A stretch of 64,000 nt of DNA from Clostridium massiliamazoniense (GTDB lineage: Bacteria; Bacillota; Clostridia; Clostridiales; Clostridiaceae): positions 1,302,001 through 1,366,000 of the forward strand of contig NZ_LN879468.1 in assembly GCF_001403635.1 (NCBI RefSeq), in the 5' to 3' direction. Under the pieces are notes generated by a model. The model was not told where the DNA came from, searched no databases, and worked only from the letters and a program-made list of their open reading frames with translations. Below are positions 1-64,000 of this stretch, piece after piece. Each line of letters begins with the position of its first letter. Within the stretch, counting starts at the first letter, position 1. The translations under genes and the position numbers were made by a program.

Positions 1-1287
1 TCTATAGAAAAAGGACATATTCTTCAAACTTCTTATTGGGCTAAACTTAAAAAGGATTGGAATGCCATATTTTTAGCTGGCTTTGATAAAAATGACAACA
101 TTGTTTTAACAGCAACTGTTCACCTTAGAAAATTACCTTATATCGGAATAAAAATGGGTTACATACCTAGAGGATTCGTGTGTGATTTTGAAAACAAAGA
201 ATTACTTAGAGAATTTACTGACTATTTAAAAGGATTTGCTAAGAAGAATAAGATAGGTTTTATTACTCTTGACCCAGATGTACACTTAAGAGAAAACGAA
301 GAACTTATTCCTAAAGCTCAAGAAATTAAAGATTACTTAAAAAGCTTAGGTTATAAAAACTCAGATAGTAAAAACTTTGAAGGAATACAACCTAACTTTG
401 TATTTAGAATGGATTTACCTACTGAGGGCGATAAGGCAACAATAAAAAAAGAAGTATTCAAATCATTCAGTAGCAAAACTAGATATAATATAAAAGTTGC
501 TGAAGAAAGAGGTCTAGTTGTTGAAGCTTATGATAAGGATAATATAACAGATGAAGTTCTTTCAAGATTCCATGAAATAATGGTTACAACTGGAAAAAGA
601 GACAACTTTATAGTTAGACATAAAGAATACTTCGCTGACATGATTGAATATCTTTATCCTTACTGTAGATTATATATGGTTAAATATAGTTATAAAAATG
701 ATTTCGAAAGACTTAGTGAAAAACTAAAGAAACAAGAAGATGAAAAAGCTAGAGCTTTAGCTAAAATAGAAACTCAAAAAGCTAAATTAGCTGAAGAAGA
801 AGATGCTGATAAGAAATCAAGAATAGAAAAGAAAATTGCAGACCAAGAAAAAAGAGTTTCTGAAAATGATAGACAAATTGAAGGATTTAGAAAGAAAATA
901 GATTCTATTCAAGAATTTAAAGATCAAGAAATCTATCTTTCAGGATCAATTTACCTTTACTATGGAAATAAAGCTTGGTACCTATATGGAGCTTCTGAAA
1001 ATATCCTAAGAGATGCAATGCCTAACTTTGCTATGCAATGGGCTATGATAGAAGATTCTGTAGATTTAGGATCAAGTGTTTATGACTTTAGAGGTGTTTC
1101 AGGAGACTTAAATCCAGAAAACCCACTTTATGGTTTATATAAATTCAAAAAAGGATTTAATGGTGACTTCGTTGAGTTTGTAGGTTCATTTGACCTTGTA
1201 AATAGTTCAATGAGCTACAGCTTATACAAAAAAGCATTCCCTAAATTCAAGGAAATGAGAAATTCTTTAATGAATAAGAAACAATAA
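1..1287 (+). CDS. FemAB/FemX-type peptidoglycan bridge aminoacyltransferase (5' end outside window)
   Basis: The reading frame is open from base 1, so this is the C-terminal 428 residues of a longer protein; the start lies to the left. Known role of the family: transfer of an amino acid from aminoacyl-tRNA to the lipid II stem peptide, making the interpeptide bridge on the cytoplasmic face of the membrane. Seen: the FemAB N-terminal signature HILQTSYWAKLK at codons 6-17, the typical MGYIPRGF segment at codons 52-59, and a highly charged Lys/Glu coiled coil at about codons 235-310, which matches the helical arm of FemA/MurM enzymes. The C-terminal motif with YDFRGVSGD and NPLYGLYKFKKGF is also diagnostic. 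A glycine substrate would fit the LL-DAP-Gly wall of C. perfringens, but the substrate is inferred. A bidirectional terminator follows the stop. Confidence 0.9.
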   Translation, partial: SIEKGHILQTSYWAKLKKDWNAIFLAGFDKNDNIVLTATVHLRKLPYIGIKMGYIPRGFVCDFENKELLREFTDYLKGFAKKNKIGFITLDPDVHLRENEELIPKAQEIKDYLKSLGYKNSDSKNFEGIQPNFVFRMDLPTEGDKATIKKEVFKSFSSKTRYNIKVAEERGLVVEAYDKDNITDEVLSRFHEIMVTTGKRDNFIVRHKEYFADMIEYLYPYCRLYMVKYSYKNDFERLSEKLKKQEDEKARALAKIETQKAKLAEEEDADKKSRIEKKIADQEKRVSENDRQIEGFRKKIDSIQEFKDQEIYLSGSIYLYYGNKAWYLYGASENILRDAMPNFAMQWAMIEDSVDLGSSVYDFRGVSGDLNPENPLYGLYKFKKGFNGDFVEFVGSFDLVNSSMSYSLYKKAFPKFKEMRNSLMNKKQ

Positions 1288-1313
1288 AAAAAAGAGCCTA
1301 GGCTCTTTTTTTA
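1285..1313. terminator. Bidirectional terminator between femX-like and cheV
   Basis: Perfect palindrome AAAGAGCCTAGGCTCTTT (1291-1308), preceded by an A run and followed by a T run. It can end transcription from both the plus-strand femX-like gene and the converging cheV. Confidence 0.9.
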
Positions 1314-1317
1314 TTTT

Positions 1318-2211
1318 CTACATATATAATTTATCAATCCATCCTATAAGATTTTCAACCTCTGGTTTACTAAATTGTGCATCAGCTCCAACATCCTCAC
1401 CTTTATGTAATAAATCATTAGTTATAAGAGAAGAAAATATAGTTACTGGTAATCTCTTTAATATTCTATGTTCTTTTATTTTTCTTGTTAATGTATGACC
1501 ATCCATTTGTGGCATCTCTATGTCCGTTATTAATAGTTGTATATCCTCTATAAACCTTTCACCTTTTTTATGTGCTAAATTTTCTAAATAATTTAATGCT
1601 TCTTTTCCATTATTAAATGATATTAAATTTTTAAAACCAGCCTTTGTTAAGGTTTCCTTTAATAATTCTCTTATTAATAAAGAATCATCAACTATAGCTA
1701 CCTTTATATCTCCTCTTTCTCTATAATCAATGTTGTATATTCTCTTTTCACTAATTCCAACCTCTGGATTTATATCAGTTACTATTTTTTCAAAATCTAG
1801 TAATAGTATTATTTTATCCTTTTTTACTATATTACCAACTACTAATGTATCAGTTGACAACTCACTTGGCTTTATGATTTCATCCCATCTAATTCTACTA
1901 ACCCCTACTACATCATCAATATTAAAGGCAATTTTTAATTTATTAAATTCACAAATTATAGTTTTAAATATATTTCTACATTCTTCTTTTCCTTCTAAAA
2001 CCTTTATTAAATCAACTAAAGTTATGATTTCTTCTCTACAAAGAATAAGACCTGCTATGTGCTCATGTGAATTAGGTAATATTGTTAAATTATCACAGTC
2101 TATAACTTCCTTAACCTTTATTATATTTATACCATAATGTTTATTACCAACAATAAACTCTAATATTTCTAACTCTCCAGTGCCTGATTCTAATAATATA
2201 TTATCTGTCAT
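1318..2211 (-). CDS. cheV: CheV-type chemotaxis coupling protein (CheW domain plus receiver)
   Basis: 297 residues from the chosen start. An N-terminal CheW-like domain (about residues 5-150) carries the family pattern GINIIKVKEVID, and a C-terminal response-regulator receiver (about 170-293) has the acidic pair in VDD, the phosphoacceptor Asp near 230 in TDIEMPQMDG, and the conserved Lys in SKPE. CheV proteins link chemoreceptors to CheA and tune the response by phosphorylation. An upstream in-frame ATG would add 12 residues, but AGAGGTGA sits just before the ATG at 2211, so I use that one. No other chemotaxis or flagellar gene is in the window. If the host is non-flagellated, the protein may serve another receptor pathway such as pilus motility, which is inference. 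Confidence 0.88.
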   Translation of the reverse strand: MTDNILLESGTGELEILEFIVGNKHYGINIIKVKEVIDCDNLTILPNSHEHIAGLILCREEIITLVDLIKVLEGKEECRNIFKTIICEFNKLKIAFNIDDVVGVSRIRWDEIIKPSELSTDTLVVGNIVKKDKIILLLDFEKIVTDINPEVGISEKRIYNIDYRERGDIKVAIVDDSLLIRELLKETLTKAGFKNLISFNNGKEALNYLENLAHKKGERFIEDIQLLITDIEMPQMDGHTLTRKIKEHRILKRLPVTIFSSLITNDLLHKGEDVGADAQFSKPEVENLIGWIDKLYM

Positions 2212-2343
2212 CCCTTCACCTCTTCTAAAAATTAAATTTAATTTCACTTATCATATTACTTAGATTCTATTTTTCCTATATATTATTAATCGTAATAATA
2301 TCTAATAAATTTAATGAAAAAGGGGATTATTAAAAATATTATA

Positions 2344-2383
2344 AAAAAGGCCTGTATCTAAAAAATTAGATACAGACCTTTTT
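2344..2383. terminator. Terminator downstream of the membrane-protein gene
   Basis: Near-perfect hairpin pairing CTGTATCTAA with TTAGATACAG, flanked by A and T runs on the two strands. It lies 80 bp past the stop of the minus-strand gene at 2461-3222. Confidence 0.75.
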
Positions 2384-2460
2384 ATTCTCGAGCTTAAATA
2401 TTTAAAGTTTCACTGAGAAATTTGATTTCAATTCACTCTTTTAACAATACTTTCATTGAC

Positions 2461-3222
2461 CTATATATTATAATCTTTAACTATAACTAATTGACCTATT
2501 TCAAATATTATTAATGCTACTTCACTAAGAATTAATGCTATGAAATATCCTGCATAAGGTATAAGTCCTAATAATCCACTAATTCCCATTATAAAACCTG
2601 TTAATATCATAAATGCAATTAACTTCATTATTACATCTCCACCATTAGTGAAGGCTAACTTTACTCCTACAATAAAGGCTTTTATGAAGTTCATATCTTT
2701 TTTTACTATTAAAGGTATTATAAATGAAAGTAAAACTACATCTACTATTGTTAGCAAAACACCAAAGAAAATAGAAAATACTATTCCTGATGTTGAAATA
2801 TAATAGCCTAAAAATGTGTAAATTAAAGTTGCTATAAATCCTGTTAAAGTAGATATAATTCCCATAAGTATCATAGCTCCAAATAATTGTGGAAACTTTC
2901 TAATCATGTACTTTATACATTTCCATAAATTAAATTTATTTCCCTTTTGCTTTTCATCAACTAACTTTAATATAGCTCCAGTACTTAAACTTTGTATTAA
3001 AAATGCAATAAATACTGAACCTATAACAACGATTATTGAAGCTGCATTTACACCTTTTCCAAGGTAATAAGCACCTAATTTACTAACACCAATAATTATT
3101 AATACCTGTATTATGTACATTACTACTAATAATTGAGTTATTCCCCAAGCATTTTTCCCTGCTAAAGTAAAACTATGTTTTAGTAAATCTTCAATAGATC
3201 TCTCTCGTCTATTTGCCTCCAT
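2461..3222 (-). CDS. Multi-pass membrane protein of unknown function
   Basis: 253 residues with about six hydrophobic segments (near 24-45, 60-82, 110-135, 140-170, 195-215, 220-245) separated by short basic loops, one being VDEKQKGNKFNLWKCIKYM. The N-terminus (RSIEDLLKHSFTLAGKN) is amphipathic and cytoplasmic by charge. The overall look resembles the DUF975 or glycerophosphodiesterase membrane-domain type proteins that gram-positives encode in large numbers. I see no catalytic motif and give no function. The gene stands alone, with its own terminator and a 107-bp gap to the next minus-strand gene. Confidence 0.75.
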   Translation of the reverse strand: MEANRRERSIEDLLKHSFTLAGKNAWGITQLLVVMYIIQVLIIIGVSKLGAYYLGKGVNAASIIVVIGSVFIAFLIQSLSTGAILKLVDEKQKGNKFNLWKCIKYMIRKFPQLFGAMILMGIISTLTGFIATLIYTFLGYYISTSGIVFSIFFGVLLTIVDVVLLSFIIPLIVKKDMNFIKAFIVGVKLAFTNGGDVIMKLIAFMILTGFIMGISGLLGLIPYAGYFIALILSEVALIIFEIGQLVIVKDYNI

Positions 3223-3329
3223 GAAACTGTCACATCCTTAACTTTGATTATAAATTTCAAGTTATAGATTACATTATAACATGATTAAATAGTTTTTAAA
3301 ATATATGTTAATTCATTATTTTTACTGCC

Positions 3330-3716
3330 TTAATAGTCAAACTCTACTACTTTACTATTAACTAATACATTTTCTAATTCATATTTCTTTATATCTAGTA
3401 AATGTTTCTTTTGCATTATAGATAAAATTTCATCAAAATCATCTTGAAATACCTCTGATTCCCTAAGTTTTTCAAGAAAATCCTTCATATCATATAAAAT
3501 AGGTCTTCCATCATTATTTCCTATGGTTATTAACATTTCATCTCTTACTTCATCATCATTTATATCATAATAGGAAAATTCCTCTTTAGAACTAAAGGCT
3601 TTTGATTTTTTATCATAATAATCAACTACATAAGCTCTAACATACTCTATGTCTGGAACAGAAAAAGCTTTTCCTTCTGGCATAACTAATAAATAGGGAT
3701 TCTTTACATAATCCAT
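3330..3716 (-). CDS. Hypothetical small acidic cytoplasmic protein
   Basis: 128 residues, soluble, rich in Asp, Glu, Tyr and Lys, with no signal peptide or membrane segment. I do not recognise the family. A purine-rich GGAGTT sits just before the ATG (plus-strand aactccac), supporting expression. The gene lies between a membrane protein and a DUF503 gene with gaps too large for an obvious operon. Nothing suggests transfer or decay. Confidence 0.65.
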   Translation of the reverse strand: MDYVKNPYLLVMPEGKAFSVPDIEYVRAYVVDYYDKKSKAFSSKEEFSYYDINDDEVRDEMLITIGNNDGRPILYDMKDFLEKLRESEVFQDDFDEILSIMQKKHLLDIKKYELENVLVNSKVVEFDY

Positions 3717-3786
3717 AACTCCACAACTCCTTTATTTCCTATATATATATTTAAAATCCCCAATTTATTATTTTACTATTCAAAAT

Positions 3787-4074
3787 CTAATAATTTTCTA
3801 TTTCCTCGTATATTCCTATAATTTCACCCTCAAAGTTTCCTTCTATATAATCAATTATTTTTTCCTTTAAATTATTTAATAAATCCTTCTCTGATGATAC
3901 AGAACTTATACCAAAGGTTATTAACTTATGATTATCCTGTGAATCAACTTCACTAATTGAAACATTAAATTTATTTTTTACCTTTTCCCTAATGCTTCTT
4001 AAAATCATTCTTTTTTCTTTTAAAGAATTAACAAAACTTACTCTGATTTTTATTTCCATCACTAATATTTTCAT
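3787..4074 (-). CDS. DUF503 family (YlxP-like) small protein
   Basis: 95 residues from the chosen start. The pattern SLKEKRMILRSIREKVKNKF followed by NVSISEVDSQD is the DUF503/YlxP hallmark. B. subtilis YlxP is encoded with translation and ribosome-maturation genes (nusA-infB-rbfA); its function is not settled. A longer in-frame start at 4110 exists, but AAAGGAG lies 10 nt before the ATG at 4074 and the family begins with this ILVMEIKIRV strand. Here the gene stands outside the nusA operon. Confidence 0.85.
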   Translation of the reverse strand: MKILVMEIKIRVSFVNSLKEKRMILRSIREKVKNKFNVSISEVDSQDNHKLITFGISSVSSEKDLLNNLKEKIIDYIEGNFEGEIIGIYEEIENY

Positions 4075-4107
4075 TGCTTTTCCACTCCTTTTATTGATGA
4101 AAATTAA

Positions 4108-4145
4108 CAAAAAGGAGATATCTCATTTTTGATACCTCCCTTTTT
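4108..4145 (-). terminator. Terminator after the Dabb gene
   Basis: Read on the minus strand, GGAGGTATC pairs with GATATCTCC (one G-U pair), followed by five T. It separates the Dabb gene (stop at 4151) from the DUF503 gene. Confidence 0.8.
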
Positions 4146-4150
4146 CTAAA

Positions 4151-4450
4151 CTATACTGTGTAATCAACTACTTTTCTATCTGTTGTACATGCTCTAACAA
4201 ATACACCTACTTCTTTATGATCCTTATTATTTTGATAGATATCTAAATCTTCTTTACTTTCAAATTCTGAATATAATACAACATCATAAGCAGCTTCTGA
4301 TTCATTAAAATTTATTCCCACTTCTATGACTTTTACTTCTGCTATTTTATCTTTTAAAGCTTCTAAATCATTTTTTATTTTCATAGCATTATTTTCTTTA
4401 TTTTCTTCTTTTAACTTCCACATTACTATATGTTTAATCACTATATCCAC
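4151..4450 (-). CDS. Dabb (stress-responsive A/B barrel) domain protein
   Basis: 99 residues forming a single Dabb domain. The opening IKHIVMWKLK, the middle VGINFNESEAAYDVVLYSEF and the late YQNNKDHKEV follow the ferredoxin-like alpha/beta barrel pattern (dimeric barrel superfamily). Bacterial members are small dimers, mostly uncharacterised; some act on polyketide-like substrates or respond to stress. It is monocistronic with its own terminator. Confidence 0.85.
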   Translation of the reverse strand: MDIVIKHIVMWKLKEENKENNAMKIKNDLEALKDKIAEVKVIEVGINFNESEAAYDVVLYSEFESKEDLDIYQNNKDHKEVGVFVRACTTDRKVVDYTV

Positions 4451-4502
4451 CTCAATTGTTTTTTAATTACATTATAATGTCTATAGCTTTTTATTTCTAG
4501 TT

Positions 4503-5690
4503 TCACCTTATAGCTCTATCATTTGGAGCCTTTATAAATATCATTATCAAAAATGCAATAGCTGCTACGAAAAGCATAACCCAAAATGTTGGTTTAAAAC
4601 CTCCCATTATCTGTGCAATTACTCCACCTAAAAGTCCTCCTATACCAAACCCTTGATATATAACACTATAGTTTTTACTATGATTTTCAAGACCAAAGTA
4701 TTCACCAACTACAGCTGGAAATACAGTTAAATTACCTCCAAAGGCAAAGGCTATACAAGCTATTGCTATAGTGAACATATTTATATCCAAAGGCACAAAT
4801 AAAAGTATTGCAACACCTATAATAATTAAAAAGAATGCAAAAGCTGACACCTTAGTTCGTTGTATTTTATCTGAAATACTTCCCAGTATCCATCTTCCTA
4901 AAGTATTAAATATTGCTACTATAGCAACTGCATTCCCTGCCATAATAGGATCTAATTTAGCAAATAAAACTCCTATATTTTTTGCAGTTCCTATTAAATA
5001 TAACCCACTTAAACATGAAGCAAAAAAGGCTATAAATAATAAGTATGCTTGTGGACTTTTGAAAAGTTCATACCATCTATATTCCTTTCCTGTATTACTT
5101 CTTTGCATTGAACTAGTTATAGGAGCATCCTTTAAAAATAATGCACCTATGAAAACAAGTAAAAATGCAATTATTCCCCAATACATAAATGCATCTCTTA
5201 CTCCATAATTTCTTAAAAGAGCTGAGTTCACATACTTGAAAATTAAGCTTCCAAGCCCATAACACCCTATAGAAATCCCTGAAATCATTCCCTTTTTATC
5301 AGGAAACCATTTTATGCAATTTGATAAAGTCATTATATAACCTATACCGTTCACAAGCCCAACAATAACTCCTGCTGAAATATAAAGTTCCCAAAGTGAA
5401 TTTACTCTTGGTGCTGAAAATAATCCTAAGCCTAATATTATTCCACAGACAGCTACAACTAATTTTATTCCAAATATATCTTGTAATTTTCCTGCAAATA
5501 GCGTTCCAATAGCTAAAGAAAAACTTGTTATTGAGAAACTTAAAACAACATTTTCCAAAGTCCATCCATGTGAATTTGCTAAAGGAGTATTAAATAAACT
5601 CCATGTATATAGTGTTCCAAGTCCTAATTGTGCAAGCATAGTTCCTATAATAATCATCCATCTATTTCCACTATCTATTCTATTGTACAT
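4503..5690 (-). CDS. MFS transporter, oxalate/formate antiporter-like (OFA) family
   Basis: 395 residues with twelve predicted membrane helices. The first helix begins RWMIIIGTMLAQLGLGTLYTWSLFN, a pattern common to the OFA branch of the major facilitator superfamily, which includes OxlT and E. coli YhjX. The A-motif-like loop between helices 2 and 3 reads FAGKLQDIFGIK, and its repeat in the second half reads LGRWILGSISDKIQRTK. The family exchanges small carboxylates such as formate, oxalate or pyruvate; the substrate here cannot be read from sequence. GAGGAGGG lies about 10 nt before the ATG. It appears to be monocistronic. Confidence 0.88.
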   Translation of the reverse strand: MYNRIDSGNRWMIIIGTMLAQLGLGTLYTWSLFNTPLANSHGWTLENVVLSFSITSFSLAIGTLFAGKLQDIFGIKLVVAVCGIILGLGLFSAPRVNSLWELYISAGVIVGLVNGIGYIMTLSNCIKWFPDKKGMISGISIGCYGLGSLIFKYVNSALLRNYGVRDAFMYWGIIAFLLVFIGALFLKDAPITSSMQRSNTGKEYRWYELFKSPQAYLLFIAFFASCLSGLYLIGTAKNIGVLFAKLDPIMAGNAVAIVAIFNTLGRWILGSISDKIQRTKVSAFAFFLIIIGVAILLFVPLDINMFTIAIACIAFAFGGNLTVFPAVVGEYFGLENHSKNYSVIYQGFGIGGLLGGVIAQIMGGFKPTFWVMLFVAAIAFLIMIFIKAPNDRAIR

Positions 5691-5800
5691 ACCAAAATTA
5701 CCCTCCTCTTAAGTTTTTTTCTTAAGCGTAGTATTTCCAATAAAGTGAAACTTAATTCAAATAGTGTTAAACCTCTCTCTAAATTCTATAAAAACTTATA

Positions 5801-5826
5801 AAAAAACCTTCAATTTAAATTGGAGA
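5801..5826 (-). terminator. Terminator abutting the PHP gene
   Basis: CTTCAATTT/AAATTGGAG palindrome (one G-T mismatch) immediately past the stop codon, with seven A on the plus strand giving a U run in the minus transcript. Confidence 0.8.
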
Positions 5827-5828
5827 TT

Positions 5829-6590
5829 TTAATTATATTTATTTAATTGTTTTATATAACTTCTCTTAGAATACTTTGCTGCCTTAATTCTTAAAATAAA
5901 AGATTTACTCATTTCTATAGTGTATTGTTCTTTCTCAACTACTTCTTTTATCTCTTTAATAGTTTCACACTTTTTATTTAAATTTGTATAAATGGAACCA
6001 AGTTGAACTGGGTAATGACTATCACTACCTGTTATAATTTTAGCAGCAATTTCATTCGAAAATATTTGAAGTTCCTCTCTTACAGCCATAAGACCTCTTT
6101 TATATATATCCTTTGCGTTTAAATCAACAAAATCTAATCTTTTTAATTGCTCTTTATTTTGCATATAAAGCTTTTGTCCTCGCCTAAATGGGTGTGCTCC
6201 TATTTTCAGCAAATTATAGCTATCAGCTAAATCTAATAATTCTTTTATGTTTATAAAACTTTCTTTATGAAAATATGGTTCTAAGGAATTATGAACTAAT
6301 TCTATATTATCCCGATTTCCTGAGAGGATAACATGACCTTTTCCTTCTATATTTACTTCTAAGGCAGGAAATACAAATACACCATTTACAACATAACAGT
6401 CTCCAACATAATCAAAATTGTTCCTTAAAAACCTATAAATTTCATTGAAGCCCTTTGCATTAAAATGTTCTGATAGTAATATGGCATCTAAACCTACTTC
6501 CTTAGCAAATTCTATTCCTTGAAGAAAAAGTTCTCTATCAAAGTCAACTCTTTTACTAACAAGACCATGTGTATGAAAATCTATGTTCAT
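5829..6590 (-). CDS. PHP domain metal-dependent phosphoesterase
   Basis: 253 residues. Metal-binding motifs of the PHP superfamily are in order: DFHTHG near the N-terminus, LLSEH near residue 40, GAHPFRRGQ near 133, and GSDSHYP near 190. Stand-alone PHP proteins include histidinol phosphatase and nucleotide or oligonucleotide phosphoesterases; the exact substrate is not visible. A GTG and an ATG lie 9 and 6 nt upstream, but AAGGTG sits 8 nt before the ATG at 6590, which also places DFHTH right at the N-terminus as in relatives. It is monocistronic. Confidence 0.85.
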   Translation of the reverse strand: MNIDFHTHGLVSKRVDFDRELFLQGIEFAKEVGLDAILLSEHFNAKGFNEIYRFLRNNFDYVGDCYVVNGVFVFPALEVNIEGKGHVILSGNRDNIELVHNSLEPYFHKESFINIKELLDLADSYNLLKIGAHPFRRGQKLYMQNKEQLKRLDFVDLNAKDIYKRGLMAVREELQIFSNEIAAKIITGSDSHYPVQLGSIYTNLNKKCETIKEIKEVVEKEQYTIEMSKSFILRIKAAKYSKRSYIKQLNKYN

Positions 6591-6665
6591 ATACATCACA
6601 CCTTAAAATTATCTATTCATATAATATTCTAAAATCCTAACTAAGGTTACTGATTTAAAAAGAAA

Positions 6666-7652
6666 CTAATTAGAATAAGATGGATATAAGGTAAATGGTA
6701 TTTTTTCATCATTAGAAACTTTAGTGTAAATTCCAGTTAATCCTCCAGTACTATTGAACTTTCCATTATAAATTCCTGTTAATGTCCCATTATATGATTC
6801 ATCTAAAACAATATTTCCATTTCCTTGATTTTCGCTGTTATAATTTTGAGCTACTTTAAAAACAGATTTTATATCACTAGGATAAAATTCTGTCATATTA
6901 TTTAAATTTCCAGTACAAATTACTACAGGTGTAGTTCCTATATTTCCTTTCATAAAAGGTGTACTTCCTATATAATTTCCTACTGAACCATATATATTTA
7001 ATGTAACTTGACTTACAACTTTATCTGTTTCATTAATAAAAGTTCCTGAAAGTGTTCTTCCATTAAGAATAACATTATATGTCCCTGTATGCTTTCCTTT
7101 ATAATACTCATACATTACAAATTGGTCTGGCTTAGGACTAACAACCTCTAATTGAAATACTTCTGACGGAACCATTGGGTAATACTCTTGCAAAGTCATA
7201 ACCCCATTGTTTATAGTTGGATGATTAAGACTAATTAAAACTGGGCTATTTCCTCCAATAATTCCATTTATGTATGGACCCTTTAATAAGGCATCAAAAT
7301 TAGCTGAATTACTATTACTACTTGATACAATACCATTTGTTAACTGAATATTATTTGTTGGATCTTCCTCACTCTCAACACTATTTTTATTGCTAGTAAC
7401 ACTACTATTAGTAGTATTATTATTTTCTGAAATATTATTAGTAGATGTGCTTCCACTTACATTACTTCCATTGCTTGTAGCCTTTTGATTACTTTGAGTA
7501 TTCTGACTACTTGAAGCAACTGGATTTATAGGTTCTGCTTTTCCTAAAACACTAGCACCTCCACTGGTAATTCCCCCTATATACATGTAGGAAAATATAA
7601 TTATAGCTATTCCAATAACTATACCTATTACTATACCTGACATTAACTTCAT
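6666..7652 (-). CDS. Membrane-anchored extracellular protein with two tandem repeats
   Basis: 328 residues. One hydrophobic helix (about residues 5-30) acts as signal anchor, followed by a Ser/Asn/Thr-rich linker (about 45-110) typical of a wall-spanning spacer. The rest contains two diverged copies of one module: copy 1 (about 128-230) has SPVLISLNHP, EYYP, and TGTYNVILNGRTLSGTF; copy 2 (about 232-328) has TPVVICTGNL, EFYP, and TGIYNGKFNSTGGLTGIY. The repeated TG.Y.G..G pattern suggests a beta-rich fold. I do not recognise a family or enzyme motif. The gene is single. Confidence 0.75.
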   Translation of the reverse strand: MKLMSGIVIGIVIGIAIIIFSYMYIGGITSGGASVLGKAEPINPVASSSQNTQSNQKATSNGSNVSGSTSTNNISENNNTTNSSVTSNKNSVESEEDPTNNIQLTNGIVSSSNSNSANFDALLKGPYINGIIGGNSPVLISLNHPTINNGVMTLQEYYPMVPSEVFQLEVVSPKPDQFVMYEYYKGKHTGTYNVILNGRTLSGTFINETDKVVSQVTLNIYGSVGNYIGSTPFMKGNIGTTPVVICTGNLNNMTEFYPSDIKSVFKVAQNYNSENQGNGNIVLDESYNGTLTGIYNGKFNSTGGLTGIYTKVSNDEKIPFTLYPSYSN

Positions 7653-7716
7653 TAAATCACTCCTCCAATATATATTAACATAGCATTAATAGGTAGAAAA
7701 ACCGGCAAAATATTAT

Positions 7717-7765
7717 AAAAAAGTAACAAGGATGTATCAAAATTAATTAATACATCCCTACTTTT
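7717..7765. terminator. Terminator after the GNAT gene (GGATGTATC type)
   Basis: GGATGTAT pairs with ATACATCC, and the outer AAAAGTA pairs with TACTTTT. It lies 60 bp past the GNAT stop. It belongs to a set of look-alike hairpins at 15850, 22869 and 53117. Confidence 0.8.
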
Positions 7766-7825
7766 CTTATATTTACTTATATTTCCTAAATAAAAAATAT
7801 ATAATTTCTTTTTTCATTTATTGAA

Positions 7826-8338
7826 TTATTCTTCTGTAGGCACTTTAGGTCCTACTAAATTCAATTGATAAAAAGCAAGATCTAACCATTTACCAAATTT
7901 AAAACCTGCTTTTGTTACTATACCTGAATACTTAAATCCCATTTTTTCATGCATTTTTATACTGCCTTCATTGGCCGCATCAATTCCTGCTACAAGTGTT
8001 GCATATTCTCTTTCATTAGCAATCTTTATTATTTCCTTCATTAATTTTGTTGCAATCCCATGGTTTCTATAATCCTTATGTACATATATGGAATGCTCTA
8101 TAGTATATTTATATGCTGGCCATGCTCTAAAAGGGCCAAATGTAGCAAAACCAACAACCCTATTATCTTCTTCAAACACTAATAGTGGATAACCACCTTG
8201 TTTCTTTTTTTCATACCATTGTTTTTTCTCTTCAAGTGTCTCAGGCTTATAAGTATAAATAGCTGTTGTATTCATTATAGCATCATTATAAATTTCTAAA
8301 ATATCTTCTAAATCTTTTTTATTTGCTTCTCTTATCAT
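7826..8338 (-). CDS. GNAT N-acetyltransferase, phosphinothricin/methionine sulfoximine type
   Basis: 170 residues, the full length of the Pat/MddA branch. The acetyl-CoA pyrophosphate-binding motif HKDYRNHGIATKLM sits at about 92-105, and the conserved IREANKKDLEDILEIYNDA start, EHSIYVHKDY and NEGSIKMHEKMGF segments are all present. Relatives acetylate the amino group of methionine sulfone/sulfoximine or phosphinothricin; the physiological substrate here is inferred only. It is monocistronic. Confidence 0.88.
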   Translation of the reverse strand: MIREANKKDLEDILEIYNDAIMNTTAIYTYKPETLEEKKQWYEKKKQGGYPLLVFEEDNRVVGFATFGPFRAWPAYKYTIEHSIYVHKDYRNHGIATKLMKEIIKIANEREYATLVAGIDAANEGSIKMHEKMGFKYSGIVTKAGFKFGKWLDLAFYQLNLVGPKVPTEE

Positions 8339-8430
8339 TTTTTACTCCTTCTTTTGCAAAGTTATTTTTATATTTTAGCATTTTTTATACAAAGCACAAA
8401 AACAACTTTAAATATCTTTACTATTGTTTT

Positions 8431-8471
8431 AAAACAAAACTCACTTGCTATTTAAAAAAGCAAGTGAGTTT
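8431..8471. terminator. Strong terminator hairpin
   Basis: 12-bp perfect stem AAACTCACTTGC (8437-8448) with GCAAGTGAGTTT (8460-8471) and an 11-nt loop. On the minus strand it is followed by TTTTGTTTT, so it most likely ends the frameshifted metallopeptidase transcript. Confidence 0.85.
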
Positions 8472-8619
8472 GGGCAATATTTTAAATTTATATTATTTCT
8501 CAAATTTTAATTGATAAATTGTAATATTTACATTAGAATATTCATTTTAAACTACTCCTAATAAATAGAAATTATCGAATACCTCTAATCTTAACTGATA
8601 TCCTTTTTTCAATCAATTA

Positions 8620-9674
8620 TTACTTTTCTTCTACAGCTTCACGTACCAAATCATAAAGTAAAGCTGGTTTATCTTTACTTTGTTCATTCAACTTTTCTTG
8701 CCAATCAATAACTCCTAAGTTGTCCAAAAGAAAACATAATTGTGCACCAGTTTCATAAGGCATATGATCAGCTAAAAAATTCTTTTGAATAGCTCCAGAT
8801 GATTTCACTGCTGGAATCACTTCTTGAAATGATACATTTTTTTTATTTGAAAAATACATCACCCCAAAATCATAATCTACATCCTTAGCTGCCTTAATTC
8901 CTACATAAGTAGCGTTCCCTCTATTGTTTCCATAGCCATTTCATCCTTTAAATAACTCGGATTTTCTTTAATTCTCTTATCCATAATTTCAATATATTCT
9001 TCAGCTAATTTTTTCCAATCAACTTTTTTGTTTTCTAGTTCAGCTTTTTGCATCTTAGCAAGCACGTTATATTCCTCTCCAATAAGTTCAATATCCTTAT
9101 CAGATAATTTACCTTCAAATCTACTTCCCATTTGCCAATTCTTTTGCATATAAAAATGGAAAGCTTCATGAGCTAAAAACGGCATAAAATGTAAAGAACT
9201 GTTTACTTCAGTTATAGACTTTTCATTATATTTTAAAAAATAAACTGGAGTACCCAAAACCTTTGGACTTGCTTTGAAAATAAAATAATTTTCTATCGAA
9301 TTAAAATTACCTGCTTCTAATTTTATCTTTAAAACACTTGGAAATAATCCACTAATACGATAAGCTTTACCACTATTTGGGATATCTATTTCCTTTGCAA
9401 ATAATCCAGATGGTCTATTTTGTGGATTTATCATATAAGCATGTCCTAGTACACCTTTATTAATAAATAAAAGACTACGATCTTTTAATTTGTAATTTTT
9501 CCAAAGAGGTTGTGATTTTGAAAATTGTGCAAACTCTTTTAATACATTTTGATCTAATTGGGATAAGTCTTCAAATTTCCCATCAAATAAGTTTGAGCCA
9601 ATAATTCCTAAATATAATAATAATATTATTAAAAACACTCTTTTTAAAATTTTTTTCATTATCTTCTCCTTCAA
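8620..9674 (-). pseudogene. Frameshifted membrane-anchored zinc metallopeptidase-like protein (gluzincin type)
   Basis: Two consecutive open frames belong to one gene. The first (start 9674, stop at 8901) has an N-terminal hydrophobic anchor (about residues 7-26) and HEAFHFYMQ, an HExxH zinc site, at about 172-180. The second glutamate ligand should lie in METIEGT. Immediately after EGT the frame breaks: near 8913 one base seems missing, and the other frame continues ATYVGIKAAKDVDYDFGVMYF and on to EAVEEK at 8620. Adding one base gives 352 codons including stop, a continuous and sensible protein. It is either a recent inactivating deletion or a read error. The first product keeps HExxH but loses the last 95 residues. 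Substrate is unknown. Confidence 0.8.
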
Positions 9675-10417
9675 TTTATTTTATAAAATATTTTAATAAT
9701 ATCTTAGTTACAAATTTATTTTAAAACCGCTTAAATAATTATATCTTTTTATTATCCTCTTTAAATATATTTTCCACATGGTTTCATTTTCAATAAATTA
9801 CTAATCCATTGAATAGCTCTAAACTCAAACTAACTAGTTCTTTTAATACATTTTTTCAGTGATATATATTTTATTATACATTAATAATAGTTTATACTCC
9901 AATAAATACTAAATAACATTTATATAGTATACTTTAAATTATTTTACCTTGGTGTATTTATGATTGAAACACACACCTTATTTAAACAGCTAAAATTATA
10001 CTTAACTATCTTTTATAAAATCTATTAAAATTTTAATTAGCATACTCAAATACCTAACCTACGGACAGTTATTTTACAATAAATTACTTTACTGATTTAA
10101 ATAATATTTTAATTTCAAAAGATTAATCAAATTTATTACTTAATTTCAATTTAATTTTTTAGTGCTGATATAATTTTATTTTTCTTATTTTGTATACAAA
10201 TAATTCTTATAGAAATATTTATAAGACTTTTAAAAAGGCTAAAATAGCTATTTTTTAATATATTGAAAGTTAATACAACAATAAAATAATTCATTGTTCC
10301 ACAAATCACCAAACTCCAACTCAATTTTAAAACATATCTAAAAATGTAGCATACTAGATTTCAATTTTTCTCTAAAACATTGAATTTATCTTTCTTGATA
10401 CTACAGATTTAGATGAT

Positions 10418-10455
10418 AAAAAAAGAGCCGAGCAATAACTTTGCTAAGCTCCTTT
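10418..10455 (+). terminator. Terminator-like hairpin in gene-free region
   Basis: Imperfect stem pairing GAGC and GAGCAA with TTTGCT and GCTC, preceded by eight A and followed by CTTTA. No gene upstream on the plus strand explains it. Confidence 0.45.
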
Positions 10456-10523
10456 ACTTATCTTGTTTTATCTTTATTTTTTCTTCGATTATCCTCTTAA
10501 CCCTATAATATCAAAATATTTTT

Positions 10524-10561
10524 ATACTAAACTTTATTAAAAATAATTAATGTTTAGTATA
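10524..10561 (-). terminator. Terminator after rlmD-like gene
   Basis: ATACTAAAC and GTTTAGTAT form a 9-bp stem about 30 bp past the rlmD stop, with further A/T pairing inside the loop. Confidence 0.6.
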
Positions 10562-10587
10562 AACAATTAAACTATTTTAAACTTATA

Positions 10588-11943
10588 TTATTTCTTATTT
10601 AAATTTACAACAGTCTCAACGTGTGGAGTATGTGGGAACATATCCATTAAAACTGTTTTTTCTATTTCATATCCACCTATTTGTAGAGCTTTTAAGTCTT
10701 CCACTAAAGTTTTTGGATTACATGAAACATATATTATTTGTTTTGGATTAAACTTAACTACGTATTCCATAGCTTTTGGATGAACTCCACTTCTAGGTGG
10801 GTCTAAGATTATTATGTCTGGTTTATCTTTTATTGTTTTTATAACCTCAGCTACATCACCAGCTATAAAGTTACAGTTTTCAAGGTTGTTTAGTTTAGCA
10901 TTTTCATTAGCAGCTACTACAGCTTCTTCTATAAGCTCAACACCAACAACTTTCTCTGCCTTTCCTGCAGCTATTTGACCAATTGTACCTGTTCCACAAT
11001 ATAAATCAAATACAACTTTATTACTTGCATCTCCCATAAAGTCTCTAACTATGCTATATAATTTTTCAGCACCCTCTGAGTTTGTTTGGAAGAATGAGAA
11101 TGGTGATATCTTAAATTTAAGACCTAATAATTCTTCTGTTATGTGGTCTTCACCATAAAGTATATTGATTTTCTCTGGAATTACAGCATCAGAAAATGAG
11201 TTGTTTTCTGTATGAATTATAGATTTTAAAGTTCCTTTGTAATCTAAGTTCTTTATTATTTCAACATATTCACTTAGATCAAAATCTATTTGTGTTGTAG
11301 TTACTAAGTTAACTATTATTTCACCAGTTTTCTTAGCTTTTCTGATTACTAAGTGTCTTAGATAACCTTCTCTTTGCATAACTTTATAAAATGGTAAGCC
11401 TTTTTCTCTAAAATAATTAACTGTTGCCTTACATACTATTTCAAAATCATCATCTGTTAAACAACATTTATCTATGTTAACTATTCCATTTCTCTTGTTT
11501 ACCATGTGCATTCCAAGGTTTAATTCTCCACCCTTAACTTCATCACCAAAGCTATACTCCATTTTATTTCTGTAATGATTTATTTCTGGGCTACTTTCTA
11601 TACCTAAGAATTTTCCCATAGTTACATTGCTTTCTTCAAAAAGCTTTTTAACTTCATCTGTTTTAAATTCTAATTGCTTTTCATAAGGTATAACTTGTTG
11701 AATACATCCTCCTGACACTCCATGGTGGTCACACATAGGTTCTATTTCATACTCAGCTTTTTCAACTACTTCAAGAACCTTTATTTCAGCGTATTCTCTT
11801 CTTTTTTTGCTAACTCTTCCCTTAACAACTTGACCTGGAAAAGCATTCTTTGCAAAAACTTTTAAGCCGTTCACATATCCAATTCCCTTTGCTGGAAATT
11901 CTATATCTTCTATTTTAACTTCAATTATGCTTCCTTTTTTCAT
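10588..11943 (-). CDS. rlmD: RlmD/RlmCD-type 23S rRNA (uracil-5-)-methyltransferase
   Basis: 451 residues. Layout: N-terminal TRAM domain (about 1-60) for RNA binding, an iron-sulfur cysteine region (about 70-165), and a SAM methyltransferase core (about 280-450) with [38 protein letters not shown] and the nucleophile Cys in VSCNPKTL. It makes 5-methyluridine in 23S rRNA. One oddity is that the FeS ligand pattern C-x5-C-x2-C reads [10 protein letters not shown], with Ser in place of the middle Cys; the fourth Cys is likely in NIDKCC. Firmicute paralogs modify different uridines (U747/U1939), so the exact site is not certain. It is co-transcribed with the small membrane protein 15 bp upstream. 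Confidence 0.88.
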
Positions 11944-11958
11944 TATACACTCCTAAAA

Positions 11959-12228
11959 TTATTTAAATAATTTATTACCAACAGTAGCTTTAAGTTTTGA
12001 ACTTTCTAATATTGGTCTATAGCATATATTCATTATTAAATATAATAAAAAGAATAGAGGTACTCTTTCTGCTATATAGTATCCAAATATCTTAAATCCT
12101 CCATCAAAAATAGCTAATAATATTAAAGCACAAACTATTATACAACATTGGTTAGCCACTTCAACCATTATTTTAGAAAAAAAACCTTGTTTTCTGTTTT
12201 CATTTTGCTCTTGGGAATTTTGTTCCAT
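11959..12228 (-). CDS. Small two-helix membrane protein of unknown function
   Basis: 89 residues: a hydrophilic Gln/Asn/Glu-rich N-terminus, then two hydrophobic helices (about 22-48 and 50-70) and a short basic tail. No family recognised. Its stop is 15 bp before the rlmD start, so the two likely form an operon; a role in rRNA modification does not follow from that. AGGAGG lies before the ATG. Confidence 0.7.
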   Translation of the reverse strand: MEQNSQEQNENRKQGFFSKIMVEVANQCCIIVCALILLAIFDGGFKIFGYYIAERVPLFFLLYLIMNICYRPILESSKLKATVGNKLFK

Positions 12229-12641
12229 TATTAAATTCCTCCTTGTTTTTTTTACTTCAAATATCTTTCTAATATTAACTTTCGTTTAATAAGTATACTA
12301 TATTAAATACTTACTGTAAACTTTCATAGGCTCTTATTCATATCTTTTACATAAAAATAAATTTTATTATTAACTCTCTTAAATTCTAGTGTTAGGAATA
12401 TTTTTATTTCAAAAATATCTTAATAATTTCTACTGTTTTTCACTATGTCTTCATAAAAAATTCATCTTTATCCCCTTAATAAAATACTCAAAATCTTTAT
12501 TAATTTTAATTAATTTATTTTTAAAAATATTTTTTGTCAAATAACTTCATTTTTTAAGTTAATTTTTGGAATTATTTTCTTTTACTTTTAAAATTTACTG
12601 TGAGATTATAAGTATGTAAACATTTTTAAGGGGGAATTTTA
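12229..12641. other. 413-bp divergent intergenic region
   Basis: It separates the divergent rlmD operon and the large CBM gene. No gene is seen. It is extremely AT-rich, with promoter-like boxes for the CBM gene near 12566-12594. Confidence 0.5.
12566..12594 (+). promoter_or_regulatory. Candidate sigma-A promoter for the CBM protein gene
   Basis: TTGGAA at 12566-12571 and TAAAAT at 12589-12594 with a 17-bp spacer, about 48 bp before the GTG start. In such AT-rich DNA chance matches are common. Confidence 0.4.
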
Positions 12642-15600
12642 GTGAGAAAACTTAAAAGTAAACTAACAAAAACTTTATCATTACTAATATCTTTTGCTTT
12701 TATACTTGCTTTAGTACCTACTAGTTATGCTACAGCTACAGAAAAAAATAATGTAAAAGCAGCTTCGGGAGCTCCCGGAAAGCCACTTTTACAACACGAC
12801 CAATATGGAAATGACTGTGATGGAAATTATAATATAAACTTTAATATGTGGCATGGTAACAACGGTACAAGCTATAAACTTTATGAAAGAATAGGTATAA
12901 AAAATGACTTTACTGTGGTCGCAGAAGGAAAACTGGAAGATGAAACTCCTGGACCACAAACTGGTACTATTCAAATTACAGGAAGAACTATTCCTGGAAC
13001 TTACTATTACTATTTAGAATTAAGTAACTCCTTTGGTACAACTATAAGTGAAACTATATCTCTTAGAGTTGGGTCAGCTGAAACTAGTAAAATAGTTATT
13101 GATAAAATAGATGACCAAAGAACAGAAATTCAATTTACAGTTCCACAAGGCAATTCTCAATATAAACTAATTCATGTTGATGCAAAGGAACCTAAATTTA
13201 AAGTTATTTCAAGTAATACTTCCTCTGTTAAAGCCTCTATTCTTAATGGAGATACTTTAAAAATTGAAGCTATAGGAGAAGGAAGAAGTGGATTAAAAAT
13301 AATAGAAGAAAGTACTGGTGAAATAAGACAAATAGGTTGTAGAGTCTTAAAGGCTGATGGAAAAGTTCCTGGAATGCCTAACTATCTTTCTATTGGACAA
13401 GTTTCAGAAGATACTGATAACGATTTAAACTTTTGGAAGGAAACTTCCAATGATGATACAAATAAAAGAACTGATATAAGATATATTTATATAAATGGAG
13501 GTCCTATAAGCGGTTGGAGAAAATGGACAACTGAAGATGGTGCTAGAGCTAAAAAATACATTACCGAAAGTTTAAAACTTGGAATGATTCCATTCTTTGT
13601 TTATTACAATATTCCAGATGATGCTGAAGACTATGCTGTAGATATAGCTCACATAAATGATAAAGCTTATATGGAAGCATACTTCCAAGACTTAAAATTC
13701 CTATTAGATATTTGTAAAGAGTATGCTGGTGATGAAACTGTTGGTATGGTATTTGAACCAGATTTCTTAGGTTATATGATGCAACAATCTGGAAAGCAAC
13801 CTAATGAAATTTCTGCTGTAGTTGATGCTGCTTATAGTTCAGGTATATTAGAAAAGGGAAAAGATCCTAATTTCGAAAATAATGTTAAAGGTTTAGTTGA
13901 AGCTATTAATTACACAGTTGAAAAATATTATCCTCAAGCTTATAACGGATGGCAATTTAATATTTGGGCATTTAGTGAACCTGGTATCCCTAGCCAAGGT
14001 GTTCTTCATAAAACTGAATTTATAGGTATGGAAGAAGGACAAAAATATATAGAAGATGTTGCTAGAAAAACTGCTGAATACTATTTAGCAGCTGGAATAA
14101 ACTCCTATGGAACTGAATTTATATCAATAGACAAATACGGCTTAGATGGTGCTTATGAACCTGGTGCTGCTGAAAATCCAAAGGATTCAAAATGGCTTTG
14201 GAACTCTGATATTTGGAATAACTATTTACTTTACACAAAAACTCTTCATAAGACTACAGAAAAACCAGTTATTCTTTGGCAAATACCTGTAGGACATTTA
14301 AATTCCTCTCAAGAAAATAACCCATATGATTCTAGTGGCAAATTTAAAGATTTAACTAATGCTGTTGGAAACTATGAAGATTCTGCTCCTACCTTCTTCT
14401 TTGGAGATACCTTTGAAGCTGGTGGTGGAAAAAGAACAGAATACTTTGGCACCAATGAATATAATGACCCTAAAATAAAAGCTCAAGGAGATACAATTAC
14501 TTGGGGAAATCACATGAAAGAAGCTAAAGATGCTGGTGTTGTTTCTATATTATTCGGTGCTGGTGTTGGTGCTAGTACAGATGCAGTAGGTTCCCCTGCT
14601 TCTGATAACTATTGGTGGATAACTAAAGCTCAAAGATATTTAAAAAATCCATTACCTTTAGATCCTTCTGATATTGAACAACCAGAAAATAATTTACCTA
14701 GAAAACCATCAATTAGTGCTGATAACGTTGAAAACAAAGGCAATTATACTCTTTCAGTAAGAATCCCTGAAAAATCACTTGCTACTTCTTACAAATTATT
14801 TGAAAATGGTAAAGAAATAAAATCTGGTGCAGTTTCTGAAAAAGCTTTAGATTTTGAAGTTCCTTTTACCAATAAAGCTGTAGGAAAATATAACTATTAT
14901 GTTGAATTAACAAATAATCATGGCAAAACTTCAAGTGACACTATAACTATTAATGTTATTTCAGAAACAGAAAATCCAAATCCAAATCCTGACCCAAAAC
15001 CAGAAGAAAATAATGTTGATGTCAATTTTGAGGTAACTCAAGATTGGGGTACTAGTGCTAACTATCAAATAACCATTACTAATAAGACAAATAAAGAACT
15101 ACAAAATTGGAATCTCTCTTTCGAATTTTCAAAAAAAATAAGTAATGCTTGGGATGTTCAATTTAGTGAAAACAATGGACTTTATTGTTTTAAACCTAAT
15201 AGCTGGAATGGAACTATAGCCCCTGGAAAATCAATTAGCTTTGGTGGTGCTTGTGATGGTAATGTTGGTTCTCTAAAGCCAACTAACATTAAATTCACAG
15301 CAGATGGATTAGAAGATTCTACTCCTGAAACACCAAAAGTTCCAGAAAAACCTGAAAATAATTTACCACTTAAAGGTACCTTAACTACTAGTACCACTAA
15401 CAGTAAAGATGGTAACTATTCTTTAACATTAACTTTACCAAATAACCATAATACTACTTCTTATGAAGTATTAGAAAATAATAAATCTATAAAATCTGCT
15501 TCTTTTGCAAGTTCATCTACTTTAATAAAAGAAGACTTTAAAAATAGAACAGATGGAAATTACACTTATGAAGTTATTTTAAAAAATAAAAATGGTGAAA

Positions 15601-15806
15601 CAAAAACTTCTAAAGTTACTGTATCAGTAAAAAAAGAAAATGCTGAAAAACCTACACCTGGAGTTAATCCTTGGAAAGCAAATGTTAACTATAAATCTGG
15701 AGATATAGTGTCCTACAACAACAAAGAATATAAATGTACTCAACCACATTTATCTTTAAATGGCTGGGAGCCAACTAATGTTCCAGCACTTTGGTCCCAA
15801 AAGTAA
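12642..15806 (+). CDS. Large secreted modular protein: Ig-like modules, unassigned catalytic-like region, CBM2 and CBM5/12
   Basis: 1054 residues from a GTG start, with AAGGGGG 7 nt upstream. Order seen: signal peptide 1-31 (cleaved near SYATA); Ig-like module 44-145 (PGKPLLQHDQYG ... YYYYLELSNSFG); a Big2-like beta stretch about 146-240; a central 425-residue region 243-668; second Ig-like module 686-774 (YNYYVELTNNHGKTS); a CBM2 cellulose/chitin-binding module 792-891 with its two Cys and conserved Trp (NAWDVQF, NSWNGTI); third Ig-like module 906-998; and a C-terminal CBM5/12 chitin-binding module 1009-1052 (NPWKANVNYKSGDIVSYNNK). The central region has strand-end motifs such as GMVFEPDFLGYM, WAFSEPG, YGTEFISIDKYGLDG and VILWQIPVGH, which suggest a TIM-barrel hydrolase, but I cannot assign a GH family; the GH18 DxxDxDxE motif is absent. 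Binding modules point to insoluble polysaccharide, probably chitin. Confidence 0.88.
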   Translation: MRKLKSKLTKTLSLLISFAFILALVPTSYATATEKNNVKAASGAPGKPLLQHDQYGNDCDGNYNINFNMWHGNNGTSYKLYERIGIKNDFTVVAEGKLEDETPGPQTGTIQITGRTIPGTYYYYLELSNSFGTTISETISLRVGSAETSKIVIDKIDDQRTEIQFTVPQGNSQYKLIHVDAKEPKFKVISSNTSSVKASILNGDTLKIEAIGEGRSGLKIIEESTGEIRQIGCRVLKADGKVPGMPNYLSIGQVSEDTDNDLNFWKETSNDDTNKRTDIRYIYINGGPISGWRKWTTEDGARAKKYITESLKLGMIPFFVYYNIPDDAEDYAVDIAHINDKAYMEAYFQDLKFLLDICKEYAGDETVGMVFEPDFLGYMMQQSGKQPNEISAVVDAAYSSGILEKGKDPNFENNVKGLVEAINYTVEKYYPQAYNGWQFNIWAFSEPGIPSQGVLHKTEFIGMEEGQKYIEDVARKTAEYYLAAGINSYGTEFISIDKYGLDGAYEPGAAENPKDSKWLWNSDIWNNYLLYTKTLHKTTEKPVILWQIPVGHLNSSQENNPYDSSGKFKDLTNAVGNYEDSAPTFFFGDTFEAGGGKRTEYFGTNEYNDPKIKAQGDTITWGNHMKEAKDAGVVSILFGAGVGASTDAVGSPASDNYWWITKAQRYLKNPLPLDPSDIEQPENNLPRKPSISADNVENKGNYTLSVRIPEKSLATSYKLFENGKEIKSGAVSEKALDFEVPFTNKAVGKYNYYVELTNNHGKTSSDTITINVISETENPNPNPDPKPEENNVDVNFEVTQDWGTSANYQITITNKTNKELQNWNLSFEFSKKISNAWDVQFSENNGLYCFKPNSWNGTIAPGKSISFGGACDGNVGSLKPTNIKFTADGLEDSTPETPKVPEKPENNLPLKGTLTTSTTNSKDGNYSLTLTLPNNHNTTSYEVLENNKSIKSASFASSSTLIKEDFKNRTDGNYTYEVILKNKNGETKTSKVTVSVKKENAEKPTPGVNPWKANVNYKSGDIVSYNNKEYKCTQPHLSLNGWEPTNVPALWSQK

Positions 15807-15849
15807 AATTTTATAAGTAGTCACTAATAGAGAACCTATATACTAAATA

Positions 15850-15899
15850 AAAAAATAGAAGGGATATATCAAAATTACAGATATATCCCTCCTATTTTT
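15850..15899. terminator. Bidirectional terminator between CBM gene and selB
   Basis: GGGATATATC pairs with GATATATCCC, with outer AAAAATA pairing TATTTTT. The hairpin lies between the two convergent genes and touches the selB stop codon. Confidence 0.9.
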
Positions 15900-17796
15900 A
15901 TACTAAAATACGCTTATCTTCTACTCTTTTAGTTATTTTTTCTCTGTCTAAATATTCAAGGATAGGTACTAAATATTTTCTTGAACTATCTATTAATTCC
16001 TTTAATTGTCCTATATTTATTGAACCATTTTCTTTTATATAGTTTATAACTAAGTCTTTAACTTTTTCTACGTTATCTTTATGAAGAGTTATTCCTTCTC
16101 CAATATAGATTAATTCCTTAGTATCAATTAAATAATTATATATTTCCTTAGCTTTAGACTTTTTATCTATTTTTCCTATTATATCTTCTGCCTTCTCTGT
16201 TTTAAATCCACCTTTTAAGTATTTCTCTATAAGTATTTCCTTAATTTTATTTTCCTCTTCAGTGAATTTAACCTCTCTTTCAAAGGCCCAAACTAAAGTT
16301 TCATTAAAGTCTATTATTTTTCTTTCCTTTAATAAAACTAACAGCTCATTAAATATATTTCCTTTTGCTTTAAAGTCTAATATATTCTTTTTAAATTCTT
16401 CTTTATTTATACCCAGCTTAAAGCTTTCTTTTGAATAGTATTCTTTAAAATATTTTTCTATTTTATTAGAAAGCTCTGATAAATATCTACTGTGTATATA
16501 AAAATCTTTTCCAATTCTTATAATAATCTTTTCTTCTTCTAATTTTTCAAAAGCTTTATCTATTTCTTCTTCAGTTGAATTGAAACTATTTCTTATTTCA
16601 GAAACTGTAGTCATTTTATTCTCATTATTTATTATATAATTACTTATTCTATCATTTAGAGAGCCATCTTCTTTCATCTTTAAATCCATAATATATTTTT
16701 CATTAAATCTTTTAGCTTTATTGGCCTTTGCTTCTAAAATTGTCCCTCCACCTATGGTATACATAGGTGAATAAGTCCTTATAATTATTTTATCCTTGTA
16801 TTTTGAACAAAGTTCCTCTTCAAGTCTTATTTGAACATTTGCTGTTTCTCCAACTTTAAGTTCTTCTCTATCCAATAAAACAACTCGTCCCATTATTTCA
16901 TTAGTATTGCAATAAATTCTAACTCTATCCCTGTTTTTTATGCTTCTTTCTGCATCCTTTAATAAAGTAACTTTACAGTCTATAATAAAGCTTGATGTTT
17001 CCTTTGCTGGTTCACCTATAACCATACCTCTTTTTAATTCTTCTTTTTTTAGGTTTGGTAAGTTTATAGCAGTTCTTTCTCCAGCATTAGCAAATTCTCT
17101 TTTTTCATTATGAACTTCAATTCCTCTTACCTTTGAAATTAAGCCTCCTGGATTTATTTCTACTTCATCATTAACTGAAATAGTTCCACCAAGAGCTGTT
17201 CCTGTAACAATTGTTCCGATTCCCTTTACAGAAAATATTCTATCTATAGGCATTCTAAATAATGCTTCTTTATTTTTTTCTTCAGCATCCTTTACTAAGG
17301 TTCTTAATTCATTAATTAAATTATCTATACCCTCTTTAGACTTACTACTCACCTCTACTATTTTACAATTTTCTAAAAATGAACCTTTTACCATATCATT
17401 TATATCTTCTTTTACTATTTCTATAATATCCTCAGAAGCTAAATCCTTTTTAGTTAATACTATTATTCCTGACTTTATGTCTAAGAGCTTTAATATATTA
17501 AAATGCTCTATAGTCTGAGGCATTACTCCCTCATCTGCTGCAATAACTAACATTACTATATCAATAGATGCTGCTCCACCTATCATATTCTTTATAAACT
17601 TTTCATGACCTGGAACATCTATAATAGCAGCTCTTATATCTTCATCTAAATTAAAATAAGTATAACCATTTTCTATAGTTATCTCCCTTAACTTTTCTTC
17701 CTTTAATCTATCTAAATCATTACCTGTAAGGGCTTTAACTAAAGATGTTTTTCCATGATCTATATGACCTGCTGTCCCTATAACTATATGCTTCAT
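15898..17796 (-). CDS. selB: Selenocysteine-specific elongation factor SelB
   Basis: 632 residues, normal for bacterial SelB. An EF-Tu-like GTPase opens with GTAGHIDHGKTSLVKAL (G1), DVPGHEKFIKNM (G3) and LTKKDLA (G4). Beta-barrel domains follow with FSVKGIGTIVTGTALGG, and the C-terminal third has the winged-helix repeats that bind the SECIS hairpin of mRNA. It delivers Sec-tRNA to UGA codons. It overlaps selA by 4 bp, so translation is probably coupled. The presence of the full set with a Sec-containing SelD supports an active selenocysteine pathway. Confidence 0.96.
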   Translation of the reverse strand: MKHIVIGTAGHIDHGKTSLVKALTGNDLDRLKEEKLREITIENGYTYFNLDEDIRAAIIDVPGHEKFIKNMIGGAASIDIVMLVIAADEGVMPQTIEHFNILKLLDIKSGIIVLTKKDLASEDIIEIVKEDINDMVKGSFLENCKIVEVSSKSKEGIDNLINELRTLVKDAEEKNKEALFRMPIDRIFSVKGIGTIVTGTALGGTISVNDEVEINPGGLISKVRGIEVHNEKREFANAGERTAINLPNLKKEELKRGMVIGEPAKETSSFIIDCKVTLLKDAERSIKNRDRVRIYCNTNEIMGRVVLLDREELKVGETANVQIRLEEELCSKYKDKIIIRTYSPMYTIGGGTILEAKANKAKRFNEKYIMDLKMKEDGSLNDRISNYIINNENKMTTVSEIRNSFNSTEEEIDKAFEKLEEEKIIIRIGKDFYIHSRYLSELSNKIEKYFKEYYSKESFKLGINKEEFKKNILDFKAKGNIFNELLVLLKERKIIDFNETLVWAFEREVKFTEEENKIKEILIEKYLKGGFKTEKAEDIIGKIDKKSKAKEIYNYLIDTKELIYIGEGITLHKDNVEKVKDLVINYIKENGSINIGQLKELIDSSRKYLVPILEYLDREKITKRVEDKRILV

Positions 17797-19184
17797 TTGT
17801 TTATTCTCTCCTCTAAAGCCTTTAAAATAGTCTCATATTCATCTTCTTTAATAGTTCTCACATCTAATAATACTTTTCCCTTATTTATTCTTGATATTAT
17901 AGGTGTTTTATATTCTCTAAGACTTTTCTCTATTTCATTGGCCTCTAAACTCTTACTTACTATCTCTATAACATAGCTAGTAATTTCTTCACCAGGCATT
18001 GATCCCCCACCAACAAAGGAAGTATTCTCGCTTATAGAAAAGCTATAATCTAACTCTATAGAATCTAGCATTGATTTTAATTCAAGTGCCTTTTTCTTTA
18101 ATTCCTCTTTAGTAAGTGAAATCATATTAAGGGTTGGAATTTCCTTCATTACACTTTCTTTATTTAAATATTCCATTAAAGTTGCCTCTAAGGCTGCTAA
18201 AGTTATTTTATCTACTCTTAGTGCTCTCATTAATTGATTCTTTTTTAATCTTTCTATATATTCTTTCTTACCAACTATGATTCCAGCCTGTGGACCACCT
18301 AGTAATTTATCTCCTGAGAAAGTAATTATATCAATTCCACTTTTAACTACATCCATAACAGTTTTACTTTCACTAAAGCCTTCTTCTGATAAATCAACAA
18401 GAATTCCACTTCCTAAATCCTCCATAGTTATTATATTATGTTTTTTACCTAAGGAAGCTAATTCTTCAGAACTTACTTCCTTTGTAAAACCTATTATTTT
18501 AAAGTTAGAACTATGAACTTTTAATAATAAGGAAGTATTATCTCCTATAGCATTTTCGTAATCAGATAAATGAGTTCTATTAGTAGTTCCCACTTCTTTT
18601 AGAAAACTTCCTGATAGCTCCATTATTTCTGGCACTCTGAAGGAACCCCCTATTTCAACAAGTTCTCCCCTAGACACTATAACCTCTTTATTCTTAGATA
18701 ATTCATTTAAAACAAGCATAACGGCTGCTGCATTATTATTTACCACAACAGCATCCTCAGCTCCTGTTAGTTCTTTTAAAATATTACTTATGTGATCATG
18801 TCTTGACCCTCTTTTTCCATCTTTTAAGTTATATTCTAAATTACTATAACCTCTAGCAACGTTTATCATGGCCTTTATAGAATTTTCACTTAAAAGAGAC
18901 CTTCCTAAATTAGTATGTATAACTATTCCAGTAGCATTTATTACTCTTTTTATAGAAGGTTCCTTTTTTATTGATAACTTATTTTCTACTTTTCCTCTTA
19001 TTTCCTCTATAGTTGGAACTGAATCTTTTTCTTCATTTAAAATAGCTCTTCTATAAAAGTCTAAAGTTTCTCTTAATTCCTTAAGAATACTTTCTCTTCC
19101 AAAGATACCTATTAAATTTTTTACTTTCTGATCATTTATTAATAAATCCATTTTAGGTAAATTTCTTAATAATTCATTTTTCAT
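17793..19184 (-). CDS. selA: L-seryl-tRNA(Sec) selenium transferase SelA
   Basis: 463 residues. It is a PLP enzyme that converts Ser-tRNA(Sec) to Sec-tRNA(Sec) using selenophosphate. Seen: the N-terminal tRNA-binding start LLRNLPKMDLLI, INATGIVIHTNLGRSLLSE at about 82-100, the NNNAAAVMLVLN segment, and the PLP Lys at about 293 in SGDKLLGGPQAG. The first 4 bp of selB overlap its end. The selD stop is 36 bp upstream; AAGGACG is the ribosome binding site within that gap. Confidence 0.96.
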   Translation of the reverse strand: MKNELLRNLPKMDLLINDQKVKNLIGIFGRESILKELRETLDFYRRAILNEEKDSVPTIEEIRGKVENKLSIKKEPSIKRVINATGIVIHTNLGRSLLSENSIKAMINVARGYSNLEYNLKDGKRGSRHDHISNILKELTGAEDAVVVNNNAAAVMLVLNELSKNKEVIVSRGELVEIGGSFRVPEIMELSGSFLKEVGTTNRTHLSDYENAIGDNTSLLLKVHSSNFKIIGFTKEVSSEELASLGKKHNIITMEDLGSGILVDLSEEGFSESKTVMDVVKSGIDIITFSGDKLLGGPQAGIIVGKKEYIERLKKNQLMRALRVDKITLAALEATLMEYLNKESVMKEIPTLNMISLTKEELKKKALELKSMLDSIELDYSFSISENTSFVGGGSMPGEEITSYVIEIVSKSLEANEIEKSLREYKTPIISRINKGKVLLDVRTIKEDEYETILKALEERINK

Positions 19185-19220
19185 AATTCCACGTCCTTAT
19201 TAAGCCCCGTGTTTTTTTTA

Positions 19221-20258
19221 CTATTCAACTAAAATATAAGCTTCTCCATTAAATTCTTCCACAGTTCCTATTACTTCGCTTTTAATTTCTAGTTTATTTA
19301 ATTCTGAAATTATATCAACGAAGTCTTCTGCTTTACATGTAAATACTAAGCCTCCTGAAGTTTGTGGGTCAAATAATAAATCTTCAAGCCAACCATCTAC
19401 ATTATTTAATTCATACTGTCCTTTTAAATGTTCCTTATTAGAATAAACTCCTGCTGCTGCAAAGCCCATAGCTGAGTATTCCCTAGCTTCCTCTATATAA
19501 GGTATGTTATCTTTAAATAACTTAAAAGTTTTATTTGATGGTTTAGCCATCTCGAATATATGTCCCATAAGTCCAAAGCCTGTTATATCTGTACATGCTG
19601 TTATATTATAATTAAGTATTATTTCACAGGCATATTTATTTAAATAAGTCATATTTTTTACTAATTTATTATATGCTTCTTCAGAGGCTATTCCCCCTTT
19701 GAATGCATTACTAATCATTCCATTACCAAGTGGTTTTGTTAAAATTATTATATCCCCTGTTTCTGATCCATAATTTCTTAAAACCTTATCTGGATGAACA
19801 ATACCAGTTACAGAAAGACCATATTTAGGTTCTTCATCCTCTATAGTGTGTCCTCCAACAACTACAGCACCAGCCTCTAAAACTTTTTCAGCTCCACCTC
19901 TTAAAATTTCACCTAATATTTTAGGATCTAAACAATTTGGAAAACCTACTATGTTTAATGCCACTATCGGTTTTCCTCCCATGGCATAAACATCACTAAG
20001 TGAATTTGCCGCTGCAACTTGCCCAAAAGTATATGGATCATCTACCATAGGAGTAAAAAAGTCTAAGGTTTGAATTGTTGCTATCTCATCACTTAATTTA
20101 TATACTGCTGCGTCATCAGAAGTATCAATTCCTACAATTAAATTTTCATCTACCATTTTAGGTATATTTTCTAATATATTTGAAAGAGCCTCCGGCCCCA
20201 TTTTAGCTGCTCATCCTCCTGATTTAGTTAGAGAAGTTAATTTTAAATTCTTACTCAT
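19221..20258 (-). CDS. selD: Selenide, water dikinase SelD, itself a selenoprotein (in-frame UGA at codon 16)
   Basis: 345 residues when read from the ATG at 20258 through one in-frame TGA (20213-20211). It makes selenophosphate from selenide and ATP. The N-terminus reads MSKNLKLTSLTKSGG-U-AAKMGPEAL: the UGA falls exactly on the catalytic Cys/Sec position, followed by the expected catalytic Lys (AAK). GAGGTG lies about 10 nt before this ATG. The next ATG downstream (20201) would remove both catalytic residues and has no good ribosome binding site. The ATP-binding segment with TSDDAAVYKL, the GG-rich loop AVVVGGHTIEDEEPKYGLSVTGI and the late DPQTSGGLVF are all present. It heads the selD-selA-selB operon; automatic annotation would shorten it. 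Confidence 0.93.
20179..20213 (-). promoter_or_regulatory. UGA(Sec) codon and candidate bacterial SECIS hairpin in selD
   Basis: TGA occupies 20213-20211. In the next 30 nt, GAGC right at the UGA can pair with GCUC, leaving a GGGGCC-containing loop. Bacterial SECIS elements sit directly 3' of the UGA, so the position fits; the pairing is short and not computed. Confidence 0.5.
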
Positions 20259-20511
20259 GATATAATCACCTCATTCTATATTATTATGCCTATTTTTAGG
20301 TCATTAGTTTTTTAACTTTTACTAGTCTTTATAGGAACCTATTCTATAACTTAAATAAGTCCACTCTCTAAATACTAGACTTTTAATATTAATTATATTT
20401 TCTCTTATAGCTAGAGGCTATAACACTCTAACCTTTTAGAACTTAGAAGTAAATCTACATTTCCTCTAGATAACTTCCTCTAAAATTATAACACAAGGCA
20501 TGTTTTATTAC

Positions 20512-21174
20512 TTACTTTATAGTTATTTTATCCTTTAGCTTTTCAACAGTTTTAATGCCTATGCCATTTACCTCTGCCAATTGTTCTATAGAAACAAACT
20601 TTCCATTTTTACTTCTATATTCTATTATACTACTTGCTTTGGTTTCTCCAATTCCAGTTAAGGTCATAAGTTCTTCCTTATCTGCTGAATTTATATTTAT
20701 CTTTCTACTTTCGCTTTTTAAACTATTATTATCTAAAAGTAAATTTTCTTTTTCCTCTTCATTCCCCTCATTTTTAAACTGTATATTTTTAATAATAATA
20801 CAGTCTCCATCATTTAATATTTCTGCTCTATTTATACTTTCTATATCACCATTTTCAGTTATTCCTCCAGCTAAATTTATCAAATCATTTATTCTACTTC
20901 CTGATTCTAATTCATAAACATCAGGTTTAACTACTTCTCCTTTTATTTCAACTACTATTTTAGAATTATTTGTATTAGAAGTCTCTTTCTCATTATCATC
21001 TCCTAAATCTATAATGTTTGAAGATATATTTTCAGAATTACTCTCCATAAGTTTTCCATTTATCTCTGTTTCTGATAAAGTTGTTGGTTTTCTACTTTGA
21101 AGTACTCCTATAAATATAAACATAGCTAATCCAAGTAATACTACAGATCCAATAATTTTTTCCTTGTTTTTCAT
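20512..21174 (-). CDS. comEA: ComEA-like membrane-anchored DNA-binding protein
   Basis: 220 residues. One N-terminal membrane anchor (about 7-26), an acidic Ser/Asn linker (about 35-70), an SLBB domain (about 72-130; VVEIKGEVVKPDVYEL, INDLINLAGGITENGD), and a C-terminal double helix-hairpin-helix (about 158-220; ININSADKEELMTLTGIG and LAEVNGIGIKTVEKLK). ComEA binds incoming double-stranded DNA outside the membrane during transformation. comEC and comEB are not adjacent, so whether it works in uptake is unclear. Confidence 0.88.
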   Translation of the reverse strand: MKNKEKIIGSVVLLGLAMFIFIGVLQSRKPTTLSETEINGKLMESNSENISSNIIDLGDDNEKETSNTNNSKIVVEIKGEVVKPDVYELESGSRINDLINLAGGITENGDIESINRAEILNDGDCIIIKNIQFKNEGNEEEKENLLLDNNSLKSESRKININSADKEELMTLTGIGETKASSIIEYRSKNGKFVSIEQLAEVNGIGIKTVEKLKDKITIK

Positions 21175-21221
21175 AAAATCCCCTTAATCTAAATTGAATT
21201 TATATATATTTAATTAAATTA

Positions 21222-21273
21222 TTGACAATTTTATATAAATTTATAGATTATAACAAAATATTTAGTGTATAAT
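21222..21273 (+). promoter_or_regulatory. Candidate dacF promoter region
   Basis: Perfect -35 box TTGACA at 21222-21227, with GATTAT 18 bp downstream (21246-21251) and a perfect TATAAT at 21268-21273 preceded by GTG. Either could serve as -10 for dacF, which starts at 21403. Confidence 0.45.
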
Positions 21274-21402
21274 TTATTTAAATGGTTAAAATTAGAATAA
21301 TGTATTTTTTAGGTATTTTTCTTTTTATTTGAACAACATTCTTAAGAATTAAAATATATTAAGTAAAAAATTATATTAACCTGATAAATTAGGAGGATTC
21401 TA

Positions 21403-22761
21403 ATGAAAAATATTACAAGGAGAATCCTATTGCCTCTAATACTATTTTCATCTTTTTTCGGATTTGGTAAATTGGCAATAGCTTCGCCAGAACCTCCAGT
21501 TGTTACTGGAGAGGGAATGATGCTTATGGATGCAGAAACAGGAAAAATAATAGCATCAAAAAATGCTAATATGAAATTACCTCCTGCTTCCACCACAAAA
21601 ATATTAACATCTCTATTAACTTTAGAAAATTCAAAGCTTTCAGATGTAGTCACAATTGGTAAAAATCCACCTTTTGCTGAAGGAAGTTCTATTGCTTTAA
21701 AAGAAGGTGACCAATATACTGTTGAAGAATTATTACACGGATTACTACTAGAATCTGCTAATGATTGTGCTGTGGCTCTTGCTGAACATATAGGTGGAAC
21801 TGAAGAAAACTTTGTAAAAATGATGAATGAAAAAGCTAAAAGTTTAGGTGCTAACAATACTCATTTTGTAAATTCTAGTGGCCTATTTGAAGATGATCAC
21901 TTAACAACACCTTATGATTTAGCTCTAATAATGAAAGAAGTGTCTAAAAACAAAGATTTTGTTAGAATATCAAGAGTTACTAGTTATGAATTACCTGCTA
22001 GTAAAGTTGATAATCAAACCAAGTGGGTTAATAATCTTAATTCTTTATTATATCCTACAAATTCTAACTACTATGAGCCTTTAATTGCTGGTAAAACTGG
22101 TTACACTACAAAATCAAGATTTACTTACACAGCCATAGCTGAAAAAGATGGACAAAAGCTTATATTAACAATTTTTAGATATGAAGATAAAGCTTCATTA
22201 TTTAAAGATACCATAGCTCTTTTTAATTATGGTTTCGATAACTTTAATTTAATTAAGCTGTATAACAAAGGGGATAAGGTATCAACTTTTAAGATAAATG
22301 GAAAAGAAGAAATTCCTTTACTTGCTTCAAATGATGTTTTCTATGTTAGTGAATCAAGTAAATTGAATCAATCTAGTTCAAAAAATGATATAGAAACTAT
22401 GCTTAAACCTTCATTAAAAATAGAAAAAAAAGATTTAAGTCGTCAAACAGTTAATAAAGGTGATGTTATACTAAATTCAGAAATTTATATTGGTAATTCT
22501 TCATATACATCATTACCATTAGTCTCTGGTGCTACTGTTAAATATAGTACATTTGATAAAGTATTAAATAATATCTCTGATAATAAAATCCTTTATTCCA
22601 TAGGAGCTTTAATTATTACAGTTTTACTATTTTTCTTATTCAAACCTACTAAGCCATCAGGTCCTTTTGGTAGAAGAAGACCTAAAAAATTCTCTATGAA
22701 TTTTAGAAGAAAAAAAGCTCCTAAGCAATTGTTTGGGGGTAGAAAAAATAAATATGATTAA
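21403..22761 (+). CDS. dacF: D-alanyl-D-alanine carboxypeptidase (DacF/PBP5-type)
   Basis: 452 residues. Signal peptide (about 1-27), then the class C low-molecular-weight PBP domain with all three catalytic motifs: S63-T-T-K66, S118-A-N120 and K231-T-G233. A beta-rich C-terminal domain (about 275-385) and a membrane helix (about 398-418) follow, then a strongly basic tail (RRRPKKF, RRKKAPKQ) that would stay inside. The enzyme trims the terminal D-Ala of the stem peptide and limits crosslinking. In B. subtilis dacF is forespore-expressed; the sigma factor used here is not readable. AGGAGG precedes the ATG. Confidence 0.92.
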   Translation: MKNITRRILLPLILFSSFFGFGKLAIASPEPPVVTGEGMMLMDAETGKIIASKNANMKLPPASTTKILTSLLTLENSKLSDVVTIGKNPPFAEGSSIALKEGDQYTVEELLHGLLLESANDCAVALAEHIGGTEENFVKMMNEKAKSLGANNTHFVNSSGLFEDDHLTTPYDLALIMKEVSKNKDFVRISRVTSYELPASKVDNQTKWVNNLNSLLYPTNSNYYEPLIAGKTGYTTKSRFTYTAIAEKDGQKLILTIFRYEDKASLFKDTIALFNYGFDNFNLIKLYNKGDKVSTFKINGKEEIPLLASNDVFYVSESSKLNQSSSKNDIETMLKPSLKIEKKDLSRQTVNKGDVILNSEIYIGNSSYTSLPLVSGATVKYSTFDKVLNNISDNKILYSIGALIITVLLFFLFKPTKPSGPFGRRRPKKFSMNFRRKKAPKQLFGGRKNKYD

Positions 22762-22790
22762 AAGGTGCTGTACCAAAGCAACACCTTAAT
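22762..22790 (+). terminator. Terminator after dacF
   Basis: AAGGTG (22762-22767) pairs with CACCTT (22782-22787), right after the dacF stop. The following T run is poor. Confidence 0.55.
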
Positions 22791-22900
22791 TTATATTATT
22801 ATAAATGTATTTTTTATCTGTTGAGATAGCTATATAGGTACAACCTATATAGCTAGATAAAAGCCAGAGAGGATGTATCTGCAATTTGATACATCCTCGT
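22791..22900. repeat. Short copy of a palindromic repeat (outer part only)
   Basis: Contains a 13-bp perfect inverted repeat TAGCTATATAGGT (22827-22839) and ACCTATATAGCTA (22843-22855) with a 3-nt loop, then AGATAAAAGCC, then an 11-bp terminator-like hairpin (22869-22898). The same outer parts in the same order frame a much longer element at 52870-53150. It lies between convergent dacF and the rluD-like gene. Confidence 0.8.
22869..22898. terminator. Terminator hairpin for the rluD-like gene, part of the repeat
   Basis: GAGGATGTATC and GATACATCCTC form an 11-bp perfect stem with an 8-nt loop, 35 bp past the stop of the minus-strand gene. Confidence 0.7.
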
Positions 22901-22932
22901 ATTTATGACAATTCATCTATTTAATACTTATA

Positions 22933-23829
22933 CTATTTTAATTTTTCTATTAACTCTTTCATATCATAAGGTAATTCTGATCTTAATTCTAATTTTTTTC
23001 TAGTTCTTGGACTATAAAAATCTAATCCTGATGCATGTAATGCTTGTCTATTTATGTATTTACTATCATCGAATTCTTCACCATAAAGCTCATCTCCAAA
23101 TATAGGATGTCCTAAACTACTTAAATGAACCCTTATTTGATGAGTTCTTCCTGTTTCTAAAAGGCACTCCACAAGGTCAGCACCTCCAAAACTTTCAACT
23201 ACTTTATAATGTGTTATACTTTCTTGTCCTCTTTCATCAACAGTTCTTTTTATTGAATCTAAAGTTGGTCTGTATATAGGTCTATCTATAGTTCCTTCTT
23301 TTTCTTTAAGGTTTCCATGAACTAAGGCTAAATATCTCTTTTGGAATTTTTCTGTTTTCATCTCTTGGGATAACTGCATATGTGCAAATTGATTTTTCCC
23401 TATTATTATTAATCCAGAAGTATTCATATCTAATCTACTTACTAATCTAACTATACAATTCTGATTTGTTTCTTTAAAATAATACAATACTCCATTAGCC
23501 AAAGTTCCACTTTGATGACTTTTAGTTGGATGAACTACCATAAAAGGTCTTTTATTTATCACTATTATATCTTCATCTTCATAAATAATTTCAATATCTA
23601 TATTTTCAGGTTCTATATCTTGACTTTCTTCCCTTGATAATTCTATTTCTAGTTCTTCTCCTTCATTTAAGACATAATTCATTTTAACTGATTTTCCATT
23701 AATTAAAATTCTTCTATCTATGGCTGCTTTCTTTATGAATCTTGTTGATAAACCTAGTTCTTCTTTTAAGTACTCTCTTATTTTAACTTTATCATAAACT
23801 TCGCTTATTACTTTATTTATCTTACTCAT
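22933..23829 (-). CDS. rluD: RluA/RluD family pseudouridine synthase
   Basis: 298 residues: N-terminal S4 RNA-binding domain (about 15-75; GLSTRFIKKAAIDRRILINGKSVK), then the pseudouridine synthase domain with the catalytic Asp in SRLDMNTSGL and the conserved ETGRTHQIRVHLSSLGHPIFGDELYG. It isomerises uridines in 23S rRNA, or other RNAs, to pseudouridine. Clostridia have several paralogs, so the target sites are unsure and RluD is the nearest named type. It probably shares a transcript with the LCP and yqeK genes upstream (gaps of about 50 and 40 bp). Confidence 0.88.
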   Translation of the reverse strand: MSKINKVISEVYDKVKIREYLKEELGLSTRFIKKAAIDRRILINGKSVKMNYVLNEGEELEIELSREESQDIEPENIDIEIIYEDEDIIVINKRPFMVVHPTKSHQSGTLANGVLYYFKETNQNCIVRLVSRLDMNTSGLIIIGKNQFAHMQLSQEMKTEKFQKRYLALVHGNLKEKEGTIDRPIYRPTLDSIKRTVDERGQESITHYKVVESFGGADLVECLLETGRTHQIRVHLSSLGHPIFGDELYGEEFDDSKYINRQALHASGLDFYSPRTRKKLELRSELPYDMKELIEKLK

Positions 23830-23879
23830 TAACTTAATCGTCTCCTAAATTAAATAACTATTTTAAAAATTTGCTAATA

Positions 23880-24839
23880 TTAATCTGCCACTAATATTTT
23901 ATCATTTAATGTATTTATTATATCAGTATTTTCTTCTTTATTGTAAATAAAATACCACAATCTATCTACGTATTTAGGTTCGCCTTTTAAGGTATGCATT
24001 TTAATACTATCATTTTTTAATTTTACTATAGTTGTTCCATAAGCAACCATTTTTTCAAAAGGCATGTCAGTATCCACATTCCTTTTTACCACATCTATTA
24101 TGTCATCTATTTTCCATATTATTGATGGTGAAATGCATTTTTGAAAAACCTTTTTTATTAACTTTTGCTGGTTTCTTATCCTTCCCATATCTCCATCTAT
24201 AAATCCTGTTCCATCATTATTTTTCCTCCACCTAAAAAATTCCTCTGCTGCTTTTCCATCTAAAAGCACAGTATCTCCTTTTTTAAAATGAATACTTAAA
24301 TTTTGAGTTGGGTCATCATAATTCATATCTCTATCTATATACATCTTAACTCCACCAATAGCATCAATTATTTCTCTAAAAGCATTATAATCTACCTTAA
24401 CAATATTATCTATTTTAGTATTTAACATATTTTCTACAGTGGATTTTATAAGTTCATCCCCTCCAATAGGATAAGCTGCATTTATTTTATTTCGTTTTCC
24501 TTTATAATAAAACATAGTATCTCTAGGTATAGAAAGCACATCTGTCTTAGGTATAGTTGGATCATAATGCACTAACATAATAGTATCTGTCCTTTTTATA
24601 CTATTATCCTCCTTATTGTTTATATCTCCTATATCAAGACCTAAAACTAATATATTTAAAGGCTTTGAAATTTCTATTTTTTCATTTTTAATGTTATTAG
24701 TAATATCTATAATTTCCTTAACTTCTTTTCCATAATTCATATAAAAATAAGAGAAGATTCCTGTTATAAGAATAAAAATAAGCGAAAAAATCCCTATAAA
24801 ACTTCCTATAACTATTTTTTTTAATCTTCCCTTTTTCAT
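23880..24839 (-). CDS. LytR-CpsA-Psr (LCP) family protein
   Basis: 319 residues. One N-terminal membrane helix (about 10-32), then the extracellular LCP domain: NILVLGLDIGD, KRTDTIMLVHYDP, VLSIPRDTMF, YPIGGDELIKSTVENML and the late DGDMGRIRNQQKLIKKVF, whose Arg and Asp bind the polyprenyl pyrophosphate. LCP proteins ligate secondary wall polymers from lipid carriers to peptidoglycan. It follows yqeK by 41 bp, as in other clostridia, but the rsfS gene I would expect next is not here. Confidence 0.92.
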   Translation of the reverse strand: MKKGRLKKIVIGSFIGIFSLIFILITGIFSYFYMNYGKEVKEIIDITNNIKNEKIEISKPLNILVLGLDIGDINNKEDNSIKRTDTIMLVHYDPTIPKTDVLSIPRDTMFYYKGKRNKINAAYPIGGDELIKSTVENMLNTKIDNIVKVDYNAFREIIDAIGGVKMYIDRDMNYDDPTQNLSIHFKKGDTVLLDGKAAEEFFRWRKNNDGTGFIDGDMGRIRNQQKLIKKVFQKCISPSIIWKIDDIIDVVKRNVDTDMPFEKMVAYGTTIVKLKNDSIKMHTLKGEPKYVDRLWYFIYNKEENTDIINTLNDKILVAD

Positions 24840-24879
24840 TTGAAATTCACCTCTAAATAGTATATTTTATTTAATAGTT

Positions 24880-25458
24880 CTATAAGTAATAAGTAACCTT
24901 GCTCTCCTTAATAAGTAAGTAATTTCTAGCTTCTATAGTTAATGGATGTATAACGCCATTTTTATCTACAAGTAATTTAATAGTATTATTTATTCCCATA
25001 AGAACTCCTTCATCTAAATCCTTATAAGTTGTTTCTCTTAAAATTTCAACACCTGGATAATTTCTAGTTGGCTCTATATAGTCAGCTATGTATATTATTT
25101 TTTCAAGTTTAGCCATATTAGCTTTCCCAGTAGTATGATAAGCTACTGCTTTTAACACTTCTTCGTCATCTATGTTAAACTTTTCTCTCGCTAAAAACTC
25201 CCCTACAAATCCATGAAGAACTTGTGGTGAAGCTTTCTCAATTTCTGTAATATTAAAGTTATTTTTCTTTAAAATTTTCATTTGTTCATCTATAGGCATT
25301 TCTTTCGCTATATCATGAAGCATGGCAGCAAGTTCTGCTTTACTTTCATCAGCTCCATTTAACTTTGCTAATTTTTTTGCTGTTTCAGCAACTCCTAGAA
25401 CATGTTTATATCTTTTTTCACTTAAGTTATTAATTAAAAAATCAATTATCTCCTTCAT
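24880..25458 (-). CDS. yqeK: YqeK-type HD-domain hydrolase
   Basis: 192 residues, a single HD domain. Metal ligands: KHVLGVAETA, AAMLHDIAK (HD), LHGFVGEFLA and AVAYHTTGK. B. subtilis YqeK homologs hydrolyse diadenosine tetraphosphate symmetrically. AGGAGG lies before the ATG. In most Firmicutes nadD sits directly upstream, between yhbY and yqeK; here that place holds only a terminator and 130 bp. Confidence 0.9.
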   Translation of the reverse strand: MKEIIDFLINNLSEKRYKHVLGVAETAKKLAKLNGADESKAELAAMLHDIAKEMPIDEQMKILKKNNFNITEIEKASPQVLHGFVGEFLAREKFNIDDEEVLKAVAYHTTGKANMAKLEKIIYIADYIEPTRNYPGVEILRETTYKDLDEGVLMGINNTIKLLVDKNGVIHPLTIEARNYLLIKESKVTYYL

Positions 25459-25552
25459 TTAAATTCCTCCATTTTATAAAAAATCAAAATCCACTCTTCT
25501 CTTCTCATTATACCCATAAATTCATCTTTTTATAGAAAATTTAAGTAAAAAA

Positions 25553-25577
25553 TAAAAAAAGCAGGCAAAGCCTGCTA
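25553..25577 (-). terminator. Terminator of the obgE-yhbY unit
   Basis: AGCAGGC and GCCTGCT with an AAA loop (25560-25576). The minus-strand transcript ends in seven U. Confidence 0.92.
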
Positions 25578-25588
25578 ATTATAAAACA

Positions 25589-25879
25589 TTAAGGTAATTC
25601 TATTTTAGGTTTCTTTTCTGATTGTTTAAATAATACAAGTTTACTTCCAATAGCTTGAACTCCCTCGCATCCAACTTCTTCACATATTATTTCTGAAGCT
25701 TCTCTAGCTGTTAATCCGCTATTTTCTAAAACTTTTATTTTTATTAACTCTCTTGCTTCTAAAGCTGATTCTACTTGCTTTATGAAATTATCTTCTATTC
25801 CATTTTTACCAACTTGGAATATTGGGTCCATTCTATTTGCTAAACTTCTTAAGTAAGCTCTTTGCTTTGTAGTTATCAT
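25589..25879 (-). CDS. yhbY: YhbY/YqeI-type CRM-domain RNA-binding protein
   Basis: 96 residues forming one CRM domain: TTKQRAYLRSLANRMDPIFQVGKNG, then ARELIKIKVLENS and the GxxG-like VQAIGSKLVLFK. The family associates with the 50S ribosome precursor. It begins 20 bp after obgE ends, so the two are one unit with another ribosome-assembly factor. Confidence 0.92.
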   Translation of the reverse strand: MITTKQRAYLRSLANRMDPIFQVGKNGIEDNFIKQVESALEARELIKIKVLENSGLTAREASEIICEEVGCEGVQAIGSKLVLFKQSEKKPKIELP

Positions 25880-25898
25880 TTTCTTTCCTCCGATTTTA

Positions 25899-27185
25899 TT
25901 ACATTAAGTATTCGAATTCGAAGTCATCTAATCTTACCATGTCTCCATCTTCGATTCCCATATCTCTTAATTCTTGTAAGATACCTTTGTTATTAAGTAC
26001 TTTATGGAAGTATCTTAATGAATCTGGATCGTAAACATTAACTGCCATAAGTAATCTATCAACAAATGAACCTTCTATTACATAAACTTTTAATCCATCT
26101 TCTTCTGTTGGAGTTATAGTATATGTAAATTTCTTATCTTCTGGGATATATCTTTCTTCTTCTGCAATATAAAGATCAGTAACAGGAATTTCCTTAAGCA
26201 TTCTAGCTGCTTCTTTCATTACTTCTTCTATACCTTGTGAAGTTGCTGCTGACATTTTGAATACTTTATCAAAGCCCATTTTATTAACTTCTTTTTTAAA
26301 GTTTTCAAATACTTCTTCATCAAATAGCATATCAGCTTTATTTGCAACTACTATTTGAGGTCTATCCCAAAGCTTAATATCGTAGTTTTTAAGTTCTTCA
26401 TTTATTTTTACAAAGTCTTCTATTGGATTTCTTCCTTCAACACCTGAGATATCTACTATATGAATTAATAGTCTTGTTCTTTCTATGTGTCTTAAAAATT
26501 CTAATCCAAGTCCAACACCTTCTGAAGCACCTTCAATTATACCTGGGATATCTGCCATTACGAATGGTTCTATTCCTGGTACTGCAACAACACCTAAGTT
26601 TGGTTTTAATGTTGTGAAGTGGTAGTTTGCTATTTTAGGTTTAGCTTTTGAAACTACTGATAAAAGAGTTGATTTTCCAACGTTAGGGAAACCAAGTAAC
26701 CCTACATCAGCTAATAACTTAAGTTCTAGAACAACTTCAAACTCTTCTCCTGGCATTCCTGGTTCTGCAAAGTTTGGTGCCTGTCTTGTAGGTGTACAGA
26801 ATTTGCAATTTCCTTTTCCACCTTTTCCACCTCTACAAATAACGAATTCATCCCCTTCATGTGAAAGGTCAGCCATTACTTTATTTGTAGCTGCATCTCT
26901 TACAACAGTTCCCATAGGAACATTTATTATTTTATCTTCACCATCTTTACCGTAGCATTTTGAACCAGCACCATTTTCTCCTGGCTCTGCTACGAATTTT
27001 CTCTTATATCTAAAATCAAGTAGAGTAGTCATTTGAGTATTAACTCTTAATACTACATCTCCACCTTTTCCACCATCTCCACCGTCTGGTCCGCCAAGTG
27101 GAACATACTTTTCTCTTCTGAATGAAACAGCACCATGACCGCCATTACCTGATTTAAGAAAGACTTTGGCTTTATCTATAAACAT
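25899..27185 (-). CDS. obgE: GTPase Obg (ObgE/CgtA)
   Basis: 428 residues. N-terminal Obg glycine-rich domain (1-158; [29 protein letters not shown]), then a G domain with [21 protein letters not shown] and NKADML, and a C-terminal OCT domain (about 345-428). It is an essential GTPase in 50S maturation and stringent-response control. A start 12 nt upstream is possible, but AAAGGTG sits 9 nt before the ATG at 27185, and [13 protein letters not shown] is the usual N-terminus. It sits after rpmA, as in most Firmicutes. Confidence 0.97.
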
Positions 27186-27373
27186 ACTTCTCATCACCTT
27201 TCTCTTTTAGTATTATTACCTTTTTACCTTTTAGCTAGTCAATTTAATCTTTCATTAAAAAAATATTAATTAACTACTTTGATTACATAAGACTTGATTC
27301 AGCTAAAATTATATTAAAACTCTAAGTGAATTAAAATCCTTGTTGTTCAATAGTTTAAAAGAATCTGTATTTT

Positions 27374-27405
27374 AAAAAAGCATCCTAGAATATAGGATGC
27401 TTTTT
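27374..27405 (-). terminator. Terminator of the rplU-prp-rpmA operon
   Basis: AAAAAGCATCCTA pairs with TAGGATGCTTTTT, 16 bp past the rpmA stop. Confidence 0.92.
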
Positions 27406-27420
27406 ATTTAAAATAACAGA

Positions 27421-27717
27421 TTATTCAGCTATTTCTACTTCTACTGGGTAAACAGAAACTTTCTTCTTGTCTCTTCCCATTCTCTCATATTTAACAACAC
27501 CATCTGCTTTAGCAAATAAAGTATCGTCTCCACCTTTACCTACGTTAGTACCTGGGTGGATTTTTGTTCCTCTTTGTCTTACTAAGATGTTTCCAGCTAA
27601 AACGAATTGACCGTCAGCACATTTAACTCCTAATCTCTTTGATTCTGAGTCTCTTCCGTTCTTAGTACTACCCATTCCTTTTTTATGAGCGAATAATTGA
27701 AGGTTCATTATTAACAT
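27421..27717 (-). CDS. rpmA: Ribosomal protein L27 (with Firmicute N-terminal extension)
   Basis: 98 residues. The mature protein starts at [14 protein letters not shown]. It is preceded by [10 protein letters not shown], the Firmicute-type extension cleaved off by the Prp protease encoded immediately upstream. Cleavage exposes the N-terminal residues that reach the peptidyl-transferase centre. It is 4 bp from prp, in one operon with rplU. Confidence 0.97.
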
Positions 27718-27721
27718 ATCA

Positions 27722-28093
27722 TTACACCTCCTCTTTTTTAAAATCTATATATTTACAACGTTTTTTCTTACCAAAACTCTGATCTAAACTAATAATTACG
27801 CTTTCAAGACTTTTCTCAAAGGTTTTTAATAAAACTTGAGCCTTCTCAATTTCTTCTAAAGTAAATTCAGATAAATCAAGATGTATGTATCCATCAGCCA
27901 TTTCATAGCTTACATTCAGTTTTAAAACTTCATCCAACCCGATAATTACACTTTGTGATAAAACTGACACAGAATTACATATCATATCATAAGCTTCTCC
28001 TACAAGGACAGCTTCTCTATCCCTAAGTGCATGATCTTTTATGGTGTATGAAATTATATTGTTATTTCTTGATTGAATTCTAACATTGATCAT
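27722..28093 (-). CDS. prp: Ribosomal-processing cysteine protease Prp (YsxB)
   Basis: 123 residues, slightly longer than usual at the C-terminus. Catalytic His in KDHALRD (near 22) and Cys in [14 protein letters not shown] (near 39) match the Prp dyad; the usual GHA is DHA here. It cleaves the N-terminal extension of L27, whose gene follows. Its ATG overlaps the last base of rplU (28093), so translation is coupled. Confidence 0.93.
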
Positions 28094-28404
28094 TATGCTT
28101 CAATCTTTTCTATAACTATTTTAGTGTATGGTTGTCTGTGACCATTTTTTCTTCTGTAGTCTTTCTTAGGCTTGTATTTGAATACAACAACTTTCTTAGC
28201 TTTACCTTGAGCTAAAACCTTAGCAACAACCTTAGCACCTTCTACTACTGGAGCACCAACTTTTAATTCTCCGTCTTTTGATACTGCAAGAACTTCAGTT
28301 AATTCAACAGTTGAGTCAACTTCAGCGTTAAGTTTTTCAACGAATAATACGTCTCCTTCTTGAACTCTGTATTGTTTTCCACCTGTAGTTAATACTGCGT
28401 ACAT
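28093..28404 (-). CDS. rplU: Ribosomal protein L21
   Basis: 103 residues, the exact family length. [17 protein letters not shown] opens the protein and [19 protein letters not shown] lies at the end. An in-frame ATG 18 nt upstream is part of the ribosome binding site AGGAGGTG itself, so the ATG at 28404 is the start. First gene of the rplU-prp-rpmA operon, under the L21 leader. Confidence 0.97.
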
Positions 28405-28419
28405 TAAAAAACACCTCCT

Positions 28420-28486
28420 CATAACGGTCTCGCCACTTAAGGTAATAGATTTAACTATTTTCTGGAACCTATTCGTGAGCGGTTTA
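28420..28486 (-). ncRNA. L21 ribosomal-protein leader (cis-regulatory RNA)
   Basis: On the minus strand the segment reads AACCGCTCACGAATAGGTTC, then CTATTACCTTAAGTGGCGAG and ACCGTTATGAGGAGG. Matching halves (AACCGCTCAC / GTGGCGAG, and ATAGGTTCC / TATTACCT) pair to form the known L21 leader fold just ahead of the rplU ribosome binding site. The leader is thought to mediate autoregulation by L21. Confidence 0.88.
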
Positions 28487-28494
28487 CTAAAGCA

Positions 28495-28523
28495 ATTCTA
28501 TCATAGTTAAATATTAAAGTAAA
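28495..28523 (-). promoter_or_regulatory. Promoter of the rplU operon
   Basis: -35 TTTACT (28523-28518), 17-bp spacer, -10 TAGAAT (28500-28495), directly upstream of the L21 leader. Confidence 0.65.
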
Positions 28524-28530
28524 GGATAAT

Positions 28531-29961
28531 TTAATATTTTTCGATGTTTTTAACAAGATATTCACTTAAATTACTTATTTGGTTTTTAAATATCAGTGGT
28601 TCTATAGTATAGCCTTCTTTATTTTCATCAAAAGTTAAGTAAATATTCACTGTTAAAGCTCCTATTGACTTCAAAAATTCAAATATATTTCCTCTAACAT
28701 CATTTTCATAAATCTTATTTAAATTTACATGAAAATCATTTATTTTACTTTCTAATTGCCATCTTATAATTTCATTTTTAAGTAATAGTTCAATATATGA
28801 AAGCTTTAATACTTTTCCAACTCCATGACATCTACTGCAATCCTCTTCTATATATTCATCAATACTCTTTCCTATTCTACTTCTAGAAATTTGAACTATA
28901 CCTAATGGAGTAAAGTTAAACACAGTAGACTTTTGCTTTTCACCTTCAAGTCCTTCTTTTAATATGTTTATGATTTTCCCTTTAGCCTCTTCATTATACA
29001 TATCAATAAAATCAACTATTATAATTCCACTTAGATTTCTAAGTTTTATTTGCTTTAGTATTTCTCTAGCAGCTTCAATATTTGTTTCTTCTGCATTTTT
29101 TTCTTTACTTTTTCCTGAAATATTCTTAGCAGAGTTTACATCTATAACATACATAGCTTCTGTTTTTTCTATTACTATGTTTCCGCCACATTTTAAATTA
29201 ACTCTTGAGTTTCTAAGACTTAATATTTCTTTTTCTATATTATAATAATCAAATATTGTTCTTATTTCATTATGAAACTCAACTTCTAAACGACTTTCTT
29301 TTATTAGTTCATAGTCTTCTTCACTATCTACTACTATTTTACTTGTATTTTCACTATTACTTTCTCTAATAACTTTATTTAAAAGTCCATTATTCTCATG
29401 TAGTTTTTTAGGATTTAAAGAATACTTTCCTTCTCTAACTATTTCTTTATATTTTTCATATAATTCATCTAATTCTTTTTGAATTAAATTTAAAGGAATA
29501 TTTTCTGCTATAGTTCTTATAGTAACCCCTATATCACTAGGCTTTTTCAAATTATTTAAGATAAACTTTTCAAATTCTTTATCTTCTATTTTCTTTGAAA
29601 TATTTATATCCTTATTTTTGCTTTCTATGACTAAATATTTACCCGTAACTGTAAAATTTGAAGTAACCTTAGCACACTTTTTCCCTATAGGCTCTTTTAC
29701 AACTTCAACTATAATCTCATCTCCACATTTTATCTTCTCACTTAATTTAGATGATAATTGAATATATACTTCTTTTTCTTTTCCTATATCAAGGAAAGCA
29801 CCTTTAACAGCTGGAACTATTTTTCTTACTACAGCCTTATATAATTCTCCAACTGCAGGCTCTTCACTTACTTCTTCTATATAACATTCACTTAAATTTC
29901 CACTTTCTTTTATGGCAACTCTTAGCGTTTTTTCTCTTCGTTCTATAAAAATTTCTTTCAT
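28531..29961 (-). CDS. rng: Ribonuclease E/G family protein
   Basis: 476 residues. N-terminal S1 domain (about 35-120; VGELYKAVVRKIVPAVKGAFLDIG), catalytic core with GGNIVIEKTEAMYVIDVNS and IIVDFIDMYNEEAK (metal-binding Asp residues), and the zinc-link CSRCHGVGKVL. It is an endonuclease in rRNA maturation and mRNA decay. An ATG 15 nt upstream exists, but GAAGG lies 8 nt before the ATG at 29961 and MKEIFIERRE is the usual start. Downstream of TIGR03936 by a few bases, in one operon. Confidence 0.92.
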   Translation of the reverse strand: MKEIFIERREKTLRVAIKESGNLSECYIEEVSEEPAVGELYKAVVRKIVPAVKGAFLDIGKEKEVYIQLSSKLSEKIKCGDEIIVEVVKEPIGKKCAKVTSNFTVTGKYLVIESKNKDINISKKIEDKEFEKFILNNLKKPSDIGVTIRTIAENIPLNLIQKELDELYEKYKEIVREGKYSLNPKKLHENNGLLNKVIRESNSENTSKIVVDSEEDYELIKESRLEVEFHNEIRTIFDYYNIEKEILSLRNSRVNLKCGGNIVIEKTEAMYVIDVNSAKNISGKSKEKNAEETNIEAAREILKQIKLRNLSGIIIVDFIDMYNEEAKGKIINILKEGLEGEKQKSTVFNFTPLGIVQISRSRIGKSIDEYIEEDCSRCHGVGKVLKLSYIELLLKNEIIRWQLESKINDFHVNLNKIYENDVRGNIFEFLKSIGALTVNIYLTFDENKEGYTIEPLIFKNQISNLSEYLVKNIEKY

Positions 29962-29978
29962 TTTATTCGCCTTCATTC

Positions 29979-30689
29979 TTAATCTACGTATTTATATAAA
30001 GGTACTAATTTTTCATTTTTATAACCATACATCTCTAGTCTAACGATTTCTGTAAATGCTTCTTCATCTACATTAGATGTATTATCTTTTATATATCTAC
30101 TTAATAAATCTGGTGATAGATTTTCTCTGCTTCCACAGGCAACCATAGTATCTATAATTAAAGTATTTCCCTCAATCTCATAATTAAACTTTTTAACTAA
30201 AGGTTTTATATCTACTACTTTTTCACCTTTTTTAGTCTTCTTTAAAATATTAAATTCTTCATTATTTAATATTTTTTCTATTTCTTCACCTAATTTATTA
30301 GCATCATTGTACTTTATTTTTATTTTGTAGTCAGCAGCATCTAGAAGTGCCATTGCTGGTAGTACTTTTTTTACATTATGAATGATTGGAGTTTTTGAAG
30401 CTGTTAAGAATTTTATATCTCTTGTGCTTTCTTCATTTAATTGTCTTAAAACCTCGTCACAATCCATATCTTCAAGTAATAATAAATCTAAATAATCTCC
30501 TTCTGAATAAACACCAACTGATAAAGGTTGAGCTATAGCTAGTTCCATATGTGGATTGAAACCTGTTGAATATTCAGCTGGCAATTCAGTTCTTTTAGCT
30601 ATTCTTTGAACTGTTCTTGTCAAATCCAAATGAGATATAAATTTTATGTTGCTTCCTTTAGTGAATTTGATTAGATATCGCACCTTCAA
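29979..30689 (-). CDS. TIGR03936 family radical-SAM-linked protein (DUF2344)
   Basis: 236 residues. Recognised by RYLIKFTKGSNIKFISHLDLTRTVQRIAKR and by FNPHMELAIAQPLSVGV. It almost always accompanies the TIGR03960 radical SAM protein and rng, sometimes fused to the former; its biochemical role is unknown. The start is a TTG (30689) or the GTG 6 nt later; both lie inside the 3' end of the radical SAM gene (32-bp overlap), implying coupled translation. Confidence 0.88.
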   Translation of the reverse strand: MKVRYLIKFTKGSNIKFISHLDLTRTVQRIAKRTELPAEYSTGFNPHMELAIAQPLSVGVYSEGDYLDLLLLEDMDCDEVLRQLNEESTRDIKFLTASKTPIIHNVKKVLPAMALLDAADYKIKIKYNDANKLGEEIEKILNNEEFNILKKTKKGEKVVDIKPLVKKFNYEIEGNTLIIDTMVACGSRENLSPDLLSRYIKDNTSNVDEEAFTEIVRLEMYGYKNEKLVPLYKYVD

Positions 30690-32520
30690 AACACTTCCCT
30701 TCTTTAAAGTTTACGTTTATTCCACAACCAGTACAGCCAATTCTACAGTTTTGAGTTAAAGCTGCTTTCTTTGCTTTTTCATTTTCTCTTTCTAAGTAAC
30801 TTCTATTTACTCCTATATTGATAAAGTCCCATGGTAATATTTCATCATAATCTCTTTCTCTATAAACATAGAAATCACCATCAACATTACATTCTTCTAG
30901 AGCTTCTAACCATAGATTAAAATCAAAATATTCTGACCATCCATCAAATCTAGCACCCTTTTCGAAGGCTTTTATTAAAACATCACAAACTCTTCTATCT
31001 CCTCTTGCAAAAACAGCTTCCATATATGATGTTTCTTGCTCATGATATTTATAATGGATAGATCTACTTTTAATGCTATTCTTAACAGCTTTTATTTTTT
31101 CAGTTACACTTTCCATTTTTTCCATAGGAGCCCATTGGAATGGTGTAAATGGCTTAGGTATTAATATTGATGTACTTACTGTTATCTTTAAGCCTTTATT
31201 TCTAATTTCTTTAGGAACAGCAAAGTATTCATCTGCTATTTTCTCTGCAAGTTGCCCTATACCTTCTGCATCTTCTATTTCTTCATACGGTAAACCTAAA
31301 ATAAAGTATAACTTTAAAGTACTCCAACCTGATTCAAAAGCATTTCTAGCGGCTTCTAAAATTCTTTCTTCTGATAACCCCTTATTTATAACATCTCTCA
31401 TTCTTTGAGAACCAGCTTCTGGTGCAAAAGTTAACCCTGTTTTTCTTACCTTTTGTATTTCTTTTAATAAGTCAACTGAAAAAGCATCTACTCTTATTGA
31501 TGGTAGAGCAACACTTACGTTATCTTTTCCATGTTCAGCAATAAGTTCTGTTACTAAAGCTTGAATATCTGAATAATCACATGTACTTAAAGAAACAAGA
31601 GAAACTTCATCATAGCCTGTTGCTTTTAACATTTTTCTTGCTTGTTCTATTAAAGTCGATCTAGTTTTCTCTCTTACTGGTCTATATATCATTCCAGCTT
31701 GACAGAATCTACATCCATTAGTACATCCTCTAAATAGTTCTAATACTACTCTATCATGAACAATTTCTCCATAAGGAACTATTAATTTCTCTGGGAATGG
31801 TACTTTATCAAAATCAGTTACTATTCTCTTTCTAACTGTTTTAGGAACATCATCATATTTAGGCTTAAATTCCTTTATAGTATTATCGTCATTATATTCA
31901 ACCTCATATAATGATGGTACATAAACACTATCTATTTTTGATATTGCTCTTAAGAATTCTTTTCTATCAAAATTATCCTTCATTGAAGCATAAACATCTA
32001 AAACATCATTTAACCCATCTTCACCTTCCCCTAGTTGGAAAAAGTCTATTACATCATGAAGTGGCTCTGGATTATAGGCACATGGTCCTCCTGCCATTAC
32101 TATTGGGTCATCATTAGTTCTTTCTGATGCTCTTATAGGAATTCCAGCCATACTAAGCATATTTAACATATTTGTATAACTCATTTCATATTGAAGAGTA
32201 AATCCTAACATATTAAACTCACTTAATGGATCCTTAGTTTCTAAGGTATATGAAGGAATATTCTTTTCTTTCATTAATGCTTCCATATCTGGCCATACAG
32301 CATAAGCTCTCTCACAGTATGTATCTTCCCTTTGATTTAATGTATGATATAAAATTCTTGAACCTAAGTGAGACATACCAACTTCATATACATCTGGAAA
32401 ACAAAAAGCAAATCTTATGTCTACATCCTTTGGATCTTTTATAATTTGATTAAGTTCTCCACCTACATATCTAGAAGGTTTTTCTACTTTATAAAGAATA
32501 TCATCAGTTATTTTTACCAT
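30658..32520 (-). CDS. TIGR03960 family B12-binding-type radical SAM protein
   Basis: 620 residues. An N-terminal B12-binding-like domain (about 30-190), then the radical SAM core with C266-x3-C270-x2-C273 in RGCTNGCRFCQAG, and TFAPEAGSQRMRDVINKG typical of the family. A C-terminal Cys cluster, CRIGCTGCG, may hold another metal site. A role in tRNA or rRNA modification has been suggested from its constant neighbours (rng, rplU, obg), but the reaction is not known to me. It heads the TIGR03960-TIGR03936-rng operon. Confidence 0.9.
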   Translation of the reverse strand: MVKITDDILYKVEKPSRYVGGELNQIIKDPKDVDIRFAFCFPDVYEVGMSHLGSRILYHTLNQREDTYCERAYAVWPDMEALMKEKNIPSYTLETKDPLSEFNMLGFTLQYEMSYTNMLNMLSMAGIPIRASERTNDDPIVMAGGPCAYNPEPLHDVIDFFQLGEGEDGLNDVLDVYASMKDNFDRKEFLRAISKIDSVYVPSLYEVEYNDDNTIKEFKPKYDDVPKTVRKRIVTDFDKVPFPEKLIVPYGEIVHDRVVLELFRGCTNGCRFCQAGMIYRPVREKTRSTLIEQARKMLKATGYDEVSLVSLSTCDYSDIQALVTELIAEHGKDNVSVALPSIRVDAFSVDLLKEIQKVRKTGLTFAPEAGSQRMRDVINKGLSEERILEAARNAFESGWSTLKLYFILGLPYEEIEDAEGIGQLAEKIADEYFAVPKEIRNKGLKITVSTSILIPKPFTPFQWAPMEKMESVTEKIKAVKNSIKSRSIHYKYHEQETSYMEAVFARGDRRVCDVLIKAFEKGARFDGWSEYFDFNLWLEALEECNVDGDFYVYRERDYDEILPWDFINIGVNRSYLERENEKAKKAALTQNCRIGCTGCGINVNFKEGKCFEGAISNQIH

Positions 32521-32630
32521 CTTTAATCCTCCTATATTTTAAGCTAATCATTTATCTCATAGCTAATCAACATCTAGTAAGATATTATTTCTAAGTTAAA
32601 TAATATCTTTTAATTTTATCATAAATAAAG

Positions 32631-32684
32631 CTATTAACCAATAAAAATGGAATCCAAGTGATTTCATTTTGATCTGTTAATAGC
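32631..32684 (-). terminator. Long terminator hairpin at the end of spoIVFB-like gene
   Basis: GCTATTAAC and GTTAATAGC form the outer stem; AAAATGGAATC and GATTTCATTTT the inner stem. The hairpin overlaps the stop codon and is followed by a T-rich stretch on the minus strand. A separate 10-bp inverted repeat (32581-32607) lies downstream. Confidence 0.7.
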
Positions 32685-33531
32685 TCTGCTTTTCTTTTAA
32701 TTTTTCATGATATTCTTCTAAACTTATATTTCCATATTCCTTAATTATCTCAAAAATTTCATCTTCTCTTATTTCATATAATAATTTCATTTCATCATTA
32801 AGAACATAAAAAGTATTAAATTTATTTTTTTCTATATAACTAATAATAGAAAGCATGGACTCCTTATAATAGACAGAAATACATTGATTTATCATGTATT
32901 TTTTATTTTTAAACCTTACTTGTTTTTTTATTAGTTGATCTAGAACAATATACATTGATTTGTTTTTATCCTTATAACTTATAAATATAATAAATACCCC
33001 TATTATGATTAGATTTATATTTATTAAATTTTTAGGGATTAAAATCATCCCTAATATTGCTATAAGAAAACCAACTAAAATACTAATATAAACCATGAAT
33101 CTATTAGCACTTTTATACAATGATAATCTTGCTAAAATACACCTTAAAATTTTAGCTCCATCTAAGGGATATGCTGGTAGTAGATTTAATAAACCTAAAG
33201 TTATATTTATTTCCATTATATCTTTAAAATAAATAATATTATAATTTTTTAATATTAAATAAGATATAAATGCTAAAATCAAATTTGCTATAGGTCCTGC
33301 TAAGGCAATTATAAATTCATCGCTTATATCAAGTCCATCATAATCTTCAATTTCCAATGAAGCCCCAAATCCATGTATATTAAATTGATTAACCTTTATT
33401 TTTAATATTAATGCTACTATATAATGAGAAAACTCATGTATTATTATAAAAAGAAATCCCAATATAAAATTCTTTTTACCTATTATAAAAAAAATTAATA
33501 ACTGTGGTATTATCCACTTACTTATTTTTAT
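32677..33531 (-). CDS. spoIVFB: SpoIVFB-like intramembrane zinc metalloprotease (M50/S2P), probable AUA start
   Basis: Site-2 protease with HEFSH zinc motif, ALAGPIANL, and the NPDG-equivalent LLPAYPLDGAKIL, about six membrane helices, and a C-terminal CBS-like domain (last 80 residues). In sporulation the protein cleaves pro-sigma-K in the mother cell. The first ordinary start (TTG at 33462, 261 residues) would begin in the middle of the first helix and has no ribosome binding site. The frame continues upstream with KISKWIIPQLLIFFIIGKKNF, which matches the family N-terminus, and AGGAG lies 8 nt before an ATA at 33531-33529. I take that ATA as initiation codon (284 residues). The SpoIVFA-like gene is just upstream. 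Confidence 0.75.
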   Translation of the reverse strand: MKISKWIIPQLLIFFIIGKKNFILGFLFIIIHEFSHYIVALILKIKVNQFNIHGFGASLEIEDYDGLDISDEFIIALAGPIANLILAFISYLILKNYNIIYFKDIMEINITLGLLNLLPAYPLDGAKILRCILARLSLYKSANRFMVYISILVGFLIAILGMILIPKNLININLIIIGVFIIFISYKDKNKSMYIVLDQLIKKQVRFKNKKYMINQCISVYYKESMLSIISYIEKNKFNTFYVLNDEMKLLYEIREDEIFEIIKEYGNISLEEYHEKLKEKQSY

Positions 33532-33558
33532 ATTTTACACTCCTACTAACTGCTACTC

Positions 33559-34392
33559 TTAATTTTTACTATTATTTACATTTAAATATTCTTTAAAAGT
33601 AAAAAATTTATCATTTTTTTTCATTTTTAATTTTACATCTCCCTTAACTTCTCTTTGCCCTATTATTTCCCCACCAAAGATTTTTTCTCCTTTCGCAACC
33701 TTTACTTTACCTACATTATAATAAGTTCCTCTTAAATTATCTTCATATTTTATCTCTACTACTTGTCCTTCATCATTTTCACTCACACTAATAACCTCAC
33801 CATCTAATAGAGCTGTAATTTCCCCATAAACCTCTTTAAAAATTATGTTATTATTACTTTCTTCTACTTTACTATAATTTTTAACTGTTCTTTTATCATC
33901 GCTCTTTACTTTTCCCTCCTCTTCCTTAGTAACAATACTATTATCGCTTAATTTAAATGATGATATATCCTGTGAATTACTATTTAACTCTCCTTTATTC
34001 TTTTCTTCATTTTCCTTTAAATTTTCACTATTCTTATTGCTAATTTTAGCTATACTCTCTGATCTCTTTAAATTAGCAATAAATTTTGAAAATTTCTCTT
34101 TATGGCTTCCTTTTTCTTCTATAGTTAATTTCATATTATCATAAAGTTTTTCTCCTTCTGCGCCAAGAAAATACTTTATACCAATAATTCCTCCAAATAA
34201 AATAATTGATGCCACAGTGGTTCCAGCTAAACCTTTAAAAAAATATTTCAAAATATTACCACTATCATTTTTACTTTTTGTTCCATATCCATAATCAAAA
34301 TCTCGCTCATAATTTTCCTCTGGTTGTATAGTCTTATTATCTTTACTTACCCTTGTATAATAATGCCTGTATTCATTATCATATTTACCCAT
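33559..34392 (-). CDS. SpoIVFA-like protein with degenerate M23 domain
   Basis: 277 residues. A cytoplasmic tyrosine-rich N-terminus, one membrane helix (about 52-72), a long Ser/Lys/Glu-rich linker (about 85-185) and a C-terminal LytM/M23-like beta domain (about 190-272; EITALLDGEVISVSENDEGQVVEIKY). The zinc ligands HxxxD and HxH of active M23 peptidases are missing, as in SpoIVFA, the regulatory partner that holds SpoIVFB inactive. Its position 28 bp upstream of the SpoIVFB-like gene supports that job. Confidence 0.8.
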   Translation of the reverse strand: MGKYDNEYRHYYTRVSKDNKTIQPEENYERDFDYGYGTKSKNDSGNILKYFFKGLAGTTVASIILFGGIIGIKYFLGAEGEKLYDNMKLTIEEKGSHKEKFSKFIANLKRSESIAKISNKNSENLKENEEKNKGELNSNSQDISSFKLSDNSIVTKEEEGKVKSDDKRTVKNYSKVEESNNNIIFKEVYGEITALLDGEVISVSENDEGQVVEIKYEDNLRGTYYNVGKVKVAKGEKIFGGEIIGQREVKGDVKLKMKKNDKFFTFKEYLNVNNSKN

Positions 34393-34472
34393 TTTCCATC
34401 ACCCATTACTCTTATTATAATCTTCTTAGTTTATACTTATTTATATTTAAGTAAAGTTCTTTATAGAACAAA

Positions 34473-34511
34473 AAAACTTTAGGGATTAGTTAAACTAATC
34501 CCTAAAGTTTT
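34473..34511 (-). terminator. Strong terminator at the end of rodA
   Basis: 18-bp perfect stem AAAACTTTAGGGATTAGT / ACTAATCCCTAAAGTTTT with a TAA loop, overlapping the rodA stop. Confidence 0.92.
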
Positions 34512-35634
34512 AAAAATGAAGTCTTCTTTTTCTCATATTGATATTCAATACAAGCCCTATACATGCTATAGTTGTTAAAAGTGAACTTCCTCCATAACTC
34601 ACCATAGGCAACGTTATACCTGTTATAGGCATAAGACCTATGGTCATTCCAATATTTTGAAGTATCGCAAATATGAAATATGACGCCAGACCAACGGAAA
34701 TTATGGTTCCAAAATTATCTTTGGCTTGACGTGCTGTATCAATCATTCCCTTTATTAATATTCCATATAAAATCAGAAGACAAGCTGCTCCGATTGTTCC
34801 CCAATGTTCACCTATTACAGTGAATATGAAGTCTGTTTGTTTTTCTGGAACGAATTGTGATGCATATCCACCACTTTCTGAACTTAAATTAGCTCCTGTT
34901 CCTGTAAAACCACCTGAACCAATACCTATCATTGACTGGTTCAATTGAAGGTTTATACCAAGTTTATTTTCATTTGGATGTAAGAATCCACTTAATCTTT
35001 GCTTTTGGTATGGATGAATTATGTTAGTATGCCATACTAGCACTAGTAATAAAATTACTCCTGCAAGTCCAGCAAATAAGATTTTTAAGTCTAAACCAGC
35101 ACAATATACAATACCAACAACAATAAAGAAACAAACCATTGTCATTCCCATATCAGGTTGTACAAATATAAATACCATTGGAATTATTGCATATATCCCA
35201 ATTTTAAGTAAATTTCTGAAATTATTTATATTCATATCCATTTTATCTAGTTGCTTTGCAAGCATAAGTATCATTGCAATTTTAGCAAATTCAGATGGCT
35301 GGATACTGACTGGCCCAAGAACGATCCATCCTCTAGCTCCATTGATTGTAGTTCCTATAAATCTAGTTACGATAAGCATAACTATTGAAACCCAATAAAA
35401 TATATCTACATAACCGTAGATTATATTGTAGTCCCATGCAAGCATAAAGTACATGACTATTAAAGATATAATGAAGAATATTCCTTGCTTCATTGCAAAC
35501 TCTACTCCCGACTGAGCATAGGTCCCTAGATATATGTTAAATATCCCAAAACACGCTATAGCTATAGTTGAGAACAAAATTTTATAATTCATATCTCTAA
35601 GTAGTCTTGGATCTAATTTAAAATTTCTAAACAT
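34510..35634 (-). CDS. rodA: RodA/FtsW/SpoVE family peptidoglycan glycosyltransferase
   Basis: 374 residues with about ten membrane helices. SEDS signatures: STIAIACFGIFNIY at the start, GARGWIVLGPVSIQPSEFAKI (with the catalytic-region residues), FVQPDMGMTMVCF, and the late MPITGITLPMVSYGGSSLL. SEDS proteins polymerise glycan strands with a class B PBP; here two PBP2-like genes and mreBCD lie upstream. It ends the minC-minD-minE-rodA series with a strong terminator. Confidence 0.95.
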   Translation of the reverse strand: MFRNFKLDPRLLRDMNYKILFSTIAIACFGIFNIYLGTYAQSGVEFAMKQGIFFIISLIVMYFMLAWDYNIIYGYVDIFYWVSIVMLIVTRFIGTTINGARGWIVLGPVSIQPSEFAKIAMILMLAKQLDKMDMNINNFRNLLKIGIYAIIPMVFIFVQPDMGMTMVCFFIVVGIVYCAGLDLKILFAGLAGVILLLVLVWHTNIIHPYQKQRLSGFLHPNENKLGINLQLNQSMIGIGSGGFTGTGANLSSESGGYASQFVPEKQTDFIFTVIGEHWGTIGAACLLILYGILIKGMIDTARQAKDNFGTIISVGLASYFIFAILQNIGMTIGLMPITGITLPMVSYGGSSLLTTIACIGLVLNINMRKRRLHF

Positions 35635-35720
35635 TAGATGCCCTCCAACTTTTGTTTTTTTGTTCTAATTAATATTGTAGCTTCTAACACTAATGTTTTA
35701 GTTTAAAAAAAGTTACGATT

Positions 35721-35981
35721 TTATCTTCCCCTCAAATTTTTTATTGGTATATTAGCTATAAGTGATGGTGTTTCGCCCTCTATATTGCTTGATTTAGTTA
35801 CTGCAATATCAATATCTTCCTCATCAATTTCAATATATTTGGACAATACCTCTAATATTTCTAATTTAATTTTATCAAGAGTCTCCTTAGAAAGCTCTCC
35901 TCTGTCATGTATCAATATCAACTTTAATCGATCTTTTGCTACTTGCTTAGGAGAAGGTCTACTAGAAAATAGTTTAAACAA
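35721..35981 (-). CDS. minE: Cell division topological specificity factor MinE
   Basis: 86 residues. The N-terminal membrane and MinD-contact part (FKLFSSRPSPKQVAKDRLKLILIHDRGELS) and the C-terminal dimer domain (ILEVLSKYIEIDEEDIDIAV) are intact. MinE drives MinD off the membrane and confines the division inhibitor to the poles. It is 27 bp after minD. Confidence 0.95.
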   Translation of the reverse strand: MFKLFSSRPSPKQVAKDRLKLILIHDRGELSKETLDKIKLEILEVLSKYIEIDEEDIDIAVTKSSNIEGETPSLIANIPIKNLRGR

Positions 35982-36007
35982 ATTTATCCCCCCATATTTT
36001 GTTTATA

Positions 36008-36814
36008 TTATTTCTTAAATAGTCTTTTAGATAATCTAGTAAAGAAACCTTCTGATATAGCTTCTGGTTTTATTAGTGGTACACCTTCATCAATGATTCT
36101 TTGTGCCACATTAAGAAAGAATTTTCCTGCACTTGATTCCTTATCTAATACTATTGGCTCTCCTTTGTTTGTTGATATAGTTACTTTTTTGTCATCCGGT
36201 ACTACCCCTAGAATATCCACAGATAGTATTTCTATTATGTCAGGTATATCTAGCATATCACCTTTTTGTGTCATTTCTGGGTTAAGTCTATTAATTAGTA
36301 ACTTTTGATCCCTTTGTGGATCTAATCCCTTTGGATCTAACTTCCCTATAACTCTATCTGCATCCCTTACTGATGTTACTTCTGGATTAACTACTATAAT
36401 GGCCTTATCAGCTCCTATAACAGCATTTTCAAATCCTTGCTCTATTCCCGCTGGGCAATCTATTAATATATAGTCAAATTCTTCCTTCAACTCATTTATA
36501 AGTCTTAACATTTGTTGACTTGAAATATCATCCTTATCTCTTGTTTGTGCTGTTGGTAGTAAGAATAAGTTTGGAAATCTTTTATCCTTTATAAGGGCTT
36601 GCTTAGTTCTACATTTATTTTCAATTACATCTACTATTGTATATACAATTCTATTTTCTAAGCCCATTAATACGTCAAGATTTCTCAGCCCTGTATCTCC
36701 ATCAATAAGCACTACTTTTTTTCCTAAAGACGCTAATGCTGTCCCTATATTAGCTGTTGTTGTTGTTTTTCCAACGCCTCCCTTTCCTGATGTTATTACT
36801 ATAGACTCTCCCAT
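36008..36814 (-). CDS. minD: Septum-site determining ATPase MinD
   Basis: 268 residues. Deviant Walker A SGKGGVGKTTTTANIG, LIDGDTGLRNLD, and a C-terminal amphipathic membrane-targeting helix (EGFFTRLSKRLFKK). It binds membrane in the ATP form and recruits MinC. It sits between minC (15 bp upstream) and minE. Confidence 0.97.
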   Translation of the reverse strand: MGESIVITSGKGGVGKTTTTANIGTALASLGKKVVLIDGDTGLRNLDVLMGLENRIVYTIVDVIENKCRTKQALIKDKRFPNLFLLPTAQTRDKDDISSQQMLRLINELKEEFDYILIDCPAGIEQGFENAVIGADKAIIVVNPEVTSVRDADRVIGKLDPKGLDPQRDQKLLINRLNPEMTQKGDMLDIPDIIEILSVDILGVVPDDKKVTISTNKGEPIVLDKESSAGKFFLNVAQRIIDEGVPLIKPEAISEGFFTRLSKRLFKK

Positions 36815-36829
36815 TTTTTATTACCTCCA

Positions 36830-37477
36830 CTATATTTTATATGTATACTTATTAGGAAGATATGGTTCAACAATTATTGCTCCATCCTTTAACCTTGCAG
36901 TCTCTGGGTATTTTGGTTTTTCAAAGTCATCTGGTGATATTGTCATTATCCCTGCTATTGATAATATTTCTGGTTCTAAAGAAAATGCTGATATTATTGC
37001 TCTTTGGTTTCCATTACTTCCAGCAAAGACACGACCTTTTACAGAGCCTAAAACTATTATGTTTCCTAAAGCTACAACTTCTCCACCATGATTAACATCA
37101 CCAACAATAACTATATTCCCTGAATAAGTTATTCTTTGCCCACTTCTTATAGGTCTCCTGAAAAATTTTGTTCTTCCTTCATATACCCCTTGAAAATACT
37201 TGGTTTCTTTTTCTTCCTCTTCTGCATCCATTAAAATGCAATCTTTAATTAGTATTTCATCAAATAAAGCATCTTTTAATTTTGAAATTTGTCTTTCATT
37301 TATATGCGTTAAATCTGTTGTTATAGTCAATGTAGCACCTTTATAAAAATTTTTTCCTGCACTAAGCTTTTTTAGGAGTGCTTCCATCATCTCTTCAAAG
37401 TCTCCAAACTTATCCATATTTATAACAGCATTTAAGCCATGTTTATTACCTTTAATAATAATATCTCTACTTTGCAT
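36830..37477 (-). CDS. minC: Septum-site determining protein MinC
   Basis: 215 residues. N-terminal FtsZ-inhibiting domain ([19 protein letters not shown]) and C-terminal beta-helix domain ([36 protein letters not shown]) that binds MinD. A GTG/ATG start farther upstream would add 26 non-homologous residues, so the ATG at 37477 is used; GGAGG lies 12 nt ahead, a slightly long spacing. First gene of the min-rodA unit. Confidence 0.93.
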
Positions 37478-37561
37478 AGCGACTACTAACCTCCAACTAA
37501 ATAAGCATACAAAATTTCGTTTATTCAAATACAAAATATTTTCTATTTTGCACATATAACT

Positions 37562-37590
37562 ATTATATAGTTATTTTCTCAGTTATTAAA
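37562..37590 (-). promoter_or_regulatory. Candidate minC promoter
   Basis: Perfect -10 TATAAT (37567-37562) with a 17-bp spacer from a weak -35 TTTAAT (37590-37585), 85 bp ahead of the minC start. Confidence 0.4.
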
Positions 37591-37784
37591 GTATTTATTT
37601 CGCTATAAATCAAAAAAATCATTCAATTTATTGTAAACTTTGTTTTTTTTAGGTTAACAAAACTATTTTTCTTTGATTATTACTGTCTATAATACTACAA
37701 CCTTCTATATCCCCGTACTAAATTCAAGAGGAGTTTTAACTCTATCTGATCTTTCTCTAGAGGGGTAAGGCTGTTTATCACCTA

Positions 37785-37850
37785 AAAAAAGGTCAAAAAC
37801 CATTTAATAAATCATTTTTTAAGATTTATATCATGGTAATTTGACCTTTC
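37785..37850 (-). terminator. Terminator after the distal PBP gene
   Basis: Large hairpin: AAAGGTCAAA and TTTGACCTTT outer stem, ATAAATC and GATTTAT inner stem, followed by T residues on the minus strand. Confidence 0.8.
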
Positions 37851-37853
37851 TTG

Positions 37854-40800
37854 TTAATCTATATTCTCTTCTATAGGTGTTGGATTACTTGATTCATCCT
37901 TATTCTTATTTTCTTCTACTTCAATTTTCTCTTCATCTTTATTAGCATCTATTTTATAAAAAACCTCATTATCTTTTACATCTTGTAGATCTGGATTTAA
38001 AGTATAAGTATATTCTTCACCTGACATAGTTCTAGGTTTATATGTCGGAAACTTTGTTTTTAACTCATCCCTCCAGTAAGTTTCATAAATAGCTCTTGCA
38101 ACTGGTGCCCCAAAATAACCATGTATACCATCATATATTACTACGGCTACTGCTATTTGTGGATCTTCAATTGGTGCAAATGAAACATAAACACCAAAGG
38201 CCTGTCTTCCTAGTTCTTCTTGACCTGCTTTAAATGTTGCTGTTCCTGTTTTACCACCAGTTTGTATTGGGAAGTTACCAAATACACTATATCCTGTTCC
38301 TCCAGAAGGATCATGGTTAACCATTCTCATACCTTCTTTTATAGTATCAACAGTTGATTTTTTCAAATCTATTTTATCTAATACAACAGGCTTAACCTCT
38401 TCTATTAAATTACCTTCATAATCTGATATTTTATCAACTAAACTAACCTTATATCTTGTTCCTCCATTAACTAAAGTTGATATATAACTTGCTAATTGAA
38501 GTGGTGTATAAGCATTAGTTGATTGACCTATAGCTGAGAAAGCAAGTTCAGCTGGTGTTGTAGCTGACATTTTAACTGTAGTTGTCATCCAATCATAAGT
38601 TTCCTGTACTGTCTTTTCAAATAAATCATCAGCTGATACCTTTGAATTATTAGTTTTATTATCTATAGTTGCCTTATAAGTTGGAAGCTCTTTATATAAA
38701 TTCTTTAATCCTTCCATAGCTTCCTTTTTAAATTCATCCTTCATAGCAGGTGTTCCAAAATTAGGATCCCCTATTTGATTTAAATATTTTTCTATTATAT
38801 TTTTATAATCTTGTTTAGCTTTTGCAACTTCAGCTGAATCTGAATCATTTTTACCTATCTCAACAGGGGTAAATTCATATCCACCTTTAAATTTACCATT
38901 TCTCATTGCTTCAACTAAATCCCATCTCATATAATATATTGTATTCTTTTTAAAAGATTCAAAGTTATAAGTGTTACCAAAGTTTTCACTTATTTCTATT
39001 CCTGTTCCAGCTACAGTATTACTTTTTGGATCTTTTCCAAGACCAAATTTCCAAGCATATTTAGCTATACTATCTAGCGCTTCTACAGAACTATTATATT
39101 TTTTATATAATCTAACTGCTACTTCATAGTATAGTGAGTTACAAGATTTTTGTAATGCTCCTTTAATATCAACAGTTCCATGGTTCTTATTATCCTTTGG
39201 AGTTCCTATTAAATCAGCATATTTTATAAATCTAAGCCCACTATCTAATACAGCTCCATCACTTACTGTTTCATTAATTCCTATTACCTCTTCTTCTAAT
39301 CCTGCCACAGAAGAAAGTGGTTTAAAGGTTGACCCAGGTTGAGTTAAACCTAAAGTCGCATAGTTATACATTGGCTTTGGATAAACATCATATAAATCTT
39401 GTCTAAAGCCATTCTCATCTTTAGGAAATAATTCATCAACAGTTTTATTTAATCCCATTCTTCTAATAAAATCCTTACCAAAATCTTCAAGATTAGGATT
39501 CATAAGTTCCTCAGCCTTTTCTGAGTGTACATTTCCACCTGCAAAAACATTAGGATCAAAGTTTGGATAACTAGCCATAGCTAAAACTTTTCCTGTCTTT
39601 ACATCTAGTGCAACAGCAGCTCCTCTTGTGGCATTTTTACCCTTACCATCATTTTTTTGTATATACTCTAACTGAGTTTTTAACATTCTCTCAGCAGAGG
39701 ATTGAATATCCTTGTCTATACTAAGAGTAATACTATTTCCTGGTGCAGTTTGCAGGGAATATAAAGTTTCAACTGGTCTTCCATGAGCATTGACCTTAAC
39801 CATATCTCCACCTTTTGTACCCTTTAGTTGATCTTCAAAGGCAGCCTCTATTCCAGATCTTCCTATGAGATCACTAGATAAATCATATCCTTTATCTGCA
39901 TACTTTGCCTTCTGTGAACTTGGTATAGCACCTACATAACCAAGAACACTTGATGCCAATTCATTGTAAGGATAATATCTTACTGGATCTTGGCTTATAT
40001 TTATCCCTGGTAAGTCACTTAGCTTTTGATAAAATATAAAAGCTGTATCATCTTTTATACCTTGAGCTAAACTAACATCTTTAAAACTTGAAAAACTCTG
40101 CATCCTAGCTGCATCTTTTACAAGCATATACTTTCTTATTTGCTCTAAACTATAAGTTTTTCTTAATTCATCTAAGATTTCCTTTCCAGTTTTGTTTTTG
40201 TACTCTTCTTTAAAAGCCTTTCTAAATTCCTTTTCTTCAGTATCATTAGCAAATGTTTTATTTTTAAGTAATAATTGCTTCATATCATATTGTTCAATTA
40301 AATATTCAAAAACTTGCTCTGGAGTTATTGTTAAAAGCACTTCATCTATTTTTGCTTTTTGTTCTTCAGTTAAATCCCCTTCTTCTTTCGGATATAGTTT
40401 TTTCTTAACTTTCTCATCAAGACCTCTATCTTTTTTAAATCTTAATTCAGCAGCTTTTAGATTTTCTTCACTTTCAACACTAAAATCAAAAGCTAGATTT
40501 CCATCTTTATTTATTATTAAATCCATATTATCTTGTATTTTTTCACCATTATCATCTAATATCTTAAAGACTTTATCCATTATGCTATAAAAATTCTTTT
40601 TTGACTCATTAGTTTCAGTAAAAGTTAAAGTATAAGTTTGCTTATTAGCTGCTAATACATTACCATTTTTATCATAGATTTTTCCCCTTGGAGCTTTATC
40701 TGACATAAATCTCATAGATCTATTGTCTGCTCTTTCCTTAAAATCCTCGTAATTAAAGACCTGAAGAGAGAGTAATTTTAATACTATAACGGAGAATATA

Positions 40801-40874
40801 ACGCACATTACTCCAGTTAGACCATTAAATCTATCTGACTTTTTATTTTTTTTATTTAATTTTATTTTCTTCAT
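37854..40874 (-). CDS. Class B penicillin-binding protein, PBP2-like (distal copy)
   Basis: 1006 residues. One N-terminal membrane helix (about 20-40), a long non-catalytic region (50-380) with RGKIYDKNGNVLA and a family-typical insert, and a transpeptidase domain with S515-T-F-K518, S577-C-N579 and K875-T-G877. About 290 residues separate the SxN and KTG motifs, far more than in E. coli PBP2, because of a helical insert (about 640-770). The C-terminus is acidic (EEKIEVEENKNKDESS). It crosslinks peptidoglycan, presumably with RodA. Paralogous throughout to the gene at 41242-44253; it has its own upstream gap and terminator. Confidence 0.93.
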   Translation of the reverse strand: MKKIKLNKKNKKSDRFNGLTGVMCVIFSVIVLKLLSLQVFNYEDFKERADNRSMRFMSDKAPRGKIYDKNGNVLAANKQTYTLTFTETNESKKNFYSIMDKVFKILDDNGEKIQDNMDLIINKDGNLAFDFSVESEENLKAAELRFKKDRGLDEKVKKKLYPKEEGDLTEEQKAKIDEVLLTITPEQVFEYLIEQYDMKQLLLKNKTFANDTEEKEFRKAFKEEYKNKTGKEILDELRKTYSLEQIRKYMLVKDAARMQSFSSFKDVSLAQGIKDDTAFIFYQKLSDLPGINISQDPVRYYPYNELASSVLGYVGAIPSSQKAKYADKGYDLSSDLIGRSGIEAAFEDQLKGTKGGDMVKVNAHGRPVETLYSLQTAPGNSITLSIDKDIQSSAERMLKTQLEYIQKNDGKGKNATRGAAVALDVKTGKVLAMASYPNFDPNVFAGGNVHSEKAEELMNPNLEDFGKDFIRRMGLNKTVDELFPKDENGFRQDLYDVYPKPMYNYATLGLTQPGSTFKPLSSVAGLEEEVIGINETVSDGAVLDSGLRFIKYADLIGTPKDNKNHGTVDIKGALQKSCNSLYYEVAVRLYKKYNSSVEALDSIAKYAWKFGLGKDPKSNTVAGTGIEISENFGNTYNFESFKKNTIYYMRWDLVEAMRNGKFKGGYEFTPVEIGKNDSDSAEVAKAKQDYKNIIEKYLNQIGDPNFGTPAMKDEFKKEAMEGLKNLYKELPTYKATIDNKTNNSKVSADDLFEKTVQETYDWMTTTVKMSATTPAELAFSAIGQSTNAYTPLQLASYISTLVNGGTRYKVSLVDKISDYEGNLIEEVKPVVLDKIDLKKSTVDTIKEGMRMVNHDPSGGTGYSVFGNFPIQTGGKTGTATFKAGQEELGRQAFGVYVSFAPIEDPQIAVAVVIYDGIHGYFGAPVARAIYETYWRDELKTKFPTYKPRTMSGEEYTYTLNPDLQDVKDNEVFYKIDANKDEEKIEVEENKNKDESSNPTPIEENID

Positions 40875-41241
40875 CAGCCTTATGTACTCCCGTAATGCTA
40901 AATATTCTACTCATAGATCTTTTAAATTTATTTATAATATAAAAAATAATAACTTTTATTTATTTTTATATTTATAATATTACACTATCCCTTATAAAAT
41001 ATACTTAATTGATCTATAAGCCATAACGGTCTACCCCCCTTGTTAAAATCATGTAATTTAATTTTATTATTTTCTATACTTACTATTATATAGTTTTTTT
41101 TAGCTAGATTATTACTTTTCAAAGAAAGTATACAAAATATTAAAATAATATCATATAAAGTTTAAAACTTTAGCATTTTTTAGAATTTTTTCTTCTAATT
41201 TAGTGTAAAAAAAGGAGCTACTAAAAGTAGCTCCTAAGTTC
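40875..41241. other. 367-bp region between the two PBP genes
   Basis: Contains the terminator of the upstream PBP gene (41206-41234), so the distal copy must have its own promoter here. On the minus strand AAGGGGGG precedes an ATG at 41024 opening a 10-codon frame (MAYRSIKYIL) that might be a leader peptide; this is weak. Otherwise AT-rich. Confidence 0.4.
41206..41234 (-). terminator. Terminator of the maf-radC-mreBCD-PBP operon
   Basis: GGAGCTACT and AGTAGCTCC with an AAA loop, followed on the minus strand by seven T. Confidence 0.92.
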
Positions 41242-44200
41242 TTAAGAATATGAATCATTTGTATTACCTGTTTCATATACAACTTTATCACCTTTTCCGT
41301 ACACTGGATAATAAGTTCCTTTAAGAGTTATATCTGGTGTTGGTGGATCTAATGAATAAGTATAATATGAATATGGGTCATTTTCTAAGATTCCGTTACC
41401 GTCATCTGTATGTGGACGATAATATGGATATTTAGTTTTGATTTCATCTCTAAAGTAAGTTTCATAAACAGCTCTAGCTGCAGGTGCTCCTAAGAATCCA
41501 TGAATACCATTGTATATTACTGTTACAACTGCTATTTGAGGATCTTTAACTGGTGCGAAGGAAATATAGTTACCCCAAGCTGCTCTACCTAAAGATTTTT
41601 CAACCTTAGCGTTAAGAGCCGCTGTACCTGTTTTACCTGCACTAGGTATTGGGAATCCTTCTTGACTCATTACTATTGCCGCTGTTCCTAAAACTTTATT
41701 ATTAACTTCCCACATACCATACTTAATATCGTCTAAATCTTTAGTAGGTATGTCTATCTTGTCCATAACTTGTGGCTTGTATTGGTATATAAGCTTTCCT
41801 GTTGGAGAAGTTATTTTATCAAGTAAATGTAATTTATATCTAGTACCACCATTTGCTAAAGTAGCTGTATATTGAGCTAATTGTAAAGGAGTAAATTCGT
41901 TAGCACCTTGTCCAATTGCTGCATATCCAAGCTGTGCTGGTGTTCTTATACTTGTGTACATTGTTGATACTACCCATATATCAATTGCTTTTGCAGTAGC
42001 TTGTAAGTTAGCTTCTAAAGTTAACTTTGGATCTTTTGCTTGAGCTTCCTTAAAGGCTTCTTGATATTGTGGTGACAATTTATAAATATTATTTAATTGT
42101 CCTATTAAGTCATTTTGGAACGCAGTTTGTGCTATATTGCTTTGAATATCTTCTACACCAATTTTATTTAATTGAGCGTATATTGTCTTCTTAAATGTTG
42201 CCTTAGCTTGTGCTAATTCTGCTGGATCACTTGAATTCTTCTCAACATTTACAGGTACAAAACTAGTTCCTTGACTTGGGAATTTACCAGCTTTTAAATC
42301 AGCAACTAAATTCCATTGAGAATAAAATATCTCATTAGCTTTCCAATCTTGGAAGTTATAAGCATTACCAAAATTCTCTGGTAACTCTATTCCTGTAGTA
42401 GCTGGTTGCTTACTTCCTGGAAGTGTACCTAAACCAAACTTTTCTGCATATTCTGCAACTACATCTAAGGCATTTGTTGAAGCTCCAAATTTATAATAAA
42501 TTTTAGCTGCCATATTATAGTAATAAGTATCACATGATCTTTCTAGGGCGGTTGCTAAATCAACTGCTGGTCCAAAGTAGTTATTATCATGTGGTGGATC
42601 ATTACCAAATATAGTTGGTTTCGCCTCATAAGTAAATGGATATGGTGTTGTTGCAATTGTAAAGCTTGGAGTTGTTACTCCAGTCATTAATGCTGCTACT
42701 GACATAAGTGGTTTAAATGTTGACCCTGGTGCTACAAGCCCCATTGTTGCATTATCAAACATTGGTTCTGCAAGAACGTTATATAGGTCTTCTCTTTGAC
42801 CATTTGGTCCTATTGGGAACATTTGATTTAATGTCTTTTTAAGATGCATTTTATCAATGAACTCTTGTCCTAATTTTGCTATATCAGGATCGAAATATTC
42901 ATTATAAACCTTTTGGCTTATACTTCCGGTTGCAAAATCATTAGGGTTAAAGTTTGGTAAACTTACCATAGCAAGTATACCTCCAGTATGAACATCAACT
43001 GCAACTAAGGCTGCCTTTGTTGCTGCTGTGCCTTCATACTTTTGTATAAAGTTCATTTGTTGTTGCAATGCTCTCTCAGCTGAATATTGTAAGTTTTTAT
43101 TTATAGTTAGATATACGTTATCTCCTGGAACTGCTGCCTCTGTGTATAATGTTTTAGTAGCTCTTCCTTGAGCATCAACTTGAACAACCTTTTCTCCTGG
43201 TGTTCCTCTTAAAACATCTTGTTCAGCCGCTTCCATACCTGAAATACCAACTAAAGCATTTGGATTATATCCTTGCTCTGCATAAGTTTGGCTTTCACTA
43301 GCTGGAATATGTCCCACATATCCTAGAACATGTGATGCTAAAGTTCCATATGGATAATATCTTTCATATTGCTTACTAACATTTATACCTGGTAAACTAC
43401 TAAGTCTTTGATCAAACATTAAAGCTGTATCTTTACTTATTCCCTTAGCTATAACAACTGGGTCATAACCTGAATAACTTTCTAGCTTTAATTGATCCTT
43501 AACAACCATAAATTCTCTTATTTCTTGTAAAGTATAATGTTGTAAAAGAATCTCAGTTTCTTCTTTACCTGATACTTTTTGATAAGCTTTAGTAAATGCT
43601 GTTTGTTCTGCTGGAGTTAATGTCTTATTTATATTAAGCATATTTATAAGACCATAGCTCTTAACTAAGTCATAAAATATCTCATCAGGAGTGTACTTAA
43701 TGATTTCTTTATTTATTGCTGCTCTTTCAGCAGCAATATAAGTACCATTTGCCTTTGGATATAATTTATTAGCTACAGAACCTTCAATTCCTCTGTTCCA
43801 CATAAATTGAATTTCTTGATCATCCCAACCAGTAGGATTCTTAGCTTTATTTATTGGAAAATCAAAGTACATTTGACCTTCGCTATTTATTTTTAGTGGA
43901 AAATCATCTGCAACTTTACTAATATCTCCACTATTTTTTAGCATTTCAAAAACTGTATTCATCGTATTATAAAAATCATTCATAGATTCTTGTGTATCCG
44001 TAAATGTTATTACATTTATTGATTTATTTGTTGCTAATAAATCACCATCTGCTGACAAAATATTTCCTCTTGGAGCTGGTATCGGGATAACACTAGTTGA
44101 TCTACCTTCTGCCTGCTCTGTAAAACTTTCATGATTAAATACTTGTATATCAACAAGTTTACCAATTAGAATTACAGCTATAATAACGAAAATAATCATT

Positions 44201-44253
44201 AATACTCGATATCTATTAACAGCTTTTTTCTTCCTGAAGTTAAATTTTTTCAT
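41242..44253 (-). CDS. Class B penicillin-binding protein, PBP2-like (mreD-linked copy)
   Basis: 1003 residues with the same layout as its neighbour: membrane helix (about 18-38), PRGNILSADGDLLA, transpeptidase motifs S511-T-F-K514, S573-C-D575 and a KTG in SAGKTGTAAL. The SxN motif is SCD, as in many PBP2 proteins, versus SCN in the distal copy. It carries the same long insert before KTG. It starts 8 bp after mreD and is therefore the elongasome PBP2 (MrdA equivalent). The C-terminus is Tyr/Pro-rich rather than acidic, which suggests the paralogs have split roles, for example vegetative elongation versus sporulation. Confidence 0.93.
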   Translation of the reverse strand: MKKFNFRKKKAVNRYRVLMIIFVIIAVILIGKLVDIQVFNHESFTEQAEGRSTSVIPIPAPRGNILSADGDLLATNKSINVITFTDTQESMNDFYNTMNTVFEMLKNSGDISKVADDFPLKINSEGQMYFDFPINKAKNPTGWDDQEIQFMWNRGIEGSVANKLYPKANGTYIAAERAAINKEIIKYTPDEIFYDLVKSYGLINMLNINKTLTPAEQTAFTKAYQKVSGKEETEILLQHYTLQEIREFMVVKDQLKLESYSGYDPVVIAKGISKDTALMFDQRLSSLPGINVSKQYERYYPYGTLASHVLGYVGHIPASESQTYAEQGYNPNALVGISGMEAAEQDVLRGTPGEKVVQVDAQGRATKTLYTEAAVPGDNVYLTINKNLQYSAERALQQQMNFIQKYEGTAATKAALVAVDVHTGGILAMVSLPNFNPNDFATGSISQKVYNEYFDPDIAKLGQEFIDKMHLKKTLNQMFPIGPNGQREDLYNVLAEPMFDNATMGLVAPGSTFKPLMSVAALMTGVTTPSFTIATTPYPFTYEAKPTIFGNDPPHDNNYFGPAVDLATALERSCDTYYYNMAAKIYYKFGASTNALDVVAEYAEKFGLGTLPGSKQPATTGIELPENFGNAYNFQDWKANEIFYSQWNLVADLKAGKFPSQGTSFVPVNVEKNSSDPAELAQAKATFKKTIYAQLNKIGVEDIQSNIAQTAFQNDLIGQLNNIYKLSPQYQEAFKEAQAKDPKLTLEANLQATAKAIDIWVVSTMYTSIRTPAQLGYAAIGQGANEFTPLQLAQYTATLANGGTRYKLHLLDKITSPTGKLIYQYKPQVMDKIDIPTKDLDDIKYGMWEVNNKVLGTAAIVMSQEGFPIPSAGKTGTAALNAKVEKSLGRAAWGNYISFAPVKDPQIAVVTVIYNGIHGFLGAPAARAVYETYFRDEIKTKYPYYRPHTDDGNGILENDPYSYYTYSLDPPTPDITLKGTYYPVYGKGDKVVYETGNTNDSYS

Positions 44254-44261
44254 TTAATCAC

Positions 44262-44768
44262 CTATTTTTTACTGAAATTCCATTGATTTTTCATTAGTTT
44301 TTTTCTTGCCATGCCATATACTGAGCTATACATTAATATTCCAACTACAAAATTGTACGGAACCATTATTAGAATATTTTCTAACTCTACATTTATCTTT
44401 AACATCTTGCAAATTAGAAAAATAGCTATAAATTTTACTATTGTCAATCCTCCAACTGTCAGCACTGGGATACTTGCCTTATTTTTAAGTGTTTTGTCAC
44501 CTATATATGCAGCAATAACGCATAAAAGTAAATTTACTAAAGCATTTATTCCAAAGACATGAGAAAAATATATGTCTTGAAGTATTCCAGAAATACTTCC
44601 TAAAATAACTGCATCTTTATATCCGTTAATTGTAGAATATAATATGACAAATACAAATAATAAGCTAGGATAAACTCCCTTTATCCCAAATATAGGCATT
44701 ATACTAGTATCTATTATGAATAATACTATACATAATATTATTTGTATTAATCTCTTCATAAACTTCAA
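44262..44768 (-). CDS. mreD: Rod shape-determining protein MreD
   Basis: 168 residues with about five membrane helices. MreD-like start (RLIQIILCIVLFIIDTSIMP) and the ILGSISGILQDIYFSHVFGINALV segment. It links MreC to the membrane elongation complex. Downstream of mreC by 5 bp and followed 8 bp later by the PBP2-like gene. Confidence 0.92.
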   Translation of the reverse strand: MKFMKRLIQIILCIVLFIIDTSIMPIFGIKGVYPSLLFVFVILYSTINGYKDAVILGSISGILQDIYFSHVFGINALVNLLLCVIAAYIGDKTLKNKASIPVLTVGGLTIVKFIAIFLICKMLKINVELENILIMVPYNFVVGILMYSSVYGMARKKLMKNQWNFSKK

Positions 44769-44773
44769 CCTCT

Positions 44774-45628
44774 TTAATTATAATTTATATCTCCTGGTAC
44801 TGGATTTTTAGGAACTACAACTACTAAGTTTTGAATTGTGCTAAAATCAGCGAAAGGTTTAATTATAGCACTCTTAGAAACTTCTGTACTATTTTGATTA
44901 ATTGATTCTACTGTTCCTATTCTTATACCTTGAGGATATATACCTCCAAGACCTGAAGTTAAGATAGTATCTCCAACTTTAATTTGTGATGTCATTGGTA
45001 AATTTAATATTTGAACCATAGGTTTCATAGTTCCCATATCTTCATAACCTTTAACTATACCTGATGATTCTCTAGTACTTTCTACTTGAGCAGCAACAGC
45101 TACGTTTGCATTTGATATAGTTTCAACCTTAGCCCATGTTTTATAAACTTCAGTTACTATACCTACTAAGCTATTTCCTGATATAACAACCATATTTTTT
45201 TCTATTCCTGAGTCAGCTCCTCTATTGATGATGTATCCGCTGAAGAAACTACCTCCTGATTTACCAATTATATTAACACCTACATAATTAAATTGGTTAT
45301 GCTCATCTTTAAAGTTTAAAGCTTCTTTTAAAGTTTGGTTTTCATTTTTGTAGTTATTATATCCAACTAATTCATTTTGAAGTTGAATATTTTCTGCCTT
45401 AAGTTTTGCATTTTCTGCTTTTACTTGTGAAAAGTTAGCAAAAAAATCTAAATCAGTTTTAAACTTATCACCTATTGTATAAACGACCTTCTGTATCGGA
45501 TTAAAAGTTTCACCCAATGCATCCGAAATAACACCTGAACCACTTTTTGCTGTATATATTATTAATACTAAAAATGCAACTGACAGTACTATAATAGTTA
45601 CTGCCAGTTTATTTTTGAAAAATTTCAT
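44774..45628 (-). CDS. mreC: Rod shape-determining protein MreC
   Basis: 284 residues: short cytoplasmic tail, membrane helix (about 7-27), coiled coil (about 65-105; VKAENAKLKAENIQLQNELVGYN), then the two-barrel periplasm-equivalent domain with VVISGNSLVGIVTEV and LTSGLGGIYPQGIRIG. It is a scaffold for elongation enzymes and activates the PBP2/RodA pair. The neighbours on both sides are mreB and mreD. Confidence 0.95.
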   Translation of the reverse strand: MKFFKNKLAVTIIVLSVAFLVLIIYTAKSGSGVISDALGETFNPIQKVVYTIGDKFKTDLDFFANFSQVKAENAKLKAENIQLQNELVGYNNYKNENQTLKEALNFKDEHNQFNYVGVNIIGKSGGSFFSGYIINRGADSGIEKNMVVISGNSLVGIVTEVYKTWAKVETISNANVAVAAQVESTRESSGIVKGYEDMGTMKPMVQILNLPMTSQIKVGDTILTSGLGGIYPQGIRIGTVESINQNSTEVSKSAIIKPFADFSTIQNLVVVVPKNPVPGDINYN

Positions 45629-45633
45629 TTAAC

Positions 45634-47360
<1,727 letters not shown>

Positions 47361-47400
47361 ACCTTTAAAACACTCCTATATAAATTGATATTCCCCCATT

Positions 47401-47970
47401 TTATTCAAGTAATAAACTAAGTTTTTTATAAACTAAATTAAGTGGTAATCCCATGACATTGTAATAACAGCCATTTATACTTTCCACAAATAGCCCTCCT
47501 AAACCTTGTATTCCATAAGCCCCAGCCTTATCCATTGGTTCCTTACTTTTTATGTAATTATTTATTTCTAACTCTGTAAGCTCTGAAAACCTAACTGTAG
47601 TTTCCGCGAAGTCTATATCACACTTTCCTGTTTCAGTGTTTAGTATGTATATACCACTATATACCTTATGATTATTGCCACTTAAACTTCTTAACATACC
47701 TCTTGCATCATCTTCATTTTTAGGCTTTCCTAATACTTTGTTGTCTATTACTACTATGGTATCTAAAGCAATTACTATTGATGGTTTTGAAAGATTCTTA
47801 GCAACAATCTCCCCTTTACCTTTAGCAAGTTCCATAACATAAGTTTTTGGATCTCCTTTATAAATAACAGTACTTTCGTCAAAATTAGAATTTATAATAG
47901 TAAATTCTTTAATAATTCGTCCTAAAAGTTCCTGTCTGCGTGGTGATTTTGAAGCCAAAATTATTTCCAT
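47401..47970 (-). CDS. maf: Maf-type nucleoside triphosphate pyrophosphatase
   Basis: 189 residues. Signature ILASKSPRRQELLGRI at the N-terminus, DTIVVIDNKVLGKP, and AYGIQGLGGLFVESINGCYYNVMGLPL. Maf proteins hydrolyse non-canonical or methylated nucleotides (dTTP/UTP-type) and affect septation. First gene of the maf-radC-mreBCD-PBP operon, preceded by a hairpin that may be an attenuator. Confidence 0.94.
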   Translation of the reverse strand: MEIILASKSPRRQELLGRIIKEFTIINSNFDESTVIYKGDPKTYVMELAKGKGEIVAKNLSKPSIVIALDTIVVIDNKVLGKPKNEDDARGMLRSLSGNNHKVYSGIYILNTETGKCDIDFAETTVRFSELTELEINNYIKSKEPMDKAGAYGIQGLGGLFVESINGCYYNVMGLPLNLVYKKLSLLLE

Positions 47971-48001
47971 ATTAACTTATCACTCCTATAACTGTAATTG
48001 G

Positions 48002-48037
48002 AAAAAAAATATGTTTTAGGAATTTTATCCCTAAAAC
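48002..48037 (-). terminator. Terminator or attenuator ahead of maf
   Basis: On the minus strand GTTTTAGG and CCTAAAAC (8-bp stem, 9-nt loop) are followed by ATATTTTTTTTCC. It lies only 32 bp upstream of the maf start and downstream of another terminator, so it may control read-through into the operon. Confidence 0.6.
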
Positions 48038-48175
48038 TTAACCTTCCTTGTCATCTTATATAGTTTATCACTTATTATTTTTATACACAAGAAAAAATAT
48101 ATCACTATTTGAAAAATTTTAATGATTTTTTTAGAAAAAAAAATTGCTTTATATAATATTATTTAAATAAAGTTT

Positions 48176-48201
48176 AAGAACCCTGATTACTCAGAGTTCT
48201 T
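48176..48201 (-). terminator. Terminator after the SPOR-domain gene
   Basis: AAGAACTCTG pairs with CAGGGTTCTT (one G-U), 79 bp past the stop. The U run is broken. Confidence 0.6.
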
Positions 48202-48279
48202 CCTTATAAAATCTATTCTATTATAATATATAAGTTATATATATTTATTAAAATTTAATTACAACTTAAAAAAATTTTC

Positions 48280-49020
48280 TTATTTAAATTTATTTAGTAA
48301 ATTAAATATTATTTGATAAGAATTCTCTATATTATTTTTAGATATTGCTTCTGGTAGGTTCTTTACTTCATTTTTCAACCCTTCTAGATTCTCCGAATTC
48401 TTACATTCTTTGCAAACTTCTAACTTTTCAACCCATGATTTAAATTCATCTGTTTTTACAGACTTCACACTTTGGTCTTTTGTTTTATCTATAATTTCCA
48501 ATAATCCATTTGTAACTTCTATTATTTTTTTATCACAAGCTTCACTATTTGGTATATAAAATTTCCCTTTACTATTTTCTAAGCCCTTATTTTTTATAGT
48601 CTCTATATATTTATTAGTTTTTTCTTCTTTTCCTATGTATCCTATTACTCTATATTTTTCTCCATCTTTTATAACTGTAGCACTTTCTCCAACCTCATTT
48701 TTAACCTTATCTGCATTTTCCTTTGATGAATAATAACCAAATTGAACTGTTAAAAATTCTTCTTTTTCACCTGAACTCTTCTTAGCTTCTTCTTTAGGAG
48801 TTTCTGCTACTACAGGAGGTGTTTTTCCTTCTTCATTATTTTGATTTTTATTAATTACACCTGAAACCATATCTTTAGGAGCTATTTTAGGATAAACTAA
48901 TTTAAATATTAATGTTCCTATTACTATAGCTAAAATACAAACCATAATTATTAATATAGGCATAGATTTCCATTCATTTTTCTTTTTATTCGCTTTTAAA
49001 TCATATCTTGTGTATTTCAC
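48280..49020 (-). CDS. Membrane-anchored SPOR-domain protein
   Basis: 246 residues. Basic cytoplasmic start (KANKKKNEWKS), one membrane helix (about 21-43), a charged linker, and a SPOR domain (about 87-155; LTVQFGYYSSKENADKVKNEV ... YRVIGYIGKEEKTNKYIETI). SPOR domains bind glycan strands stripped of stem peptides, marking septa. The last 90 residues are helical and charged, with CKEC near 208. It stands alone between terminators, close to the wall-synthesis block. Confidence 0.82.
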   Translation of the reverse strand: MKYTRYDLKANKKKNEWKSMPILIIMVCILAIVIGTLIFKLVYPKIAPKDMVSGVINKNQNNEEGKTPPVVAETPKEEAKKSSGEKEEFLTVQFGYYSSKENADKVKNEVGESATVIKDGEKYRVIGYIGKEEKTNKYIETIKNKGLENSKGKFYIPNSEACDKKIIEVTNGLLEIIDKTKDQSVKSVKTDEFKSWVEKLEVCKECKNSENLEGLKNEVKNLPEAISKNNIENSYQIIFNLLNKFK

Positions 49021-49105
49021 AATATCACCCCATTTAAAATTACTTACATAACATATTATTTTTAAATGGGTGTAAATATTCCTAATTTTTATTTTTTTAT
49101 AACTT

Positions 49106-49603
49106 TTAAATCATTCTCCTTGCACCTATATAACGCTCTTTATAATATTTTTCATTTAAAGAATTTATTTTAACTCCCTTACCTTTAGATGGTGCATGAA
49201 TAAATCTATCTTCTCCTATATATATTCCAACATGACTTATCTTTCCTGTAGTATTGAAAAAAACTAAATCACCTTCTGTTAATTCATTTTTGCATATGCC
49301 TTCCCCACATCCCCATTGTGTTCCTGTATAATGTGGTAAATCTATATTAAATCTTTTATAAACATATTTTGTTAATCCTGAACAATCAAAAGCATCTGGT
49401 CCCTCTGCTCCAAATACATAAGGTTTACCTATAAACCCTTCAGCATATTGTATAACTTCTTCTCTCAACTCATAATTTTCAGCTTTTTCCTCTGCCATAG
49501 CATAAATATTATTTTGAAAAATAAACCCTATAGCAATAACAAATATAATGATCCAAATATTCTTGCCTTTTAAATAATTAAGTTGCAAGTGATCTTCATT
49601 CAT
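49106..49603 (-). CDS. NlpC/P60 cell-wall endopeptidase
   Basis: 165 residues. Signal or anchor helix (about 15-35), then a compact NlpC/P60 domain: Cys nucleophile in FDCSGLTKYVYKRF, His in SHVGIYIGEDRFIHA, plus GDLVFFNTTG. These enzymes cut D-Glu-gamma-DAP linkages in peptidoglycan stems. No wall-binding repeat is present. AGGAGG precedes the ATG. Confidence 0.9.
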   Translation of the reverse strand: MNEDHLQLNYLKGKNIWIIIFVIAIGFIFQNNIYAMAEEKAENYELREEVIQYAEGFIGKPYVFGAEGPDAFDCSGLTKYVYKRFNIDLPHYTGTQWGCGEGICKNELTEGDLVFFNTTGKISHVGIYIGEDRFIHAPSKGKGVKINSLNEKYYKERYIGARRMI

Positions 49604-49790
49604 AAATAAATCCTCCTTGATTTACAATTTCATTATTAATTACAAGTTGTTCCTTTAAATAAAGAAACATATTTAATATATCTATTTTTTCTTCTTTTAA
49701 TACTGTTAATTAAATCCATCAAGGGAAATTTACTTTAACTTAAAATCTAAAAATTCTCTTTAAAGAATGACTATACCTTGTTTAAAATAA

Positions 49791-49835
49791 AAAAAGCATC
49801 TTTGATAGGGATTAATTTCCTATCAAAGATACTTC
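49791..49835 (-). terminator. Terminator after pepD
   Basis: ATCTTTGATAGG and CCTATCAAAGAT (12 bp) flanked by A and T residues. Confidence 0.88.
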
Positions 49836-49846
49836 TATTAATTATA

Positions 49847-51304
49847 CTATTTAATTTCTTTTAAAAGTGCTATTAAAAAGATCCATACATTTTCAATAGA
49901 TTTTATGCTTACATGTTCATCTGGAGTGTGAACATCCCACATATTTGGACCAAATGATATCATATCAAGGCCACCTTCGACCTTTTCACTTAGTAATCCA
50001 CATTCAACTCCAGCATGAATTGCTGTAAAATGAGGTTCTACTCCTGTTAGGTTTTTATATACTTCTTTTGCAAGTTCTCTTATTTCTGACTCTGGGTTGT
50101 ATTCCCAAGCTGGATAATCTGATGAAGTTTCAAATCTTCCACCTGCTAACTCTACTACTCTTCTAGCTCTTTCAACTAAGTCATCTTTTAATGTTGCCAC
50201 TGAACTTCTTGTTGCACTGTCATATTCTACAGTTTTATCTGTTGTTGTAACAACTCCTATATTTGTTGAACTTTGAACAAGTCCTGGCATATCAACGCTC
50301 ATTGTATCAACACCATTAGGTATTAAGTTTAATATATCAATAGCCTTTCTTGTGCAATCTGCTGAGAACATTTCAGTTGGTATTTCTTCTTGTTCATTTA
50401 ACTCAACTCTTACATTACCATCTTGAGCTCTTAACTCATTTTTAAGAATTGAATCAAATTCTGCAACTATTTCTTTTAATCTTGAAATATTTTTTTCTTC
50501 AACTATAAGAACAGCTTCTGCTTCTCTTGGAATAGCATTATTCTTTGAACCACCATTAATTAATGCTATGTTGAAAGGAACTTCTTTGATAGCTTTATTT
50601 AATATTCTACCTAATATCTTATTTGAATTTCCTCTTTCTTTATTTATTTCCATACCAGAGTGACCACCTTTTAATCCTCTGATAGTTATTTCAACTGCAC
50701 TTAATTCTTCCTTAACAGGTTCCCATGTTAAATCTAATATTGCTTTAGTTCTTACACCTCCTGCACAGCTTACTAATATTTCCCCTTCTTCTTCTGAATC
50801 TATGTTTAAAAGTATTTTTCCTGTTATGTTCTTTCCATCAACTCCCATAGCTCCAGTCATTCCAGCTTCTTCATCAGTAGTAACTAAAAGTTCTATAGCA
50901 GGGTGTTCTATGTCATTTGCTGCTAATATAGCTAATCCATAAGCTACAGCTATTCCGTTATCAGCACCTAAAGTTGTTCCTGTTGCATATATGTTATCTC
51001 CATCAATTCTTAATTTTAATGGATCTTTTTCGAAGTCATGAACTGTATCTTTATTCTTTTCGCATACCATGTCCATATGCCCTTGAATTATAACAGTTTT
51101 TGCATTTTCATAGCCCTTTGTAGCTGGCTTTCTTATAATAACGTTAAGATGTTCATCTTGAATTGTTTCAAGACCTAATTCTTTACCAAACTTAACTAAA
51201 TAATCACTTATTTCTTTTTCATTACCTGACCCTCTAGGTATTTGAGTTATTTCCTCAAAATATTTAAAAACTGCTTGCGGCTTTAAATTTTCTAATACAG
51301 CCAT
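49847..51304 (-). CDS. pepD: Aminoacyl-histidine dipeptidase (PepD, M20C)
   Basis: 485 residues, normal length. Metal and catalytic motifs: IIQGHMDMVCEKN, GTTLGADNGIAVAYGLAIL, LLVTTDEEAGMTGAMG, ITIRGLKGGHSGMEI, and AIHAGVECGLLSEK. It is a cytosolic dinuclear zinc enzyme that cleaves Xaa-His and other dipeptides. Divergent from pyk; AGGAAGTG lies before the ATG. Confidence 0.95.
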   Translation of the reverse strand: MAVLENLKPQAVFKYFEEITQIPRGSGNEKEISDYLVKFGKELGLETIQDEHLNVIIRKPATKGYENAKTVIIQGHMDMVCEKNKDTVHDFEKDPLKLRIDGDNIYATGTTLGADNGIAVAYGLAILAANDIEHPAIELLVTTDEEAGMTGAMGVDGKNITGKILLNIDSEEEGEILVSCAGGVRTKAILDLTWEPVKEELSAVEITIRGLKGGHSGMEINKERGNSNKILGRILNKAIKEVPFNIALINGGSKNNAIPREAEAVLIVEEKNISRLKEIVAEFDSILKNELRAQDGNVRVELNEQEEIPTEMFSADCTRKAIDILNLIPNGVDTMSVDMPGLVQSSTNIGVVTTTDKTVEYDSATRSSVATLKDDLVERARRVVELAGGRFETSSDYPAWEYNPESEIRELAKEVYKNLTGVEPHFTAIHAGVECGLLSEKVEGGLDMISFGPNMWDVHTPDEHVSIKSIENVWIFLIALLKEIK

Positions 51305-51401
51305 AATTTAACACTTCCTTCCAATTTTGTGTTATTATATTGTTATAAATACATTATATCAAATAGACAGAATCTTTCATATTTTTTTGTGAGGTGTTTT
51401 T

Positions 51402-52829
51402 ATGCAAAAAACTAAAATGATTTTTACAATCGGTCCAGTTAGTGACAATGAAGAAGTTTTGAGGAAATTTATTAAAATTGGAATGAGTGCAGCTCGTTTA
51501 AACTTTTCTCATGGATCTCATAAAGAGCATAAGGAAAAAATTGACCTAATAAAAAAAATTAGAAAAGAAGAAAATTCTCCTACAGCAATTCTTTTAGATA
51601 TTAAAGGTCCTAAAATAAGGATTCATAATTTTAAAAATGGTCAAGAAGAATTAAAAGAAGGTGATGAATTCACTTTTATTTGTGGTGAAGAAATTCTAGG
51701 TGATAATAAAAAGTGTTCAATTTCTTATGATATTTTATATCAAGATATTAAAGTTGGCTCTTCTATTTTAGTGGATGATGGTCTTTTAGAATTCAAAGTA
51801 AAAAAAGTTATTGATAAATCTATAATTTGTGAAACTATTGTTGGTGGAATTATTAAAGACCATAAGGGTGTTAATATTCCTAATTTAAAAATAAAACTTC
51901 CTGCCATTACTGAAAAAGATATTACAGATTTAATTTTTGGTTGCAACATGGAAGTAGATTTTGTAGCTGCTTCCTTTATAAGAAAAGCTTCTGATGTGTT
52001 AGAAGTTCGAAATGTTTTAAACAACAATGGTGGAGAAGACATAAAAATAATATCTAAAATTGAAAATCAAGAAGGTGTAGATAACATAGACGAAATCATA
52101 GAAGTTTCAGATGGAATAATGGTAGCAAGAGGAGATATGGGAGTAGAAATTCCTATAGAATTTGTACCTGTTATCCAAAAGTCCATAATTAGAAAATGTA
52201 ACTTAGCAGGAAAAGTAGTTATAACAGCTACTCAAATGTTAGATTCTATGATTAGAAATTCTAGACCTACTAGAGCTGAAGCAAGTGATGTATGTAATGC
52301 TATTTTTGATGGAACTGATGCCATAATGCTCAGTGGTGAAAGTGCTGCTGGTCACTATCCAGTTGAGGCAGCTAAAACAATGAGTAAAATTGCAAAAAAG
52401 GCTGAAGAGAACTTAGATTATAGTGAGTTATTAAGAAGATTAAAAGATCCAAACCCAAGTACTGATGCTTTTGCTGATGCCATAAGTTATTCAGCCTCTA
52501 AAACTGCAATAAAATTCCCAACAAAAGCAATAGTTGCAGCTACACAAAGTGGATATACTGCTAAACTTCTTGGAAAGTACAAGCCTATATGTCCTATAAT
52601 AGCCATAACTCCACATGAAAAAGTATGTAGATCCTTAGCTCTAAACTTTGGTGTATTTCCAAAGCTTTGCGAAACTTACAAAACCACTGAAGAAATAGTA
52701 AAAGAAGCAAAAACAGTAGTAAAAGAACTAGACATTGCAAAAACTGGCGATAATATGATTGTTGTGGCTGGAATGCCAGTAAGCAACGCTTGTCTTGGAA
52801 CAAACATGTTCAGAATAGAAAAAATTTAA
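51402..52829 (+). CDS. pyk: Pyruvate kinase
   Basis: 475 residues. KTKMIFTIGPVSDNEEVLRKF, RLNFSHGSHKEH, the catalytic Lys in KIENQEGVDNIDEI, and VVITATQMLDSMIRNSRPTRAEASDVCNA are diagnostic. It converts PEP and ADP to pyruvate and ATP. It has only the A, B and C domains; the extra C-terminal PEP-utiliser domain of Bacillus enzymes is absent. GAGGTG precedes the ATG. The nested repeat element follows it. Confidence 0.95.
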   Translation: MQKTKMIFTIGPVSDNEEVLRKFIKIGMSAARLNFSHGSHKEHKEKIDLIKKIRKEENSPTAILLDIKGPKIRIHNFKNGQEELKEGDEFTFICGEEILGDNKKCSISYDILYQDIKVGSSILVDDGLLEFKVKKVIDKSIICETIVGGIIKDHKGVNIPNLKIKLPAITEKDITDLIFGCNMEVDFVAASFIRKASDVLEVRNVLNNNGGEDIKIISKIENQEGVDNIDEIIEVSDGIMVARGDMGVEIPIEFVPVIQKSIIRKCNLAGKVVITATQMLDSMIRNSRPTRAEASDVCNAIFDGTDAIMLSGESAAGHYPVEAAKTMSKIAKKAEENLDYSELLRRLKDPNPSTDAFADAISYSASKTAIKFPTKAIVAATQSGYTAKLLGKYKPICPIIAITPHEKVCRSLALNFGVFPKLCETYKTTEEIVKEAKTVVKELDIAKTGDNMIVVAGMPVSNACLGTNMFRIEKI

Positions 52830-52869
52830 ATTTTTAAAAAGAGGTGATGTATCAAATCACTTTCTAAAA

Positions 52870-53150
52870 TCATATTACTTTTATAAGTATATTTCCTTAT
52901 TTGCCGAGATAGCTATTATAGGTGCAAAATGCAGTGACCATTGAACTAGTAATTAGAAGCTCTTCATTTTTGAACAATAGTTGCGCAAATAAATTTCCAC
53001 TGTTTGAACGAAGTGAGTTTGGAAATTTTAGCAACTATTGTAGAAGAAATGTTAGAGCTTCTTTACGTAGGTGAGCGATCACAAATGGTGAACCTATATA
53101 GCTAGCTAAAAGGCAAAAGGGACATATCTACAATTTTGATACATCCCTCT
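52870..53150. repeat. Long nested palindromic (fold-back, MITE-like) element
   Basis: Outer arms TAGCTATTATAGGT (52910-52923) and ACCTATATAGCTA (53092-53104) enclose about 168 bp that fold on themselves: AGAAGCTCT (52955-52963) with AGAGCTTCT (53054-53062), ACAATAGTTGC (52974-52984) with GCAACTATTGT (53031-53041), and AAATTTCCA (52991-52999) with TGGAAATTT (53020-53028), leaving a 20-nt tip. The flanks and outer arms match the copy at 22791-22900, where only 3 nt lie between the arms. No coding capacity is seen. Confidence 0.8.
53117..53149 (-). terminator. Terminator after the S1-domain gene, part of the repeat
   Basis: GGGA..TATC pairs with GATA..TCCC with a 2-bp internal mismatch, just past the stop codon. 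Related to the hairpins at 7717, 15850 and 22869. Confidence 0.6.
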
Positions 53151-53155
53151 TGTTA

Positions 53156-54295
53156 TTAAAACTTAAAATCTTTGAATAAATCTCCTAATGAGAAGCCTTC
53201 TTCTTCATCGTTATATTCTAAGTATTCAGTTGATTTTTCTGAAGCATCTTTTATGCTTAGTGATAATTTATGCTCATCTTTATCTATTGATAAGATTTTT
53301 ACTTTTACTTTATCACCTATTTTTAGTGCCTCTTCTGGTTTTGTTATGTTATCATCTGATATTTCTGATATATGAACTAATCCTTCCACACCAGCTTTGA
53401 TTTCAACAAAAGCACCTACTTTTATAAACTTTGTTACTGTTCCTTCTATAGTGTCACCAATTTTAAAATCTTCTTCTATTGTATTCCATGGATCACTACA
53501 TATATCTTTTAGTGATAAAGCTAATCTATCTTTATCTCTATTTATTTCTTTTATATAAACTTCAACAGTATCTCCTGTTTTAAGTATGTCTTCAACATTT
53601 CTTACTCTGCTCCAAGAAAGATCGTTTATGTGAATTAGTCCTTCTAATCCTCCAATATCAACAAAAGCACCGAACTTCATTATTTTCTTTACAGTTCCTA
53701 CTTTCTTTTCTCCAACCTTTAGAGAATTCCATATCTTAGCTTTTCCAAGTTTAATTTCTCTTTCCTCAACTACTCTTCTTGAAACAACAACTTTTCTATC
53801 TTCTCTATTAAATTCAATTACTTTTACTTCTAAATTTTCTCCAACTAATGTTTCTAAATTTTCTATTCTTCTAACTGAACATTGTGATCCAGGCATGAAT
53901 ACTCTGACACCATTTAAAAAGCCTACTACTCCACCTTTAACAACTTCATCAACTTTAATAGTTATTGTTTTTTCATTTTTAAAGCTTTCTTCTAAGTCAT
54001 CCCAAACTTTTATAGCATCAGCTCTTTTCTTTGATAAAAGCACATTACCTTCTCCATCATCTCCACTTAAAACCATAACAAAAATATCATCATCAACATT
54101 TATGTTATTTATATCAAAATCCTTATTATTTGATAATTCATTTCTTGGAACTATTCCATCTGCAAAATGACCAATATTAACTATTATTTCATCACTTTTA
54201 ACAGCTATTACTTTTCCTTTAACTATATCTCCTTTATGAAAATGCTTTAATTCAAAGCTATCCATTAATTGATCCATTGACATATTTTCATTCAT
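53156..54295 (-). CDS. Protein with four S1 RNA-binding domains (RpsA-like)
   Basis: 379 residues with four S1 repeats: about 20-85 (GDIVKGKVIAVKSDEIIVN), 95-175 (degenerate; GGVVGFLNGVRVFMPGSQ), 190-260 (GTVKKIMKFGAFVDIGGLEGLIH) and 275-350 (GTVTKFIKVGAFVEIKAGVEGLVH). It is the low-GC gram-positive form of ribosomal protein S1, which is shorter than the six-domain proteobacterial protein; direct ribosome binding is not certain in this group. In many clostridia it is linked or fused to ispH; here it stands alone. The start is placed at the ATG at 54295, with AAGGAG 11 nt ahead. Confidence 0.9.
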   Translation of the reverse strand: MNENMSMDQLMDSFELKHFHKGDIVKGKVIAVKSDEIIVNIGHFADGIVPRNELSNNKDFDINNINVDDDIFVMVLSGDDGEGNVLLSKKRADAIKVWDDLEESFKNEKTITIKVDEVVKGGVVGFLNGVRVFMPGSQCSVRRIENLETLVGENLEVKVIEFNREDRKVVVSRRVVEEREIKLGKAKIWNSLKVGEKKVGTVKKIMKFGAFVDIGGLEGLIHINDLSWSRVRNVEDILKTGDTVEVYIKEINRDKDRLALSLKDICSDPWNTIEEDFKIGDTIEGTVTKFIKVGAFVEIKAGVEGLVHISEISDDNITKPEEALKIGDKVKVKILSIDKDEHKLSLSIKDASEKSTEYLEYNDEEEGFSLGDLFKDFKF

Positions 54296-54465
54296 TGTTA
54301 GTTCCACTCCTTATATATAAATTTTTCAAGACTTTTAAGTAGATATAACTAGTTTTACAGCCTTGGTAAATATCTAAATTAATTGAACTCAAAACTCAAT
54401 TAAACTGAATTAAGTCTTATTTTATCATACTATATTACATAATAATAATTCAATATTTTAGAATA

Positions 54466-55833
54466 TTATCTAAAATCTTTTGCTGCAACTGTTACTTGAT
54501 TAGTTTCTGCTAAAGCTTTACTAATGTTATGCATTATTGAATTTTCATCATAACTATAATCAACATAACCATCCTTATCTATTTCACCTAATTTTATAAA
54601 GTTAAATTCTTTTCTTGCATGAAAATAGAAGCTAGTAATTTTTTTACTATTGGCATTTTTTCTAATCTTATTAGTTATTTCTTCTCCTGTTTCATCCTTA
54701 ACATACCCTATAGTTGTTGGCAAATATAAAGTTGATTTATCCATAGGACTTTTTATAGGATTCATAGCTGGATAATATTTAAATGGTTCATAGGCTATAT
54801 CAAAATACTTTTCTATGATTCTTTGTTGTTTCATTGAAGCATGGTAATGAGCACTTTCGAAAAAGTCTATTGGTATATTTAAAGTTTTAGCTGTTTTTAT
54901 TGCATTTGTTATAATAGCCTCTGTCTCAGTTCCTGTATTATTTGCTTTTCTACTTAAGTCACTTCCTACAGCACTTACCTCATCTCCATTTTGATGAGTA
55001 TAACCATGAAGTCCTATAGATGCCCCTCTGAAAATTAAATGGTCCATTAAATTTATATACTGAACATTCTCCATAGTCCTATTACTTAATAAATCATTAT
55101 CTATTCCCTTAGGTGGATTTTTATATCTACTTATCCAAGCTACATTAAATTTTACACCCTGTGAATATAAATAATCAGCTAAAATTTTATATTTTTCTAT
55201 AGACTCTGACTTTAGATATTCTCCTCCTGCTGCTAAATCTTCTACCCTCATCATAGCAGCTTTTCCAGTTTTAGATTCCATTGTTTTTTTAACATCTAAG
55301 TTCTTTTTTTCTTTAAATAAATAAATTTCATTACTTTCATTTTTCCATCTATCCCTTAGATTCAAAGCATGTTCTAAATCATTTAAAGCTACATAACCTT
55401 CTAACCCTAATAAAGCCTCTCCTCTAAAGTCATATAATTTCCCATTAACAGTGAAATTTTTATTTTCTAAATCTATTAAAGAGTTCTCTACCTTATAAAC
55501 TTTATTTTTCTTTTCATAATTTAAATTTGCCTTTTTTAGAAAGTCATCTAAATCCATATAAAGCCTTTGATTCTTTTCTAATATCCTATTTTCTAACTTA
55601 ATTTCTTCCCCATTTAAATATAACTTTAAATTTTCTATTTCATATATTTTTGATTCATTTGTGCTTGAGGCATTAGTTACTTGCTCTTTTGCCTCCTTCA
55701 CCTTTCCATCAAAAATAATTTTATTATCTATAACTTTAACATCTCTATAGGTTAATCCATTAAAATAAATTACTCCTCCAACTAACACTGTAGCTAAGCT
55801 TAATCCTATTACCTTAGAAGTTTTTTTAAGCAT
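54466..55833 (-). CDS. Exported DUF2334-type polysaccharide deacetylase-like protein
   Basis: 455 residues. Signal/anchor helix (about 3-25), a copper-amine-oxidase-N-like segment (about 55-140; LYLNGEEIKLENRILEKNQRLYMDLDDFLKKAN), then a NodB/DUF2334-like barrel (about 180-445) with MMRVEDLAAGGEYLKSES (Asp), GASIGLHGYTHQNGDE (His-x3-His) and FFESAHYHAS. Such proteins are thought to deacetylate surface polysaccharide. The 9-codon-longer start lacks a ribosome binding site; AGGGGG lies before the ATG at 55833. Monocistronic. Confidence 0.85.
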   Translation of the reverse strand: MLKKTSKVIGLSLATVLVGGVIYFNGLTYRDVKVIDNKIIFDGKVKEAKEQVTNASSTNESKIYEIENLKLYLNGEEIKLENRILEKNQRLYMDLDDFLKKANLNYEKKNKVYKVENSLIDLENKNFTVNGKLYDFRGEALLGLEGYVALNDLEHALNLRDRWKNESNEIYLFKEKKNLDVKKTMESKTGKAAMMRVEDLAAGGEYLKSESIEKYKILADYLYSQGVKFNVAWISRYKNPPKGIDNDLLSNRTMENVQYINLMDHLIFRGASIGLHGYTHQNGDEVSAVGSDLSRKANNTGTETEAIITNAIKTAKTLNIPIDFFESAHYHASMKQQRIIEKYFDIAYEPFKYYPAMNPIKSPMDKSTLYLPTTIGYVKDETGEEITNKIRKNANSKKITSFYFHARKEFNFIKLGEIDKDGYVDYSYDENSIMHNISKALAETNQVTVAAKDFR

Positions 55834-55932
55834 AATATCCCCCTGATATTTTATTTTCAAATAATTTCAAGTTTATTATACTATAAATCTATACTGATTA
55901 ACCTTTTTTTAACATTATTTCCATAGTTATAA

Positions 55933-56694
55933 TTATTCTTCTCTTGTGAATACTAACTCATTTCCTTTTGAAAGAAGTTCATTATATCTATAGCCACCCA
56001 TAGTAAATTCCTTCAATTCATCCACTGTTTCAACTCTATTTTCAGCCATATATCTAACCATCATCCCTCTAGCTTTTTTAGCATAAACAGTAACTATCTT
56101 AAAACTCCCACCTCTTCTTTCTTTAAAAATAGGAGTTATAACATCAAACTCTTTTAAATTTATTACTTTTGAATATTCTTCTGAAGCTAAATTTACTATA
56201 AATTTTTCTTTATGATTTTTTAAATCCCTATGCATACTAGCTGTTAAATTTTCTTTCCAAAATTCATAAAGATTTTTTTTATCTTTTACAGGTAACTTTG
56301 TTCCCATCTCTAATCTATAAGGAAGAATCCCATCCAAAGGTCTTAAGCTTCCATAAAGTCCTGATAATATTCTTAAATTATCGTTGCAATATTCTAATTC
56401 CTCTGTGGTAAAATTTTCTGCATCTAATCCTCTATATGCTTCCCCCTTAAAACTAAGCACTGCTGGTTTTTTACTACTTCCATCAAAGATTTTCCAACTC
56501 TGATTTCTTATATAATTAAGTTCAGCTAAATTATCATTTATTTTCATAAGCTTACTAAGCTCTGGTATCTCTAACTCCTTTAATTGATCCATTATTATTT
56601 TTGAATCTTCTAAAAACCTAGGTGTTGTAACATTTAACTCTATGTTAAAATTGCTTTCGTCAATTGTTTTAGCAGGTGAAAGTATTGCTATCAT
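55933..56694 (-). CDS. yaaA: YaaA family (DUF328) peroxide-stress protein
   Basis: 253 residues from the chosen ATG. Family marks: MIAILSPAKTIDESN, KPAVLSFKGEAYRGLDA, LRILSGLYGSLRPLDGILPYRLEMGTKL, and VTVYAKKARGMMVRYM. In E. coli YaaA limits free iron during peroxide stress and binds DNA. A start 84 nt upstream would add an Ile-rich stretch, but GAAGGAG lies 6 nt before the ATG at 56694, so the shorter form is correct. Confidence 0.93.
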   Translation of the reverse strand: MIAILSPAKTIDESNFNIELNVTTPRFLEDSKIIMDQLKELEIPELSKLMKINDNLAELNYIRNQSWKIFDGSSKKPAVLSFKGEAYRGLDAENFTTEELEYCNDNLRILSGLYGSLRPLDGILPYRLEMGTKLPVKDKKNLYEFWKENLTASMHRDLKNHKEKFIVNLASEEYSKVINLKEFDVITPIFKERRGGSFKIVTVYAKKARGMMVRYMAENRVETVDELKEFTMGGYRYNELLSKGNELVFTREE

Positions 56695-56976
56695 AAAATT
56701 CTCCTTCTCAAAATAAAATTCTAATTTAATAATAATTATTATTATATATTTATAAAATTCTCTCTTCAAGTAAATCAACTTATTCTGTGTTATAATCTAA
56801 AAATAAGACTTAATTCAGAATTATAAACTGAGACTTAATTTAGATAGAGTTAAAACTCCAGTCTAAATTTTAGTGAAATTATTTAAATATCTGTATCTGT
56901 TTATCTTAAGCTTATAAATATGATTATAATATTGCAGATACTAGTTATGAAATAAAAGTTTAAAGGAGGGTTACTG

Positions 56977-59827
56977 GTGAAAAGTTATATAGATAATGTA
57001 GTTTACTTAAATCTTTTAACTACAGGGAAATCTATTGACAATGATTTTATTTTTAAAATAGACGGATTAAAAATAAATAACAATAAAGAAACATACTTTA
57101 GTAGTTTTATAAATATACCTTCCGAAGCTTTATGTATTAATAGTAATTTTTTTAAAGAAGAAACTCTAGAAAACTTATCTAAAGCTCCATTAATTGAAAA
57201 CATTATGGATGATTTTAAAGATTTTCTTTCTGATTGCCCTATAATTATTTTTAATAACCAAAATCAACAGGAACTTTTGAAAAAGCTTTTTTCATCTTAT
57301 AATATTAATTTTAATAACACAATATTAGATTGCTTTGAATTATTTATGCTTCTAGAACCATGGCATAATGATTATTCACTAGAAAATCTTTTATTAAAAA
57401 AATTCTATTTGGAGCTTCTATGACTACTTAGTTAATTTCAATATTTCAGAAGAAATGTTTAAAGATAAATTATATAGAAATACTGACTTTTACGAGGAGC
57501 CTAATAAAACTTTAGAGTTAAAAGAAAATTGTGAGGAAATATTAAAAGATCCTAGAGGATTCTCTTCCCTAAACAATAAATTTAAATTTAGGCAAGGTCA
57601 GTATGATGTTATGAAAACAGTTAGAAGTTCCTTAGAAAAAAATTTAATTTCTATTATGGAAGCTCCCACTGGTACTGGAAAAAGTATTGCTTACTTATTA
57701 CCAGCTATAACAAAAGCTTATTATAAAGGTCAAAAAATATTTATATCAACAAATACTAAAGAACTTCAACGTCAACTTGTACATAAAGACATTCCATTTT
57801 TATTAAAGAGCTTTAATTTAAATTCTAAGATTGATGTTATAAATATAAAAGGAAAATCTAATTATCTTTGCATGGAACTTATTCAATCTATTTTAAATGA
57901 TAATGTCTTTAACAATACTAGATCCTTAAAGGAAAATATGGCACTTGTTTATTTGTATAGATATTGCTATAAAGGAAAAGCTGGTGATAAAGAAGAAATA
58001 ACCTCTGAAGCTGAAATCCATCTAAACCTTAAGGAAGCAATTAAGCATTGTCTTTGCGATTCAGATGGTTGTAATATTAAAGCTTGCCCCTATGAATGTT
58101 ATTATAAAAACACAGTTGAAGCCCTTAAAACAAGTACTATTGTTATATTAAATCATTCTCTCTTATTAAAATGGCCCTATGATAGCACCATTGAAAATGT
58201 AATTATAGACGAAGCTCATAATTTAAGTGATGCAATTTTTGATGCCTATGCAGCAATACTTAATTCTAGTGAATTAAAATCCTTATTACTAGAAATATTA
58301 GATTATAAAAATAAAAAAGGTTACTTAAATTATATATGGAAATATACACCTAACAGAACTACTAACTTCAGAGAATTAGTAAGAGATAAAATAGATGTAT
58401 CTTTCTTAACTATAGACAGAATAACCTACTTAGTTTCTAAGGATCAAAGGGAATCCTATGACTTAGATGTAAGTTTTTCAAAAGAAAAATTCCTAAGCTA
58501 TGGAAAGGTAGTTCATGAATTAAAGGTTTTAAAAGAAGATTTAATTGACCTTTATAAACCTCTAAATTCTTTTATTGAGACTAATAATCTTGACAATAAT
58601 AAAACTAGAAACTTAGGAGAAATATTCATTAAAAAAGTTGAACGTATTAAGGAACTAATAGATTTTATAGATATATTCACCACTGTAGAACAAGATGAGA
58701 ATAAGTGCTATGGATTTTTCATAGAAAAAAATAAAAAGTTCTGGGAATGTTATATAAAGGATTTAAATTCATCTCTTATTTTCTTTGAGAGATTTTTAAA
58801 TAATTTAAAAAGTTGTAGTTTTCTTTCTGCAACTTTAAAAAATAATGGTACTTATAAATCCTTTAAAAATTCTCTTGCTATAGATAAAGCAAATAATAAC
58901 TTTTTAAAAGAATTAGAAGATATACCTCAAAGTTTTGACTTGAAAAATCGTTCTATTATTTATAATCCAATTGATTGCCCTAAGTATTTTGAACCTGGTT
59001 TCATAGATTTTATGGTTTCTAGTACTATAAAAATCCTTGAAAATTCTAACTGTAATATATTAATTTTGTTTACTAGTAAAAAGCGATTAATTGAATTTAA
59101 AAATAAAATTTTACCTTTTACAAGTACTAATAAAATAAACCTTTTTGAAAGAAAACAAGATATAAAGAAATTATCATTAAAAGGTTCTAGAAGTATCCTC
59201 TTAGGCTCTAAAGGATTCTTTGAAGGAATAGATATTCCTGGAGATTTATTGAATATGGTACTCATAGATAAAATGCCTAATATAAATCCATATAATCCAC
59301 TTTTCGAAAAGTTCATAGAAAATGGATTTGCCTTTAATACTATCAATACTCCTAGAGCTACAATTTCATTTAAACAATGCTTTGGAAGACTAATAAGAAC
59401 TGAATTAGATTATGGATATTTCATAATATTTGATAAGTGTAATCAAAATACTATTTTAGATAATGTTTCAAAAGAATATAAAGGAGTAAAAACTATATCT
59501 GCTCCAATTAATAATTTATTAAGAGATATTCCTCTAAGATTTAAATATTGGAATTCATTAAATATAGAATTAGTAATAAGTTCAACAATTAGAGAACTTG
59601 AAGAATTTCTTAAAACTCATGCTAGAGGTATTTACGGTAATAATACTCATCTTGAATTAGCATTAAATGATTTTTATGAAGAAAAGTTTCAAGAACTTAA
59701 TATAAAAAAGAGATTTCACATATCAACTAAAGATAAAAAATTAAATTTTATATATGAAGATAATTCATACTTAAATTTAAAAAATAAATCCCTAATAATA
59801 AAAGTAATTTTTTCAGTATTTAATTAA
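56977..59827 (+). pseudogene. dinG: DinG-type helicase with degenerate exonuclease domain, split by a frameshift in an A7 tract
   Basis: The GTG at 56977 (AAAGGAGGG ahead) opens a 148-codon frame ending at 57423. Its N-terminus VYLNLLTTGKS is a DnaQ-type domain in which the Asp/Glu of the usual DLETTG are lost. A second frame, from the ATG at 57455 to 59827 (790 residues), is an XPD/DinG helicase: EAPTGTGKS (Walker A), FeS cysteines in HCLCDSDGCNIKACPYEC, IIDEAHNL (DEAH), LLGSKGFFEGIDIP, and QCFGRLIRTE (motif VI). At 57396-57402 there are seven A. Removing one joins the frames as LLKNSIWSFYDYLVNFN and yields 949 residues, close to Bacillus DinG. Thus an A insertion, slippage-dependent expression, or a read error; the helicase part itself looks intact. 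Confidence 0.82.
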
Positions 59828-59848
59828 AATCAAAGTACAATAAAAAAT

Positions 59849-59901
59849 GCTATATAGATGAAAAGTTCTGTGACTACTCACATTAAATTCATCTATATAG
59901 C
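59849..59901. terminator. Terminator between dinG-like gene and CBS gene
   Basis: 14-bp perfect arms GCTATATAGATGAA and TTCATCTATATAGC with a 25-nt loop, between two convergent genes. Confidence 0.8.
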
Positions 59902-59927
59902 TTATTTAAATATTATCTTATTTTCTA

Positions 59928-60344
59928 TTAAACTTTACTTTCTTGGCACAATTCCTTATAGCAATACTCTATTATATCACTTCTTTTTATTATACCAATA
60001 AATATTCCATTATCATCTACCACTGGAACAAAGTTTTGAGATATAGCTAAAGAAATCAGATTCTCCATTGTTTGATCAATTGTAACCGACTTATGATTAA
60101 CCCTTCTTTCTATATCCTTTATTGAAACCTCATTAGTATTTTTGAAATTTAATTCTGGAGTATTCTTTAACTTCCAAAGTAAATCCCCTTCTGTTAAAGT
60201 TCCAACATATCTTCCATCATCATCTATTAACGGGATAGCAGTATATCCATGATGTTCCATTCTCTCAATAACTTGTCTCATTGTAGCATTTATATCTTCA
60301 TGTACCACTTCATTTTTCGGTGTCAAAAAAAACGCAATATTCAT
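59928..60344 (-). CDS. Two-CBS-domain protein
   Basis: 138 residues: CBS1 (about 8-65; TAIPLIDDDGRYVGTLTEGDLLW) and CBS2 (about 75-130; FVPVVDDNGIFIGIIKRSDII). Stand-alone CBS pairs bind adenine nucleotides or cyclic di-AMP; which one is not readable here. FFLTPKNEV at the start is typical of clostridial members. 44 bp after the exonuclease gene, so possibly co-transcribed with it. Confidence 0.88.
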   Translation of the reverse strand: MNIAFFLTPKNEVVHEDINATMRQVIERMEHHGYTAIPLIDDDGRYVGTLTEGDLLWKLKNTPELNFKNTNEVSIKDIERRVNHKSVTIDQTMENLISLAISQNFVPVVDDNGIFIGIIKRSDIIEYCYKELCQESKV

Positions 60345-60388
60345 TTCTCATCATTCCATCCTTAAACCAAATTTCAATAGGCTTTAAA

Positions 60389-61297
60389 CTATTTATTTTG
60401 CATTATTCTTTTAAATTTATAAGCAAAATTCATATAATCTACATCGTCTAATGAACTAACCATATTTTTATAAGTAATTTCTCCTGTAAGAGTTTTTTTC
60501 ACTATTATTTCTTGCAAAAGTTTATTATTACATTTAGGACAATTTCCCATTGATAAAAATCTCCAATTAAATAATGCTAAAGGATATTCAACATTAACAT
60601 CATTAACGCACTTTGGACATTTAAAATCAACATTTATGTCATCAGCATTATAATTTTTTAAATCTTTAACCCTTATAGATGGCATATTATAAACATCATC
60701 CACAATGTAGTTTTTAACTACTTTTCCATTGTATAATCTCTTAAATACATCTGCTGCATAATTAGCATCATTTAAAGCGTCATGTAACTTTTTCTTATCT
60801 AATTTTATTTTAAGCTCCTCTAATGCACTTTTAAGTCCTAAGGCTTTTTTATGTCCTAACATTTTTGTGCAATAATCTTGTATATCCAAATATTTTTTTA
60901 TCCACTGAATACTTTTATAATCATGATAATTAGAATTAGAAATAATTTCTACTATATCATCTGTAGCCCAAGAGCATATAATATTATCCTCTTCTACAAA
61001 AGCTTCTAATCCATCCATAGCTTCTTCAAAACTAATTCCATCTATAAGCTGTTCTTCCCTTATACCTGTTATTTCTGTTATCTTTGGATTTAATACATTA
61101 AATATACTAGGCTTAATATAAGCTTTGTATTCACCTGTCTTTTTCATAAATTTATCTAACTTAACAGCTCCAATTTCTATTATTTCGTTTTGAACTGAAA
61201 GCTGTCTTAAGTAACTATATTCATGATAAATATTTGGAAAATACTTAGTAATACTTTGCATGTTATTAAATTCCAAATCTATTATTATAAATCCCAT
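60389..61297 (-). CDS. DnaQ-type 3'-5' exonuclease with C-terminal zinc ribbon
   Basis: 302 residues. DEDDh exonuclease: D7 and E9 in IIDLEF, a middle Asp near ICSWATDDIVEI, and LHDALNDANYAADVF with the His-Asp pair (about 183-197). C-terminal part (about 228-265) has two CPKC pairs forming a zinc ribbon, an uncommon addition. The N-terminus resembles the KapD/ERI-1-like branch, so substrate could be RNA or DNA. It lies 62 bp downstream of the LexA-UvrD fusion on the same strand. Confidence 0.85.
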   Translation of the reverse strand: MGFIIIDLEFNNMQSITKYFPNIYHEYSYLRQLSVQNEIIEIGAVKLDKFMKKTGEYKAYIKPSIFNVLNPKITEITGIREEQLIDGISFEEAMDGLEAFVEEDNIICSWATDDIVEIISNSNYHDYKSIQWIKKYLDIQDYCTKMLGHKKALGLKSALEELKIKLDKKKLHDALNDANYAADVFKRLYNGKVVKNYIVDDVYNMPSIRVKDLKNYNADDINVDFKCPKCVNDVNVEYPLALFNWRFLSMGNCPKCNNKLLQEIIVKKTLTGEITYKNMVSSLDDVDYMNFAYKFKRIMQNK

Positions 61298-61359
61298 TTT
61301 AAAATCCCCTCACTAGTTGCAAAGAACATATTGAATTATATTAAGAAACTTCATTTTTA

Positions 61360-62799
61360 CTAATTAGTTTTATTTTTTAAAATTCCTAATACTACACCTA
61401 ATATATTACTCTCTTTTCCCTTTAATTTTATTGGCTCATATTTTGCATTTGCTGGCATTAGTAATGGTTCTTTTGAATTTAAATTCAATGTCTTTAAAGT
61501 TGCACTTCCTTCTATATCAACAGCTACAATGTCATTATGATAAGCGGAGTTTTGTGACTTTACTATAACCAAATCCCCATTATTAATATTTTTTTCTATC
61601 ATACTATCCCCTTTTACATGTAGCATAAATAAATTTTTATTTTTTCCTACAAAATAACTAGGAATATTAAATGTGCCCTCTTCTATATCATTAATTAGTA
61701 TTGGATTTCCAGCTGCAATATCACTATATACTGGAATACCTATTAAATCATTTTCTATGATACTTTTATTTTCCTCTTCATTAACTATAACTTCTTTTAA
61801 AGTGTTTCCATTATCTATTTCAAAGCTTAATACTCTTCCTTTATTTAAATCAACATAATCATATTTTTCTATGAATGATAATTTCTTTTCTACTTTCTTA
61901 TTAAACTTATTTTTTAACACAAAATTTTTTCCTCTAGTATCTCCTACTATAGCACTTATAGATTTTCCACTATAACTCCAATGATTTTTATCTATTTCCT
62001 CACCTTTATTTATAATCAATATAAAAGATCCATACTTTTCACTTTTTAAGTTTTTTATAAATATTAATTCAGCTCTACTAAGCCTTTCACAATCATCTAC
62101 TATTATATGTGGGTACTTTTTTCCATACTTTCTACTATAATTTATAGCAAAAATAGCATCATCATACTTGTCCATATATCCTAATTTATGAATCTTATAA
62201 GAATATCTATCTCTTATACTATAAATTTGATTCCTACTTTCAGAATATTTTCTTAATGATTTTCCTCTTCCTATTCTACTAACAGCGAAATATTCATCTC
62301 TTGTAAAATAATTAGATTTTATCCACTCTACTTCTTCTAATAAATAACTTATATCTATACTTTTTATAAATTTAGTAAGTTTATTATCTTTACTAAACTC
62401 TTCATATACAGACTGTAATATTTCTATTTTTTTATCTAATTTCAAGTAGACTAACTTTAACTTATTTTCTCTTATATATGATTTTACATAAGAATCTATT
62501 AATTGATTAATTTTTGAGAATTCTATCTGTTCTTTGTTTTTTATTGAAAATAAAGAATAAAAACTATGTTCCATTTCAAGTTTGGCTTTTGAATAAATAT
62601 TTTTTGCTTTTTTACTATGTTCTTCTCCACTATGAACTAGTAAAACCTTATCCTTATCATAAATGCAATAATTTCTTTCTAAATCAACTGCTTTGTAAAT
62701 AGAAACCGTTGTCTTCCCTGTACCTACAGCACCTTTTAAAATTTGCACACCTGTTTTTTTATTTTTTAAAAATTTATCTTGTCCAACTTGAAATTCCAC
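61360..62799 (-). CDS. Truncated UvrD-like NTPase fused to a LexA-type S24 autoprotease domain
   Basis: 479 residues from a GTG with AGGAG 8 nt upstream. N-terminal part (1-320) is a superfamily-1 helicase-like NTPase: Walker A GAVGTGKTT (23-31), the YDDAIFAINYS segment, and Walker B as IIVDDCERLS (232-241; Asp-Asp where UvrD has Asp-Glu). Helicase motifs IV-VI and the second RecA lobe are missing. C-terminal part (about 353-475) is a complete S24 domain: A363-G364 scissile bond in IAAGNPI, catalytic Ser399 in KGDSMIE, and Lys436 in GSATLKTL. There is no helix-turn-helix. Known for S24: RecA-stimulated self-cleavage between Ala and Gly. Inferred: DNA damage would cut the NTPase from the S24 tail. 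Confidence 0.85.
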   Translation of the reverse strand: MEFQVGQDKFLKNKKTGVQILKGAVGTGKTTVSIYKAVDLERNYCIYDKDKVLLVHSGEEHSKKAKNIYSKAKLEMEHSFYSLFSIKNKEQIEFSKINQLIDSYVKSYIRENKLKLVYLKLDKKIEILQSVYEEFSKDNKLTKFIKSIDISYLLEEVEWIKSNYFTRDEYFAVSRIGRGKSLRKYSESRNQIYSIRDRYSYKIHKLGYMDKYDDAIFAINYSRKYGKKYPHIIVDDCERLSRAELIFIKNLKSEKYGSFILIINKGEEIDKNHWSYSGKSISAIVGDTRGKNFVLKNKFNKKVEKKLSFIEKYDYVDLNKGRVLSFEIDNGNTLKEVIVNEEENKSIIENDLIGIPVYSDIAAGNPILINDIEEGTFNIPSYFVGKNKNLFMLHVKGDSMIEKNINNGDLVIVKSQNSAYHNDIVAVDIEGSATLKTLNLNSKEPLLMPANAKYEPIKLKGKESNILGVVLGILKNKTN

Positions 62800-62846
62800 T
62801 ATTTATTCTCCTTTCTCTTAATAATATATCTCTTATTGTACTCTTA

Positions 62847-62862
62847 ATGTTATACTTAACAT
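62847..62862. promoter_or_regulatory. Palindrome over the promoter of the LexA-UvrD gene
   Basis: ATGTTA-TACT-TAACAT, a 6-4-6 perfect inverted repeat 48 bp before the GTG. On the minus strand its right part overlaps a -10-like TATAAC that is 17 bp from a weak TTTTCA. The position suits an operator. Confidence 0.45.
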
Positions 62863-62908
62863 CATAATTAATGAAAATTTCAAAAATAATTAATTTTCAT
62901 ATTGGAAA

Positions 62909-62950
62909 AACTCCAAAGAAATCTAAAAAACCTTAGTTATCTTTGGAGTT
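62909..62950 (-). terminator. Terminator after the DUF262/DUF1524 gene
   Basis: AACTCCAAAGA (62909-62919) pairs with TCTTTGGAGTT (62940-62950); an A/T-rich tail follows on the minus strand. Confidence 0.7.
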
Positions 62951-63024
62951 CCCTTTATATAATTTTATATTAGTTTTCTTTTATGGTCAATAAAATGAAC
63001 CTTTATTTACATTTAATATGAAAA

Positions 63025-64000
63025 CTACATTTTAGTCCATAATTCTAAAGCTCTTGAAACTAAATCATTTTGTCTAGCTTCTAAAACTTCCATATTCCAT
63101 TCCTTATTTGAGAATATTTCTTTACTTATTTTAAATTCACTTTTCTTACTTAAGTATTGCTCAACTTTTTCTGAGAAAGGCTTATTATTAACTCTTGTAT
63201 TCTTAGCACCTGTAATTAAAACAAGATTTCCAAATTTATTTACCCAATTTCTTCTTTGGTCTGCTTTAAAGTTGCTTACCCAATATAAATCCTTTGAGTT
63301 TCTTGGTAATATATGTTCTATCATTAACTTATTACTGATTTCTAGTTCTTTTCCTTCTATTAATTCAAGTTCCATTCTTAAGAAGACATACTTTGGAACT
63401 GTCATTCTACCCTTACTATAGAAATCTATATCATTTAATGCATTTTTAAAGTAATTTATTGTTCTATCTAAATCACCAACAAATACATCATGGTTCTTTA
63501 ATTCTTCTAAAGAAGATACTTCATCTATAGCTTCTATTATTTTATATACTCTATCTAATCTTTCAGCAAAAGCATTACCATTTACCCAGTCAATAACAAC
63601 TCTCTTCTCTAAGATTTTTAAGAATTCTACTGTTGCTTCTTCATCATTAAACTTCTCTATAAATCTTATTAAAGCTGCTACCCACTCGTCATATGGAAGT
63701 AATTCTTTCATTATGTTTACTAAATTTTTGTAATATACAGCTTTATTTTTATCGGCAACATTTATATTTCCATCAATAACATAAGTACTATATACTTCTT
63801 TTAAGCTATGCATATGATTTATAAAATCTTCACCTATATATCCTTCTTTATTTAAGAATATATTTTTAGCAAATTCATCATATAAGTTACCATCAGCTTT
63901 TGATTTTAAAATCATAGCTCTCATATAGCCTATAAGTTTTTCAATTCCATCTTTACCTAAATCTATTTCATCATTTTCCCATATTTCAGTAAAATCTTTT
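63025..64000 (-). CDS. DUF262/DUF1524 (GmrSD-like) protein, 5' end outside window
   Basis: The frame is open to the right edge, so at least 324 C-terminal residues are seen and the N-terminal DUF262 part must lie beyond. The C-terminal DUF1524 domain has the HNH-like motif MIEHILPRN, then W-VNKFGNLVLITGAKNTRVNN, in which His, Asn and the second Asn form the nuclease site. This pairing is that of GmrSD, a type IV restriction system that cuts modified DNA, and of related defence proteins. An internal ATG at 63924 could be mistaken for the start. Whether the missing part has the DGQQR nucleotide site cannot be judged here. Confidence 0.85.
   Translation of the reverse strand, partial: KDFTEIWENDEIDLGKDGIEKLIGYMRAMILKSKADGNLYDEFAKNIFLNKEGYIGEDFINHMHSLKEVYSTYVIDGNINVADKNKAVYYKNLVNIMKELLPYDEWVAALIRFIEKFNDEEATVEFLKILEKRVVIDWVNGNAFAERLDRVYKIIEAIDEVSSLEELKNHDVFVGDLDRTINYFKNALNDIDFYSKGRMTVPKYVFLRMELELIEGKELEISNKLMIEHILPRNSKDLYWVSNFKADQRRNWVNKFGNLVLITGAKNTRVNNKPFSEKVEQYLSKKSEFKISKEIFSNKEWNMEVLEARQNDLVSRALELWTKM

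Follow-up and report, generated by a model that had tools for sequence, protein, structure and literature searches.

A degenerate UvrD-type helicase domain fused to a LexA-type S24 autoprotease domain in Clostridiaceae, and its longer helicase-nuclease relatives

Gene and domain architecture

The analysed DNA (the window) is a 64,000-nucleotide housekeeping stretch of the 28% GC chromosome of Clostridium massiliamazoniense, in which mreB, minD, obg and pyk were read from translations. It encodes a fusion of a UvrD-type helicase domain 1 (lobe 1) to an S24 domain, here called the short form, which is adjoined by an exonuclease gene and a GmrSD-type gene. A long form of about 815 residues carries a complete UvrD-like helicase (UvrD N and C), an HSDR_N_2 nuclease and an S24 domain on one chain. 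The features of the window gene are as follows, with counts referring to a set of 100 short forms.

61360..62799, minus strand: short-form gene, helicase-domain-1/S24 fusion, 479 aa, GTG start
62808..62814, minus strand: ribosome-binding site AAAGGAG, read from the sequence
61894..62799, minus strand: UvrD-type domain 1, degenerate, residues 1-302
62707..62733, minus strand: Walker A GAVGTGKTT, residues 23-31; P-loop GK[ST] in 96/100
62086..62106, minus strand: Walker B IIVDDCE, residues 232-238; Mg-binding Asp in 94/100, catalytic Glu in 19/100 (here Asp)
61750..61878, minus strand: linker, residues 308-350, marking the deletion junction; resembles the nuclease-to-S24 stretch of long forms
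61360..61749, minus strand: S24 autoprotease domain, residues 351-479
61708..61713, minus strand: predicted self-cleavage bond Ala363-Gly364; IAAG in 100/100
61603..61605, minus strand: nucleophile Ser399; 100/100
61492..61494, minus strand: general base Lys436; 99/100, with a gap in the contig-cut copy L159

The first-pass annotation had described an S24 domain fused to a truncated UvrD-like NTPase, and this fusion is real, the 479-residue frame being one of 100 distinct short forms. PF00717 spans the whole S24 domain (E 2.2e-27, profile positions 1-115 of 116), and the Ala/Cys-Gly bond and the Ser and Lys of the dyad are all present. The N-terminal part is predicted by structure modelling to adopt the domain 1 fold of UvrD-like SF1 helicases, with residues 1-302 corresponding to the parts named 1A and 1B. 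From residue 299 on, the model has pLDDT values below 50 and the S24 half is unfolded there. Of the SF1 motifs I, II (DExQ), III (Q) and IV (R), the window protein retains just motif I and, in motif II, the first Asp; Asp replaces the Glu of motif II, motif III reads NKGEEID and the motif IV Arg is absent. Profile searches gave no match to a second RecA lobe (lobe 2) in the window protein.

S24 self-cleavage is the trigger of the repressors LexA and CI and of UmuD, which are switches and are not constitutively matured; in LexA and UmuD the S24 domain dimerises, and cleavage at Ala-Gly splits off the N-terminal part. The window protein shares the S24 domain, the Ala-Gly site and the Ser-Lys dyad with LexA (TIGR00498), but its partner is a helicase lobe, the LexA HTH domain PF01726 is absent from its matches at E values up to 1, and it scores 104.4 against the TIGR00498 cut-off of 110.95, so that a LexA-type repressor was rejected. 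UmuD and UmuDAb likewise use S24 self-cleavage as a switch without a classical LexA HTH. In contrast to UmuD (PRK10276; 74.8 bits, cut-off 110), the window protein carries a 350-residue lobe and linker ahead of S24, and umuC is not among the adjacent genes. UvrD, PcrA and Rep (SF1A) have the domain 1 fold and Walker A in common with it, whereas the short form lacks lobe 2 and has lost the catalytic Glu, the motif III Gln and the motif IV Arg. A relation to HelD was also rejected, as PDB profile matches span only residues 3-54. By the features tested, the window protein is neither LexA, UmuD nor a helicase, and it most likely works like LexA or UmuD. Literature searches of open-licence papers gave, by title and abstract opening, no description of the fusion.

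Distribution of short and long forms

The family set comprised 206 genomes of Clostridiaceae, the family of Clostridium tunisiense (genome G002, locus L012), of which 127 matched residues 1-345 at 1e-8. Sorting by frame length covered 123 of these 127 genomes, and the resulting counts are therefore lower bounds: the short form occurs in at least about 111 of the 206 genomes and the full long form in at least 27, with both together in at least 19 and the short form alone in at least 88. A canonical LexA HTH domain was found in 193 of the 206 genomes, and thus the fusion does not replace LexA.

Classification with HMMs built from the family genes yielded 148 rows, of which 8 were set aside and 140 kept. 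The 148 rows included 100 short forms (lobe 1 and S24 only, including the two contig-cut copies L053 and L159), 31 four-part long rows and three helicase-nuclease rows without S24, among others; no S24-bearing intermediate between short and long forms was found among the rows classified in this way. The 31 long rows represent 28 distinct genes once one partial copy and two repeats are subtracted. Long-form loci are L094-L109, L113, L176-L184, L190, L191, L193-L199 and L001 (5001-7433).

Besides the window protein, all 99 short forms come from the 206 Clostridiaceae genomes. A search of 391 genomes drawn evenly from the class gave 11 matches, none of them beyond those of the family search. Among 398 genomes of the phylum, the search gave 26 matches, and among the matches listed, short-size frames covering the full profile occurred only in G199 and G146, both members of the family. 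Seven weaker partial matches with frames of 475-561 aa in six genomes may be ordinary UvrD proteins. Nine of the ten other loci fetched from the phylum search encode the four long-form parts with [IV][AS]AG and GDSM, and the tenth lacks S24. A relative of 810 aa from Ilyobacter has the full layout of UvrD-helicase, UvrD_C, HSDR_N_2 and S24, and is called 'S24 family peptidase' in the gene table of the plasmid collection. As four-part relatives occur outside Clostridiaceae, the long form is wide and sporadic in its distribution, and the short form appears from these searches to be a product of the Clostridiaceae.

A mobile or phage gene was considered and rejected, as the phage collection contained no match and two viral scans gave none that was confirmed; the plasmid collection gave three matches, one of them with S24.

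Conserved and lost residues

The Ala-Gly bond, Ser and Lys needed for self-cleavage had been noted in the first-pass annotation, which proposed their conservation in homologs as a test. Site and dyad proved (almost) invariant in the family and hence this test was passed: IAAG, Ser and Lys are near-invariant in short forms while the remainder of the protein diverges. In lobe 1, the P-loop and the Mg-binding Asp are retained together in 91 of the 100 short forms, and nine, including one contig-cut copy, lack one or the other. The motif IV Arg was found in a single short form, and none combines the hydrolytic Glu with the motif III Gln. The loss of Glu, Gln and Arg suggests that lobe 1 probably no longer works as an NTPase but is a pseudo-enzyme whose retained residues point to ATP binding. 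The view that the protein probably cannot unwind DNA is strengthened, since these residues are mostly lost in addition to lobe 2.

In 12 of 24 close pairs, picked so that no sequence recurs, lobe 1 had dN/dS values of 0.055-0.29 (12/12 pairs), and S24 had values of 0.024-0.25, below those of lobe 1 in 11 of 12. These low values indicate that neither half is decaying, and on this sequence evidence both halves of the short form are under purifying selection. The loss of a lobe, the nuclease and motifs would fit a decaying, functionless remnant of a defence enzyme, but this reading is scarcely credible, being contradicted by dN/dS well below 1 in both halves, by the invariant protease residues and by the presence of the gene in more than half of the family genomes. 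Another reading is a one-time maturation, in which the newly made chain would soon be processed, leaving the halves to act apart or as a complex. The invariant site and dyad and the lack of an obvious sensor or SOS promoter are compatible with it; however, LexA, UmuD and CI act as switches, and a spent processing domain would need less constraint than the S24 domain shows relative to lobe 1, which makes such processing improbable.

In the long form, 29 rows representing 28 distinct genes (L102 and L115 are the same gene) were compared, and all 29 have K-T-D-E-Q-D-Q-R at the eight motif positions. Their cleavage site is looser, with IAAG in 24, IASG in two, ISAD in one, VSGD in one (Ilyobacter) and a partial site in one, and the catalytic Ser is present in 28 of 29 and the Lys in 29 of 29. 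In a long form from Aminicenantes (L004, 1189-3573), the cleavage region is degenerate and Gly replaces the catalytic Ser; judging from these residues, its S24 domain is probably inactive.

Origin of the short form

In the lobe-1 tree (140 rows), a single branch unites 84 short forms (SH-aLRT 100), and the remaining 16, namely 15 of a second kind and L165, form another branch (99) nested in a set of long forms. In the S24 tree (133 rows, with LexA as outgroup), 84 short forms are again found on one branch (85) and the other 16 group with eight long forms (97), six of which are also in the lobe-1 set. Although built separately, the two trees thus agree in putting the 15 short forms of the second kind with almost the same set of long forms. 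Comparison of 16 of the 100 short forms with seven long forms indicated that short forms resume at the post-nuclease linker of the long forms, and the sequences show that the stretch from lobe-1 motif IV to the pre-S24 linker lacks lobe 2 and the nuclease. The short form is a descendant of the long form by loss of lobe 2 and the nuclease. This loss probably happened twice; a single origin of the short forms was not formally rejected by the AU test (p 0.071 and 0.066, about 0.07), and both trees come from quick searches and contain long branches.

Helicase-nuclease proteins without S24 are encoded at L110 (3998-5965), L111 (3998-5965) and L185 (3005-4942), which form one tree branch with L112.

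The possibility of a split helicase whose lobe 2 is the product of an adjacent gene was rejected after a search of the DNA around the 100 short genes. The sole lobe-2/nuclease match near short genes was a contig-edge frame in L093 with weak lobe-1 and lobe-2 scores.

Genomic neighbourhood and promoter

Gene order around short forms is steady within clades and differs between clades, and no constant partner was found across 41 loci. An operon with the exonuclease was rejected, as this gene is adjacent in only seven of the 41. A LexA box (GAACN4GTTY or its mirror, up to 300 bases upstream) was found at 0 of 41 short genes, including that of the window, and at 0 of 20 long-type genes; for comparison, all three canonical clostridial lexA genes examined have the box, the single lexA-like gene from Aminicenantes lacks it, and 1 of 588 other genes has it. 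The SOS-linked repair or defence role once suggested by the exonuclease and GmrSD-like neighbours was not borne out by these housekeeping surroundings with their clade-specific partners and box-less promoters. Among 71 of 79 short-form neighbour proteins scanned with PADLOC at 1e-15, matches were obtained to Orf5 (1), DEDDh exonuclease (4), DolB (4), PDC-M37B (4) and mad3 (3), the last three of which we suspect to be housekeeping look-alikes, e.g. Clp-type ATPases. Apart from a match to GajB over 28 residues at the P-loop (E 0.0075), the window protein itself matched no curated PADLOC model.

A defence-type neighbourhood was found only for the long form, at many of its loci. The 40 neighbouring proteins of the 20 long-type loci L094-L113 (of which L110, L111 and L112 lack S24) include seven NERD-HRDC and four HNH_4 matches, as well as PDC-S37 (2), PDC-M26A (2), mREase_IV (1) and PDC-S03 (1). 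Ordinary genes such as those for methionine synthase, a hydrogenase-like protein and a coat protein also adjoin these loci. In the one long form scanned, the best PADLOC matches of the helicase were the GajB and 'NERD+UvrD' C3a187 models, from which the long form differs in having an HSDR_N nuclease and S24 on the same chain; no match to the GajA model was found among the 40 neighbours at 1e-15. AddA and RecB likewise combine a UvrD-like helicase with a downstream PD-(D/E)xK-type nuclease in a single protein, but the long-form nuclease matches HSDR_N_2 and is followed by an S24 tail, and the short form has no nuclease. The long form is a candidate protease-controlled defence nuclease and, on the literature searched, is apparently undescribed.

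The shared descent of the two forms in both trees, their co-occurrence in some genomes and the nuclease and restriction genes that often adjoin long forms would be in line with a short form that regulates or inhibits the long form through mixed, dominant-negative S24 dimers, or that acts as an anti-phage component. We regard this as unlikely, given the many genomes with the short form alone, a co-occurrence that is not significant among the family genomes sorted by frame length (Fisher p 0.096) and short-form neighbours that are mostly non-defence genes.

Proposed function of the short form

The almost unchanging key residues of S24 suggest a damage or stress switch other than gene repression. 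Self-cleavage of the short form is strongly implied by its sequence, and we infer a RecA trigger and a target for lobe 1. We see about an even chance that the short form is a domesticated remnant of a helicase-nuclease-S24 enzyme in which an ATP-holding lobe is tied to a self-cleaving S24 domain and is detached by damage-triggered, RecA-dependent cleavage. In this mechanism, lobe 1 would bind ATP without turnover and then dock on its target, which could be DNA, a fork or repair protein or another partner, and the S24 domain would dimerise the protein by analogy with LexA and UmuD. RecA filaments on damaged DNA, or another stress, would induce S24 to cut Ala363-Gly364, separating the lobe of about 42 kDa from the dimerisation domain of about 13 kDa and ending or releasing the activity of the lobe. 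The short form would thereby add a post-translational branch to damage signalling, alongside canonical LexA and with no repressor role itself.

The missing LexA boxes at short and long-type genes and the lack of a constant repair partner are points against a RecA switch. They favour a switch with another trigger, such as a different co-protease, pH, redox or nucleotide state, where ATP binding may license or block cleavage; the kept P-loop and lost hydrolysis would fit such a nucleotide sensor. On the other hand, sites this strictly kept are typical of RecA-responsive LexA and UmuD, and we consider a non-RecA trigger doubtful, albeit a real contender. A precedent for it is IrvR, a LexA-like protein reported to be exempt from the RecA rule (PMC7101444).

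More tentatively, the two forms might belong to an unrecognised protease-controlled family, in which a LexA-type domain checks or switches the anti-DNA helicase-nuclease that carries it, and from which Clostridiaceae might twice have carved an ATP-locked lobe with S24 as a core non-transcriptional arm of the damage response; we lean against this broader scenario while holding it possible. An invariant S24 machine sits on a decayed helicase lobe in the short form, and in the long form S24 is joined to an intact helicase-nuclease. Should RecA control cleavage, clostridial damage signalling would have a direct branch at the protein level, and the long form would couple a restriction-type nuclease to the SOS sensor. 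That the same parts were apparently lost more than once suggests a minimal, readily testable unit.

Other features of the window

The GmrSD/Orf5-type gene lies at the window edge (63025-63999, minus strand) and is represented by its C-terminal part (PF07510, 8e-30; PADLOC Orf5, 5e-137); a relative of 580 aa is encoded at the corresponding place in L054. At 56977-59827 (plus strand), a DinG-type helicase with a DnaQ-like exonuclease part occurs as two frames of 148 and 790 aa. Its syntenic relative in L054 is a single 991-aa frame, and the window locus may be a split gene. Furthermore, the window contains selD (19221-20258, minus strand) with an in-frame TGA after MSKNLKLTSLTKSGG and before AAKMGPEAL, which looks like a selenoprotein gene from its sequence, and the adjoining stretch at 15898-19184 was read as selB and selA from translations.
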